Positions 1 to 54,267 of a DNA stretch of 54,267 nucleotides are shown in pieces. The DNA is from Alphaproteobacteria bacterium BRH_c36 (GTDB lineage Bacteria; Pseudomonadota; Alphaproteobacteria; Rhizobiales; Hyphomicrobiaceae), in contig LOEV01000110.1 in NCBI GenBank assembly GCA_001516065.1, positions 1 through 54,267 of the forward strand, in the 5' to 3' direction. Below the pieces are notes generated by a model, which searched no databases, had not been told where the DNA came from, and saw only the letters and a program-made list of their open reading frames with translations. The position numbers and the translations under genes are program-made. Within the stretch, counting starts at the first letter, position 1; the number at the start of each line of letters is the position of its first letter.

Positions 1-86
1 GAGGTTGCGGCTATGATGCGATTTAGGCGCGACGGGCCACTAGGAGGATGCAAACTCATCTTCAAAGAAAGAAACGGAGATCCGAC

Positions 87-2126
87 ATGGCTGCCGAACC
101 CGGCCGGAACCGCCTGAGCGAAACCACGAGCCCCTACCTCCTGCAGCACAAGGACAACCCGGTTCACTGGTGGCCTTGGGGGGAGGAAGCGCTGGCGGAA
201 GCGATAGCGACAGGCAAGCCAATCCTTTTGTCTGTGGGGTATGCGGCCTGCCACTGGTGTCACGTTATGGCGCACGAGAGCTTCGAGAACGAAGATATTG
301 CTGCCGTCATGAACGACCTCTTCGTCAACATCAAAGTCGACCGCGAGGAACGTCCCGACATCGATGCGATCTACATGGGGGCGCTGCACTTGATGGGGGA
401 GCAGGGCGGCTGGCCGCTGACGATGTTCCTGGATACCGAGGGCCGGCCATTCTTCGGCGGCACGTATTTTCCTCCAACGGCACGCTACGGGCGGCCGGGG
501 TTCGTCGAAGTGCTCGAGAAAATCGCGCGGATCTATCGCGACGAACCGGAGCGGGTCCAGCATAACGCGCAGGTCATCACCGACGCGCTTGGCCAGCGGA
601 CGGCGGGTGCCAGCGGCATCGCGATCAGCGACCGGCTGCTCGCAGACGTGACGCAAAGGATGGCAGGCGTTGTCGATCCGCAGCACGGCGGGATACAGGG
701 TGCGCCGAAGTTCCCGCAATGGAGCTTCTTCTGGATGCTGTGGCGGGGTGCGATCCGCTACGGCAATACGCAATCGGCAACGGCCGTCGAGAAGACGCTT
801 ACCCATATCTGCCAGGGCGGGATCTACGACCACCTCGGCGGTGGCTTTGCGCGCTACTCGGTCGATGAGCGGTGGCTGGCGCCGCACTTCGAGAAGATGC
901 TCTACGACAACGCGCTCTTGATCGACCTTATGACGGAGGTCTGGCGGGAAACGAAAAACCCGCTGTTCAAGTTGCGCGTCGCTGAAACCGTCGACTGGCT
1001 GGAACGCGAGATGATCGCTGAGGGCGGGGGATTTGCGGCTTCGCTGGATGCGGATTCGGAAGGCGAGGAGGGCAAGTTCTACGTCTGGTCACGGGCGGAG
1101 ATATACGACGCGCTTGGAGATGAAGACGCGCAATTCTTCTCCCAGGTCTACGACGTCAACGAGGGCGGTAACTGGGAAGGCCACAACATCCTCAACAGGC
1201 TGGGAAGCCTGGGGCTGATGCGAAACGACGAGGAAAAGCGGCTTCGCGATTTGCGTGAGAAGCTTCTGGCGCGCCGGGCGGTGCGTATTCGACCAGGATG
1301 GGACGACAAGGTTCTGGCGGACTGGAACGGGCTGATGATCGCGGCGCTGGTGCGCGCAGCCGTCGTGTTCGGGCAGTCCGAATGGCTGGAGCGCGCGGAG
1401 ACGGCTTTCGCGTTCGTCGACACCACGATGACTGTCGACAATCGCCTTCGCCATTCCTGGCGTGCGGGAAAGCTTGGGGCGGCTGCGACGGCCAGCGATT
1501 ACGCCAACATGACCTGGGCGGCGCTGCGCCTGTTCCAGGCGACCGCCAAGCCCGGTTACCTGGCGAAAGCCGAGATCTGGGCCGATGTGCTGCACGCGCA
1601 TTACAGGCTCAGCGACGAGGGCCGGTATGCGGCCACGGCGGACGACACCGGCGACGTGCTGGTGCGCCTTGCGGGCGGGACCGACGATGCGGTTCCAAAT
1701 GCGAACGCCATCCAGGTCTCGAACCTGTCGCACCTGGCCGTGCTGACTGGAAACCAAACATATGCCGAACAGGCGATGTCTGTTCTGGAGAGTTTCTCGC
1801 CGGATATTCAGAAGAACCTGGTTGCCCACACGGGGCTCCTGGCGGCTTCGATCGATGCTATGAGTCCGCAGCAGGTGGTGATTACGGGAGGCTCGGGGCG
1901 CGACAAGATGGTGGCGGCGCTGCACGGTTTGTCGCTGCCCGGTGCGCTGGAGCATGTGCTGGGCGAGATTGATGCTTCCGGCGTTGCGCCCGCGCTGGAG
2001 GGGAAGTCGGCGAAGGATGGAGGGGCGACGGCGTTTGCATGCCTTGGGCCGCAGTGCTCGGAACCGCTCACCGAGCCGGATGGACTTTCCGCTCTACTCA
2101 AGGCGCACAGGCGGGCCAAGGCTTGA
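87..2126 (+). CDS. Thioredoxin domain-containing protein, DUF255 (YyaL/SPATA20) family
   Basis: This predicted cytosolic protein of 679 residues has the usual two-part build of the DUF255 family. An N-terminal thioredoxin-like domain carries a CHWC redox motif (C55 and C58), and a long alpha/alpha-barrel region like that of glycosidases follows. The substrate and reaction of the family are not established. I chose the ATG at 87 because GGAG lies about seven bases upstream and the family's conserved N-terminus ([19 protein letters not shown]) begins soon after. An in-frame ATG at 48 has its purine-rich run directly abutting the start, which is too close. The gene ends before the first parS site and is probably not co-transcribed with mnmG 250 bases on. 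Family assignment is firm, function unknown. Confidence 0.93.
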
Positions 2127-2146
2127 ATCCGCGATGAAGGACGAAT

Positions 2147-2162
2147 TGTTTCACGTGAATCA
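2147..2162. other. parS: parS centromere site 1 (ParB-binding)
   Basis: The 16 bases read TGTTTCACGTGAATCA, which differ from the broadly conserved bacterial parS consensus TGTTTCACGTGAAACA at one position. The site lies 2.8 kb upstream of parA, between the DUF255 gene and mnmG, a usual distance for chromosomal parS. ParB would load here and spread. Binding is inferred from the sequence only. Confidence 0.85.
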
Positions 2163-2195
2163 TAAGGTTATGGCGTGAGGAAACCCCGCAATCGT

Positions 2196-2218
2196 TATTC
2201 CCGCCTTCGCCGGAATGA
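2196..2218. repeat. Short palindrome between the parS sites
   Basis: ATTCC and GGAAT arms enclose a GC-rich centre to form a small hairpin-like palindrome. Short palindromes with arms of this kind are commonly dispersed in alphaproteobacterial genomes. Only this copy was noticed in the window, so the family assignment is weak. Confidence 0.35.
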
Positions 2219-2280
2219 CGGATACGGCCAATAAGCTGTGATACGGACGCCGCAGGCGCTCAGGCTTCGTCGGTCTGGAA

Positions 2281-2296
2281 TGTTTCACGTGAATCA
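2281..2296. other. parS: parS centromere site 2 (ParB-binding)
   Basis: This is a second exact copy of the 16-base TGTTTCACGTGAATCA site, 134 bases after the first and about 80 bases before the mnmG start codon. It has the same single deviation from the consensus as site 1. Paired parS sites near parAB support this being the origin-proximal centromere region. Confidence 0.85.
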
Positions 2297-2377
2297 TCTG
2301 TCAATGGGCTGATCTGTCGTTAGGTGTGGATGAAGGGCGGCTCTTGCCGATCGGCGGGCCGATGATATGACGAAGCG

Positions 2378-4246
2378 ATGAAACAGCGGTTTGACGTCAT
2401 TGTTGTCGGAGGTGGGCACGCAGGCTGCGAAGCCGCGGCTGCGGCTGCGCGCGTTGGCGCTGTCACGGCTCTGGTGACGCACCGGGCCGACACGATCGGT
2501 GAAATGTCTTGCAATCCGGCCATCGGGGGGCTGGGCAAGGGTCATCTCGTCCGGGAAATCGACGCGTTTGACGGGCTGATGGCCAGGGTGGCGGATCGGG
2601 CCGGCATCCAATTCCGGCTGCTGAACCGGTCGAAGGGACCGGCGGTGCAAGGTCCTCGCACGCAGGCCGACCGCAAGCTTTATCGAGATGCCATGCAGAC
2701 GGAGGTGGCCGAAACGAAAAACCTCTGTGTCGTTGAAGGAGCCGTCGAGGATCTGATCGTCAACAATGGCCGGGTTACCGGAATTGTGACTGGCGACGGG
2801 CGTCCCTTGCACGCCGGGGCTGTCGTCCTGACAACTGGAACGTTCCTCAACGGCCTTATTCATATGGGCGACGAGCGTATCCCAGCTGGCCGCGCTGGCG
2901 AAGCGCCGGCGATCAGGCTTTCCGACCGACTTTACGGGCTCGGGCTCGAAATGGGACGGCTGAAGACCGGGACCCCGCCAAGGCTCATTTCCGCGACGAT
3001 CGAATGGTCAGCGCTGGAAATGCAGGCGGCCGACGACGTGCCGGTGCCGCTGTCGTTCATGACACCCCGGATCACGACGCCGCAGATCTCCTGCGGGATT
3101 ACCCGGACGACCGAAGCGACCCATGAGATCATCCATGCAAACCTTTCCCGGTCGCCGATGTATTCGGGGGCGATCAAAAGCGTCGGTCCGCGATACTGCC
3201 CGTCGATCGAGGACAAGGTGGTGCGGTTTGCAGACCGATCTTCTCACCAGGTGTTCCTGGAGCCGGAAGGGCTCGACGACAAGCTGGTCTATCCAAACGG
3301 CGTGTCGACATCGCTGCCGTCTGAGGTACAGCTGGCGTTCCTGCGGACGATGCCGGGATTAGAGCACGTCGAAATCCGGCGGCCGGGCTATGCCATCGAA
3401 TACGACTACGTCGATCCGCGGGCTTTGAAGCCGACGCTGGAAGTGAAGATCCTGCCGGGGCTCTATCTTGCCGGGCAGATCAACGGTACGACGGGGTACG
3501 AAGAGGCGGGAGCGCAGGGACTGTTGGCGGGTCTCAATGCAGCGCTTAAGGCTTCGGGAAGCCAGCGGGACGTTATCGTTTCGCGCGCCGACGGCTATGT
3601 CGGCGTCATGATCGACGACCTTGTTACGCGGGGCGTCTCAGAGCCTTATCGGATGTTCACGTCGCGGGCGGAGTTCCGGCTCAAGTTGCGCGCGGATAAC
3701 GCGGATCAGCGGCTGACGCCGCTCGGCCTGTCGGTCGGATGCGTCGGGCCGGAGCGAGCGCGGGCGTTCGAAGCGAAGACCCTGGCACTCGACGACGGCC
3801 GGGTGCTGCTCGAGCGTTTGTCTTTGACGCCCAATGAAGCCGAGCGGCACGGCATTCAGCTCAACAAGGACGGACGCCGGCGGTCGGCCTTCGACCTGTT
3901 GTCACTGGCGGAGGTTTCGTTCGAGAAGCTGAAGCCGATCTGGCCGGAGCTGGCCGGCCTCGAAGCTCGCATTGCCGGGCAGCTTGCAATCGATGCGCGA
4001 TATTCGGCGTATGTGCGCCGGCAGGACGAGGATGTCGCGACCTTGAAGAGGGACGCGGAACTGCGGATTCCCGGTGACTTCAGTTTTTCCGGAATTGCCG
4101 GGTTGTCTAGCGAGCTCAGAACGAAACTGGAGCGGTATCGCCCGGATTCTTTGGCAAGCGCGCAGCGGATTGATGGCATGACGCCGGCAGCACTGATGCT
4201 GCTTGCCGCCCATCTCAGGAAACTGCCGTCGAAAGCTTCGGCATAG
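2378..4246 (+). CDS. mnmG: tRNA uridine-5-carboxymethylaminomethyl(34) synthesis enzyme MnmG (GidA)
   Basis: MnmG acts with MnmE (GTPase) in the cytosol to install the (carboxymethyl)aminomethyl group on the wobble uridine of certain tRNAs, using FAD, NADH and methylenetetrahydrofolate. The 622-residue length is typical. The N-terminus has the FAD dinucleotide-binding loop ([10 protein letters not shown]), followed by the family signature around [16 protein letters not shown] and the second signature around [12 protein letters not shown]. The gene is followed nine bases later by rsmG and then parAB, the classical gidA-gidB-parA-parB order. The mnmE gene, often just upstream, is not in this window; a DUF255 gene and two parS sites occupy the upstream side. 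Assignment is certain. Confidence 0.98.
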
Positions 4247-4255
4247 GGCCCTTTC

Positions 4256-4921
4256 ATGCCTGCCAGGATCAAAGGGCCCAGGGAGTTCCAGCAGTGCTTC
4301 GGCGTCTCAGATGAGACATTGGAGAAGCTCGTCGTCTATGAAACCCTCCTGAAACAGTGGCAGAAGAAAATAAATCTCGTCGCGCCGTCCACGCTGGACG
4401 ACATCTGGCACCGGCATTTTGCCGACAGCGCGCAACTCCTGGCCCTTGCTCCCAGATGCGCGCGCAAATGGGTGGATCTCGGCTCGGGGGCCGGGTTTCC
4501 GGGACTTGTGCTGGCCATCATGCGGTTCGGACGGGGTGGCGAATCGGATCAGGAACCACACGTTCTCATCGAGAGCGATCAGAGAAAGGCCGCTTTCCTC
4601 GGGGAAATCGCAAGAAAAACGTCCGTGGCTGTGGACATCGCCATCTCGCGAATCGAGTTATCGTCGACTCAGGGTAGATACACATCTGTGGATGTGGTTT
4701 CGGCGCGTGCTTTGGCGCCCCTCGATCGGCTTATCGGGTTGGCCAAGCCTATGTTTGGACCTGAGAGCGTCGGGCTGTTCCTGAAGGGGCGGGATGTCGC
4801 CCAGGAGATAGAGGCGGCCCGGTCGAAGTGGAGTTTCACGTGTGAACTCGTCCAAAGCCTGACAGAATCCGAAGCGCGTATTGCAGTTGTGACAAGTCCT
4901 GAAGCCAGAAGCGAAGGATGA
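4256..4921 (+). CDS. rsmG: 16S rRNA (guanine(527)-N7)-methyltransferase RsmG (GidB)
   Basis: RsmG uses S-adenosylmethionine to methylate N7 of G527 in the 530 loop of 16S rRNA. The protein has 221 residues, the usual size. Its SAM-binding motif reads VDLGSGAGFPG near residue 75, and the early segment WQKKINLVAPST is the family's conserved substrate-side region. It starts nine bases after mnmG, and its stop codon overlaps the parA start (ATGA), so the three genes are very likely one transcript with translational coupling into parA. Assignment is certain. Confidence 0.97.
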   Translation: MPARIKGPREFQQCFGVSDETLEKLVVYETLLKQWQKKINLVAPSTLDDIWHRHFADSAQLLALAPRCARKWVDLGSGAGFPGLVLAIMRFGRGGESDQEPHVLIESDQRKAAFLGEIARKTSVAVDIAISRIELSSTQGRYTSVDVVSARALAPLDRLIGLAKPMFGPESVGLFLKGRDVAQEIEAARSKWSFTCELVQSLTESEARIAVVTSPEARSEG

Positions 4922-5760
4922 CAGCCGTGACAGGCGCACACATTACCGGCAGAAGACCGCGAGTTCTAGCAATCGCCAACCAGAAGGGCGGCGTTGGAAA
5001 AACGACGACCGCTATCAACCTCTCGACGGCGCTGGTGGCCGTCGGGGAACGGGTGCTCGTGATCGATTTCGATTCGCAGGGGAATGCCTCGACGGGTCTT
5101 GGAATTGAAGCTGCGAGCCGTATCAAAACCTCCTACGGCGTAATGCTCGGGGAAACGAGCCTGGCGGATGCCGCGATGGCGACCGCGGTGCCGGGTCTCA
5201 ACGTGGTGCCGGCGAATGCAGATCTCGTCGGACTCGAATCGGCGCTGATGAACGAAGCGGACCGCCCCTACCGGCTGCGCGATGCCGTCGTCGAACTGAT
5301 GCAGCACTGCCAGTCGCTTCCAGCCGAACAGGCCTACACCTACATTTTGATCGATTGCCCGCCATCGGTGAATATCCTGACGCTCAACGCTATGACGGCT
5401 GCAGACGCAGTTCTCGTTCCCGTCCAGTGCGAGTTCTTCGCGCTCGAAGGGATCGCGCAGTTCAAGGAGACGATCGATCAGATTCGAGCGAACCTGAACC
5501 CGTCGCTGCAAATCCAGGGGGTTGTGCTGACCATGCATGACGCCCGGACTTCGCTTTCGAAAGAAGTGGCCGAAAATGTGCGGGAGTTCTTCGGCCCGAA
5601 GGTCTACAACACCGTCATTCCACGCAATACGCGTGTTGCCGAGGCACCCTCCCACGGTAAACCGCTGCTGCTTTACGACTACGAATGTGCTGGAAGTCAG
5701 GCGTACATCCGGCTTGCAACCGAGATCATCGAGCGCGAACGGCAATACAAAGCCGCTTGA
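4918..5760 (+). CDS. parA: Chromosome partitioning ATPase ParA
   Basis: ParA is a Walker-type ATPase that binds DNA non-specifically as an ATP dimer and moves ParB-parS complexes during chromosome segregation. The 280-residue protein begins with a short tail and then the deviant Walker A motif KGGVGKTT (residues 23-30), followed by the DFDSQGN and LIDCPPS motifs of the family. It lacks the long N-terminal helix-turn-helix extension of plasmid ParA (type Ia), as expected for a chromosomal ParA/Soj. The ATG at 4918 overlaps the rsmG stop. ParB follows 91 bases later and two parS sites lie 2.6-2.8 kb upstream. Confidence 0.97.
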   Translation: MTAVTGAHITGRRPRVLAIANQKGGVGKTTTAINLSTALVAVGERVLVIDFDSQGNASTGLGIEAASRIKTSYGVMLGETSLADAAMATAVPGLNVVPANADLVGLESALMNEADRPYRLRDAVVELMQHCQSLPAEQAYTYILIDCPPSVNILTLNAMTAADAVLVPVQCEFFALEGIAQFKETIDQIRANLNPSLQIQGVVLTMHDARTSLSKEVAENVREFFGPKVYNTVIPRNTRVAEAPSHGKPLLLYDYECAGSQAYIRLATEIIERERQYKAA

Positions 5761-5851
5761 GCTGCGATGGCGAAACTACAGGACGGGGCGCGGCTGGCGG
5801 CTCTCTATTTCGGGGCTTGCTGGTGGGCGTATTTGAGGGGATAGCTTTGGC

Positions 5852-6829
5852 ATGAATACGCCGGCGAAGAAAAACAGACTGGGTCGGGGGCTTGCTTCAT
5901 TGATCGGCGGAAACGGATCGAAGAATAATGTGGAGGCTTTGCCAGTGGCCATGAAAGCGGCGGGCGGGCAGGAGGGTTCTCGGCGCGAAGGCGCAATTGC
6001 CGCTTCGGTATCTGCCGTTGCCGGCGGCGCGGAGCGGCTCGAAGGCGAGCACAAGCTCGTCGCCCTCGACCGGATCAAGCCCAGCAGCCTCAACCCGCGC
6101 CGCGACTTCAATCCAGACGATCTCGCCGAACTCAGCGATTCGATTCGATCGAAAGGTTTGGTGCAGCCCATCCTGGTCCGTCCCGACCCGATCGCCGGCG
6201 GTTACTTTGAGATTGTCGCCGGCGAGCGACGCTGGCGGGCTTGCGGCCAGGCCGGACTGCACCGGATTCCGTGTGTGGTGCGTGATCTGACCGACAAGGA
6301 AGTGCTTGAGTTCGCTATTATCGAAAACGTTCAACGTGCCGACCTCAACTCGATCGAAGAGGCGATGGGGTATCGTGAGCTGATCGAGCGGTTCCATTAT
6401 TCGCAGGAGCAGATCTCCGAAATCATCGGCAAGAGCCGCAGCCACGTCGCTAATACACTGCGGCTTCTTCGGTTGCCGGATTCGGTGCAGGCGCTTGTTC
6501 AGATGGGGCGGCTGACGGCAGGGCATGCGCGGGCGCTGATCGGCCGTGACGATGCTGTGACTCTTGCGGAGCGGATTATCGCGGACGACCTCAACGTTCG
6601 CGCGGTCGAAGCGCTGGTCCAGTCGGGTGTCGATGATGGTTCAAAGGGACGGTCGGCGCGCGAGAAGGATGCCGATACCAAGGCATTCGAAAAGGAGCTC
6701 ACCGAGGCGCTGGGCCTGAAGGTCGAGATCAAGCGCGGCTCGGGCGAGAGCGGAAACATGATCATCAAGTACGGAAATTTTGACCAGCTCGAATATATCC
6801 GCATGCGATTGACCGGTTCCTACAGCTGA
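5852..6829 (+). CDS. parB: Chromosome partitioning protein ParB
   Basis: ParB is the CTP-dependent DNA clamp that loads at parS. The 325-residue protein has an N-terminal ParA-stimulating peptide (LGRGLASLIG, residues 10-19), the ParB/Srx CTPase domain with the GERRWRA box (124-130), a central helix-turn-helix (near YSQEQISEIIGKSRSHVANT) that reads parS, and a C-terminal dimerisation domain. A GAGGGGA ribosome binding site lies about nine bases before the ATG. In many Hyphomicrobiales the next locus is holA-lptE-leuS on the opposite strand; here those genes lie 25 kb away. Confidence 0.97.
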   Translation: MNTPAKKNRLGRGLASLIGGNGSKNNVEALPVAMKAAGGQEGSRREGAIAASVSAVAGGAERLEGEHKLVALDRIKPSSLNPRRDFNPDDLAELSDSIRSKGLVQPILVRPDPIAGGYFEIVAGERRWRACGQAGLHRIPCVVRDLTDKEVLEFAIIENVQRADLNSIEEAMGYRELIERFHYSQEQISEIIGKSRSHVANTLRLLRLPDSVQALVQMGRLTAGHARALIGRDDAVTLAERIIADDLNVRAVEALVQSGVDDGSKGRSAREKDADTKAFEKELTEALGLKVEIKRGSGESGNMIIKYGNFDQLEYIRMRLTGSYS

Positions 6830-6956
6830 TGGCTGATCTCTCGGGGAGCCCAGAAAAACCAAAAGCCAAATGCATAGCTTGACCTCCCGGGCTTCGACTG
6901 CTCGATAGGGCTCTGTTTGTCGGAACAACTCTTTCTTTGCCCGACATCCTTTTATG

Positions 6957-7061
6957 CCAACACTCGGTAAACCGGTGTTGGTATCCAAGCTTGTGTTGAC
7001 GCGCTAAAGTCGTGTTGGGCGCACTTTGTCTGGCCAACACCTCCTAAAGTTGTGTTGGGCC
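6957..7061. repeat. Palindromic repeat cluster, family 1, copy A (upstream of hisE)
   Basis: The first unit (6957-6981) has arms CCAACAC-T-CGG and CCG-GTGTTGG, a ten-pair stem with one bulged T and a TAAA loop. A second unit (7032-7061) pairs GGCCAACAC with GTGTTGGGCC. More GTGTTG half-sites lie between them. The same arm sequences recur at 31556-31683 and 36114-36207. The cluster sits in the 5' leader of hisE, ending about 24 bases before its ATG. Confidence 0.75.
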
Positions 7062-7084
7062 GAGAAATCTGCACAGGGAAGCCG

Positions 7085-7417
7085 ATGACCGATGCCGTGC
7101 TGAGCCGGCTTGCCGCGACGATCCGAGAACGTCGCGCCGCTGCTGCGGATACCTCCTACACACGCCAGCTCCTCGACGCAGGACCCAAGCGTTGTGCCAA
7201 GAAGCTCGGCGAGGAGGCTGCCGAAACGATCATCGCTGCGTTGAGCGAGGACGACGATGCCTTGACCGGCGAAGCTGCCGATCTCGTCTACCACCTGATT
7301 GTCCTGCTCGAATCGCGCGACATTGCCTTCGATGATGTTGTTGCGAAGCTCGAGAAACGGATGGGCGTCTCAGGACTGGCCGAGAAAGAGGCTCGCAAGT
7401 CCTCTTCCGGGTGTTAG
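7085..7417 (+). CDS. hisE: Phosphoribosyl-ATP pyrophosphatase HisE
   Basis: HisE hydrolyses phosphoribosyl-ATP to phosphoribosyl-AMP and pyrophosphate, the second step of histidine synthesis. The 110-residue single-domain protein shows the MazG-like metal-binding glutamates (KKLGEEAAE and [14 protein letters not shown]). The ATG at 7085 has AGGGAA about eight bases upstream and gives the family's normal N-terminus. In many relatives hisE closes a hisBHAF-hisE-coaA cluster; here only hisE and coaA are present, 16 bases apart, behind a repeat-rich leader that follows parB. That points to a rearrangement at the hisE 5' side. Confidence 0.93.
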
Positions 7418-7433
7418 GGTTCGCGCACAGCAC

Positions 7434-8381
7434 ATGACATCCAATCTTCCTTTTTCGCCCTACCAGATCTTCACCCGTCAAGAATGGGCGCGCCTGCGCG
7501 CCGATACGCCGATGACACTGGTGCCGCGCGAACTCGACGACCTGTCAGGCCTGATCGAGCAGCTTTCTGTCGAGGAGGTCGAGACGATCTATCTGCCGAT
7601 GTCGCGGTTGTTGAACCTCTATGTCGCCGCCGCACAGGAACTTCACGCTGCGACCTCCACGTTTCTAGGACACAAGGACCGCAAGGTTCCTTTCATCCTG
7701 GGTGTCGCCGGCTCGGTGGCGATCGGCAAGAGCACGACGGCGCGCGTCCTGAAGGCGCTGCTGGCGCGCTGGCCGGATCACCCTCGCGTCGATCTCATCA
7801 CGACCGACGGGTTCCTCTATCCCAACGAGGAACTGGAACGGCGGGGGTTGATGGACAGGAAGGGCTTTCCGGAGAGCTTCGATTCGGCGAAGCTCCTGCA
7901 ATTCCTCGTCGATGTGAAGTCGGGTCGTGAAAAGGTCGTCGCTCCGGTCTATTCCCACTTCCATTATGACATCATGCCGGGTTCAGGGGTGGTGATTGAA
8001 AATCCCGATATCCTGATCGTCGAGGGGCTCAATGTGCTGCAGCCGGCGCGATTGCCCAAAGATGGCGAAGCCATCCCGTTCGTCTCGGATTTCTTCGATT
8101 TCTCGATCTATCTGGAAGCAGATCCGGAACTCATTGAAGACTGGTATGTCGAGCGATTCCTGCGGCTGCGGCAGACCGCCTTCCGCGATCCGGCCGCCTA
8201 TTTCCACCAGTACGCCTTGTTGAGCGACGAGGAGGCTCGCGCAAAAGGGCGAGCGATCTGGCGGGAGATCAACCTGAAAAACCTCGAGGAAAATATTCTT
8301 CCGACGAAGCAGCGGGCGCGGCTGATTTTGAAGAAATCGGAAAAGCATCGAATCGAGCGCGTTGCGTTGAGGAAACTCTAA
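7434..8381 (+). CDS. coaA: Type I pantothenate kinase CoaA
   Basis: CoaA phosphorylates pantothenate with ATP, the first and regulated step of coenzyme A synthesis. The 315-residue protein has the P-loop GSVAIGKS at residues 93-100 and the family segments TTDGFLYPN and [10 protein letters not shown]. The ATG at 7434 gives the usual N-terminus ([12 protein letters not shown] close to the start); the open frame continues upstream into hisE, but that extension is not conserved-looking. It follows hisE by 16 bases, so the two are probably one operon. A strong terminator follows about 90 bases after the stop. Confidence 0.96.
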
Positions 8382-8471
8382 CCCGCTCCTGTTTTTTCTC
8401 AACTGTGGTTCGGGCTCGTCTTTGCTTTGAACGTGTTCCAGAACTCCAAAACTATGTTCGAAACAACAAAA

Positions 8472-8502
8472 GCGACCGCCTTGGGGAGCGGTCGCCGTTT
8501 TT
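8472..8502 (+). terminator. Rho-independent terminator after coaA
   Basis: Arms GCGACCGC and GCGGTCGC form an eight-pair GC-rich stem with a short loop, followed by a run of five T. It lies 90 bases downstream of coaA and probably ends the hisE-coaA transcript. Confidence 0.85.
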
Positions 8503-8561
8503 GTGCACATCGGGAGAAAAATGCTCGTTGCGAGTAAAAGATTTTATGAACGGTGTTTAAT

Positions 8562-9182
8562 TCATGCTGTACGGGCGGCAGGTTGGGGCCCGCCAAAGGC
8601 GAACAGGGTTTGGGAGAAAGACAGTTGATAACGCAAGGCTGAGCGTACTATTGGAGACTGAAAGCACTGAGTTGCAATTACAATTTGAAATTGCCATATG
8701 GCGGACGCGGCGCGGATATTGTCGGCGAGTAGGCGGCGCAGCTCGTTATCCCGGAGGGATTGAGGGTGCTGAGTTCTTCGTGGTTCGTCGTCGGGCTCAG
8801 CGGCGCCAGCGCCGGTGCGATCGGCTTCGGGCGTTTTCGTTGCCGGCGCTGTGCGTGCGGGCTCTCGTTTGTGGTTGAGGGCCATTGTCCGATTCTCCGA
8901 CGGGCTCTGAGCGGACGGCGGATCGAGGGAATTGCGGTCGTTGTATTGTTTTTCCAGCCGATTCGGCGACTTTAATTCGTGAAAAAGCTGTTCTTTTTCG
9001 CTGTTGAATTTATCGCGCAATCTCCGGATTGTAGATGGATCGCAGATACCGGTATTCCTGATTGCTGTCGTCGGTCTTAATTCCGGGTCTTCGATAATCA
9101 TTTCGGCAATTTCCCGGAGTCGACGGCTGTCGTCGATTCCCGACCCCTTGGGGCGGCCTCTACGGGTTTTATTGCAGTTCAT
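8562..9182 (-). CDS. Hypothetical protein with AT-hook and helix-turn-helix-like N-terminus
   Basis: I do not recognise a named family for this 206-residue protein. The N-terminus has an AT-hook-like RRGRPKGSG (residues 7-15). A helical segment resembling a helix-turn-helix follows, around residues 38-60 (TTAIRNTGICDPSTIRRLRDKF), which suggests DNA binding. The middle (about residues 70-145) is low-complexity, rich in R, P, A and E. The last 55 residues form a more hydrophobic helical region. It faces the next gene divergently across an AT-rich gap (9183-9444), and base composition here is lower in GC than in the core genes, which suggests an accessory gene. A regulator or nucleoid-associated role is inference. 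Confidence 0.6.
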   Translation of the reverse strand: MNCNKTRRGRPKGSGIDDSRRLREIAEMIIEDPELRPTTAIRNTGICDPSTIRRLRDKFNSEKEQLFHELKSPNRLEKQYNDRNSLDPPSAQSPSENRTMALNHKREPARTAPATKTPEADRTGAGAAEPDDEPRRTQHPQSLRDNELRRLLADNIRAASAIWQFQIVIATQCFQSPIVRSALRYQLSFSQTLFAFGGPQPAARTA

Positions 9183-9444
9183 AGGAACTTAATCCTGTCT
9201 GAGGTTGTCGTTCGATGTTGTTGATATAGCGGTAATTTATCAGAAAGATCCAGGGAGAAAAATTATATCGGCAGTCATTCCATTCGTTAAGTAGGTACAA
9301 TTGTTGCGCTTTTGCATCCGATTTCGATACCGGAAGCCATTAAAACGTATTTCCCGCTGGTCAATAACTGCGGTTTCTATTGTCGATGAGCCAATTAGTG
9401 AAATGGGGCGTGTTGGTTGATTCGGAGCGAAAAGGGGTGGTCAT

Positions 9445-9855
9445 ATGTCGTCGAAGGATGATGTGCGATTGGTTGGCAGCAGTGAAGATCGAAATTACTG
9501 GCAGGACGGCCTCTATTCGGTGACCTACCTTCATGAAGGTGAGATCGATAGCAGGCGCAGCAGGACTTTAGCCGTCCTGAGAGAGGGGACGATCGTTGGC
9601 TCGGATGAGCATGGCGGCGTCTTCGAAGGGTTGTTTGCAACGACGCGCTGCGGCAGCGCTGCGTATGTCGTCTTGAAGCTGCGGGTTCCGCCTGGGGGTG
9701 TCCTTGTGACTGGGGAGCGTGTGGGGGAGACGGAGGCTGTTGTCGAGGTAGCCGGCGTCCTTTCGAACAGGAACGGCGAATTGCAGGGAGTCTGCGATAT
9801 TCGCGGTCATTGGATGGGGATGCGGTTTCGCTATGTCGGGCGGCTGCCGCATTAG
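9445..9855 (+). CDS. GrlR-like small regulatory-domain protein
   Basis: The 136-residue protein resembles the GrlR domain, named for a negative regulator of type III secretion. A beta-strand-rich pattern starts GLYSVTYLHEGE near residue 22, continues through a G-x-I-x-G-S-D turn, and ends with alternating beta-strands. GrlR-domain proteins are a lipocalin-like fold found widely outside type III loci, and no secretion gene is seen here. An AGGGG ribosome binding site precedes the ATG by about eight bases. No signal peptide or membrane segment is evident, so it should be cytosolic. The next gene, rimM, follows 57 bases later. The assignment rests on pattern recognition and is moderate. Confidence 0.55.
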   Translation: MSSKDDVRLVGSSEDRNYWQDGLYSVTYLHEGEIDSRRSRTLAVLREGTIVGSDEHGGVFEGLFATTRCGSAAYVVLKLRVPPGGVLVTGERVGETEAVVEVAGVLSNRNGELQGVCDIRGHWMGMRFRYVGRLPH

Positions 9856-9912
9856 GGTATGCTCGCACTGGCATGGGCCAGACGACGGGCTGCGGACAGT
9901 ATGGTGGGAGCG

Positions 9913-10476
9913 ATGACCAAACCCGAGAGGGTTCTTCTTGGACGGATTACGGGTGCGCATGGCATCCGCGGCGACGTACTCGTTGCAACGTTTACGGCGG
10001 ATCCGGAAGATGTCGCCGCCTATGACCCCCTCACGGATGCGGACGGCGGGCGGCCGCTGCGGCTGAAGGCGCGCGGATCGACGCCGAAGGGAATGATTGC
10101 GCAGGTATCGGGCGTGAGCGACCGGAACGGTGCGGAGGCGCTGAAGGGCGCGGAGCTCTGGGTCGAGCGTGATAAGCTCCCGCAAACCGAAGAGGACGAG
10201 TTCTATTACGTCGATCTCGTCGGTCTAGCCGCGGTGGACCAGAACGGACACCGCTTCGGGCAGGTCGCGGAGGTCGCCAACTACGGAGCCGGAGATCTCA
10301 TTGAGATCCTGCTCGATGGGAGCGGCAGAAGCGAACTGGTGCCGTTTCGCAAGGAGTTCGTACCCGAGGTCGATATCGGGGGTGGCCGCGTCGTTGTCGC
10401 CTGGCCTCTTCAGTATGAGGTGGCGCAACCCGATGCGGAGGGCGACGGTGACCGCGGTTCGATCGACGATGGCTGA
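9913..10476 (+). CDS. rimM: Ribosome maturation factor RimM
   Basis: RimM assists assembly of the 30S subunit head and binds ribosomal protein S19. The 187-residue protein has the N-terminal RimM domain starting LLGRITGAHGIRGDV and the C-terminal PRC-barrel region (EDEFYYVDLVGL onward). I chose the ATG at 9913 because GGGAG lies five bases upstream; ATGs at 9859 and 9901 are in frame but add unrelated residues. In most relatives rimM lies between rpsP and trmD-rplS. Here it stands alone and trmD-rplS is 18 kb away on the other strand. It converges with the UbiH-type gene. Confidence 0.95.
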   Translation: MTKPERVLLGRITGAHGIRGDVLVATFTADPEDVAAYDPLTDADGGRPLRLKARGSTPKGMIAQVSGVSDRNGAEALKGAELWVERDKLPQTEEDEFYYVDLVGLAAVDQNGHRFGQVAEVANYGAGDLIEILLDGSGRSELVPFRKEFVPEVDIGGGRVVVAWPLQYEVAQPDAEGDGDRGSIDDG

Positions 10477-10498
10477 GAGAGCCAGTGCGATGGTGCCG

Positions 10499-11734
10499 CT
10501 ATAGGGGTTCGCCGCGCAGCAATCGTGGGACTTCACCTGCCAGACCGGCGGCCTCTTTTACCAGCATGACCTTCGCGAGCGGTAGGCGGTCGACGAGACC
10601 GAGACCGGCTTCGCGAAGCGAGCGAAGAAGCGGGTGATCGTTGGAAAACAGCCGGTTCAGACCGTCGAATGCGGCCGTGGAAACGGTCGAGTCGAAGCGG
10701 CGCCAGCGCTCGTAGCGTTTCAGGCCTTCGGGATCGGAAGCCGGCAATCCGATCCGCGCATTCTCAACGATGACCTCGGTCAGCGCGGCGACATCGCGGA
10801 AACCCAAATTCAGCCCCTGTCCGGCGATTGGGTGAACCCCGCGTGCGGTATCGCCCAGGAGGGCAACGTGCGGGCCGACGAACGAGCGGGCGAGGTGGAG
10901 CGAGAGCGGCCAGGACGATGGGCGCATGACCAGCTCAAGTTCGCCGAGCCGCCCTGAGAAGCGGCGGTCGACCTCAGCCAGAAATTCATCATCAGAAAGG
11001 TCCATGATGCGTCGGGCTTCGGATTTTTCTTCCGTCCAGGTAATGCAGCTGCGCTGACCGGGTAGCGGCAGAATGGCGAACGGACCGGAGGGGAGGAAAT
11101 GCTGGACGGCGCGACCTTCATGGGGCCGTGAATGCTGGATGAGTGTACATATGCCCGATTGCGAGTAGTCCCAGCCGACGGTTTTGATGCCGGCCGCCTC
11201 TCGAATAACGGAGCGGCGGCCTTCAGCGGCGACCACCAGATCGGCGGCGAGCCGGATTCCATGCGAGCAAGTGACGGACGCGGCATTTCCGCCTGCCGTG
11301 AACGCAGTCACTGTTGCATTCGAGACGACCTTGACACCCGGCGCGAGCGTCAGCGCGATCCTAAGCTCGTTGGCCAGGATTGCGTCGGGCACGATGTGGG
11401 ACGCGGGCGAGCCATCGTCGATTGCATTCTCATATGTGAGGAGAACTGGCCGGATGCCCGCATCGAGGGGGGAATCGGTGATCTCGATTTCGCTGACCGG
11501 TTGAGATGACGGCGCGATCTCCGGCCAAAGCCCGAGGTACTCCAGGAGATGACGCGAGGCGGCGGAAACGGCAAAGGCACGCGGGCTCGCCGGCGCCGTC
11601 GCCTGAGATCCCGGCGGGGTTTTGTCGATGACCGCGATCGACAGGCTGCCCTCGAGTGATTTCGACAAGGCAAGCGCCAGGGCGGCGCCAGTATAACTGG
11701 CGCCAGAGATAACAATGTCGAATTTTTGGTTCAT
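10499..11734 (-). CDS. UbiH/UbiF/VisC/COQ6-family FAD-dependent hydroxylase
   Basis: This 411-residue flavoprotein belongs to the ring hydroxylases of ubiquinone synthesis. The N-terminal FAD-binding loop reads SGASYTGAALA, and the C-terminal signature is GDTARGVHPIAGQGLNLG, where many relatives have GDAAH in place of GDTAR. Which ring carbon it hydroxylates cannot be told from sequence alone. The ATG at 11734 begins directly at the FAD fold; the frame stays open 23 codons further upstream without a family-like sequence. It is divergent from tesB and convergent with rimM. Its upstream region (11752-11952) is packed with palindromic repeats. Confidence 0.9.
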   Translation of the reverse strand: MNQKFDIVISGASYTGAALALALSKSLEGSLSIAVIDKTPPGSQATAPASPRAFAVSAASRHLLEYLGLWPEIAPSSQPVSEIEITDSPLDAGIRPVLLTYENAIDDGSPASHIVPDAILANELRIALTLAPGVKVVSNATVTAFTAGGNAASVTCSHGIRLAADLVVAAEGRRSVIREAAGIKTVGWDYSQSGICTLIQHSRPHEGRAVQHFLPSGPFAILPLPGQRSCITWTEEKSEARRIMDLSDDEFLAEVDRRFSGRLGELELVMRPSSWPLSLHLARSFVGPHVALLGDTARGVHPIAGQGLNLGFRDVAALTEVIVENARIGLPASDPEGLKRYERWRRFDSTVSTAAFDGLNRLFSNDHPLLRSLREAGLGLVDRLPLAKVMLVKEAAGLAGEVPRLLRGEPL

Positions 11735-11751
11735 CCGATGAGCCGCGCCCT

Positions 11752-11952
11752 CTCGTGTTCCGGAACAGACATTTGCGTCCCCGTGCGGCACCTCTGAGAG
11801 CAAATGTCTGATTCTAGTACCCTTTACTTTCCGAAGTTCGCTCCGGAGGTCGCCGCGGGTGACTCACGAACTTCGGAAAGTGGGTACTAGTGTTGCTTTT
11901 CTATTTGACGTTTGCTCGCCAAGTCAGCGGCAACTGGTAGGCAAACGTCGAA
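11752..11952. repeat. Palindromic repeat cluster, family 2, copy A
   Basis: Three hairpins lie in a row between the divergent UbiH-type and tesB genes, and they are the main content of this 342-base gap. The first pairs CAGACATTTGC with GCAAATGTCTG (11766-11810). The second (11814-11890) has outer arms CTAGTACCC and GGGTACTAG (nine pairs) and inner arms CTTTCCGAAGTTCG and CGAACTTCGGAAAG (14 pairs). The third pairs TTGACGTTTGC with GCAAACGTCGAA (11905-11952) with one extra base. The left end (from 11752) carries a GTGTTCCGG-then-ACATTTGCG sequence shared with copies B and C. Confidence 0.8.
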
Positions 11953-12076
11953 TACGCAACGGCAGCCCAGCCTATTCATGACACACTTTGCGTTGCGGCA
12001 ACGGCTTCGTAAAGTGGCGTCAGTGCCGCTATGCCCTGCGGGGCCCTCTCCAAAAGCCCGACAGAGAGTTGACGCA

Positions 12077-12964
12077 ATGAATGAAGACCGGTTGGAAGGC
12101 GAAGACCCTAAAGCGGCAATTGCCGAACTCCTGGCGCTGCTTGACCTCGAACAGATTGAGGAGAACCTCTACCGGGGACAGAGCGGTTCAGTCGGTTGGC
12201 GGCGCGTCTATGGCGGGCAGGTGCTGGCGCAGGCGCTAGTTGCCGGGATTCGCAGTGTCGTGGCCGAGCGCTCTGTGCATTCGCTGCATGGATACTTCAT
12301 CCTGCCTGGCGATCTGAAGGTTCCGATCGTTTATGAGGTGGAAAATCTCCGTGACGGCGGCAGTTTCTCTACACGCCGCGTTAAGGCGATACAACACGGC
12401 CGGGTCATCTTCGTGATGGTCGCCTCCTTCCATAAACGCGAATTGGGTCTCGACCATGCGGCTGCCATGCCGGATGTGCCGGGGCCGGACGAACTAAGGA
12501 GCGCGCGCGAGCTGTTCTCCGGCAAGATGGTCGATCTGCCGCAGAGCATGCAGCAGTTCTGGAAGCGCTTCCTGCCAATCGAGTTCCGGCCGGTCGACAT
12601 TTCCCGCTATCTGGACCGCAGCCGCCGGGAAGCCGCCCAGCAGATCTGGTTCAAGGCCGTCGACAGGCTTCCCGACGCTCCCGAGGTGCATGCCGGCATC
12701 CTCGCTTATGCCTCCGATTTCGCGCTGCTGGAGACAGCGCTGGCGCCGCACGGAAAGCTGCTTTCCGATCCGGATGTGCGGTTGGCGAGCCTCGATCATG
12801 CGCTCTGGCTGCACCGGCCGGTGCGGGTCGATGAGTGGCTGCTCTATAGCCTCGACAGCCCCAGTACGTCTGGCGCGCGAGGCTTTTGCCGTGGGCAGAT
12901 CTTCACCCAAGACGGCACGCTCGTGGCGTCGACCGCCCAAGAAGGCCTGATGCGGATCGGATGA
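12077..12964 (+). CDS. tesB: Acyl-CoA thioesterase II (TesB family)
   Basis: TesB hydrolyses a broad range of acyl-CoA thioesters to free acid and CoA in the cytosol. The 295-residue protein is a tandem hot-dog fold. The N-terminal half has LYRGQSGSVGWRRVYGGQV, and the C-terminal half has the catalytic-region segments AYASDFALLETAL (Asp) and the terminal QEGLMRI (Gln). The ATG at 12077 matches the family N-terminus; an upstream extension of 55 codons is unconserved and overlaps the repeat region. A hairpin with a T-run lies 80-120 bases downstream. Confidence 0.94.
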   Translation: MNEDRLEGEDPKAAIAELLALLDLEQIEENLYRGQSGSVGWRRVYGGQVLAQALVAGIRSVVAERSVHSLHGYFILPGDLKVPIVYEVENLRDGGSFSTRRVKAIQHGRVIFVMVASFHKRELGLDHAAAMPDVPGPDELRSARELFSGKMVDLPQSMQQFWKRFLPIEFRPVDISRYLDRSRREAAQQIWFKAVDRLPDAPEVHAGILAYASDFALLETALAPHGKLLSDPDVRLASLDHALWLHRPVRVDEWLLYSLDSPSTSGARGFCRGQIFTQDGTLVASTAQEGLMRIG

Positions 12965-13042
12965 GGCTTATCGTTTGAATGCCGAACGTGTATAAAGAAT
13001 AGCCAATTTTGACCTGTTGCATAATATTTAATCATTCTTTTC

Positions 13043-13082
13043 GGCAGCAACGGTTGCGACTGGCGGTGCTGCCTTATTTTTT
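13043..13082 (+). terminator. Probable terminator after tesB
   Basis: GGCAGCA and TGCTGCC arms enclose a 17-base loop and are followed by TTATTTTTT. It lies about 80 bases after the tesB stop and before the glnK promoter region. The stem is short, so confidence is moderate. Confidence 0.6.
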
Positions 13083-13119
13083 GCCATTGCTTTCAAAGCC
13101 GTAACGATTCGCGTCCGAC

Positions 13120-13585
<466 letters not shown>

Positions 13586-13608
13586 GTGGAAGTGGAGGGA
13601 CGAAACAG

Positions 13609-14979
13609 ATGAATGATTTCAAGAGGAATCTAGGCGTCGGGATCGCTACCGCCATGGTGTTGGCGCTGACCGTCGCACCTGGCTTCGCGCAAGATGCCGC
13701 TGCGCCCGCCGCCGCCGCCGTGGAAAAGACCGCGGCTACGGCGGCTAACGTCGACTACATCTTCAATACGCTCCTGTTCTTGATCGGCGGCTTTCTGGTG
13801 ATGTGGATGGCCGCCGGTTTCGCTATGCTCGAAGCCGGCCTCGTGCGTTCGAAAAACGTTGCCATGCAGTGCACCAAGAACATCGCGCTGTACTCGATTG
13901 GCGGTATCATGTTCTGGCTCGTCGGCTACAACCTGATGTATCCAGGCGATGGTGGTTGGGTGGTCGCCGACACCATCGGCAAGTTCCTGCCCGTCACCAT
14001 GCCGGCTCCCGGCGAAGACACGGGCGGTGCTTATGCGACGGGTTCCGACTGGTTCTTCCAGATGGTGTTTTGCGCGACAACCGCCTCGATCGTGTCAGGT
14101 ACGCTGGCTGAGCGCATCAAACTGTGGCCGTTCTTGATTTTCATCGTTGTCCTTACCGGCTTCATCTACCCGATCCAGGGCTCCTGGGAATGGGGTGCGG
14201 GCTGGCTCGACGACATGGGCTTCTCCGACTTCGCAGGTTCGACTCTGGTCCACTCAACGGGCGGCTGGGCTGCACTCGCGGGTGCTCTGTTGCTTGGTGC
14301 CCGTGCCGGAAAATACGGTCCGAACGGCGCGATTCACCCTATGCCGGGTTCGTCGATGCCGCTCGCCACGCTTGGCACGTTCATCCTTTGGCTCGGCTGG
14401 TTCGGGTTCAACGGCGGTTCGCAGCTTGCTCTCGGTACGCTCGAAAACGCATCTGCAGTCGCGAAGATCTTTGTCAACACCAACATGGCGGCTGCTTCGG
14501 GAGTCCTGGTTGCGATGGTTCTGACGCAGGTGATCTATGGCAAGGTCGATCTGACGATGACGCTCAACGGCGCACTCGCCGGACTTGTGTCGATTACGGC
14601 TGAACCGCTCGCTCCGGCGATCTGGCAGTCGGTCGTCATTGGCGGCGTCGGTGGAGTCATCGTGGTGTTCACGGTTCCGTTGCTCGACAAGCTGCGTATC
14701 GACGACGTTGTCGGCGCGATCCCGGTTCACCTGTTCGCAGGGATCTGGGGTACGCTCATCGTTGCCTGGACGAACTCGGATGCCAACATCGTCGTGCAGG
14801 CAACCGGTGTTGCTGCCGTCGGGGCATTCGTCTTCGTCTCCAGTTTCGTGCTGTGGGCCTTCCTGAAGTTCACGATCGGTCTGCGCCCGACGCTGGAAGA
14901 GGAAACCAACGGTCTCGATATGTCCGAGATCGGTATCGAAGCCTATCCGGAGTTCGGTACCGGCAGCCAGCGCATCTGA
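13609..14979 (+). CDS. amtB: Ammonium transporter AmtB
   Basis: AmtB is a trimeric inner-membrane ammonium channel. The 456-residue protein has a cleavable-looking signal peptide (hydrophobic stretch ending PGFAQDAA near residue 29), a periplasmic Ala-rich linker, and then about eleven membrane segments. Conserved signatures include AGFAMLEAGLVRSKN early and the pore-region histidine segments DFAGSTLVHSTGGWAAL and VHLFAGIWGTL. The ATG at 13609 follows GGAGGGA by about six bases; a TTG nine codons upstream is open but lacks such a site. It forms an operon with glnK. Confidence 0.96.
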   Translation: MNDFKRNLGVGIATAMVLALTVAPGFAQDAAAPAAAAVEKTAATAANVDYIFNTLLFLIGGFLVMWMAAGFAMLEAGLVRSKNVAMQCTKNIALYSIGGIMFWLVGYNLMYPGDGGWVVADTIGKFLPVTMPAPGEDTGGAYATGSDWFFQMVFCATTASIVSGTLAERIKLWPFLIFIVVLTGFIYPIQGSWEWGAGWLDDMGFSDFAGSTLVHSTGGWAALAGALLLGARAGKYGPNGAIHPMPGSSMPLATLGTFILWLGWFGFNGGSQLALGTLENASAVAKIFVNTNMAAASGVLVAMVLTQVIYGKVDLTMTLNGALAGLVSITAEPLAPAIWQSVVIGGVGGVIVVFTVPLLDKLRIDDVVGAIPVHLFAGIWGTLIVAWTNSDANIVVQATGVAAVGAFVFVSSFVLWAFLKFTIGLRPTLEEETNGLDMSEIGIEAYPEFGTGSQRI

Positions 14980-15081
14980 GCTGGCAATGACCGGCAAATC
15001 GGTGTGCCGCGTGAGGCGCACCGGGAGCTTCCTCCTGCGAAATCCAGAGTTAATCTGGTGAGAGGATCATGAGCGGAAAAA

Positions 15082-15114
15082 GACGACGCCCCGTTCGCAA
15101 GTCCGGGGCGTCTT
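15082..15114. terminator. Bidirectional terminator between amtB and the OmpA-like repeat gene
   Basis: Arms ACGCCCCG and CGGGGCGT, extended by AAG and CTT, form a GC-rich hairpin. On the minus strand it is followed by a run of five T, on the plus strand only by CCATTT. It lies 100 bases after amtB and 160 bases after the minus-strand OmpA-like gene. Confidence 0.65.
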
Positions 15115-15272
15115 CCATTTGCAGCAGCTTCAACAGCTGATGCGGATCGGCGGGTCCTGGCCCGCCTTTCTCACAGGGGGTGCGCGCGTCGTTATCGCTC
15201 CACGGCGGGTCACTCGGCAAGGAGGGACGCGAAAAGCGTATGGGTTCATACGGTTGAGCGATCCCAAGCATG

Positions 15273-18095
15273 CTATTCGATTGCGAATTCGATCCGCCGG
15301 TTGAGCGCACGGGTCTGGCGCGTGGCGTTCGAGGCAACGGGATTGGTTTCGCCATATCCGACGGCATTGAGCTTCGCCGGGCTGATGCCGGCGCCGACCA
15401 GATATTCGAGGACCGACTTGGCGCGAGCCTCCGAGAGTGCCTGATTTCTACTGGCGGCACCGGCAGCGTCTGTGTGGCCTTCGATGCGAACCGTGATGTC
15501 GCCGCAGCGTTTGATGGTTGCTACGATGTCTTCAAGTACTTTATTCGACGACGAACTGAGTTCGGCACTGCCGTTGCCAAATAGGATCGACCGCTTGTTG
15601 GCCAGCGCGTTGAGTTCAACCGAACAGCGCTGGCGTTCGGCGTCGCCGATCCCGGACTTCGGGGTGACTGCTGCGGTCTGTGTGCCGTGGGTTGTCGCCG
15701 GGAGAGCCGACATTGAGGGAGCAGTCCCCCAGGATTCGCGTTCGGCCAGTAGAGCCTTCATTGCGCCGCTTATCTGGTCTGAGGGGATGTCGGACACCTG
15801 TGGCAGGGGTCGCGCTTCCGCTTCGTTTACGATCGCAGGTTTGCTGTCGCCGGCTGGGGCGGTTGCCTTCGCCAGGCGAAGCCTGCCGGGCGCTCCCTTG
15901 GCGCGCGGGGCCTTGACGGTGCGGGGCTTGGAACCTTCGCCCCAGCTGTCGCGGCGGGCCAAGTAGCGGTTTAGATCGCCTGCGAAACGTGGGCTGCTCA
16001 TGGAGGGCTCGGTACCCCAGCCGGACCGGGTTGCGAAGAGATCCTGCAGGGCGGTTTTGATCGACTCTGGAGCGATGTCGCCAACCTGTGGCAGCGGAAT
16101 GGCTTCAAGCTCGTTGAGGATAACCGGGGCCGTATCGCTCGCTGGTTTCGGGTTCGCGGCAAGCTGGAGCTTCGGTTTGGCGCCCTTCGCCAGCGGTGCC
16201 TTGACCTTCGCGGGTTCCGGGCCCGTGCCCCAGCGCTCCCGGCGGGCGATGAAGACAGTCAGGTCACCGGCGACAAGTGCTTCGGAGATATTCGGTTCGG
16301 TGCCCCAGCTTTCGCGCTCGGCGATTAGCGCCTTCATGGCGCTGCCGATCTGATCGGCGGGAATATCGGCAACCTGCGGCAGGGGGCGGGCCTCAAGCTC
16401 GTTGATGATCGGGGGATTTCCGTCTCCGGCAGGCGCGGCCGCTGCACTCAGGCGCAGCTTGCTCGGCGCGCCCTTTGCGAGAGGCGCTCTGACGGCGACG
16501 GGCTTTGGACCTTTGCCCCATTCGTCACGGCGGGCGAAGTAGCGTTGCAGATCGCCGGCAAATCTCTCGCCGCTGAGCGCGGGTTCGGTGCCCCAGTTTT
16601 CGCGCTCGACAAGAAGCGCCCGCATTGCGCCGCTGATCTTATCTGACGGGATATCGGCAACCTGCGGGATGGGACGATCCTCGAGGGGATTGACGATGAC
16701 TTCCGGGCCGCCGGTTTCCGGCGCCGCCGCCTTGGCGAGGCGCAGCTTGGCGGAAGCACCTTTCGCCAGTGGGGCCTTGACGGTCTTGGGTTCGGGACCT
16801 TTGCCCCAACCATCGCGGCGGGAGAAATAGGCGTTCAAGTCACCAGCGACAACCCGCGTGCTGAAGGTCGGTTCGGTGCCCCAGGATTCGCGTGTGGCAA
16901 AGAGCTGTTTCAGGCTGGCCGAAACACTTTCCCCGGACACGTCGGCGAGAGTGGGGATGGGCCGGGCTTCGGCCGGATTGACCGTCACGACGGATTTTTC
17001 AGGCTGCGAGGAGCTTGCGGAACCGGTCCTGCTGGCCTTGGCGCCTTTGCCCAGAGGGGCTGGGACTGGTTTTGCTGCCGGACCGTTCCCCCAGCGCTCG
17101 CGGCGTTCGATATAGGCGGCGAGATCACCGGTCACGCTTGCCGCCGACGCCGCAGGGTTCGTACCCCAGCCGGCGCGCTCTTCCAGGAGGGCGTTGCGGG
17201 CCCGAACAATTTCGGCCTGAGAGATCAGGCTTAATTCGGGGATAGGGGGAAGATCTGCGGAATTGACGATCACTGGGGCAGCGGGGCTGGCGGCTGCGTT
17301 GCGTGAACGGTCGACGTCGATCCGCATTGAGGCGCCTTTGGCGAGCGGAGCTTCGACGGGCTTGGGCTCGCTGGTGCCCCAGGACTCACGCAAGGCGATG
17401 AATTTGGCAAGGTCGCCGGTTGCTTCGGCAGTGACGCTTGACGGATTGCCCGCCGGCCCCGAGGCAGACGAACCGCTGCCCGACTCGCCAACGGCGGTTG
17501 CAGCTGGACCGGTACCCCAGGATTCGCGCTCTGCAAGGAGCGCGGCCAGCGCCTTGACGATGTCGGCTTTTGCCGGCTCTGCGATAGCGGCTGGTGCGGC
17601 AGGTTGATCCGGCGCAGCACCTGCTGGAGCGGTCCCCCAGGATTCGCGTTCGGCGAGAAGCGCGGCGAGGGCTTTGTCGATATCAGCCTTTGCGGGCTGT
17701 GCGATGGTGGTGGGGGCCGCGGGGGCAGAAGGGGCTGCAGGTTCAGCCGTCGCCGGCGCCGGTTTGGGCGCGGGCTTCTTGCCGAGAAGCCCTTCGATGT
17801 ATTCCTTTAGGGCCGTTGCCAGGTCCTTCGGCGTTTCGGAGTTTTCGGCCAGTTGTATCGTGGCTGGCGGTGTCCATTCGCTGCGGCCTGCAATCGGGGA
17901 GAATCCATCGGCTGAACGCGCATCGTAGCCGGTCAGCGAATTCGAAATTCTTGGCGCATGTTCAAGTGCGCAGGGGACCAGCGATGTGGTTGTTTTGCAG
18001 AATTGGCCGAATTCAGCTGTTGCGGGTCGGCTTGCTGCCGTGGCGGGGGCTGCAAGGGCGCAGCACAAGCCGATCAGTAGGGTTGTACGCATCAT
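15273..18095 (-). CDS. Exported WG-repeat protein with C-terminal OmpA-like peptidoglycan-binding domain
   Basis: The 940-residue protein starts with a signal peptide (hydrophobic core, cleavage likely near residue 21). Then come an N-terminal region with a few cysteines and a Pro/Ala-rich stretch (105-175). A long repeat region contains 14 Arg-x-x-Trp-Gly motifs, with W at 153, 193, 239, 310, 335, 405, 430, 501, 526, 597, 622, 693, 718 and 789. From 310 on they follow a 95-96-residue period, each unit holding two motifs 25 residues apart joined by a VKAPLAKGA linker. Residues 824-940 are an OmpA-like domain with the peptidoglycan-binding signature GHTDAAGAASRNQALSEARA (D876, R891). The final 117 residues should anchor it to the cell wall; the repeat's role is unknown. 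The start may instead be the next ATG (18092), which has better spacing to GAGG. Confidence 0.85.
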   Translation of the reverse strand: MMRTTLLIGLCCALAAPATAASRPATAEFGQFCKTTTSLVPCALEHAPRISNSLTGYDARSADGFSPIAGRSEWTPPATIQLAENSETPKDLATALKEYIEGLLGKKPAPKPAPATAEPAAPSAPAAPTTIAQPAKADIDKALAALLAERESWGTAPAGAAPDQPAAPAAIAEPAKADIVKALAALLAERESWGTGPAATAVGESGSGSSASGPAGNPSSVTAEATGDLAKFIALRESWGTSEPKPVEAPLAKGASMRIDVDRSRNAAASPAAPVIVNSADLPPIPELSLISQAEIVRARNALLEERAGWGTNPAASAASVTGDLAAYIERRERWGNGPAAKPVPAPLGKGAKASRTGSASSSQPEKSVVTVNPAEARPIPTLADVSGESVSASLKQLFATRESWGTEPTFSTRVVAGDLNAYFSRRDGWGKGPEPKTVKAPLAKGASAKLRLAKAAAPETGGPEVIVNPLEDRPIPQVADIPSDKISGAMRALLVERENWGTEPALSGERFAGDLQRYFARRDEWGKGPKPVAVRAPLAKGAPSKLRLSAAAAPAGDGNPPIINELEARPLPQVADIPADQIGSAMKALIAERESWGTEPNISEALVAGDLTVFIARRERWGTGPEPAKVKAPLAKGAKPKLQLAANPKPASDTAPVILNELEAIPLPQVGDIAPESIKTALQDLFATRSGWGTEPSMSSPRFAGDLNRYLARRDSWGEGSKPRTVKAPRAKGAPGRLRLAKATAPAGDSKPAIVNEAEARPLPQVSDIPSDQISGAMKALLAERESWGTAPSMSALPATTHGTQTAAVTPKSGIGDAERQRCSVELNALANKRSILFGNGSAELSSSSNKVLEDIVATIKRCGDITVRIEGHTDAAGAASRNQALSEARAKSVLEYLVGAGISPAKLNAVGYGETNPVASNATRQTRALNRRIEFAIE
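15720..17678 (-). repeat. Coding tandem repeats of the WG-repeat protein
   Basis: The DNA encoding residues 140-792 of the OmpA-like protein is made of diverged direct repeats of about 288 bases, plus irregular units at the 5' end of the gene. On the plus strand each unit shows a recognisable CCCCAG-or-similar followed by GATTCGCG or TTCGCGCTCG, encoding the RESWGT motif. Confidence 0.8.
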
Positions 18096-18171
18096 ACCTC
18101 AGTGTTCCTCCAGTATTGATACCGTTGTTATACACCGGTTTACCTTAATTTTGGGTATCGATCCGAGTCCG

Positions 18172-18188
18172 TATGAGTCTGACTCATA
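18172..18188. promoter_or_regulatory. Operator-like perfect palindrome
   Basis: TATGAGTC and GACTCATA form eight-base arms around a single central T in the gap between the divergent OmpA-like gene and map. Such a compact palindrome suggests a dimeric regulator site, but the regulator is unknown. Nothing else clear is seen in this 299-base gap. Confidence 0.45.
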
Positions 18189-18394
18189 TGAATTTTCTGA
18201 CCGCGCGTGGTTGTTTTTCCGTGTTCGGTATGCCTGCGTGGCCAGGTGTGCGATGCAGCATTGCCTGCTGGTTGTTGGTTTCAACCCCGATGTCGACTGC
18301 GCGCGGATAACTCACTGTCGAGGCGAGGATGCTCGTTGCAGAGCCAGAGAAATGAACTACATTTCTCAGTAGATTAAGACAATAACCACGGGAG

Positions 18395-19255
18395 ATGCGG
18401 AGCGCACCAGATATACAGATGTCACAAACTGAGCAGGTAATTACGGGAATGGATTCCGAACTCGAAGACAACGATATCATTCTTTACGACGCGAAGGCGT
18501 TCGAAGGGATGCGGAAAGCCGGGCAGCTGGCGGCGATGGCGCTCGACATGATGGTCGAGCACGTGCGTCCAGGCGTTTCGACCGAGGAACTCGATGCCCT
18601 GGCGATGGAATTTGCCACGCAACACGGCGCCATTCCCGCTCCACTCAACTACCGCGGGTTTCCGAAGGCCATCTGCACGTCGGTCAACCATGTTGTGTGC
18701 CATGGAATTCCGGGACCGAAGCCGCTGCGCGAGGGCGATATCGTCAATATCGACGTTACCCTGATCGTCGATGGTTGGCATGGCGATACCAGCCGGATGT
18801 ATACAGTCGGGGAAGTGGCCAGAAAAGCCGAACGCCTGATCGAGGTGACCTATGAAGCGCTTATGCGTGGCATCGCGGCGGTAAAGCCGGGCAACACGAC
18901 CGGCCATATCGGTGCGGCAATCCAGAAGTTCGCCGAGGTCGAACGCTGCAGCGTCGTTCGAGAGTTCTGCGGACACGGTCTCGGCCGGAGATTCCACGAG
19001 AGGCCGAACATTCTTCATTACGGCGTGGAGGGTGAGGGCGTCCTCCTGAAGCCAGGGATGATTTTCACCATAGAACCGATGATCAACCTCGGCCGTGCAC
19101 CGGTGAAAGTTCTGCCGGACGGCTGGACAGCGGTCACGCGCGACCGGCAGCTGTCGGCGCAATTTGAACACTCGGTGGGTGTGACGGAAGATGGCTGTGA
19201 GGTTTTCACGTTCTCGCCGAAGGGTTATCACTGTCCGCCTTACGCTGTTGGCTGA
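18395..19255 (+). CDS. map: Methionine aminopeptidase, type I
   Basis: Map removes the initiator methionine from nascent proteins. The five metal ligands are all present and keep the spacing of the E. coli enzyme with a constant offset of 23: D120, D131, H194, E227 and E258. Protein length is 286 with this start. GGAG directly abuts the ATG at 18395, which is too close for a good ribosome binding site; in-frame ATGs at 18419 and 18449 are alternatives, and 18449 would give an N-terminus nearer the E. coli length. It is followed by radC about 60 bases on, a common pairing in relatives, where sfsA often lies between. Confidence 0.95.
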
Positions 19256-19314
19256 AGGCTGCGCTTCACTGGGGCCGGCCCGGGCCCGCATGCCGCTTCG
19301 CTAATCTGGGGTCC

Positions 19315-20127
19315 GTGTCGCGAATGGCCGAGTTCGAAAAGAGCAGGATGGTCCGGCAGCGGACGGGCGGGATGTCCGAAGCCGTTGCGCCAGGTGGCGA
19401 GGCTGCGCCTCCAGAAGAAGGGCAGGCTGGACAGATTTCTCTGTTCGAGGCGAGCGCACCAACCCACAACGGTCATCGCCAGCGGCTGCGGGACAGGTTT
19501 CTCGCCGATGGCGGCGAAGCGATGCCCGATTACGAGCTCCTGGAACTGGTGTTGTTTGCTGCGTTCTCACGCAAGGACACAAAGGATCTTGCCAAGCGAC
19601 TCATCGCGCGCTTCGGATCGTTCGCCGAAGTGATCAGTGCACCGGCGCCGCGGCTGAAAGAGGTCAAGGACGTCGGTGACGCGGTGGTCGCGCAGTTGAC
19701 GATCGTGCGGGCCGCAGCCCAGCGTCTGGCGAAGTCGAACGTGATCTTGCGGCCGGTGCTTTCTTCATGGGCGCAGGTGCTCGATTATATCCGCTCTGCC
19801 CAGGCCTACGAGCACAAGGAGCTGTTCCGGATCCTGTTCCTCGACAAGAAGAACCGGCTGATCGCCGATGAAGTCCAGGGCAAGGGAACCGTCGACCATA
19901 CGCCCGTCTATGTGCGCGAAGTCGTGAAGCGGGCGCTTGAGCTTTCTTCGACCGCCATCATCCTGGTGCACAATCATCCTTCCGGCGATCCGACGCCCTC
20001 GAAGGCGGATGTCGATATGACCCGTCTCATCGTCGAAGCTGGAAAGCCGCTCGGCGTCTCAGTTCACGATCACATTATTGTCGGCCGGGAAGGCCACGTC
20101 AGCATGCGGTCGAAGAGGTTGATCTGA
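19315..20127 (+). CDS. radC: RadC family protein (JAB/MPN metal-binding domain)
   Basis: RadC (UPF0758) proteins have an N-terminal helix-hairpin-helix-like region (here around residues 55-130, with [15 protein letters not shown]) and a C-terminal JAB domain. The metal motif H-x-H-x7-S-x2-D reads [18 protein letters not shown]. The old link to DNA repair is doubtful, and the biochemical role is not known. The start is uncertain: GTG at 19315, or ATG at 19324 or 19348, since the first 40 residues are not conserved. The stop overlaps the next gene's ATG (TGATG), indicating coupling to the hydrolase. Confidence 0.92.
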
Positions 20128-21122
20128 TGAGCCGGATGGAGCGTCTGCCGCGCACGGGGGTGCGTCGCCGGGCGGCTTTGCCGGCTGGAACCTATATTCC
20201 TCTCGGCACGATGGCACCCCGGCACGATTATGGGCTGTTAAGCCGCAAAGCCCCGGCGCTCGCCGGAGACCTGGCGTTTCGCCGCTTCTGCGTTCCGCGA
20301 TTTTCCGAGTACCGAACCCGCGACCATCCGCTCCTCGTAGCCCGGGCCCGGCATCATCTGCGCGACGCAAAGGTGACCCGGCTGATGACCCGCGTCGGGG
20401 AAGTTGCAACTTACGAATTGCTGCCCGACCCGAGGACCGATGGAGGCTTGCCGGGCAGCATTCTCGTGGTGCATGGCTGGACCAGCGAAGCTTCGTTCAT
20501 GTCGGCGCTGGCCGAGCCGCTGCGGCGCAGCGGGTTTCGCGTCGTGCTGGCTGACTGTCCGGCGCATGGGCGCAGCCGGGGCGAGCGCACGAACCTCGTA
20601 GCCTGCGCGCAGGCGATGGTCCAGGTGACGGATGAGTTCGGTCCATTCAACGGGATCGTCGCCCACTCGATGGGCGCGCTGGCCGCCCTGATGGCGGGGG
20701 CAGGCGAGCGGCCGCTGACCCATCCGGTGGTTTTCGACAAGTACTGTCTAATCGCGGCTCCCAACAAGTTTTCGGAGGTGACGAACCGTTTCGCGGACCG
20801 TCTTGGGGTTTCCGTTCGCGCGCGGCGTCAGTTCGAGCGGCAACTTGAGCGGATCTCGCATATGCCGATGCAGGCTTTCTGCGGCGAACGCTTCTTGGCG
20901 ATCGTGCGAAGGCCGGCGCTGGTCATCCATTCAAAGGACGACCACGAGGTGCCATTCCACAATGCAATAGAGCTGACCGAATCCTCGAATGGGGTAACGC
21001 TACTTGCCTTGGAGGGACTGGGGCATCGAAGGGTGCTCTACGCGCCGCCCGTTGTAAGGGCCGTCGTCGGGTTTTTTCGCGATGGGGCGGCCCCCCCGGG
21101 GTCAACAAACCATGCAGTATGA
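20127..21122 (+). CDS. Alpha/beta hydrolase
   Basis: The 331-residue protein has an alpha/beta hydrolase fold. The oxyanion region is VVHGWTSEASFM, the nucleophile elbow is AHSMGA (Ser), a late Asp lies in SKDDHEVP, and the catalytic His is in GLGHRRVL. About 100 N-terminal residues before the fold are Arg-rich and unlike a signal peptide. It overlaps the radC stop by one base, so the two genes are probably translated together. The substrate is unknown. Confidence 0.85.
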   Translation: MSRMERLPRTGVRRRAALPAGTYIPLGTMAPRHDYGLLSRKAPALAGDLAFRRFCVPRFSEYRTRDHPLLVARARHHLRDAKVTRLMTRVGEVATYELLPDPRTDGGLPGSILVVHGWTSEASFMSALAEPLRRSGFRVVLADCPAHGRSRGERTNLVACAQAMVQVTDEFGPFNGIVAHSMGALAALMAGAGERPLTHPVVFDKYCLIAAPNKFSEVTNRFADRLGVSVRARRQFERQLERISHMPMQAFCGERFLAIVRRPALVIHSKDDHEVPFHNAIELTESSNGVTLLALEGLGHRRVLYAPPVVRAVVGFFRDGAAPPGSTNHAV

Positions 21123-21256
21123 CGCCCGCCGATCGGCGAACTCGATTCTGCGGGCGGGACGGCCTATATCTGTTGCGAAAAAACGAATCGCGGCCGGTTG
21201 GATGTGATTCCTGGCAACTTCACCACGGGCCGCGCATTGCGGCGACCGAAGGATAA

Positions 21257-22228
<972 letters not shown>

Positions 22229-22231
22229 GGC

Positions 22232-22263
22232 GCGAGGGCGAACACTGCGCCGCCCTCGCTTTA
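22232..22263 (+). terminator. Terminator after trxB
   Basis: Nine-base arms GCGAGGGCG and CGCCCTCGC enclose a ten-base loop just after the trxB stop. Only TTTA follows, so it may be a weak terminator. Confidence 0.55.
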
Positions 22264-22268
22264 GGTCG

Positions 22269-22553
22269 TCAGCGTGAGCATTCGGGAAGTGACAGCAAGT
22301 TGTTTTGGGACTCGCCATCTGCTTCTGTTGTCAGGTATTTGTTTCCATAGCGGCTGATACGGATGATTACCTCAACTCGGACACGTCCTTGCTCAACCCA
22401 GAAATTGTCATGTCCAGGTAATTCAACCCAGGCAATCGCATCTGGTTGACTCATTTTCCACCTCGTGCCATCGGCATTGACGCCGCCGACATGAGTTATG
22501 CGCTCATGTGGATCATACCGATCAATTTTGTTGATGCACGTGATTCTGGGCAT
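22269..22553 (-). CDS. DUF3892 domain protein
   Basis: This small protein of 94 residues matches the DUF3892 pattern: ITCINKIDRYDPHERITHVGG near the start, a WKMSQPDAIAWVE middle, and a final segment with YLTTEADGESQNNLLSLPEC. The family has no assigned function. The ATG at 22553 has GGAG about six bases upstream on the coding strand; a longer frame to 22691 has no such site. The gene and its divergent neighbour lie between trxB and lysR in lower-GC DNA, which suggests a small accessory insertion. Confidence 0.75.
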   Translation of the reverse strand: MPRITCINKIDRYDPHERITHVGGVNADGTRWKMSQPDAIAWVELPGHDNFWVEQGRVRVEVIIRISRYGNKYLTTEADGESQNNLLSLPECSR

Positions 22554-22802
22554 TTTTCTCTCCATCGTGAAAAAATAGATGGAGGAGATGCCTCGACCAA
22601 CGAATCCAGCTTGTGCTATGATTCGTTTGTCGTGATCGGCGAGGCACCCCCTCAGCTCGGTCGCAATGCAGGGCTGATCGTGTTGGCGCACGGTCGGCCC
22701 TTTTTCTTTACGACGAATTTACCATAGTCGGTGAGGATAGTAGGCGCAAGTGGGGTTTTCGCTTACGCTGCCATCTAATATACGCCCTTCAGGTTACGTA
22801 TC

Positions 22803-23204
22803 ATGTCGCGAGTTGAAAGGTTAGAGCGCCTAATTGGCGACACCGCTCGGCGCCTCGAGAGGGCTGAGAAAGAGGTTGCAAAGATTCGAAACGAATTGCT
22901 CGAACTTCGCACCAAGCTCAACGATGCCCGTGCACAACAACAGCAACTCGATTTGCCCTTCGAAAAACGAGGCCGCCGGCCTTCGGAAAAATGGTCGGCC
23001 GTTCTGAACTTTATGCTATTGCGCAGCCCTAATCCCGTGAGCATTGACGAGATATTGCAGTTTGCGTCGGAGAATGACCTCGACATTACTCGGGCGTCGA
23101 CGAGAGCACAGCTACATCACTACGTTCAACGCGGAATATTGGAGAGGCTTGGTGATGGCTTATATGCTCCTACCTTTCTCACAAAGGGGTTCTGCGACTA
23201 TTAG
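22803..23204 (+). CDS. Hypothetical protein: coiled coil plus winged-helix-like domain
   Basis: I recognise no named family for this 133-residue protein. Residues 1-50 form a strongly charged heptad pattern (coiled coil, VERLERLIGDTARRLERAEK). A basic linker (KRGRRPSEK) follows, and then a C-terminal domain with helical segments and a GDGLYAP turn near the end, typical of winged-helix DNA-binding folds. A sequence-specific or replication/toxin-regulating role is possible, but this is inference. It is divergent from the DUF3892 gene, with 249 bases between them where a TAATAT near 22776 could be a -10 element. Confidence 0.6.
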   Translation: MSRVERLERLIGDTARRLERAEKEVAKIRNELLELRTKLNDARAQQQQLDLPFEKRGRRPSEKWSAVLNFMLLRSPNPVSIDEILQFASENDLDITRASTRAQLHHYVQRGILERLGDGLYAPTFLTKGFCDY

Positions 23205-23283
23205 GGTTGTTATGCGGTCGCTTCCAATCTGACAGTGTTGAGGCTCAGCGCACCACTGAAGCTTATTTGCGGGACGCCAGCGA

Positions 23284-24174
23284 ATGGATTGGGACAAGCT
23301 ACGTATCTTCCATGCCGCAGCGGAGGCCGGCAGCTTCACGCACGCCGGCGAGGCTCTAAATATGAGCCAGTCGGCGGTCAGCCGGCAAGTTGCCGCGCTC
23401 GAGCGCGATTTGAAGCAGTCGCTGTTTCACCGGCACGCGCGCGGCCTCGTGCTGACCGAGCAGGGGGAAATCCTCTACGGCACGGTCGTCGAAGTGATGA
23501 ACAAGCTGCACACCGCCGAAACGCTTCTCGCCGATACCGCGACGAAGCCGACGGGCGAACTGCGGATCACCGCGCCGCTGGGGCTTGGAACCGTCTGGGC
23601 GACGCAGCGCATCAGTGAATTCCAGGCGCTTTATCCGGATGTCAACGTGGAGTTGATCCTCAACGACGACCAGATAGATATTGCCATGCGGGCGGCCGAC
23701 GTCGCGATCTGGACGGGCGAGCCCGATCAGCCCGACCTGATACGACGGCTTCTTTTCCGGGTGTGCGTCAGGGTTTATGCATCAACGGGATATGTGCGCA
23801 AATTCGGCGCGCCGGTGACGCTCGACGATCTCGACCGGCATCGCATCGTGTCCTACAGCGGGCGGCCCGCGGTTCACCTGCAGCCGATCACCTGGCTGGA
23901 AACGGCGGGACGCGCAGAGGGAAGTCCAAGGCATCCGGTATTCCGGGTCAACAGCGTGATTGCGCTGAAATATGCGATCCAGTCGGGAATCGGCGTCGGA
24001 ATGCTGCCCGAATACATGACCGAAGGGGAATCCGACCTCGTGCCTGTACTCGAAGACGCCGAGAGCCCTTCGCTCGACGTCCTGTTCGTCTACCCCGAGG
24101 AGCTGAAAACCTCGAAAAAGGTTCACGTACTGCGCGATTTTCTCGTTTCCCAGGCGCGCCAGCGCAAGCATTGA
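23284..24174 (+). CDS. LysR family transcriptional regulator
   Basis: The 296-residue protein has the N-terminal LysR winged helix-turn-helix (DKLRIFHAAAEAGSFTHAGE, with MSQSAVSRQVAALE as recognition helix) and a C-terminal substrate-binding domain (ELRITAPLGLGTVWATQ onward). Regulators of this kind next to trxB are frequent in Hyphomicrobiales; the regulated genes are not known. It starts 80 bases after the winged-helix gene. Confidence 0.93.
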   Translation: MDWDKLRIFHAAAEAGSFTHAGEALNMSQSAVSRQVAALERDLKQSLFHRHARGLVLTEQGEILYGTVVEVMNKLHTAETLLADTATKPTGELRITAPLGLGTVWATQRISEFQALYPDVNVELILNDDQIDIAMRAADVAIWTGEPDQPDLIRRLLFRVCVRVYASTGYVRKFGAPVTLDDLDRHRIVSYSGRPAVHLQPITWLETAGRAEGSPRHPVFRVNSVIALKYAIQSGIGVGMLPEYMTEGESDLVPVLEDAESPSLDVLFVYPEELKTSKKVHVLRDFLVSQARQRKH

Positions 24175-24327
24175 GCGCGTCGGGTTGACCTACCTTGCCT
24201 TGCCCGGCCGCAATTGGCCGGCAGTCACGAGTGACGTCCCCCGTCGCAGTTGATTGCGAAGTTGGTGCGACGGGGCTATCTAGACAGCAGCAATTCCGGA
24301 ACCAGCAAGAAACGGACCGCTTCGTTC

Positions 24328-25740
24328 ATGGCCAAAACGCTTTACGACAAGATCTTCGATGACCACACGGTCGACCGGCAGGACGACGGCACCTGCGTTC
24401 TGTATATCGACCGCCACCTTGTGCACGAGGTGACCAGCCCGCAGGCTTTTGAGGGGTTGCGGATGGCCGGGCGCAAAGTGCGCGCGCCGCAAAAGACACT
24501 GGCTGTCGTCGATCACAACGTGCCGACCACGGACCGCTCGCACGGCATCGAAGATCCGGAAAGCGCGTTGCAGGTCGAGACGCTGGCGACGAACGCGAGC
24601 GAATTCGGCATCGAATACTTCAACGAACTCGACGAGCGGCAGGGCATCGTCCACGTCGTCGGGCCGGAGCAAGGCTTCACGCTGCCCGGTACGACGATCG
24701 TCTGCGGTGACAGCCATACCTCGACGCACGGCGCATTCGGGGCGCTCGCGCACGGCATCGGAACCTCCGAAGTCGAGCACGTCCTGGCAACGCAGACGCT
24801 GGTGCAGAAAAAGGCCAAGAACATGCGCGTCGTCGTCGACGGCAAGTTGCCTGAAGGCGTCTCGGCGAAGGACATCATCCTGGCGATCATCGGTGAGATC
24901 GGCACGGCCGGGGGCACCGGCTATGTGATCGAATATGCTGGTGAAGCGATCCGGGACCTCTCGATGGAGGGCCGGATGACAGTCTGCAACATGACCATTG
25001 AAGCCGGCGCGCGGGCCGGCATGATCGCGCCCGACGAGAAGACGTTCGCGTTCCTCAAAGGCCGGCCGAAGGCTCCCAAGGGTGCTGCCTGGGACATGGC
25101 GATGAAGTACTGGGAGAGCCTGCACAGCGATGAAGATGCGCACTTCGACAAGGAAATTCACCTTGATGCGGCGTCCCTGCCGCCGACGCTGACGTGGGGA
25201 ACTTCGCCTGAAGACGTCGTTTCGATCGGCGGCGTGGTGCCGGATCCGGCTGCGGTGGAAGACGAGAACAAGCGCGCATCCATGGTGCGGGCACTGGATT
25301 ACATGGGTCTGAAACCGGGAACGAAAATCACCGAGATCCCGCTCGACGTCGTGTGGATCGGTTCATGCACCAACGGGCGGATCGAGGACCTGCGCGAAGT
25401 CGCCGCCATCGTCGAAGACCACAAGGTTTCCGATACGCTCGACTACGCGATGATCGTGCCGGGCTCGGGCCTCGTCAAAGCGCAGGCCGAAGCCGAAGGG
25501 CTCGACAAAATCTTCATCGAAGCCGGCTTCCAGTGGCGCGAGCCCGGCTGTTCCATGTGCCTTGGCATGAACCCCGACCAGTTGAAGCCGGGCCAGCGTT
25601 GCGCCTCCACGTCGAACCGCAACTTCGAAGGCCGCCAGGGCTTCAAGGGGCGTACGCATCTGGTGTCGCCGAAAATGGCGGCAGCGGCTGCGCTCGAAGG
25701 CCATTTCGTCGATATCCGGAGCTGGCGGCCGAGCGATTGA
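24328..25740 (+). CDS. leuC: 3-isopropylmalate dehydratase large subunit
   Basis: LeuC with LeuD isomerises 2-isopropylmalate to 3-isopropylmalate in leucine synthesis. The 470-residue protein begins with the family N-terminus [15 protein letters not shown] and carries the [4Fe-4S] ligand cysteines in GSCTNGR and in the later CSMCLGMN pair. I used the ATG at 24328; a TTG 26 codons upstream extends into non-conserved sequence. LeuD is not in this window. A cyclic-nucleotide-binding gene follows 43 bases later. Confidence 0.96.
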
Positions 25741-25783
25741 GACGGCGTTGCGGCCGCCGCCACTCTGAATGGAGTGCCTTGAG

Positions 25784-26179
25784 ATGTCGCGAGGACCGAT
25801 TGATTTCGACAAGCTGCACCGTGACGGCGTGCCGTTCGCGAGTTTTCAGGCTGGGGAAAAGGTCTTCCTTGCCGATGAAGCGGGCGATGCGATGTACGTC
25901 GTGCGCTCGGGGCTGGTCGACATCCTGATGTTTGGGCGCGTACTTGAGACGGTGGGGCCGGGCGGCATCTTCGGCGAGATGTCGTTGATCGACGAGAACC
26001 CGCGCAGCGCGGCGGCACTGGTTGCTTCCAATGCGGAGGTTGCGATCTTGAGCCGGGCGGAATTTCTCGCCCAGATCATGGTCGATCCGAAATTCGCTCT
26101 CTACGTCCTGCAGGTGATGGCGCAGCGGCTGCGCCGCCTTGACGATGCTATCGCGGCCAAGGGCGGCGACGAACCGTAG
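25784..26179 (+). CDS. Cyclic nucleotide-binding domain protein
   Basis: The 131-residue protein is almost entirely one cNMP-binding domain, with the phosphate-binding cassette around FGEMSLIDENPRSAAAL. It has no helix-turn-helix, so it is not a Crp-type regulator itself. Whether it binds cAMP or cGMP, or neither, cannot be told. GGAG lies nine bases before the ATG at 25784. It follows leuC closely and converges with the response-regulator gene. Confidence 0.88.
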   Translation: MSRGPIDFDKLHRDGVPFASFQAGEKVFLADEAGDAMYVVRSGLVDILMFGRVLETVGPGGIFGEMSLIDENPRSAAALVASNAEVAILSRAEFLAQIMVDPKFALYVLQVMAQRLRRLDDAIAAKGGDEP

Positions 26180-26203
26180 CCGTCATCATCATAGACGGGT
26201 GCA

Positions 26204-26890
26204 TCAAGGGATGAGCTTGTAGCCGCCGGTTTCGGTGACAAGAAGCTCGGCGTTGGAGGGATCTTTCTCGATCTTCTGGCGCAACCTGTAAATGTGCGTT
26301 TCCAGGGTGTGGGTGGTGACGCCGGCGTTGTAACCCCAGACTTCGTGCAGCAGCACGTCGCGGGTGATGACTTTTTCGCCTGAACGATAGAGAAACTTGA
26401 GGATCGAGGTTTCCTTTTCCGTCAGGCGGATTTTGCCGCCATTCTCGTCGACGAGAAGTTTGGACGCCGGCTTGAACGTGTAGGGCCCGATCGTGAAGAC
26501 GGCGTCTTCAGATTGTTCGTGCTGGCGCAATTGCGCGCGGATGCGTGCCAGCAGCACGGCGAACTTGAATGGCTTGGTGACGTAGTCGTTGGCGCCTGCG
26601 TCGAGACCGAGGATCTGGTCGGCATCCGATTCGTTGCCGGTGAGCATGATGATCGGGCTTTTGAAACCTGACTTGCGCAGGATTTTCACCGCCTCGCGGC
26701 CATCCATGTCGGGCAGGCCGACATCGAAGAGGACAAGATCGTGGTGTTCGGCCTTGGCGGTCTCGATGCCACGCCCGGCGGCGTCGGCTACCGTGACTTC
26801 GAACTCGTCGTGCAATGCCAGTTGGTCCCTCAGGGAATCGCGGAGGTCATCATCGTCATCCACGATCAGGATTTTGCGGACATTGCTCAT
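26204..26890 (-). CDS. OmpR-family response regulator, CenR-like
   Basis: The 228-residue protein has a receiver domain with the acidic pocket (VDDDDD) and phospho-acceptor D56 in LFDVGLPDMDG, then an OmpR-type winged helix (LTEKETSILKFLYR to TLETHIYRLRQKIE). The N-terminus and context, next to a YkuD-type gene, recall CenR, an essential cell-envelope regulator of Caulobacter. That identity is tentative. No histidine kinase is adjacent. The ATG at 26890 begins at the receiver; the upstream open frame is not conserved. Confidence 0.9.
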   Translation of the reverse strand: MSNVRKILIVDDDDDLRDSLRDQLALHDEFEVTVADAAGRGIETAKAEHHDLVLFDVGLPDMDGREAVKILRKSGFKSPIIMLTGNESDADQILGLDAGANDYVTKPFKFAVLLARIRAQLRQHEQSEDAVFTIGPYTFKPASKLLVDENGGKIRLTEKETSILKFLYRSGEKVITRDVLLHEVWGYNAGVTTHTLETHIYRLRQKIEKDPSNAELLVTETGGYKLIP

Positions 26891-27076
26891 TTCGTCGTCG
26901 CTCCAGACAGTGCTTCGTCGTCGCAGCTTGTTATCTAGCACGGGTTCGTTGCAACACCATAGGGCATGGGATTTGTTAACCCACAGCAGCGGGTTAAAAC
27001 GATATCGTGTCAAGCTATCAGGCAGGGTGGTGTTTGGCTCAGGTTCGGGCGGGCCGCAATCGGGGCTGGGCACACG

Positions 27077-27604
27077 ATGAGACACATCTACGTCAACAGG
27101 CTTCCGGGCCGGCACACCCTGGGAATCGTCAAGGCGGGCCATCTGAAGCTGCGGTGCGCGCTGGGGCGGTCAGGCATCGCGACATTCAAGCGCGAAGGAG
27201 ACGGGGCCTCGCCGCGCGGGGTGTGGCCGCTGCGGCAGGCGTTATATCGTGCCGACCGGCGTGGTAACCGGCCGGCGACGATGTTGCCGGTCAGGGCGCT
27301 GCGTCCCGATGATGGCTGGTGCGATGCGCCGTTCGACAGTAACTACAACCGGTCCGTGCGCCATCCTTATCGCGCGAGCGCGGAGCGGATGTGGAGGAGT
27401 GACCAGCTCTACGACCTCGTCATAGTTGTCGGCCACAATGACCGGCCGCGCGTGCAGGGTGCGGGCAGCGCCATTTTCGTTCACGTGGCAAGCGAGAGCG
27501 GCGGCGGCTTGAAGCCGACGGAGGGTTGCATCGCGCTGCGGCTTTCCGACTTGCGGCGTCTAGTGGCGATGATCGAGCCACGCACGCGTCTGCACATCGG
27601 CTGA
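27077..27604 (+). CDS. L,D-transpeptidase (YkuD-like) family protein
   Basis: The 175-residue protein matches alphaproteobacterial YkuD-like proteins. The catalytic region reads LYDLVIVVGHND, FVHVASESGGG and TEGCIALRLSDL, with Cys in TEGC as the presumed nucleophile. Typical YkuD enzymes have S/T-H-G-C, so T-E-G-C is a variant. No signal peptide is seen with the ATG at 27077, and the upstream 37 codons do not give one either. If active it would cross-link or trim peptidoglycan, or anchor proteins to it. It is divergent from the CenR-like regulator. Confidence 0.75.
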   Translation: MRHIYVNRLPGRHTLGIVKAGHLKLRCALGRSGIATFKREGDGASPRGVWPLRQALYRADRRGNRPATMLPVRALRPDDGWCDAPFDSNYNRSVRHPYRASAERMWRSDQLYDLVIVVGHNDRPRVQGAGSAIFVHVASESGGGLKPTEGCIALRLSDLRRLVAMIEPRTRLHIG

Positions 27605-27654
27605 CAGCGATGCGTTGTGGGTGCGAAAGTAACCGCCAAACGGCGGCGAAACGA

Positions 27655-27686
27655 AAACAGCCCGCGACACTCGTTGCGGGCTGTTT
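27655..27686. terminator. Bidirectional terminator between the YkuD-like gene and rplS
   Basis: Arms AAACAGCCCGC and GCGGGCTGTTT form an eleven-pair perfect stem, placed between two convergent genes. The AAA and TTT ends give short U-runs on either strand. Confidence 0.85.
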
Positions 27687-27713
27687 CGGATTGCGGCGGG
27701 CCGTCCGGCTGAT

Positions 27714-28403
27714 TTATTCGGAAGCTTTCGCTTCTGCAGCAGCCTTTGCGGCTTCTTCAGCTTCGGCGGTTGCTGCGGCTTCGGCAGCAGCTGATTCGGC
27801 GATGAGGTTCTGTGCCTGTCCGACCCAGTCCTGCTTTTCAATCTGTCCGTCGAGGTTGAGAAAATCGTCCAGGTTGGCGATGTCGTCGTCGGAGAAGTTG
27901 GCGATCTGCTCCAGCTTAACGCAGTTGAGCTGTTTCAAGCGGGAGAGCAACTGCTCATCGATGCCCTTGATCTGGCTGAGATCGTCGGGCTGGCCCCTCT
28001 GCTTCTTGAAGCCTTTCCAAGCTGCGTTGAGGCGGCGGGCGCGGGCATCCGTACGCTCGGCGATACGCGCGGAACGGCCACGGCGACCACGCAGGTAGTA
28101 GAGCTTGGCGCGGCGGACACGGCCGCGACGGACGACTTCGATTTCTGCGATCAGCGGCGAATAGATCGGGAATACGCGCTCGACGCCTTCGCCATAGGAG
28201 ATCTTGCGGACGGTGAAGTTCTCGTTGAGGCCGCTGCCGGCACGCGAGATGACGACGCCTTCGTAGGCCTGAAGACGCTCGGTCTTGCCCTCAACGACCT
28301 TGACCATGACCTTCACGGTGTCGCCGGGGCCGAATTCTGGCACGCCGCGCTTGGCGGAAATGGCGCGCATCTGCTCTTGTTCGAGCTGTTGGATGATGTT
28401 CAT
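27714..28403 (-). CDS. rplS: Ribosomal protein bL19 with a C-terminal extension
   Basis: bL19 sits at the 30S-50S interface. Residues 1-115 are a normal L19 ([20 protein letters not shown] and [15 protein letters not shown]). The family is usually 115-145 residues, but this protein has 229. Residues 140-203 form a separate helical domain ([20 protein letters not shown], then [19 protein letters not shown] and [11 protein letters not shown]). It resembles the helix-hairpin-helix-like tail found on some bL21 and NuoE proteins of this order. An Ala/Glu-rich tail (204-229) ends it. A 267-base leader separates the gene from trmD upstream. Confidence 0.95.
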
Positions 28404-28670
28404 TGTTCTTGTTCCTCGATGCTTTCAAACAGCAGAGGAGCGCCGCCTACTATCCTTCTTTAAGGACGGGCACCGCTCGTGCAGCCCGCAAGGGGCAACC
28501 CATATCTGGGGAATTAGTGGGGTCATCTACCGCAAATCGAACAAGCTGTCGATGCTGTTTTTTGTTTGGCCTTCAGATGCCCAGCGCTTCGCGGCATCCG
28601 GCGCCGTATAATTCTCCGAGGCCTCCGGGTTCGAACTCTGCCAGGAACAGTTGTAGAACATCTCGAGAAG

Positions 28671-29414
28671 CTACTTTTTAGGCGGCTTTTGCGTCGATAG
28701 GTCGGGCCGGCGGACGCGGGTCAGCATTTCGGCTTCGCTTTGGCGCCATTTGGCGATGCGGCCGTGATCTCCAGACAGCAGCACGTCTGGGATTACCCGG
28801 CCCTCCCATTCGCGCGGGCGGGTGTACTGGGGGTATTCGAGAAGGCCGTTCTCGAAGCTTTCGTGGGTGAGGCTGTCGGCTGCGCCGATGACGCCGGGGA
28901 TGAGCCGCACGCAGGCATCAATCAGCACCATGGCGGCGAGTTCGCCTCCCGAGAGGACGTAATCGCCGATCGAGACCTCGCGGAAGTTGCGGGCTTCGAG
29001 CACGCGTTCGTCGACACCCTCGAAACGGCCGGCCAGCAGCAGGACGCCGGGGCCGGAGGCGAGATCCTTGACGAGCCGCTGGGTTAAGGGTTCACCGCGC
29101 GGGGAAAGGTAGATCGCCGGAAGCCGGGCTGCTTCCTGGCTTGCGGCGCGTGTCTTGTCGACAGCCGCAGCAACGACGTCGGCGCGCAGGACCATGCCAG
29201 CACCGCCGCCGGCCGGTGTGTCGTCGACCTGACGATGACGGCCCGCGCCGAATTCGCGGAGCCCGATCGCTTGCAGCGACCAGAGACCGGCTTCGAGGGC
29301 CTGGCCGACGAGGGATACTGCGAGCGGACCAGGAAACATTTCCGGAAACAGCGTGATAACGCCGGTCTGCCACGGGACAGGTGCGCGCTCAACTGAAGCG
29401 GGGTTGTGGGGCAC
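28671..29414 (-). CDS. trmD: tRNA (guanine(37)-N1)-methyltransferase TrmD
   Basis: TrmD methylates G37 next to the anticodon using a trefoil-knot SAM site. The 247-residue protein shows [12 protein letters not shown] at its start, [13 protein letters not shown], and the knot segment [20 protein letters not shown] chose the GTG at 29414 because GAGGG lies six bases upstream; an upstream TTG at 29459 overlaps the previous gene and has no such site. It is co-oriented with the DUF1330 gene upstream and rplS downstream. RimM, normally a neighbour, is 18 kb away. Confidence 0.95.
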
Positions 29415-29442
29415 GGCAGGCCCTCGCTTGATGGGTGGTTGG

Positions 29443-29730
29443 TCAGATGCCCTCGACAATGGTCATGTTCATTGTGCCAGCGCCTTGGCGAAGGGCTTTT
29501 GCATCAGTGTACTCCGGCGAGTTGGCATAACCGAGCGCGGCTTCGTAGCTGGGAAATTCTATGATGACGTTGCGTGAGAAACCATTCCCTTCCGCGATCT
29601 CGCAGCGACCACCGCGTGCGATCGGGGCACCGCCGAATTTCGCCAGCGCAGGCTTTGTCTTCTCGACATATCTGCCCCAGGCTTCCGGGTCGGTCACGAT
29701 GGTTTGGGCGATGAGGTAACCTTTGGGCAT
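29443..29730 (-). CDS. DUF1330 domain-containing protein
   Basis: This 95-residue protein matches DUF1330, a ferredoxin-like (dimeric alpha/beta barrel) family, with [20 protein letters not shown] at the N-terminus, [20 protein letters not shown] in the middle, and a short C-terminal strand. No reaction is known for the family. AAGGA precedes the ATG. It lies between pyrF and trmD in a run of minus-strand genes. Confidence 0.85.
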
Positions 29731-29778
29731 TTTTGGCTGTCCTTCTCTCGAGGTCTTTTCTAACAGTCTTTGTATCGT

Positions 29779-30519
29779 TCACGCAGCATCGGCAATGTGA
29801 CGGACGAAGGTCGCGGCGGCGGCCTTTGGGTCACTTGAAGCGTTTATCGGCCGACCGACGACGATGTAGTCGGCGCCGGCTGCGATGGCATGATCGGGTG
29901 TCATGATCCGCTGCTGGTCTCCCGCGTCGCTGCCGGGCAGGCGGATGCCCGGAGTGACGATGAGGATTTTGCCGCCGGTTGCGGAGCGGATGTTGGCGGC
30001 TTCCTGGCCCGATGCGATGACGCCGTCGATACCGGTTTCATGAGCCAGCCTTGCCCGGTGCAGCACCAGATCGGCGGGTGAAGAGGCAAGACCTTCAGGT
30101 ATTCCCTGCTCGGCCAAATCCTCGGCGGTCAGGCTCGTCAAGACGGTCACGGCAAGGATCTTGAGATCGCTGCTACCGCGTCCGGCAATTGCCGCCTTCA
30201 TCGTTTTGCGGTCGTGGCCGTGGATGGTGAGAAAGGCGGCGCCAAGTTCGGCGACGCGGGCGACCGATCGCTCGACCGTATTACCGATATCGAGCAGCTT
30301 GGCGTCGAGGAAGACGCGCTTACCCTGGTCGACGAGTTCGCCGACGAGGCCGAGGCCGTTGCCTTCCGGCCCATTCGACAGGATCAGTTCGAGGCCGATC
30401 TTGTAGAACGATACTTCATCGCCGATGGCCTGCACGAGGTCGCGCGCTTCGCCCACCGTCGGCAAGTCGAGAGCGACGATGAGCCTGTCACGCGGGTGGG
30501 CAGGAGCGAGCTTGTTCAT
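29779..30519 (-). CDS. pyrF: Orotidine 5'-phosphate decarboxylase
   Basis: PyrF converts orotidine monophosphate to UMP, the last step of pyrimidine synthesis. The 246-residue TIM barrel has the catalytic motif DAKLLDIGNTV and the phosphate-binding GADYIVVGRPI near the C-terminus. It starts 19 bases after the stop of the adenosine kinase gene, so they are likely co-transcribed. Confidence 0.97.
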   Translation of the reverse strand: MNKLAPAHPRDRLIVALDLPTVGEARDLVQAIGDEVSFYKIGLELILSNGPEGNGLGLVGELVDQGKRVFLDAKLLDIGNTVERSVARVAELGAAFLTIHGHDRKTMKAAIAGRGSSDLKILAVTVLTSLTAEDLAEQGIPEGLASSPADLVLHRARLAHETGIDGVIASGQEAANIRSATGGKILIVTPGIRLPGSDAGDQQRIMTPDHAIAAGADYIVVGRPINASSDPKAAAATFVRHIADAA

Positions 30520-30538
30520 GGCGCGACGTTCCAGATTA

Positions 30539-31534
30539 TTAGAGCACGCCTTTCTGGCGGGCCAGTTCAGCCAGATTCAATTCCGGGCGTGCGCCGACGT
30601 GGCTGATGACTTCGGCGGCGGCGATGCTGCCGAGGCGGCCGGCAGTGGCCAGATCCTTACCGGTTGCGATGCCATAGAGGAAGCCGGCTGCATAGAGGTC
30701 GCCAGCGCCGGTGCTGTCCTCGACCTTGGACACGGGGTCGACCGGGATCTCGATGCGCTCGCCCTGAGAAATGATCGTCGAGCCTAAAGCGCTGCGGGTC
30801 AGTGCGGCAAGCTCGGTATCGGCCATGGTGCGGCGGGCGGCTTCCTCGAAGTCGGCGGTCTCATAGAGCGAGATGATTTCGTCCTCGTTGGCAAGGAGGA
30901 TGTCGATTCCATCCCGGATCAGTTCGATGAATTCGCCGCGGTGGCGGTCGACGCAGAAACCATCGGAGAGGGTGAGGGCGACCCTGCGGCCGGCGCTCTT
31001 GGCAATTTTGACAGCCTGGCGGAAGGCTGCCTTCGCGTCGGGGCGGTCGAACAGGTAGCCTTCGAGGTAGACGATCTTGGCGGCTGCGATGGCGTCTGGG
31101 TCGACTTCGCCGTCGTCGATGTCGGTTGAGATACCTAGGAACGTGTTCATCGTGCGCTCGCCGTCGGGCGTGACGAGAATGAGCGAGCGGGAAGTCGGGT
31201 CCTTGCCGTTGACCGCCTTGGAGTTGAACGTGACGCCGGCGGCGCGGATGTCATGGGCGAAGATCTTGCCGAATTCGTCGTCGGCGACCTTGCCGATGAA
31301 TGCGCCGTTGCCGCCAAAAGACGACACGCCGACAAGCGTGTTCGCCGCCGAGCCGCCAGAGATTTCGACGGCGGGACCCATATCGCCGTAGAGCGCTGCG
31401 ATGGTCGGTGCATCGACGAGGCGCATATGGCCTTTCGGGGCGTCGTGCTTAGTCAGAAAGTCGTCGTCGCAGCGGCCGATGATGTCGACGATGGCATTGC
31501 CGATTCCGATGACGTCGTAGCGGGTTTCGCTCAT
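30539..31534 (-). CDS. Adenosine kinase (PfkB family)
   Basis: The 331-residue carbohydrate/nucleoside kinase has the PfkB signatures GGSAANTLVGVSSFGG in the N-terminal part and DSTGAGDLYAAGFLYG near residue 270, where the Asp is the catalytic base. The N-terminus YDVIGIGNAIVDII fits adenosine kinases of this order. It would convert adenosine to AMP. Family-1 repeats fill the leader just upstream. Confidence 0.9.
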   Translation of the reverse strand: MSETRYDVIGIGNAIVDIIGRCDDDFLTKHDAPKGHMRLVDAPTIAALYGDMGPAVEISGGSAANTLVGVSSFGGNGAFIGKVADDEFGKIFAHDIRAAGVTFNSKAVNGKDPTSRSLILVTPDGERTMNTFLGISTDIDDGEVDPDAIAAAKIVYLEGYLFDRPDAKAAFRQAVKIAKSAGRRVALTLSDGFCVDRHRGEFIELIRDGIDILLANEDEIISLYETADFEEAARRTMADTELAALTRSALGSTIISQGERIEIPVDPVSKVEDSTGAGDLYAAGFLYGIATGKDLATAGRLGSIAAAEVISHVGARPELNLAELARQKGVL

Positions 31535-31555
31535 GCTGGTTCCTTGTTTTTTTGG

Positions 31556-31683
31556 TCAACACTCGCCAAGCCGGTGTTGAGCAGTTTAGTCAACACTTCG
31601 TCGGCTTGACGCTGCGCAAGCTCGCCTCAGCATGCAAGCCGGTGTTGGTTGTTGATTTCCAACATTCGGCAAGCCGATGTTGG
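31556..31683. repeat. Palindromic repeat cluster, family 1, copy B (upstream of the adenosine kinase gene)
   Basis: This cluster has three units. The first (31556-31580) has arms TCAACAC and GTGTTGA. The second is a 59-base unit (31590-31648) beginning TCAACACTTCGTC and ending AAGCCGGTGTTGG. The third (31659-31683) has arms CCAACATTCGGC and GCCGATGTTGG. The long unit aligns nearly end to end with the one at 36150-36207. The cluster is in the leader of the adenosine kinase gene and at the 3' side of holA. Confidence 0.8.
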
Positions 31684-31802
31684 GCAACGTTTCGCGAGGT
31701 ACGGCGGCGTTGCGTTTGGCCGGCACTATAGGGATAGCGGCTGTCAGGGCAAGCGCGGGCGGCTGATGGCTGCGACCGGGACGGCTTCGGCGCTCTATCG
31801 GT

Positions 31803-32831
31803 CTAACGTGCGATGCGGGCGAGCTGGGCTAACCCCAGGATGAGGGATTCGGTAATGAGGTCATCGCGGCAGCCTGTCTGACGGGCGTTTCTTGCAGCCT
31901 TTGCAATCTCTGCCAGGGCGCGGTCTAGATGCGCCATAGGCCATTTCCTGACCTGCGCGGTGACGGCGTTCTTCTGCTTGAAATGCAATGGTGGTCGCAG
32001 CGCCTTCATGGCGTCGGCAATGGAGCGCCCACTCGTCACATCCGCCTGGATGCGGTGCAGGCGCATGAAATGGCGCTGCAGGGCGATGATGACGGTCTGA
32101 GGGCTTTCGCCGGAATTGAGCGCGCGGGACAGTTCCCTGACGGCGACGCCGGGTTCGCCGCCGGCGGCCGCATCGACGATGCGATCGACGCCGAGTTCAG
32201 AAGCGTCGCTGACTATGGCTTCCACGTCGTCAAGTTCGATGCGCTTGCGGCCCGAGCAGTAGAGCACCAACTTGGCGATCTCGCCGCGCGACAGGACGCG
32301 ATCGGCACCGAGCTGGGCGAGCAGCACTTCGCGGGCTTCGGGCGCGATCGTCATTTTCGCGGCCTTGACCTCTTCGTCGACAAGGACGGCAAGGTCGCGG
32401 CCCTCGTCGGGAAAACATGCAATGGCAGCGGCGTGCTTGGCCTTCTCGAACAGGCTGCGGATCTTGTCGGTGGGCTTCAGATTGCCGGCTTCGACGATCA
32501 GCACGCCGGGTAGCGGTCCAGGTTCGATGAGCTCCTTGAGCAGCACGGCGTTGATGCGGCGGCCAGTGCTCGAGAGGACGATCTTGCGGCCGCCGAACAT
32601 CGGCACCGTCATGAGTTCCACCGAGAGGCGGTCGGGATCCGTTTCGAGATCAGCATCGTCGAGGCGGGTGATCTCGGAAGGTGGGTCTTCGAGGCCGGCC
32701 CAGGCTTTTGCCGCCGCCCGGGCGCGTTCAGTGACGAGGCCGGCGTCGGTGCCATAAGTGAGCACCGCAGAAATGGAGCGGTCAGGCGCTTTCAGGAAGC
32801 GGGCAGCCTCATGGCTTTTGATTGCGACCAT
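31803..32831 (-). CDS. holA: DNA polymerase III subunit delta
   Basis: HolA opens the sliding clamp as part of the clamp loader. The 342-residue protein begins MVAIKSHEAARFLKAPD and has the AAA+-like region with LTYGTDAGLVTERARAAAKAW, followed by FGGRKIVLSS and the C-terminal helical collar. It follows lptE by 42 bases on the same strand. In relatives it usually converges with parB; here a 25-kb segment separates them. Confidence 0.93.
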   Translation of the reverse strand: MVAIKSHEAARFLKAPDRSISAVLTYGTDAGLVTERARAAAKAWAGLEDPPSEITRLDDADLETDPDRLSVELMTVPMFGGRKIVLSSTGRRINAVLLKELIEPGPLPGVLIVEAGNLKPTDKIRSLFEKAKHAAAIACFPDEGRDLAVLVDEEVKAAKMTIAPEAREVLLAQLGADRVLSRGEIAKLVLYCSGRKRIELDDVEAIVSDASELGVDRIVDAAAGGEPGVAVRELSRALNSGESPQTVIIALQRHFMRLHRIQADVTSGRSIADAMKALRPPLHFKQKNAVTAQVRKWPMAHLDRALAEIAKAARNARQTGCRDDLITESLILGLAQLARIAR

Positions 32832-32873
32832 CAGTTCAACACTGTCGCAGGTTGGGCCGGCGCTGAGTGCAAA

Positions 32874-33479
32874 TCAGGCGGACGCGGCCAGGAATGCGGC
32901 AAGCCGGGCCTTCATGTCGACCGCAATGGTTTTCGCTGCGCGGTCCTCGGCATCGCGGCGGGCGCGGACGTTGGAATAAATCGAGTCGAAGCGCTCGAAG
33001 CCGGCACGGCCATAACTTGTGCCGGAGAGTATGACTTTCTTGTCGGAGAGCCGCGTAACCTTGAACTTGGCGTCGAGGTTGTAGACTTGTCCACGGGCAT
33101 CGCCGGTCTGGCGGACGAGCGTCGAGGTTACTCCCTCGCGAATGGCGATGTCGAGGCGGTATTCCGGCGTCAGCGGATCGGCCCCGCCATTGGCCTGGAA
33201 GATCAGCTCATTGCGCAACTGCTGTCCGACACGGCCGGGGATCGGCGCGATCGAGAGGCTTGCAAGCTTCTGGGAGGTTGGCGTAATGCCGCCAAGGTCG
33301 GCGTGGACCGGGCGGAAGCCGCTATCGCCGCACGCTGCTAGGAACGGTCCGATCGTCACCGCCGCGAAAACAGCAGCCCAACGAATAAGACGAGCAGGCG
33401 CGCGGGAGCCGGTTGCGCCCCTGTGTTGCGCCGAACGCCCATTGGTGCCGAACCCCTGATGCGGCCTAAACGACGACAT
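32874..33479 (-). CDS. lptE: LPS assembly lipoprotein LptE
   Basis: LptE is the outer-membrane lipoprotein that plugs and supports LptD during lipopolysaccharide insertion. The 201-residue protein has an N-terminal Arg-rich stretch, then a lipoprotein signal with lipobox LAAC near residue 50 and Cys at the cleavage site. The mature part is LptE-like ([24 protein letters not shown]). The start codon overlaps the end of leuS by 14 bases, implying translational coupling. The long stretch before the hydrophobic segment suggests the true start may be a later codon. Confidence 0.85.
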
Positions 33480-36093
33480 TTACAATCCTTTGTGGAACGA
33501 CGATCACCTTTCTTGGCGACCGGCCTTCCAACGCGCGAACAATTGTTTCAAGCGCCAATGCGGCGGCCTCCATGTCTTCTCTGGAGGCGTCGCGGGCGAT
33601 CTTCAGTTCGTCGCGCCGTTTGCCATTCACCTGTACGGCAATGGTGATCTCATCGTCAACGAGCAAGGCCGGATCGGCCTCAGGCCAGGGCTGATTGGTG
33701 AGAAGAGTGTTGTAACCAAGCCGCGACCAGCACTCCTCGGCAAGGTGCGGCATCATTGGGGCGATCATTTGTACAGTCATTTCGGCTGCCTCGCGCAGAG
33801 CCCAGGCGTGGTCGTCGCCGCTTTTCTGAAGGGACGAACCGAGAACATTCGCCAGCTCATAGAGCGAGGCGACGGCGACGTTGAAGCGCAGGCCCTCAAT
33901 GTTACGGCCGACGTTGTGCAGCGTCTTATGGACGGCTCGTCGCAACTCCATCGCCTCGGGGTCGAAATTCTCCGGCTTTTCAGCGCCAACAGGCGAAGCC
34001 CTTTCGACGATTTCGTTGACGAGGCGCCAGATGCGCTGGACGAAGCGGCGGGCACCCTCGACGCCGACGTCGGTATAGATCACGTCGCGTTCGGGCGGAC
34101 TGTCGGAAAGGACGAACCAGCGCGCGGTATCGGCGCCGTAGCTGCCGATGAAGGCGTCCAGGTCGATGACGTTTTTTTTCGACTTCGACATCTTCTCGAT
34201 GGCACCGATCGTTACGGGTTCGCCGGTCCGGGTTGCTTTGGCCGTGCGATTATTGCCGTCGCCTTCGAGCGTTACTGCTTCCGGCGAAAGCCACGCGCCA
34301 TTTGCGGCCTTGTAGGTCTCGTGGGTGACCATGCCTTGCGTGAACAGCGCCGCGAAGGGTTCGCGCAGGTTTGCGCCGCCCGCCGGGGCGTGTCCGGCGT
34401 CGGAAATAGCGCGGAAGAAAAAGCGCGAATAAAGCAGGTGCAAAATGGCGTGCTCGACGCCGCCAATGTACTGGTCGACGGGGAGCCAGTAGGCGGCTGC
34501 CTTGGGATTGACGGGCGTTGCTGCGTGCGGAGCGGTGAAGCGGACGAAGTACCAGGAGGAATCGACAAAGGTGTCCATCGTATCGGTTTCGCGCCGGGCG
34601 GGCTTGCCGCAGGTCGGGCAGTCGACGTTCTTCCAGGTCGGGTGGCGCTCAAGCGGATTGCCGGGAACGTCGAAGCTGGCGTCGTCGGGGAGTTTGACGG
34701 GGAGGTCGTTGGCGGGGACGGGAACAACGCCACAATCCTTGCAGTGGATAACAGGGATCGGGCAGCCCCAATAACGCTGGCGCGAGATACCCCAGTCACG
34801 CAGGCGGAAGTTGACCTTGCGGGTGGCGACCGGCCTGCCTGCCAGCTTTTGCTTTTCGAGGCGGGAGACGGCTTCTTCGAACGCGGCTGCGGGGTCGAGG
34901 CCGTCGAGGAAGCGGGAATTTATCATGGTTCCGCCTCCGTCGACGGCCTCCTCGCCGATTTCGAAGCTCTTCGCCTCGGTGCCGGCCGGCAGTACGACCG
35001 GGATCACCGGCAAATCGTAGGCGCGAGCAAAATCGAGGTCGCGCTGGTCGCCAGAGGGGCAGCCGAAAATGGCGCCAGTGCCGTAGTCCATGAGGACGAA
35101 ATTTGCCACCCAGACCGGCAGCAGCCAGTCGGGATCGAAGGGATGCTTTACGCGGATGCCGGTGTCGACGCCCTTCTTCTCGGCGCTTTCGAGGTCGGCA
35201 ACGGAGGTGCCAAGGCGGCGGCACTCTTCGGAAAACGCCGCAATCTTCGGGTTGTCCTTGGCGGCGGCCTTGGCAATCGGATGATCGGGGGCGATGGCGA
35301 GGAACGAGGCGCCGAACAGCGTGTCGGGGCGGGTCGTGAAGACCTCGACTTCTTTTATGCCTTTTGGGGCGGTGTCCTTGTCGAGCGCCCAGCGGATGAG
35401 CGTGCCTTCCGAGCGGCCGATCCAGTTGGCCTGCATGTGGCGCACCTTGTCAGGCCACTGGTCGAGGGTGCCGAGCGCTTCGAGCAGTTCGTCGCCGTAC
35501 TTGGTAATGCGGAAGAACCATTGGGTCAGTTCGCGCTGTTCGACAAGCGCGCCCGAACGCCAGCCGCGGCCGTCGATGACCTGTTCGTTGGCGAGCACAG
35601 TGTTGTCGACGGGGTCCCAGTTGACCTTAGAGGATTTGCGGTAGACCAGATCATGGGCGAGCAAGTCGATGAACAGCCGCTGCTGGTGCTTGTAGTAGTC
35701 GACATCGCAGGTTGCGAATTCGCGGCTCCAGTCGATTGCGAAACCCATGGATTTGAGCTGTGCGCGCATGGCGGCGATGTTCTGGCGAGTCCAATCGCCG
35801 GGATGGACCTTGCGCTCCATCGCAGCGTTTTCCGCCGGCATGCCGAATGCGTCCCAGCCCATCGGGTGGAGGACGTTGAAACCCTTGGCGCGTTTATAGC
35901 GGGCCAGCACGTCGCCCATCGTGTAGTTGCGCGAGTGTCCGACGTGAATACGGCCTGACGGATACGGAAACATTTCCAGGATGTAGCACTTGGGGCGCTG
36001 CGAATCGGTGTTGGCGGTGAAAAGGTCGGCCTCTTCCCACACGCGCTGCCAGTGAGATTCGCGCTCGGGGGCGTTGTAGCGTTCGACTGCCAT
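33466..36093 (-). CDS. leuS: Leucyl-tRNA synthetase
   Basis: LeuS charges tRNA-Leu with leucine. The 875-residue class I enzyme has the HIGH-type motif HVGH (in [19 protein letters not shown]), the editing domain, and KMSKS as MSKSKKN. I used the ATG at 36093 ([20 protein letters not shown]), which matches the family; an open frame 21 codons upstream reads through repeat DNA. It heads the leuS-lptE-holA operon. Family-1 repeats occupy its leader (36114-36207). Confidence 0.97.
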
Positions 36094-36113
36094 GGGGTCT
36101 GTCTTCTTTCTGG

Positions 36114-36207
36114 TCCGACATCCGGCAGGCCCGTGTCGGAGTTTGTCTACCAACACTTCATCCGCGTGGCGCGGTGCAAGCTTGCGTCAGATGCAAACTG
36201 GTGTTGG
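36114..36207. repeat. Palindromic repeat cluster, family 1, copy C (leader of leuS)
   Basis: The first unit (36114-36140) has arms TCCGACA and TGTCGGA. A 58-base unit (36150-36207) begins CCAACACTTCATCC and ends AACTGGTGTTGG; it aligns with 31590-31648 across its whole length. The order short unit, nine-base gap, long unit is the same as in copy B, so the compound element is conserved. Confidence 0.8.
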
Positions 36208-36334
36208 AGTTGCCGAAAGCTCGGTTTTCCGGCTTTGGCCAATCCCGTTTCAGCTGTTCTTCGCGCGGGAGATGACCGCAAAGGCTCGCGGGGGTCAAGC
36301 GCGTGGTATGGACCAGCAGCAAATGTTTGCCCAA

Positions 36335-36637
36335 TCAGCCGCGATCGAGCAGTTGCTGGAGCTTTCCGTCGATGCTTACGAGATGCTGTTCGACAGCGTC
36401 GAGGCGCTGTTCGACACCGTTGAGGCGGTGTTCTAGTTGGTTCAGACGCCTGTCTTGCTCGGCGAACTGGCGGGTGACACCGCCGCGCATATCGCGCACG
36501 TCACGAACCAAAATGGAGAGCTGCTTGTCCATCAGCCCGAGGCGGGCTGCCACTTCCTGCTGGGCGCCGACGATCGTCTCAAGCCGCAGGTTCATCGTGT
36601 GGGGCAAGTCCGCAATAAGATCCTCGGCGTTGGTCAT
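36335..36637 (-). CDS. Small coiled-coil hypothetical protein
   Basis: I recognise no named family for this 100-residue protein. From residue 15 to the end it is an almost continuous heptad-rich helix (MNLRLETIVGAQQEVAARLG, then RRLNQLEHRLNGVEQRLDAV), typical of a dimeric or trimeric coiled coil. No signal peptide or membrane segment is seen. A TTGAGA sequence about eight bases before the ATG could be a weak ribosome binding site. It lies between leuS and yggS and is oriented like leuS. Confidence 0.6.
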   Translation of the reverse strand: MTNAEDLIADLPHTMNLRLETIVGAQQEVAARLGLMDKQLSILVRDVRDMRGGVTRQFAEQDRRLNQLEHRLNGVEQRLDAVEQHLVSIDGKLQQLLDRG

Positions 36638-36798
36638 GCGTTTCTCAAGTTCGCTGAGCGGAAGTCGGTTATGTCACTCATGATACCTGTCCTGCACGCT
36701 GTAAGATATAGGGCAGCGAGTCCCGGTGGCGGAACTCGTGGATTGAGGGGGTGATATGTACACGCTTTGTTCTTTTTTGCAAGTTGGGAGAGTGCGAA

Positions 36799-37473
36799 TT
36801 GTCTGAAGACGTTGCTAGCCGGCTGGCCGATTTGAGTGAAGAAATTGCAGGGGCTGCCAGGGGTGTCGGACGCGACCCTGAGGAAGTAACGCTGATCGCG
36901 GTGTCGAAGACTTTCGGCGCCGAGGAGATCCGTCCAGTTCTCGACGCCGGGCAGCGGCATTTCGGCGAGAACCGCGTGCAGGAAGCACAGGGCAAATGGC
37001 CGGGGCTGCGGGAGGATTTTCCCGACCTGACCCTGCATCTCATCGGCCCGCTGCAATCGAACAAGGCCAAGGAGGCGGTGGCGCTGTTCGACGTTATCCA
37101 CACGGTCGACCGGCCGAAGATTGCGCGGGCGCTGGCCGTCGAGATGGCCAAGCAGGGCAAGCGAATTCCTCTCTTCGTCCAGGTCAATACCGGCGAGGAG
37201 CAGCAGAAGGCGGGGGTGGCGCCGGCAGAGGCCGGGGCGCTGCTTTCGGTGTGCCGGGACGAACTTGGATTGGAGGTCGCCGGGCTGATGTGCATTCCGC
37301 CAGTCGATGAAGAGCCGGCGATCCATTTCGCTTTTCTTGCCAAGTTGGCCGGTGAATTGGGGTTATCGGGCCTCAGCATGGGGATGTCGGGCGATTTCAC
37401 GACTGCCGTCGAACTGGGTGCGACGCACATTCGCGTCGGCTCGGCGATTTTCGGCGGGCGGGGCGGAAGCTGA
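36799..37473 (+). CDS. YggS/PROSC family pyridoxal phosphate-binding protein
   Basis: The family binds PLP through a Lys in a TIM barrel and keeps cellular vitamin B6 balanced, with no clear catalytic activity. The 224-residue protein has the PLP Lys in LIAVSKTF, the HLIGPLQSNK segment, and the phosphate-binding end SMGMSGDFTTAVELG. I chose the TTG at 36799 because GGGAGA lies about seven bases upstream and this gives a normal N-terminus. A GTG at 36751 would add 16 unusual residues. It is divergent from leuS, as commonly seen in the order. Confidence 0.92.
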   Translation: MSEDVASRLADLSEEIAGAARGVGRDPEEVTLIAVSKTFGAEEIRPVLDAGQRHFGENRVQEAQGKWPGLREDFPDLTLHLIGPLQSNKAKEAVALFDVIHTVDRPKIARALAVEMAKQGKRIPLFVQVNTGEEQQKAGVAPAEAGALLSVCRDELGLEVAGLMCIPPVDEEPAIHFAFLAKLAGELGLSGLSMGMSGDFTTAVELGATHIRVGSAIFGGRGGS

Positions 37474-37612
37474 ACGGAATGATACGTGTTATTCGCAGGG
37501 TTTCGGCGGTGATAGGGGCGCCGGCCTGTTCGTCAGCTGTTTATAGAATGTTAACGTCTCGGGAAAGTGATTCGCGTTAGTGCGGGCGTCATAGACGACG
37601 AGGCAGGCCAAA

Positions 37613-38527
37613 ATGGCTACTAGCGTGATTCTGGCGGAAGCGAATGCCGCCGCCGACGATGCGGCACGCGAGGCGCGGGCAGAGGTCCTGCAGCGGACGC
37701 GGGCCGATGAAGCGGCCGATGGCGGCGAAACAAAAATCTCAAAACGCACGGCGCGAGCGTCCACATCCGACAAGGAATGGCATAAGTTTGTCATCGACGT
37801 CTGGCTGACCGATCTCAACCCGACTGAGTTCGGCATCTACAAGCGCCACCGCAACCGCGCTCGCTCAAGGCAGTTCACGCAGGACATGGATATCTATGCC
37901 GACGTGATCGAGAACGGCGTGCGGACCGGACTCATGGGTTACCGCAAGACGCCGTGGAAAGAAAACAAGGGTATGGACCGCCGCCTGATCTTCAAGCTGT
38001 TCACGAAGAGCATGGGCTGGAAGGCCACCATGGATCTGATGATCGGGCGCAGCCTGCAATTGACGATGGGCGCGCGGGGGCTGCCCGTCACGGCCTATTC
38101 CATCAACACCGACGATGATGACTTCATCATCTATCTGGAGCGCTCGGCGTTCAAATTGCCGCTGTTTCCCGAGCACTTCTCGTTCTTCCTGATGCGGGAT
38201 GGAAAGCCGGAGTACTTCCGGTTGCAACGGGCGTTCATCAACGTCGGCGGCGACTACACGCTCTATGACCAGAACAACAACAAAATCGGATACGTCGACG
38301 GTCAGATCACGTCGATCGCGGGCAAGTGGAAGTGCGGGCTCAAGACCGAATATGCGGACAAGAAGCTCCTGACCGTGCTGAAGCTGTTCGCGGCCATGAT
38401 CATTTTCAACCGTGGCGCGCGCTGGCATTTGTGGCGGCTGTGGAAAGACGTGATTGCCGGTCGGTTGCAGCCGTCACTCGAGCACCAGGAAGCGGATCTC
38501 TACAAGAACCCGCGGCGGGTGCGCTGA
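37613..38527 (+). CDS. Conserved hypothetical protein of unknown function
   Basis: I do not recognise a named family for this 304-residue protein. The first 45 residues are Ala/Glu/Arg-rich and probably disordered. The main part (about 55-240) has beta-rich stretches such as DDDDFIIYLERSAFKLPLFP and GGDYTLYDQNNNKIGYVDGQ, with a vague likeness to the LURP-one/scramblase-type beta barrel. A more basic C-terminal helical region follows (GARWHLWRLWKDVI). No signal peptide is seen. The upstream gap has AGGCAGG before the ATG. A strong terminator follows 40 bases after the stop. Confidence 0.65.
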   Translation: MATSVILAEANAAADDAAREARAEVLQRTRADEAADGGETKISKRTARASTSDKEWHKFVIDVWLTDLNPTEFGIYKRHRNRARSRQFTQDMDIYADVIENGVRTGLMGYRKTPWKENKGMDRRLIFKLFTKSMGWKATMDLMIGRSLQLTMGARGLPVTAYSINTDDDDFIIYLERSAFKLPLFPEHFSFFLMRDGKPEYFRLQRAFINVGGDYTLYDQNNNKIGYVDGQITSIAGKWKCGLKTEYADKKLLTVLKLFAAMIIFNRGARWHLWRLWKDVIAGRLQPSLEHQEADLYKNPRRVR

Positions 38528-38566
38528 GCCGCGACCGGTTTTTGATGTGGATAAACTGACAAAACG

Positions 38567-38598
38567 AATGCCCGGATTGCCAATAATCCGGGCATTTT
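38567..38598 (+). terminator. Rho-independent terminator after the hypothetical gene
   Basis: Twelve-base arms AATGCCCGGATT and AATCCGGGCATT form a perfect stem with a six-base loop, followed by TT after the AT end. It closes the transcript before the second ammonium transporter. Confidence 0.85.
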
Positions 38599-38795
38599 GG
38601 CGCTGATCGCGCCTAAAAAATAACCATTTCCCGCTCTTGGTTGCTTTCTAGTCTCTGGCACTCGCAAAACGCTGGAACCTGGCTCACCCGCGCCTTGAAA
38701 ACAGGCGCAAAAATTGGTCGTTTGCCGAATTGCCAAGCATGCTGATGCCTTGTGCGGCAACCGGTCTTAACGATTGATGAGTTCGGGGGAACTGC

Positions 38796-40031
38796 ATGGT
38801 TGAGCTGCAGCACGGCGCGGACGTTTTTTTCCTTCTGATCGGTGCGATCCTGGTCTTCGCCATGCATGGCGGGTTCGCGTTCCTCGAGGTCGGCACGGTC
38901 CGCCACAAGAACCAGGTCAACGCGCTCGTCAAGATCCTGGTCGACTTCGCGATTTCGACCGTGACCTATTTCTTCATCGGCTACTGGGTGGCTTACGGGG
39001 TGACGTTCCTCGTCAGCGCATCGGCGCTGACAGGCGCCGCAGGTGTCGAAGGTTTCGGGCCACAGGGCATCTCGCTCGTCAAATTCTTCTTTTTATGCAC
39101 ATTCGCGGCGGCGATCCCGGCCATCGTGTCTGGCGGCATTGCGGAACGCGCGAAGTTCTGGCCGCAGTGCCTCGCGACAGCGATGATCGTCGGCGTTGGT
39201 TACCCCATCATCGAAGGGGCGGTGTGGAACGGCAACTTCGGACTGCAGGCGGATGTATTCAAAGGCATGTTCGGCGCGGACTTCCACGATTTTGCAGGCT
39301 CCATCGTGGTGCATGCATTCGGTGGATGGGTGGCGCTGGGCGCCGTCCTTAAGCTCGGTCCCCGGGTCGGGCGGTATGCGAAGGGTGGCAGCCAGGGAAT
39401 TCCGCCATCGTCGATTCCCTGGCTAGCGATGGGCTCGTGGATGCTGTGCGTGGGGTGGTTCGGCTTCAACGTGATGAGCGCGCAGACCCTGTCGGGCGTG
39501 TCGGGTCTCGTGGCAATGAACTCGCTGATGGCGATGGCTGGCGGCATTCTTTCCGCGCTTGTCATTGGACGTAACGACCCCGGCTTCGTGCATAATGGCG
39601 CGTTGGCCGGTCTCGTCGCGGTGTGCGCGGGTTCAGATGTCATGCATCCGGTCGGTTCGCTGATCGTGGGGCTCGTTGCCGGTGGGTTGTTCGTGCAGAT
39701 GTTCCAGATCGCGCAAAATAAGTGGAAAATCGACGATGTGCTCGGCGTGTGGCCGCTGCATGGACTTTGCGGCCTGTGGGGCGGGATTGCCTGCGGTATC
39801 TTCGGTCTCGAAGCGCTCGGCGGTCTTGGCGGCGTAACGCTTGGCAGCCAGATTGCCGGATCCCTTCTGGGCTCGACCTACGGCTTGGTGGCGGGCCTTG
39901 TGATTTATTCGCTCGTCGATGCCGCCATTGGCTTCCGAATGAGCGACGAAGACCAGCACCGAGGCGCGGACCTTTCGATTCACAAGATCTCGGCCAACCC
40001 CGAAGAGGACGTGCGTATGGGCCGGCTGTGA
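38796..40031 (+). CDS. Second ammonium transporter (Amt family)
   Basis: The 411-residue protein is a complete Amt channel with about eleven membrane segments (GFAFLEVGTVRHKNQ early; DFAGSIVVHAFGGWVAL and PLHGLCGLWGG with the pore His residues). Unlike the first AmtB it has no cleavable signal peptide; the N-terminus MVELQHGADVFFLLIGA runs straight into the first membrane helix. No PII gene is adjacent. A GGGGG run precedes the ATG. It is clearly a paralogue from a distinct subfamily rather than a recent duplicate. Confidence 0.93.
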   Translation: MVELQHGADVFFLLIGAILVFAMHGGFAFLEVGTVRHKNQVNALVKILVDFAISTVTYFFIGYWVAYGVTFLVSASALTGAAGVEGFGPQGISLVKFFFLCTFAAAIPAIVSGGIAERAKFWPQCLATAMIVGVGYPIIEGAVWNGNFGLQADVFKGMFGADFHDFAGSIVVHAFGGWVALGAVLKLGPRVGRYAKGGSQGIPPSSIPWLAMGSWMLCVGWFGFNVMSAQTLSGVSGLVAMNSLMAMAGGILSALVIGRNDPGFVHNGALAGLVAVCAGSDVMHPVGSLIVGLVAGGLFVQMFQIAQNKWKIDDVLGVWPLHGLCGLWGGIACGIFGLEALGGLGGVTLGSQIAGSLLGSTYGLVAGLVIYSLVDAAIGFRMSDEDQHRGADLSIHKISANPEEDVRMGRL

Positions 40032-40066
40032 GTCCGGCCCTCCTGTTGTGACGTGCTAAAACGAGT

Positions 40067-40101
40067 GGGGCGGTCATTGCGGTGGCCGCCCCTGTTTTTT
40101 T
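40067..40101 (+). terminator. Rho-independent terminator after the second Amt gene
   Basis: GGGGCGGTCA and TGGCCGCCCC arms pair with one wobble, followed by TG and seven T. It lies 36 bases after the Amt stop. Confidence 0.88.
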
Positions 40102-40187
40102 GTGGTGGACGGCGTCGGGTCCGATCTCCATCGTGGGTGAGGAGATCGTGGCTTTGCGGAATGTGGGACCTATCATTGGGAGTAATC

Positions 40188-40598
40188 ATGGGACTGAAAA
40201 AGGGTGTGAAACAGCTTGTGGCCGAGGCGGCGGAGCGCATTGAGGCGCACACCCCGCAGGATGCGCAAGCATTCGTGGACGACGCGGATACGGTCTTCGT
40301 CGACATTCGCGATGTGCGCGAGCTTGAACGTGAAGGCATGATTCCTGGAGCGTTCCATGCGCCGCGCGGTATGCTGGAATTCTGGGTCGATCCGGAAAGC
40401 CCCTATCACAAGGAGGTCTTCAGCTCGGGCAAGAAGTTCGTCTTCTACTGCCAGTCCGGCTGGCGTTCGTCGCTGGCGACGGCGACGCTGCTCGACATGG
40501 GGCTGGAGAACATCAGTCATGTCGAAGGAGGTTTCTCGGCGTGGAAGAAGGCCGGCGGGCCGGTCGTCGACAAACCCGAGAAGCCGGGAAAAAGTTGA
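40188..40598 (+). CDS. Rhodanese-like domain protein
   Basis: The 136-residue protein has one rhodanese domain with an active-site loop CQSGWRSS, so it likely carries sulfur on a persulfide. The N-terminal helix (GVKQLVAEAAERIEAH) precedes the domain, and the segment ELEREGMIPGAFHAPRGML is typical of single-domain rhodaneses. A GGGAG lies about five bases before the ATG at 40188. The physiological sulfur donor and acceptor are unknown. Confidence 0.88.
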   Translation: MGLKKGVKQLVAEAAERIEAHTPQDAQAFVDDADTVFVDIRDVRELEREGMIPGAFHAPRGMLEFWVDPESPYHKEVFSSGKKFVFYCQSGWRSSLATATLLDMGLENISHVEGGFSAWKKAGGPVVDKPEKPGKS

Positions 40599-40751
40599 GG
40601 GCAAAGGATGGGCCACAGCAGTGGCCGCTCCTGCTTCGCCTCATGAGCCGGGGCGGATGCGGGCTGACATTCCGCGGTAGGATGCGAGACCGGCTTGAGT
40701 GGAACGGAACCAAATTTACTCCGGGCTGGCCGCATCACCAATAGGCACTCA

Positions 40752-42449
40752 ATGGACTTCGGGCGAATTATCGGCACTGCCGCGAGGCTGCTGATCCTTC
40801 CTTTCTACCGGCGTAAGCTGCGAAAATTCGAGTCGCTGCTTGCACGTGCGAGGTCGGTTCAAACACGCGCCCTGTTCAGCAAGATCGAGCGCTGCCGTGA
40901 CACAGGTTTCGGCAGGGATCACAATTTCTCTGGAATCAGGACGCTCGAGGACTTCCGGCGAGAGGTGCCACTTTCGACCTATGCTGACGTCGCCCCCTAC
41001 ATCGACAAGGTGTGCAACGGGCATAAGAGCGCATTGTTTCCGGAATCGGAAAAGGTTGAGGCTTTTGCCTGCACCGCCGGCACTACCGGCCGGCCAAAAA
41101 TAATTCCAATCACGCACAGCTGGCTGCAGGAATATCGTCGCAGCTGGGAAGTGTGGGGCGTCAAGGCCGTCATCGACCGCCCAAACCTGGCTGGTAAACG
41201 ATGGCTGCAAATATCGGGGCCGGAGACGGTCGACGTGACGCCAAGCGGCATGCCGATTGGAATGATAAGCGCCGTAACGGCCCGATTTCAAAGCCCACTG
41301 GTCAGATCCTTCTATGTGGGGCCGATCGACATTGCGAATATCGTGGATCCGTTAGCCCACTATTACACCATTCTGAGACTTTCCATCGGGACAAACGTCG
41401 GTTTCATCACGACGATTACACCTGCGAATTTGATTCGACTTGCCGAAGTCGGCGATCAATGCCGTGAGGCGCTCATCCGTGACCTGCATGAGGGAACGTT
41501 GCGCCATGACCTCAATATTCCCGAAGATATTCGCCGCAAGATAAATGGAGCCATAAAAATCAAGCGGCCCGGCCGCGCTCGCGAACTCGAGAGCGTCGTT
41601 TCACGGACAGACGCGCTCTATCCCAAGGACTACTGGCCGCTAGTTTTGCTGGCGTGCTGGCTTGGCGGCACGGTCGGATATCAATCGCGCCGGCTCAGGA
41701 AGTATTACGGCGATGTAGCGCTGCGCGACCTTGGGTACGTCTCGACGGAAGGACGGCACACGATCGCGCTGTCGGATAATTCCACCGACGGGGTTCTGGC
41801 GGTCGACGGGTCCTATTATGAATTCGTTCCGGCGGAATTTGCAGGGGGTGAAAATCCAAAAGTTCTAGAGGGGCATGAATTGCAGACCGGCCGGGAATAC
41901 AATGTCTTCGTGACAACATCCGGCGGGCTTTATCGCCACGATCTCGGCGATGTCGTGCGATGCAATGGTTTCATGGGCGAAGCCCCGGTCCTGGAATTCC
42001 TGCACAAGAGCGGCCAGCATTCAGATTTGGAGGGCGAAAAGTTAAGCAGCTATCAGATCGCCAGAGCGGTTGACGTCGCGTGCGAGCATTCTGGAATTGA
42101 ATTGGAATCGTTTTCGGCCCTGCCAGTTCGACCGCAAACGGGGACTCCATACTATGTGCTCCTGGTCGATGCCCGTGACTTCGAGGACAGACTCACGCTC
42201 CAGGATTTTCTCAACCGGTTTGACAAAGAACTGATGGCGATGAACGTCATGTACAAACAAAAGCGTAACGACTTGTACCTTCAGAAACCACGGATGCGGT
42301 TTGTCGCTCCGGGAACCTGGGCGAAGTTTGCCGGTGAAGCCGCCGACCGGCGAGGTACAGGTGAAACACAATATAAGCATCCCGTCCTTCTGGCTCAGGG
42401 CGATTTGCCTGACTGGCTTGAGGTCGTCGAAGAGATCGGCTCGGGCTGA
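40752..42449 (+). CDS. GH3 family acyl-adenylating enzyme
   Basis: GH3 enzymes of plants join auxin, jasmonate or related acids to amino acids through an acyl-adenylate; bacterial members are less studied. The 565-residue protein has the ATP-binding motif CTAGTTGRPKIIPIT, the YVSTEG element, and the YRHDLGDVVR motif, in the order expected of the family. The ATG at 40752 begins the family N-terminus (FYRRKLRKFESLLARAR). It is followed 69 bases later by a dehalogenase gene in the same direction, suggesting an operon. The acid substrate cannot be read from the sequence. Confidence 0.88.
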   Translation: MDFGRIIGTAARLLILPFYRRKLRKFESLLARARSVQTRALFSKIERCRDTGFGRDHNFSGIRTLEDFRREVPLSTYADVAPYIDKVCNGHKSALFPESEKVEAFACTAGTTGRPKIIPITHSWLQEYRRSWEVWGVKAVIDRPNLAGKRWLQISGPETVDVTPSGMPIGMISAVTARFQSPLVRSFYVGPIDIANIVDPLAHYYTILRLSIGTNVGFITTITPANLIRLAEVGDQCREALIRDLHEGTLRHDLNIPEDIRRKINGAIKIKRPGRARELESVVSRTDALYPKDYWPLVLLACWLGGTVGYQSRRLRKYYGDVALRDLGYVSTEGRHTIALSDNSTDGVLAVDGSYYEFVPAEFAGGENPKVLEGHELQTGREYNVFVTTSGGLYRHDLGDVVRCNGFMGEAPVLEFLHKSGQHSDLEGEKLSSYQIARAVDVACEHSGIELESFSALPVRPQTGTPYYVLLVDARDFEDRLTLQDFLNRFDKELMAMNVMYKQKRNDLYLQKPRMRFVAPGTWAKFAGEAADRRGTGETQYKHPVLLAQGDLPDWLEVVEEIGSG

Positions 42450-42518
42450 GGTGATCGACGCGACGGGGACGCAAGCAAAGTGGTGGAGACGTGGTTGGTT
42501 GAGAAGCGAGGAGGCGGC

Positions 42519-43403
42519 ATGTTTGAAGGGTTCAGCGACCAGCGCATTGAAGTGTCGGAAGGCGTGGGTCTTCGCACCAGGATAGCCGGGAGCGGTCCTC
42601 CGGTTCTGCTATTGCACGGCTACCCCCAAACGCACCATTGCTGGCACAAGGTGGCGCCGCAAATGGTGAAGGCCGGCTTCACAGTCGTTGTCAGTGATCT
42701 GCGAGGATATGGAGATTCTGACAAGCCAGTGTCCTGCGAGTCCCATGAAACCTACTCCAAGCGGGCGATGGCGGCCGATCAGGTCGAGTTGATGGCGCGG
42801 CACGGTTTCAGCCGGTTCTCAATTGCTGGTCATGACCGGGGCGGCCGCGTAGCGCACCGGCTCGGACTCGATTATCCCGAAGCCGTGGAGCGGATGGCCG
42901 TGCTCGACATCGCGCCGACGGCGACCATGTATGAGCGCACGAACAAAGATTTCGCGACCGGATATTATCATTGGTTCTTTCTCATCCAGCCCGCTCCATT
43001 GCCAGAAAGGCTGATCGGCGGCGATCCTTCCTTCTATCTTCGCAGCAACCTGGCCGCATGGAGCAAGGGTAATACCGCTGCATTCACCGATGCTGCGGTC
43101 GCCGAATACATTCGATGCTTCAACGATGCGTCCTGCATCGCGGCGACCTGCGAGGATTACCGTGCGGCTGCCACCATCGATCTTGCTCACGATGCGGAGG
43201 ACGCCGAAAAGCGGCTGCAGATGCCGTTGCTTGCGCTATGGGGCGCCAAAGGTCTGGTCCACAAACTCTATGACGTTGCAGGTGTCTGGCGTGAGAAGGC
43301 AACCAACGTTGAGGGGGCCGGGCTAGCCTGCGGGCATTTCCTGCCTGAGGAAGCCGCCGATGATACGTCGGCAGCCTTGATAGAGTTCTTCAAGCGTGGC
43401 TGA
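42519..43403 (+). CDS. Predicted fluoroacetate/haloacetate dehalogenase (alpha/beta hydrolase)
   Basis: The 294-residue protein has all the residues described for the Rhodopseudomonas fluoroacetate dehalogenase RPA1163, each displaced by a small near-constant offset. They are nucleophile D106 with R107 and R110 (GHDRGGR), D130, the halide-pocket H151, W152, W181 and Y214, and general base H273. This strongly suggests hydrolytic removal of halide (fluoride or chloride) from haloacetate. The ATG at 42519 follows GAGGAGG by six bases. It sits downstream of the GH3 gene and upstream of the metal-efflux locus. Activity on fluoroacetate in particular is inference. Confidence 0.82.
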   Translation: MFEGFSDQRIEVSEGVGLRTRIAGSGPPVLLLHGYPQTHHCWHKVAPQMVKAGFTVVVSDLRGYGDSDKPVSCESHETYSKRAMAADQVELMARHGFSRFSIAGHDRGGRVAHRLGLDYPEAVERMAVLDIAPTATMYERTNKDFATGYYHWFFLIQPAPLPERLIGGDPSFYLRSNLAAWSKGNTAAFTDAAVAEYIRCFNDASCIAATCEDYRAAATIDLAHDAEDAEKRLQMPLLALWGAKGLVHKLYDVAGVWREKATNVEGAGLACGHFLPEEAADDTSAALIEFFKRG

Positions 43404-43499
43404 AGGATTGTTACACAGTGAAACATTCGCGAAATCTTCCTGCAATGCACCTCGGTCAAGCTAAAGCCAACGAAGTGGGAAACCATTCTCTGGATCGAT

Positions 43500-45290
43500 A
43501 TGACCCGAGTCACAAAGCTGATCAGTTTGGCGCTGGCCGCACTTTTGGCAGCTGGTTTAACCCTGCCCGTATCGGCCCATGAGGGGCATGACCACGACAA
43601 GCCGCCGCCACTCAATCTGGCGGTAGCGCCAAGAGTGGTTGCCGTTACTCCACAGCTGGAACTCGTCGGTGTCGTCTCCGGGGCTGAGCAACTGACGGTC
43701 TTCCTGCACGAGTTCGCGACGAACAAGCCCGTATCGGGTGCGAGCATGACCGTGTCCGTCGACGGCGGCAGCGTCGAGGCGAAGCCCGATGGCGACGGCG
43801 TTTTTCTCGTTACGGCCCCGTGGCTCACTGAACCTGGAGCTGCAGACCTGCTATTCGTGTTGACGTTCGCTGACGGCTCTGAAGACCTTCTGACCGGCCA
43901 CCTCAATGTGCCCGAAAGCCTTGAACGCACCCGAGTTGCCGACACGGCTTTCAAGGGCTCCAAATGGTACGCAGTCTTCCTCGAAGACGAGAAGCTGATG
44001 TGGACGCTAGGCGGCGGTTTCGTCGCAGGAATGCTCTTGACGCTGCTTTTCATTGCGGGGCACAGGGAGCCGACGCAGAAGACCACTAAGGTTGAAAAAG
44101 ATTCGCGGGAGGTTGCGAGTGCCGAGGAAGCCGATACGACCGCGGACGTCACGCCGCTTCGCCGTACGGCCGGAGTGACAATCCTCGCGATGGGGGCTAC
44201 TTGCTTGCTGCTCGTTTCGCCGGTGCAGACTGAAGCTGCCGAAATGATACCTGCATCTCCCTCCATCCCCTCAAGCATGGCTACCGACCAGCCGCAGCGC
44301 ATGCCTGATGCGACACTGTTTGTGCCGAAGGCGACGCAGCATCTTCTCTCGATCCGCACGACCGTTGTTGTCAAGACGCAAGCGTCGCGCGCGACCGAGT
44401 TGAGTGGGCGCGTGATCGCCGGCCCGCAGAACCTGGGCCGCGTGCAGTCCGACCGGCCGGGCCGTTTCCAGGTGTCCGAGAGTGCGGCGTCCAAAGTCCC
44501 CTATGTCGGCTTGAGGGTGGAAAAAGGGGAAGAGCTCGGTTTCGTCGAGACCTACATCGAAGAATCCGACCGCGCGAACATCGTCAGCCAGATCGCGGAG
44601 ACAGAAGCGCTGATCGTCAAGAACAGGACCATCCTATCGCGTTATCGCGAGCGGCCCGGCTCAGTCCCGAAGGTCCGCGAGGATGAAATCGCCGGTGAAC
44701 TCGAAGCCCTGATCAAGAAGCGTGAACAGCTTCTGCCGAGCACATCCGCAAGGGTAGCCTTGGTTGCGCCGATCAGCGGGATAATATCGACGGCTAACGT
44801 TGTGGCGGGGCAGGTCGTCGAGACCCGCGACGTGCTTTTCGAGATCATCGACCCATCAGAGTTCTGGATCGAGGCGGTCGCACGGCATCCGGAAATTGCC
44901 AGAAACATTGCCTCGGCGGCTGCGACCGTTCACGACCATCATCGGCTGGATCTCCTCTACGTTGGCCGCGGACCGGCGTTGCGGCATCACTCCACGATCC
45001 TGAACTTCAAGGTGGAAACGGCCGACGAAGATCTTGCTGTCGGCATGACCGCGCGGGTCATCGTGCAGTCGCAGGACGAGATGGAAAGCTTTGTCCTTCC
45101 AGCCTCCGCCGTTGTGCGTGGACCGGCGGGCCTCCCGATAGTCTGGGTCAAGACGCAGCCCGAGCGCTTCGAACCGCAAGTCATCAAGTTCGAACCATTC
45201 GATGGCGACCGGGTGGTCATCACAGCCGGCATAAAGACAGACCAGCGCATCGTCGTCGACGGTGTGACGCTGCTCAACCAGGTCCGCTAG
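43500..45290 (+). CDS. Heavy-metal efflux periplasmic adaptor (membrane fusion protein) with fused N-terminal domain
   Basis: The 596-residue protein begins with a signal peptide and a His/Asp-rich metal-like segment (EGHDHD, residues 28-33). A beta-rich periplasmic domain (about 45-140), a membrane helix (about 165-187), a charged cytosolic loop and a second hydrophobic segment (about 222-242) follow. After that comes a CzcB-type adaptor body (about 270-596) with the barrel-sandwich and coiled-coil regions (ISGIISTANVVAGQVVETRD). It probably bridges the pump at 45468 and an outer-membrane channel; no outer-membrane factor gene is in this window. The extra N-terminal domain looks like a fusion of two proteins. 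Confidence 0.88.
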   Translation: MTRVTKLISLALAALLAAGLTLPVSAHEGHDHDKPPPLNLAVAPRVVAVTPQLELVGVVSGAEQLTVFLHEFATNKPVSGASMTVSVDGGSVEAKPDGDGVFLVTAPWLTEPGAADLLFVLTFADGSEDLLTGHLNVPESLERTRVADTAFKGSKWYAVFLEDEKLMWTLGGGFVAGMLLTLLFIAGHREPTQKTTKVEKDSREVASAEEADTTADVTPLRRTAGVTILAMGATCLLLVSPVQTEAAEMIPASPSIPSSMATDQPQRMPDATLFVPKATQHLLSIRTTVVVKTQASRATELSGRVIAGPQNLGRVQSDRPGRFQVSESAASKVPYVGLRVEKGEELGFVETYIEESDRANIVSQIAETEALIVKNRTILSRYRERPGSVPKVREDEIAGELEALIKKREQLLPSTSARVALVAPISGIISTANVVAGQVVETRDVLFEIIDPSEFWIEAVARHPEIARNIASAAATVHDHHRLDLLYVGRGPALRHHSTILNFKVETADEDLAVGMTARVIVQSQDEMESFVLPASAVVRGPAGLPIVWVKTQPERFEPQVIKFEPFDGDRVVITAGIKTDQRIVVDGVTLLNQVR

Positions 45291-45300
45291 CGGAGCGCTC

Positions 45301-45455
45301 CTGACGTTTGGTACCCGCTTGCGGCTGCATTCGAAACCAAATGTCAGGTGCAAAAGCTACATTAGAAACAGAGAGTTGCTAGTGTCCCCTATGGTTCTGA
45401 AACTTGCTCGGAACTTGGCCGCACAGGGAAGCAAATGTCAGAACCGGAACACTAG
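45301..45455. repeat. Palindromic repeat cluster, family 2, copy B (between adaptor and pump)
   Basis: The first hairpin (45301-45347) pairs CTGACGTTTGGT with ACCAAATGTCAG, with one mismatch. The second element (45379-45455) has outer arms CTAGTGT and ACACTAG and inner arms GGTTCTGA and TCAGAACC. Its right end, read on the minus strand, resembles the left ends of copies A and C. The cluster sits between the adaptor stop (45290) and the pump start (45468). Confidence 0.8.
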
Positions 45456-45467
45456 GGGCGGCTGAAG

Positions 45468-48400
45468 ATGTTCAATCACCTTGTTATCGGAAGCCTCAAA
45501 AACAGGCTGTTTGTGCTCGCGCTCGCGGGAGCGCTGGTCATCTACGGCGCGCTGACCTTGCGCACGCTGCCTGTCGACGTGTTCCCGGATCTGAACAAGC
45601 CGACCGTCACGCTGATGACAGAGGCACATGGACTTGCTCCCGAGGAGGTCGAAACACTCGTCACGTTTCCCATCGAGACGGCCATGAACGGCATGGCCGG
45701 CGTGTCGCGAGTTCGCTCGATATCCGGAGCAGGGCTGTCCATCGTCTACGTCGAGTTCGATTGGGGCACGGACATCTACCGTAACCGCCAGCAGATAAGC
45801 GAGCGGCTGAACATCGTCCGCGAACAGTTGCCCGACGATGTCGTTCCACAAATGGCGCCCGTCACTTCGATCATGGGCGAGATCATGCTGATCGCGGTGG
45901 CCAGCAAATCGCAATCAGCGATGGAGACGCGCGAACTCGCAGACTGGGTTTTGAGGCCGCGCCTCCTGACCATCCCGGGTGTTGCACAGGTGATCCCCAT
46001 TGGCGGCGAAGTGCGACAGTACCGTATCTCGCTCGACACAGCGCAGATGAGTCTTCTGGGCGTCGACCGCGCGAATGTCGAAGCCGCGATTGCCAAATTC
46101 GGAACCAACACGGCCGGTGGCTTCGTCGACCAGCATGCGCGCGAATACCTGATCCGTAATCTCGGCCGGACCACCAAACTCGAAGACCTGCGCAATCTGC
46201 CCGTCGCCTATCGCGATAGCGTTCCAATCCGCCTGCGACAGCTGGCGGAAGTCGATTATGCGGCGCAGGTGAAGCGCGGCGATGCCGGCTACATGGGACA
46301 ATCGGCGGTCATCATGTCGGTACAAAAGCAACCGTCGTCCGACAGTCTGCGCCTGAGCGAAGACATCGAGAGCGCACTTGCCGAACTGCGCCGGGTGCTA
46401 CCGCAAGATATCGAAATAAACGTCCTTTTCCGTCAGGCCGATTTTATCAAGGCGTCCGTCGACAACGTGCAGACCGTGCTCGTCGAAGCGATGATCGTTG
46501 TTGCTGTCGTCCTGTTCCTTTTCCTGCTCAACTGGCGCACCACCTTCATCTCGCTGACTGCCATCCCGATCTCGATTCTCATCACGGTGATCGTGTTTCA
46601 GTTTTTCGGAATGACAATCAACACCATGACGCTGGGCGGACTTGCCATCGCCATCGGCGAATTGGTCGACGATGCCGTCGTAGATGTGGAGAATGTGTTC
46701 CGAAGACTTCGCGAGAACGCGCAGAAGGCCGCGCCTGAATCCGTCCTGAAGGTCATCGCGCGCGCTTCACAGGAGGTCCGCTCCGGCATCATCTATGCGA
46801 CTGCGATCATCGTCCTCGTGTTCGTGCCGCTATTTGCGCTTTCCGGTATCGAAGGCCGCCTTTTCGCGCCGCTCGGCGCTGCTTATATCGTCTCGATCCT
46901 GGCGAGCCTCATTACCGCAATCACAGTGACGCCGGTGCTCTGCTATTATCTGCTGCCGAAATCCGGCGCGATGGCGCATGGCGACGGGTTTCTCGTGCGC
47001 CTGTTGAAATCGGGCAACCGTTATCTCCTGGGTTGGGCGTTCCGTAAGCAGGTGTTCCTGATGGCCTCAGCGGTTGCAGCCGTTACGTTTGCCGCGGCCT
47101 CCGCGACCTCTCTTCCACGCGCATTCCTGCCTGCCTTCAACGAGGGCACGCTTACGATCTCGATGCTGTTCCTGCCTGGCATATCGCTGGCCGAGTCGCA
47201 CCGCGTCGGCCTGATTGCGGAGCAAATCATACTTCAGGTCCCGGAGGTCGAGACCGTTGGACGGCGCACGGGTCGGGCGGAGCTCGATGAACACGCCGAA
47301 GGCGTGCATTCAGCCGAAATCGACGTCGACCTGAAGTCGTCCGAACGCGGGCGCGAGGAAATCATCAACGACATTCGCGAGCGCCTCGCGGTGCTGCCGG
47401 CGAGCGTCAACGTGGGCCAGCCGATCTCGCACCGGCTCGACCATATGCTGTCGGGCATCCGGGCGCAGATCGCCTTGAAGGTTTTCGGCGAGGATCTCGA
47501 CACGCTCCGCGGGATCGCAGAACAGCTGAAAGCGCGAATGGAGGAAATACCTGGCCTCGTCGACATTTCGGTGGAGCGCCAGGTGCGCATTCCGCAAGTG
47601 CAGGTGTCGGTCAACTACGAAGAAGCCTATTCCCACGGTATCACGCCAGCCGCCGTTACGGAGGCACTTGCCACACTCATCAACGGCAGCGTCGTCTCGC
47701 AGATCGTCGAGGGCAACCGCCGCTACGACGTCGTCCTGCGCGTTCTGGATCGAGACCGGACAACAGCGGGGCTCAAGAAACTCACAATCGACACGCCGGC
47801 TGGTCCGCTGCCGCTGTCGACATTCGCTGAAGTCGTCGAAACGGACGGGCCCAACCAGATCTCCCGCGAGAATACCAAGCGGCGCACCTATGTGCTTGCC
47901 AACTCCGATGGCTCTGATATGGCCCGCATCGTAGGCGATCTGCGCGCCATGCTGAAGGATCTCCAACCTCCCGAGGGTTATTTCACCTCTCTCGAAGGCA
48001 CCTTCCAGGCGCAAGAGGACGCAACGCGGACGATCGCCCTGCTGTCGCTCATCTCGCTGTCGGGCATCTTCGTAGTACTGTACAGCCGGTACCGGTCAAC
48101 CGCGCTCTCACTTATTATAATGGGAAATATTCCGCTCGCCCTGATCGGCAGTGTGATCGCGCTTTGGGTTGCGGACCTGTCGCTCTCGGTCGCAACGATG
48201 ATCGGCTTCATCACGCTGGCTGGCATCTCGGCGCGCAACGGCATCCTCAAGATCAGCCACTACATCAACCTCGTGATGCTCGAGGGCGAGACTTTCGGCC
48301 GCGACATGATTGTGCGGGGCAGTCTCGAACGACTCGTACCAGTATTGATGACGGCGTTCTCGGCGGGGCTCGCCCTCATTCCTCTCATGATCGGCGCCGA

Positions 48401-48587
48401 TGCGCCCGGCAAGGAGATTTTGCACCCCGTCGCAATCACCATCTTTGGAGGCCTCATCAGTTCGACACTTCTCGACACCCTGCTTACGCCGATCCTCTTC
48501 CTGCGCTACGGCGAGAAACCGCTGATGCGGCTCATCGAAGAGCGAGATGAAATCGGCAAGATTCCGGTCGCACAAGAGGCTTACTAG
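45468..48587 (+). CDS. CzcA-like heavy-metal efflux RND pump
   Basis: The 1039-residue protein is a complete HME-RND inner-membrane pump: an N-terminal helix, a large porter loop, a central group of membrane helices, a second porter loop and a C-terminal membrane bundle. Its fourth-helix proton-relay region reads AIAIGELVDDAVVDVENVF (D401 and D402, with Glu nearby) and differs from the DFG-x3-DGA pattern of classic CzcA. Metal specificity (for example Zn, Co, Cd, Ni, Cu or Ag) cannot be assigned from this alone. It follows the adaptor after the palindromic element. Confidence 0.92.
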   Translation: MFNHLVIGSLKNRLFVLALAGALVIYGALTLRTLPVDVFPDLNKPTVTLMTEAHGLAPEEVETLVTFPIETAMNGMAGVSRVRSISGAGLSIVYVEFDWGTDIYRNRQQISERLNIVREQLPDDVVPQMAPVTSIMGEIMLIAVASKSQSAMETRELADWVLRPRLLTIPGVAQVIPIGGEVRQYRISLDTAQMSLLGVDRANVEAAIAKFGTNTAGGFVDQHAREYLIRNLGRTTKLEDLRNLPVAYRDSVPIRLRQLAEVDYAAQVKRGDAGYMGQSAVIMSVQKQPSSDSLRLSEDIESALAELRRVLPQDIEINVLFRQADFIKASVDNVQTVLVEAMIVVAVVLFLFLLNWRTTFISLTAIPISILITVIVFQFFGMTINTMTLGGLAIAIGELVDDAVVDVENVFRRLRENAQKAAPESVLKVIARASQEVRSGIIYATAIIVLVFVPLFALSGIEGRLFAPLGAAYIVSILASLITAITVTPVLCYYLLPKSGAMAHGDGFLVRLLKSGNRYLLGWAFRKQVFLMASAVAAVTFAAASATSLPRAFLPAFNEGTLTISMLFLPGISLAESHRVGLIAEQIILQVPEVETVGRRTGRAELDEHAEGVHSAEIDVDLKSSERGREEIINDIRERLAVLPASVNVGQPISHRLDHMLSGIRAQIALKVFGEDLDTLRGIAEQLKARMEEIPGLVDISVERQVRIPQVQVSVNYEEAYSHGITPAAVTEALATLINGSVVSQIVEGNRRYDVVLRVLDRDRTTAGLKKLTIDTPAGPLPLSTFAEVVETDGPNQISRENTKRRTYVLANSDGSDMARIVGDLRAMLKDLQPPEGYFTSLEGTFQAQEDATRTIALLSLISLSGIFVVLYSRYRSTALSLIIMGNIPLALIGSVIALWVADLSLSVATMIGFITLAGISARNGILKISHYINLVMLEGETFGRDMIVRGSLERLVPVLMTAFSAGLALIPLMIGADAPGKEILHPVAITIFGGLISSTLLDTLLTPILFLRYGEKPLMRLIEERDEIGKIPVAQEAY

Positions 48588-48619
48588 ATTCAACGTCACG
48601 CCAAAAAAGGAGATCGATC

Positions 48620-49009
48620 ATGATCAGAACCCTCATCGTTGCCATGCTGCTGTTTATCGCGGGTCCGGCTCTCGCGCATTCGGAGAGCAGCTTCCTCACC
48701 GGGCCCAACGGCGGCCACATGATCGACGCGGGCGGCGGCGCACAGCATTGGGAACTGGTTGCAGCCGGGAACGAACTGACGCTCTATGTTACCGACAGCG
48801 CCGAAAAGCCAGTCGAGACGGCGGGCGGCAAGGCGGACGCAACGGTCCTCGTTGGAGGAAAAACGCACAAGGTCACCTTCACTCCGGCCGGAGATAACAC
48901 AATGAAGGCGACCGGCGACTTCGAGGCCAAGGAGGGCATGAAGGTGATCGTCAAAACCGACGGTGTTGGTGGCGAGAGCTTTCAGGCGCGCTTGACGCCA
49001 TTGAAGTGA
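48620..49009 (+). CDS. Small periplasmic protein of the metal-efflux locus
   Basis: The 129-residue protein has a clear signal peptide (hydrophobic core, cleavage near residue 20 after GPALA). The mature part starts with HSESSFLTGPNGGHMIDAG and is a beta-rich domain (QHWELVAAGNELTLYVTD, then KPVETAGGK and VGGKTHKVTFTP). It resembles the N-terminal domain of the adaptor at 43500 in its order of strands. Early His residues could bind metal. It follows the pump by 32 bases, and an AAAAGGAG site precedes the ATG. Confidence 0.72.
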   Translation: MIRTLIVAMLLFIAGPALAHSESSFLTGPNGGHMIDAGGGAQHWELVAAGNELTLYVTDSAEKPVETAGGKADATVLVGGKTHKVTFTPAGDNTMKATGDFEAKEGMKVIVKTDGVGGESFQARLTPLK

Positions 49010-49022
49010 TAGACTGCTGCCC

Positions 49023-49805
49023 ATGGCGCAAGCATCGAAACATATGACAACAAGCGAGGGCGATGCCGCAAGCGGTGCGCCCTCGCTGCCGCCCGATGGG
49101 CACATCCTTTTGTGCGATGACGACGCGGAACTGCGCCGCCTGCTTGCCGCTCTCCTGCGCGAGAACGGCTACCGCGTCACACCCGCCTGCGACGGCCGCG
49201 ATGTGAGCCGCCATATCGAGACGGCTGATATCGATCTCATCATTCTCGACGTCATGCTCCCAGGCAAGAGTGGCCTCGATATCTGCCGCGAGATCCGGGT
49301 TACCTCAACCGTGCCCATCCTGATGCTGACGGCCAAGGGTTCCGAAACAGACCGCGTCGTCGGCCTGGAACTCGGCGCCGACGACTACGTAGCAAAGCCG
49401 TTCAGTCCCAACGAACTCCTCGCCCGCGTGAAGGCTCTTATCCGCCGAGCACGGATGCCGGGCGAACCCCAACGCAGGGCGGAGAGCCGCAATCTCGTCT
49501 TCGACAACTGGCGCCTTGACACGTTGCGTCGCGAACTCCGCAACCCAGATGGAGTCATCATCGATGTCTCTGCCGGTGAATACGATCTTTTGCTCGCCTT
49601 CCTCGAAGCGCCAAACCGTGTTCTCGACCGCGACTACCTGATTGAGGTAACACGCAAAAAGTCAGAAGGCGGCTTCGATCGGAGCATTGATGTCCAGGTC
49701 AGCCGCCTTCGGCGGAAGCTCGATACGAGTGAGCGCGACGACGGCCTGATCAAGACGGTTCGAGGTGCTGGCTACATGTTCGTGGGCGAGGTTCGGCGCG
49801 GATGA
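49023..49805 (+). CDS. OmpR-family response regulator of the metal-efflux locus
   Basis: The 260-residue protein has a receiver domain with the acidic pocket CDDD (residues 31-34) and phospho-acceptor D76 (IILDVMLPGKSG), plus the conserved Lys in YVAKPFSP. A winged-helix effector follows (DVSAGEYDLLLAFLEAPNRV, ending TVRGAGYMF). The ATG at 49023 or the later one at 49044 may be the start. Its stop overlaps the kinase start by four bases. Location implies it controls the pump genes. Confidence 0.92.
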   Translation: MAQASKHMTTSEGDAASGAPSLPPDGHILLCDDDAELRRLLAALLRENGYRVTPACDGRDVSRHIETADIDLIILDVMLPGKSGLDICREIRVTSTVPILMLTAKGSETDRVVGLELGADDYVAKPFSPNELLARVKALIRRARMPGEPQRRAESRNLVFDNWRLDTLRRELRNPDGVIIDVSAGEYDLLLAFLEAPNRVLDRDYLIEVTRKKSEGGFDRSIDVQVSRLRRKLDTSERDDGLIKTVRGAGYMFVGEVRRG

Positions 49806-51130
49806 AGCTCACCGACACGATCGCCGGGCGCACCATTCTCGTGCTCCTTTTGGGCTTGGGATCCATCCTCTTTCTCGCCCAGTACCTGTATCAAGTGGCG
49901 AGTGAACGCGAACTCATGGAGTCGAACGCCAACCGGGTCGCCGAGCGCCTGCTGGTGCTTGCCGAGACGATAACCGCTGTCAAACCGGAAACCAGGGACA
50001 CCACCGCACACAGCCTCTCCGGCGGCCCGTTGGAACTGCATTGGAGCGTGGAGCCGCTGTCAACCGCAGGCGGCCGGCTCGACTCCGCAGCGCGGACACT
50101 GCGTACATATCTGTTGGAGAGAGCCCCTGTACTCAGCCGCCGAGGTCTCATCTTCGGAACTTCGAGCGCCTCGCCGGCGACTGATGGGGACAAAAATCAC
50201 ACCACGGTTATCTCGCTCGGACTGGAAGATGGCAGCTGGCTCAACGTGACACTTGCGCGAGTGCAAACGACACGCGTGTCCTCACCAAGCTTCCTCGTCT
50301 CGCTACTTGTCGGGGCGCTTGGCGTGGTGGGGATCGCCGTGCTGCTGAGTATCTGGCTTACGCGCCCACTGAACCTCTTGGCCAGGGAGGCCCGGACACT
50401 CTTTGTGTCCGGCGACGACGGCCGCCCCGTTGCCGAAACCGGCACGCGTGAAGTGCGCACAGTGGCAGCGGCGATCAACGAGATGCATCGGCGTATAAAC
50501 CGGCTTATCTCAGATCGCACACAGATGCTCGCCGCCATCAGCCATGATCTGCGCACGCCGCTCACTCGCCTACGCCTGCGTGCGAACGCGATCGACGACG
50601 TAACGTTGAAAAAATCGGTCGATCACGACCTCGACGAAATGGAACAGATGATTGATGCGTCGCTCGGCTTCCTGAAGGAAAGTACGGATTGCGAACCCGT
50701 GGAGCCGGTCGACATTGCCGCAATCCTTCAGACGATCGCGGATGACACCAACGATGCCGGGCACGAGGTCGACGTCGAACTGCCGCGCTCGCTGGTCGTG
50801 AAAGGCCGTCATCTTGCCCTCAAGCGGGCCCTGACGAACCTGGTCAACAACGCGATTCGTCATGGGGGCGCAGCCACGATAAACGTGCGCCTGGACGAAC
50901 GGGAGGCGGTCATCATTATCACCGATCCCGGACCCGGTATTCCGCCTGATAAGCTCGAAACCGTGTTTGAGCCGTTTCGACGTCTCGACGATGCCCGCAA
51001 CCTGGAAACCGGTGGCTACGGTCTCGGCCTTACGGTGGCCCGCTCTGTTGCCCGAAGCCACGGCGGCGACGTTATTCTCGCCAATCGCCCCGAGGGCGGC
51101 CTGGCTGCAACCTTTCGACTGCCCGTGTGA
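49802..51130 (+). CDS. Sensor histidine kinase of the metal-efflux locus
   Basis: The 442-residue protein has an N-terminal membrane helix (residues 10-32), a periplasmic sensor region, a second membrane helix near residues 163-184, HAMP, a HisKA domain with phospho-accepting H248 (AISHDLRTPLTRLR), and a HATPase domain with the N box (LVNNAIRHGG), G1 box (DPGPGIPPDKLE) and G2 box (GYGLGLT). Co-location suggests that it senses the exported metal in the periplasm. The sensor is not Cys- or His-rich, so the ligand is unclear. Confidence 0.92.
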   Translation: MKLTDTIAGRTILVLLLGLGSILFLAQYLYQVASERELMESNANRVAERLLVLAETITAVKPETRDTTAHSLSGGPLELHWSVEPLSTAGGRLDSAARTLRTYLLERAPVLSRRGLIFGTSSASPATDGDKNHTTVISLGLEDGSWLNVTLARVQTTRVSSPSFLVSLLVGALGVVGIAVLLSIWLTRPLNLLAREARTLFVSGDDGRPVAETGTREVRTVAAAINEMHRRINRLISDRTQMLAAISHDLRTPLTRLRLRANAIDDVTLKKSVDHDLDEMEQMIDASLGFLKESTDCEPVEPVDIAAILQTIADDTNDAGHEVDVELPRSLVVKGRHLALKRALTNLVNNAIRHGGAATINVRLDEREAVIIITDPGPGIPPDKLETVFEPFRRLDDARNLETGGYGLGLTVARSVARSHGGDVILANRPEGGLAATFRLPV

Positions 51131-51411
51131 TGTTTCGAAATGCCTCGGATGCCACGATGCTGAAGTCCCGGCTGCTACTGCCAGCCGCACTGCTGATTGC
51201 GGGAATGACAAGTGAGTCGGCTCACGAGGTTGCATGGCCTCACGGAATGTCGCGCCAGATGGGCGAGGGAACGTGTGCGAAAGGCCCCTGCATGAAGTGC
51301 ACATCCGTCGAAAAAAATGTGCCACACAGGCATGTCGGGGAAGGCAAATGCATCGGCAAAGGAGCTGTGGGCTCCACTGCGGGTCATCGGTTCGATTATT
51401 CGGCGAGATAG
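51130..51411 (+). CDS. Small Cys/His-rich exported protein
   Basis: This 93-residue protein has an N-terminal signal peptide (hydrophobic segment around residues 14-26 after a basic start) and a mature part rich in possible metal ligands: C49, C54, C57, C74 and H32, H38, H67, H69, H86. Its ATG overlaps the kinase stop (TGATG), so translation is coupled, and the metal-efflux operon context suggests metal binding or buffering in the periplasm. A later ATG (51157) would leave a cleaner signal peptide. I recognise no named family. Confidence 0.65.
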   Translation: MFRNASDATMLKSRLLLPAALLIAGMTSESAHEVAWPHGMSRQMGEGTCAKGPCMKCTSVEKNVPHRHVGEGKCIGKGAVGSTAGHRFDYSAR

Positions 51412-51538
51412 CAGCGCTCGCGTATGTCGGCTTCATCAAGTGCTCGGCAGTCGTCGACTTCGCTACCCCTCTCACACTCGTCAGCAAACTCGGGTATGGT
51501 GCGCGGCCTCGATCACTTCTCGAAAGCCTCATGCGCAA

Positions 51539-52801
51539 ATGACAAGCCGTTGTTCTTCACCACGACCGAGCGACGCCAGCAAAGCGGCAAGCGGTCTGGC
51601 TCAGCTGGCGTCCGGAAACTTTCCCTATCCGTTTTCGAGGAACCGGGAGATGTTGGCCTCCTTCGCGCCGGGGATGGCGCCCGAAATCGACCTGACGCTG
51701 GGGGAGCCGCGCGAGAGAAAACCGGACTTCATCATGGACGAGATGAAGACCGCCGAAGCGCTCCTTGCGAAATATCCGCCGATCAACGGTTACCCGGAGT
51801 TGCGCGGAGCCATCGCGGCATGGGCCGAGCGGCGATACGGGGCGGGCGTCAAGCTCGACGCCGACAGCGAGATCCTGCCCGTCAACGGATCGCGTGAAGG
51901 CTTGTTCTATGCGGCATTGCCGGCGGTCGGGCGGAAAGCTCAGGCGTCCGGCGAAGTGCCCGCGATGCTGATGTGCAACCCCTATTACGCCGCCTACATC
52001 GGCGCGGCACTGGCGACGAATGCGGAGCCGGTCTATCTCAACGCCACGCCGGAGACGGGGAACCTGCCCGATCTCGACAGGCTTGCCGGCGATGAGCCGC
52101 TCTTGCGGCGGGCGGTTGCGTTCTATCTGTGCTCGCCAGCCAACCCGCAAGGGGCTGCTGCAACAGCCGACTACATCGGCCGGGCGCTTGAACTGGCGCG
52201 GCGCCATGACTTCATGTTGTTTCTCGACGAGTGCTATTCGGAGATCTATTCGCATGAACCGCCGATGGGCGGGCTTCAAGTCGCGGTGACGACCGATCGC
52301 CGTTTCGACAATCTCATCGTGTTCAACTCCTTGTCGAAGCGTTCCAACGTGCCGGGTTTGCGCTCGGGCTTTGCAGCTGGCGATGCAACTTTTCTCAAAA
52401 AATTAACGGGTATCCGCAACCTGATCGGACCGCAGATGCCGGGGCCGACGCAGATGGCTTCGGCCGCGATCTGGGCGGAGGACACTCACGCGGAAGCCAA
52501 CCGTCTGGCTTACAAAGAGAAATTCGACGTATGTGACGACGTACTAAGCGGAAAATTCGGGTATCGCAGGCCCGACGGCGGATTCTTCCTTTGGCTCGAT
52601 GTGGGTCATTTCGGTGGGGGCGTCGACACAACGGTAACCTTATGGAAACGCGCAGGTGTCAAAGTGCTGCCTGGCGCCTTCCTGGCCCAGACCGACCGTT
52701 TCGGCGAAAACCCGGGTGATAACTTCATCCGCGTGGCGCTTGTTGCGGAGCCGGCGACGATCAGGATGGCGCTGGAACGGATCGTCACCGTTCTCGGCTA
52801 G
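51539..52801 (+). CDS. Class I/II aminotransferase (PLP), DapC-like by context
   Basis: The 420-residue aminotransferase has the PLP Lys in SLSKRSNVPGLRSGF, the SPANPQG segment and the Asp-Tyr region LDECYSEIYS. A gene of this type directly upstream of ftsK is common in the order and is often annotated as succinyldiaminopimelate aminotransferase (DapC); the true substrate is not proven. The ATG at 51539 begins near the family N-terminus; an open frame upstream overlaps the preceding small gene and is unconserved. The TAG stop (52799-52801) lies inside the CTAG end of a palindromic repeat. Confidence 0.88.
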   Translation: MTSRCSSPRPSDASKAASGLAQLASGNFPYPFSRNREMLASFAPGMAPEIDLTLGEPRERKPDFIMDEMKTAEALLAKYPPINGYPELRGAIAAWAERRYGAGVKLDADSEILPVNGSREGLFYAALPAVGRKAQASGEVPAMLMCNPYYAAYIGAALATNAEPVYLNATPETGNLPDLDRLAGDEPLLRRAVAFYLCSPANPQGAAATADYIGRALELARRHDFMLFLDECYSEIYSHEPPMGGLQVAVTTDRRFDNLIVFNSLSKRSNVPGLRSGFAAGDATFLKKLTGIRNLIGPQMPGPTQMASAAIWAEDTHAEANRLAYKEKFDVCDDVLSGKFGYRRPDGGFFLWLDVGHFGGGVDTTVTLWKRAGVKVLPGAFLAQTDRFGENPGDNFIRVALVAEPATIRMALERIVTVLG

Positions 52802-52930
52802 TGTTCCGACTCCGACGCTTGGTTCCCAAGCGGCTTTGCCGAAACACCAGCGAGATTTTTGTCTGTGTTCTGGATTCACTAACGCTTGACGACCTTCGCC
52901 CGGAATCAAGCGTTAGATCCTGAACACTAG
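52798..52930. repeat. Palindromic repeat, family 2, copy C (overlaps a stop codon)
   Basis: Outer arms CTAGTGTTC and GAACACTAG bound a 133-base element; the first 29 bases and the reverse complement of the last 29 match at about 23 positions. Inside, CTAACGCTTGA and TCAAGCGTTAG form a perfect eleven-pair hairpin (52879-52916). The element's first CTAG supplies the TAG stop of the aminotransferase gene and the element ends 20 bases before ftsK. Confidence 0.8.
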
Positions 52931-52950
52931 CGTCAACCAGTATCGCGTAC

Positions 52951-54267
52951 ATGTTTTCAGAGTACCACAACGAGGACGGATATACCCTCCTGCCCCGCGC
53001 AGTCGAGGGAGCTTTGAGGCGTGGGTTCGGCCGGATGTCCGGTATGGCGCTGCTTGCCGCCGTCGCAATGTGCTGGTTGGCACTCGTGACCTGGTCGGTC
53101 ACCGATCCAAGTTTGACTCACGCGACGCGCTTGGCTGCAGCAAACCTCCTGGGGTATCCGGGCGCTGTCATCTCCGACCTGATGCTACAGACGTTCGGCC
53201 TTGCCAGTGCGCTACTTTTGCTGGCGCCGATGTTCTGGGGGCTGGAACTCGTAGCGTCGGGTGCTGTTTCGAGATCGCGCTGGAAGATCCTGAGTTACTC
53301 GGCGTCCGTGCTGATGCTGGCCGGCGCCTTGTCGATCGTTCCGAAACTCATCGCCTGGCCGCTCAACCATGGCTATGGCGGAATCGTCGGAGACGGTATC
53401 GCTGCTGTCGCCAGTTGGGGCATCGCCCTGGCGCTGGCGGACTATGCGGCACCGCTAAGCTTCTGTGCGCTGCTCGCCTGCGGCTTTTTCTTCGTGCTGA
53501 CGTCTCTTGGCGTCAACGTCGAACACATGCGGCAGTTCGCTTCGATGGCTGTTTCGGGCGCGAAGCGGTTCGCTGGACGGCGACAAGGACGCAATCGGGC
53601 GAGCGACCAAACTGACCGTCGCGAGCCGCTACTGCGTCCGCACGTCGACATGCTCCGAGAGGCACGGGCCAAACCGGACAACGAAGCCAGTGCCCGATTG
53701 AGCCCCCGATTAAGTTTGCCGTCAGGGCCGGTGTCGGAGCGTCACTGGCAGGAACCGTCCGGCGACGAAGCAAACGATTTTAGTTTGCTCGAGCGAGACC
53801 CCTATGCAACCGATCCGCGCGGCGAAACGACGTCCGGACCGAGGGGCGCATCGAGGAGCGGCATTCGCGAGCCGGATTTCGTTGCGGCCTTCGAATTGGA
53901 TATTGAGGGCTGTGATGGCCGGGGGACGGAATTCGATTCCGATACGGACGCAGACAGCATCCGCATCGCCCGCCGCTTTGCGCCTCAATCATCCGCGGGA
54001 AAACGCAGCGCGATCCGCAACGTGCTGCGGTCAGCTGCCCTCAGAATAATCGATCCTGAGGATCGGCTCGCTGCGGATGCGGCGGGGGCGCAGGCGGTCG
54101 AGAACGATCCCACTGCGCATCGGGCGGCGCCTCGGGGCGAAGATCAGGCGAGCGACCATATTGGCGAGCACGAGTGGGCAGCCGATGCAGACACATCGCA
54201 GGGGCGCGCAGGGCCGCTCGTGCGGTCTCCGCCTCAGACTCAGACGCGCACTCGAACTCTGGCGGGG
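52951..54267 (+). CDS. ftsK: DNA translocase FtsK, N-terminal part (cut by window end)
   Basis: The gene is open from the ATG at 52951 to the window end, 439 codons, and continues beyond. The first 190 residues hold about four membrane helices (ALLAAVAMCWLALVTWS and later hydrophobic segments such as CALLACGFFFVLTSLGVNV), matching the FtsK membrane domain. From residue 200 comes a long, acidic, Asp/Glu/Arg-rich linker of low complexity, as in FtsK. The motor domain lies outside. FtsK pumps DNA at the septum and resolves chromosome dimers with XerCD, so it fits beside the aminotransferase gene as in relatives. Confidence 0.9.
   Translation, partial: MFSEYHNEDGYTLLPRAVEGALRRGFGRMSGMALLAAVAMCWLALVTWSVTDPSLTHATRLAAANLLGYPGAVISDLMLQTFGLASALLLLAPMFWGLELVASGAVSRSRWKILSYSASVLMLAGALSIVPKLIAWPLNHGYGGIVGDGIAAVASWGIALALADYAAPLSFCALLACGFFFVLTSLGVNVEHMRQFASMAVSGAKRFAGRRQGRNRASDQTDRREPLLRPHVDMLREARAKPDNEASARLSPRLSLPSGPVSERHWQEPSGDEANDFSLLERDPYATDPRGETTSGPRGASRSGIREPDFVAAFELDIEGCDGRGTEFDSDTDADSIRIARRFAPQSSAGKRSAIRNVLRSAALRIIDPEDRLAADAAGAQAVENDPTAHRAAPRGEDQASDHIGEHEWAADADTSQGRAGPLVRSPPQTQTRTRTLAG

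Follow-up and report, generated by a model that had tools for sequence, protein, structure and literature searches.

A candidate wall-tethered docking scaffold with repeated Arg-x-x-Trp-Gly motifs in Filomicrobium and a second genus of its family

The minus strand of the window (the whole 54,267-nucleotide stretch that was analysed, contig LOEV01000110.1 of Alphaproteobacteria bacterium BRH_c36) encodes at positions 15273..18095, from an ATG start to and including the stop codon, a 940-residue protein in which 14 Arg-x-x-Trp-Gly (RxxWG) motifs precede an OmpA-like C-terminal domain. We tentatively propose that this protein, here called the scaffold protein, is a peptidoglycan-tethered, disordered and multivalent scaffold whose short helices dock on a partner in the cell envelope, with a set of very small secreted proteins sharing its motif as the free ligands. 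Our confidence in this reading falls somewhat short of even, and it is the best explanation that we can offer for finding together a wall anchor, a long chain predicted to be disordered, a helix motif whose Arg lies on the hydrophobic face and is never replaced by Lys, two classes of motif, and free single-motif proteins. The motif is restricted to two genera of the family, Filomicrobium and a second one (g23).

The scaffold protein begins with a putative Sec-type signal peptide (residues 1–21; 18033..18095, minus strand), recognised by eye, and the same by-eye inspection of the N-terminus found no lipobox ahead of either early Cys. The approximately 790 residues between the signal peptide and the OmpA-like domain are rich in Ala, Pro, Ser and charged residues. 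The count of 14 RxxWG motifs reported in the initial annotation was confirmed and lies far above that of shuffled sequences (mean 0.07, maximum 2 in 20,000 shuffles of residues 23–812); 14 of the 15 Trp residues of the protein sit inside motifs, at positions 153, 193, 239, 310, 335, 405, 430, 501, 526, 597, 622, 693, 718 and 789. Eleven of the 13 gaps between successive motifs measure 25, 70 or 71 residues, values that were picked after inspecting the protein, while placing 14 positions at random 20,000 times gave at most four such gaps. The two-motif period of 95–96 residues, which had been described as extending over most of the protein, holds strictly between Trp310 and Trp789 only; it is broken by the first three motifs, at Trp153, Trp193 and Trp239, whose spacings are 40, 46 and 71, so the rule covers about half of the protein. 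The VKAPLAKGA linker noted earlier is present as AP[LR][AG]KGA in six copies. At the DNA level, a search for a tandem array across the repeat region returned no rows.

The two irregular motifs at Trp153 and Trp193 (17505..17684) are followed by six units that each run from a motif of one class (B) through the linker to a motif of the other class (A), all on the minus strand and all matched by the unit profile (A1): unit 1, Trp239–Trp310 (17145..17417, E 1.1e-30); unit 2, Trp335–Trp405 (16863..17129, E 6.8e-30); unit 3, Trp430–Trp501 (16572..16844, E 1.5e-36); unit 4, Trp526–Trp597 (16284..16556, E 6.1e-38); unit 5, Trp622–Trp693 (15996..16268, E 2.7e-34); and unit 6, Trp718–Trp789 (15708..15980, E 8.0e-36). 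Alignment of 33 units from the window and its relatives gave the consensus GDL..[YF]..RR..WG for motif B, the conserved blocks APLA.GA and PIVN..E..P.P for the linker, and I..AL..LL.ER..WGTEP for motif A. The B-to-A distance is 70–72 residues in nearly every unit, those of g23 included, and the A-to-B distance varies from 25 to about 48. Position −7 is Leu in all 41 A motifs and Leu, Phe or Tyr in the 41 B motifs. At position −4 the A motifs have Glu (29), Thr (8), Ala (2) or Asp (2), and the B motifs include Arg (19, all of them from Filomicrobium), Lys (1) and Glu (2). The search pattern accepted either Arg or Lys at position −3, yet all 83 distinct motif cores have Arg there; the same pattern demanded Trp, whose constancy is thus partly by construction, and one F. 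insigne unit has Tyr instead. Helical-wheel projection of the 14 motifs of the window puts the Arg no more than 31 degrees off the middle of the hydrophobic face in every case. A membrane-binding amphipathic helix is disfavoured by an Arg positioned midway on the hydrophobic face, and specific recognition fits this arrangement better.

The earlier statement that the pattern belongs to no named repeat held up, as searches of Pfam, NCBIfam, PHROGs and the PDB matched only the OmpA-like end of the scaffold protein. When 23 unit pairs were compared with Pfam, four families were returned with one member each (best value 0.018), and the 96-residue unit compared with the PDB returned a single chain at E 1.8. 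WG_beta_rep (PF14903), which also has Trp-Gly in a repeat but is a beta repeat, is not among the two Pfam families matched by the scaffold protein.

AlphaFold2 modelling of an A-B-linker-A-B fragment from 23 aligned rows (pLDDT 63.8, pTM 0.19) placed four helices that correspond to its four motifs, and modelling of the full-length protein from seven rows (pLDDT 44.3, pTM 0.24) placed a helix end no more than three residues away from every one of the 14 Trp. The other helices of the full-length model lie at residues 5–14, 26–35, 52–55 and 92–103 and in the OmpA-like end. A folded 96-residue repeat was rejected, both models consisting of coil and isolated helices at low confidence. The repeat region is thus predicted, with low confidence, to be a disordered chain with short helices, and the disorder is to be read as a prediction only, since both models are low-confidence. 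The initial annotation had set against its own proposal a predicted structure of disordered, non-repeating chains; the models agree with the first part of that description, being mostly coil, but not with the second, since the helix ends recur at every motif.

These predicted helices could alternatively bind each other, A to B, so that wall-tethered chains would form a cross-linked mesh or condensate in the periplasm that the small proteins cap or bridge. The opposite charge tendencies at position −4, mostly Glu in A and often Arg in B, are in keeping with such pairing, as is the recurrence in every motif of Arg and Trp, a known sticker pair. A secreted 268-residue frame of one Filomicrobium genome (G005, L239:667-1470) points the same way, as it strings eight RxxW motifs 16–19 residues apart, spacer-free save for one gap of 36. 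Against this, no confident packing of A helices against B helices is seen in the AlphaFold model (pTM 0.19), and the charge of motif B at −4 is missing in g23. We regard self-association as rather unlikely, though it is the reading that we place next after docking.

The OmpA-like peptidoglycan-binding domain spans residues 838–933 (15297..15584, minus strand), in agreement with the first description of the C-terminus. It matches PF00691 at E 6e-22 with 78.3 bits, compared with a curated cut-off of 27.2, and covers the profile from 1 to 98 of 98; PDB entries 5wtp (1.7e-20) and Rv0899/ArfA 2lbt (8.6e-20) match the domain over its length. Asp876 and Arg891, at the positions that we take to hold diaminopimelate in OmpA-like domains, are invariant in seven aligned proteins and recur in the alignments with 5wtp, 2lbt and 2kgw. 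From its sequence, the domain would be expected to anchor the protein to peptidoglycan. The N-terminal 800 residues gave no match at all, and the scaffold protein differs from these OmpA-like proteins (Rv0899/ArfA 2lbt and 2kgw; 5wtp) in having no barrel, no BON domain and, by eye, no lipobox. An OmpA porin was rejected, given that there is no N-terminal eight-stranded barrel and no match to a Pfam barrel family; the full-length model, at low confidence, has no strand of three or more residues outside the OmpA-like domain. Membership in the Pal lipoprotein family TIGR02802 (67.3 bits compared with an NCBIfam cut-off of 125.35) and in the YiaD family NF053611 (111.6 bits compared with 175, the match being confined to the OmpA-like end) was likewise rejected. 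Many of the other OmpA matches in relatives are BON-OmpA proteins of the same family or order, which share the C-terminal domain type but have no RxxWG array; their N-terminal part presumably resembles folded BON-type repeats, as judged from the sequence pattern.

A wall anchor would also suit the least probable of the readings that we considered, in which the Trp residues bind a glycan or other envelope polymer (peptidoglycan, lipopolysaccharide or capsule). Lys-rich tails on the small proteins of g23 could bind anionic polymers and would suit this role, but the repeat has no likeness to carbohydrate-binding families in Pfam or the PDB, and the modelled helical site with an Arg on its hydrophobic face would be unusual for such binding. 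We consider glycan binding very doubtful.

Within the family, the unit profile matched 11 of 103 genomes in 2 of 25 genera (seven of nine Filomicrobium genomes and four of g23). The two Filomicrobium genomes without a full scaffold match are one that is 67% complete (G006) and one with an N-terminal piece at a contig end (G002). Across the order the profile matched 4 of 397 genomes, three of them Filomicrobium and the remaining one (G322, 9.2e-4) a shadow frame; across the class it matched 1 of 367, which is the window's own genome. The motif profile (A6), made from 41 cores including some from small proteins, matched, at E ≤ 0.02, 12 of the 102 family genomes, all from the same 2 of 25 genera. 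Its matches numbered 5 of 397 in the order, four from one genus with a single LIARRDTWSG in a 1000-residue frame and one with LIEQRDRWG, and 1 of 339 in the phylum, a single LIEERAAWG in a 1068-residue frame. A small-protein query matched three family genomes of two other genera (E 5e-4 to 8e-4), and the one of these inspected proved to be a low-complexity stretch of an acyltransferase-like protein. Matches outside Filomicrobium and g23 were treated as chance or isolated look-alikes.

The scaffold open frames of relatives contain from 4 to 15 motifs, the lowest number belonging to an F. insigne frame that is truncated where the locus ends. Neighbouring units are 85–92% identical at the DNA level in G003, 85% in one pair of G008 and 91% in one pair of G005, and none exceeds 80% in the window. 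The varying copy number and the similarity of neighbouring units indicate that units are gained, lost and homogenised. Between the window and its nearest relative (G003), pN and pS are 0.225 and 0.542 for the motif helices (pN/pS 0.42), 0.306 and 0.619 for the linkers (pN/pS 0.49), and 0.178 and 0.503 for the OmpA domain. The motif helices are slightly more constrained than the linkers and less so than the OmpA domain, a comparison that repeat misregister may blur.

Units that come and go, and linkers and motifs under similar constraint, are what might be seen if the chain were a passive spacer or tether that sets reach or fills space, its repeats being by-products of recombination. We find this improbable. 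None of the 83 cores departs from Arg and Trp under a pattern that would have accepted Lys in place of Arg, and some of the proteins that also contain the motif are too short to act as spacers. The periplasmic spacer suggested in the initial annotation is accordingly disfavoured in its pure form, on account of Arg and Trp being fixed in helices and the motif occurring alone in tiny secreted proteins.

The scaffold gene is divergent from map, encoding an M24 methionine aminopeptidase (18395..19255, plus strand; PF00557 and synteny), in each of the 10 loci, window included, that extend far enough to show it. On its far side, glnK (P-II) and amtB (13154..14979, plus strand; PF00543, PF00909 and synteny) are convergent neighbours, taken as context only, and are found there in the window and in 5 of 10 related loci compared. 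F. insigne has two adjoining scaffold-type genes divergent from map (L080:7410-11176; frames of 542 and 659 residues), where other Filomicrobium have one. One of these F. insigne scaffolds (L080:7410-9035) and two scaffolds of g23 (L014 and L084) have a Cys-containing N-terminal stretch, W.I..IC...GQC...CL...Y...S.CLE; a Pfam scan of the L080 and L084 scaffolds found only OmpA.

Other Trp arrays occupy the same place. Among the map loci outside Filomicrobium and g23, of which 40 of 50 were examined, an OmpA-domain protein is encoded divergently from map in 5 of the 40. These five (L136, L144, L145, L153 and L152) resemble the scaffold protein in lying beside map, in having a signal peptide and an OmpA-like C-terminus, and in the Trp motifs of their low-complexity N-terminal region. 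They differ in the motif itself, which is WA.EA.MNPDY-like in one to four copies in L136, L144, L145 and L153 (one genus) and WPvAKAPRKWsNF in seven copies in L152 (another genus). A tree of the OmpA domain supports neither common descent of the map-divergent proteins of different genera nor its opposite. No small protein with WA.EA.MNPDY was recognised in six genomes of genus g11, where the only strong match was the query itself, with L153 alone inspected among the weak matches (E 0.01–0.34). The occurrence of Trp arrays at one place beside map in other genera suggests that arrays may be replaced between lineages.

A two-motif secreted protein of g23, used as a query, revealed very small motif proteins in both genera. 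The Filomicrobium type consists of a signal peptide and about 35–50 residues around one motif and is present in the window's own genome (C150, L175) and in G001, G002, G003, G005, G007 and G008; those of g23 are larger, with one to three motifs. Four small proteins of g23 (L169, L170, L168 and L202) have Lys-rich C-terminal tails. The motif profile brought out a second small motif protein in the window's genome (C139, L238, E 0.0013), its start picked by eye. Small motif proteins are present in 11 of the 12 motif-bearing genomes, the exception (G004) being 70% complete; part of their recovery by the motif profile is by construction, because that profile contains some of them. The C150 gene retains its neighbours in five Filomicrobium orthologues, and in the mature part of about 32 codons pN is below pS in 10 of 10 orthologue pairs (ratio 0.09–0.28), so that it is a real gene, under purifying selection. 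A second small secreted protein (93 residues, L192:7326-7604) adjoins the C150 motif gene and is kept with it in Filomicrobium. An operon common to the small proteins of both genera was rejected, those of g23 being located elsewhere, downstream of a proA-like gene. G005 also encodes a 383-residue secreted motif protein without an OmpA domain. The motifs of the 268-residue frame of G005 lack Gly, and that frame has no wall anchor.

In the proposed docking mechanism, the scaffold protein would be exported to the periplasm and held on peptidoglycan by its OmpA-like end. The long N-terminal disordered chain would bear 14 helical docking motifs, [LFY][LIF]..R..WG, of classes A and B, and each helix would dock into an envelope partner with Arg and Trp on its hydrophobic face as the recognition residues. 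Many wall-tethered copies would provide avidity and concentrate the partner, and the tiny secreted proteins, each bearing one to three motifs, might act at that site as free ligands or competitors. In favour of docking stand the invariant Arg(−3) and its place on the hydrophobic face, the predicted helix ends at the motifs, the near-constant B-to-A distance, the OmpA-like domain, the small motif proteins with purifying selection on the C150 gene, and the restriction to two genera. The earlier suggestion of a scaffold that binds a partner is favoured, but no partner was found. Several observations weigh against docking. The constraint on the motif helices exceeds that on the linkers by little, the APLAKGA and PIVN linker blocks are conserved although a plain string of motifs would not need them, and long, unrelated frames of other taxa contain single copies of similar peptides. 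The structure models are of low confidence, two Filomicrobium genomes gave no full scaffold match, and the small proteins may be mere duplicates of motif units. On balance we rank docking first, followed by self-association, the passive spacer and glycan binding. A broader idea, to which we give only limited credence, is that of a private, genus-level periplasmic docking code, an Arg-Trp helix motif common to the scaffold and the free micro-proteins that is read by a dedicated receptor or by itself, with the small proteins tuning gathering or cross-linking.

The motif being found also alone in tiny secreted proteins hints at such a code in the cell envelope. If the docking reading is correct, a scaffold gene at one genomic place, single-motif micro-proteins and invariant residues would form a complete, small and testable set, available in a cultivable bacterium, F. 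insigne. Scaffolds that present motifs on a disordered chain are well known in eukaryotic cells; a literature search of limited reach returned no paper on the scaffold protein or its motif, and none describing such a scaffold in the bacterial periplasm. By analogy only, the proposed arrangement resembles cellulosome scaffoldins and FG nucleoporins, in which one anchored chain presents many copies of a docking site to separate small partners. The scaffold protein differs from both, as the modules of scaffoldins are folded cohesins, and FG chains are cytoplasmic and eukaryotic.
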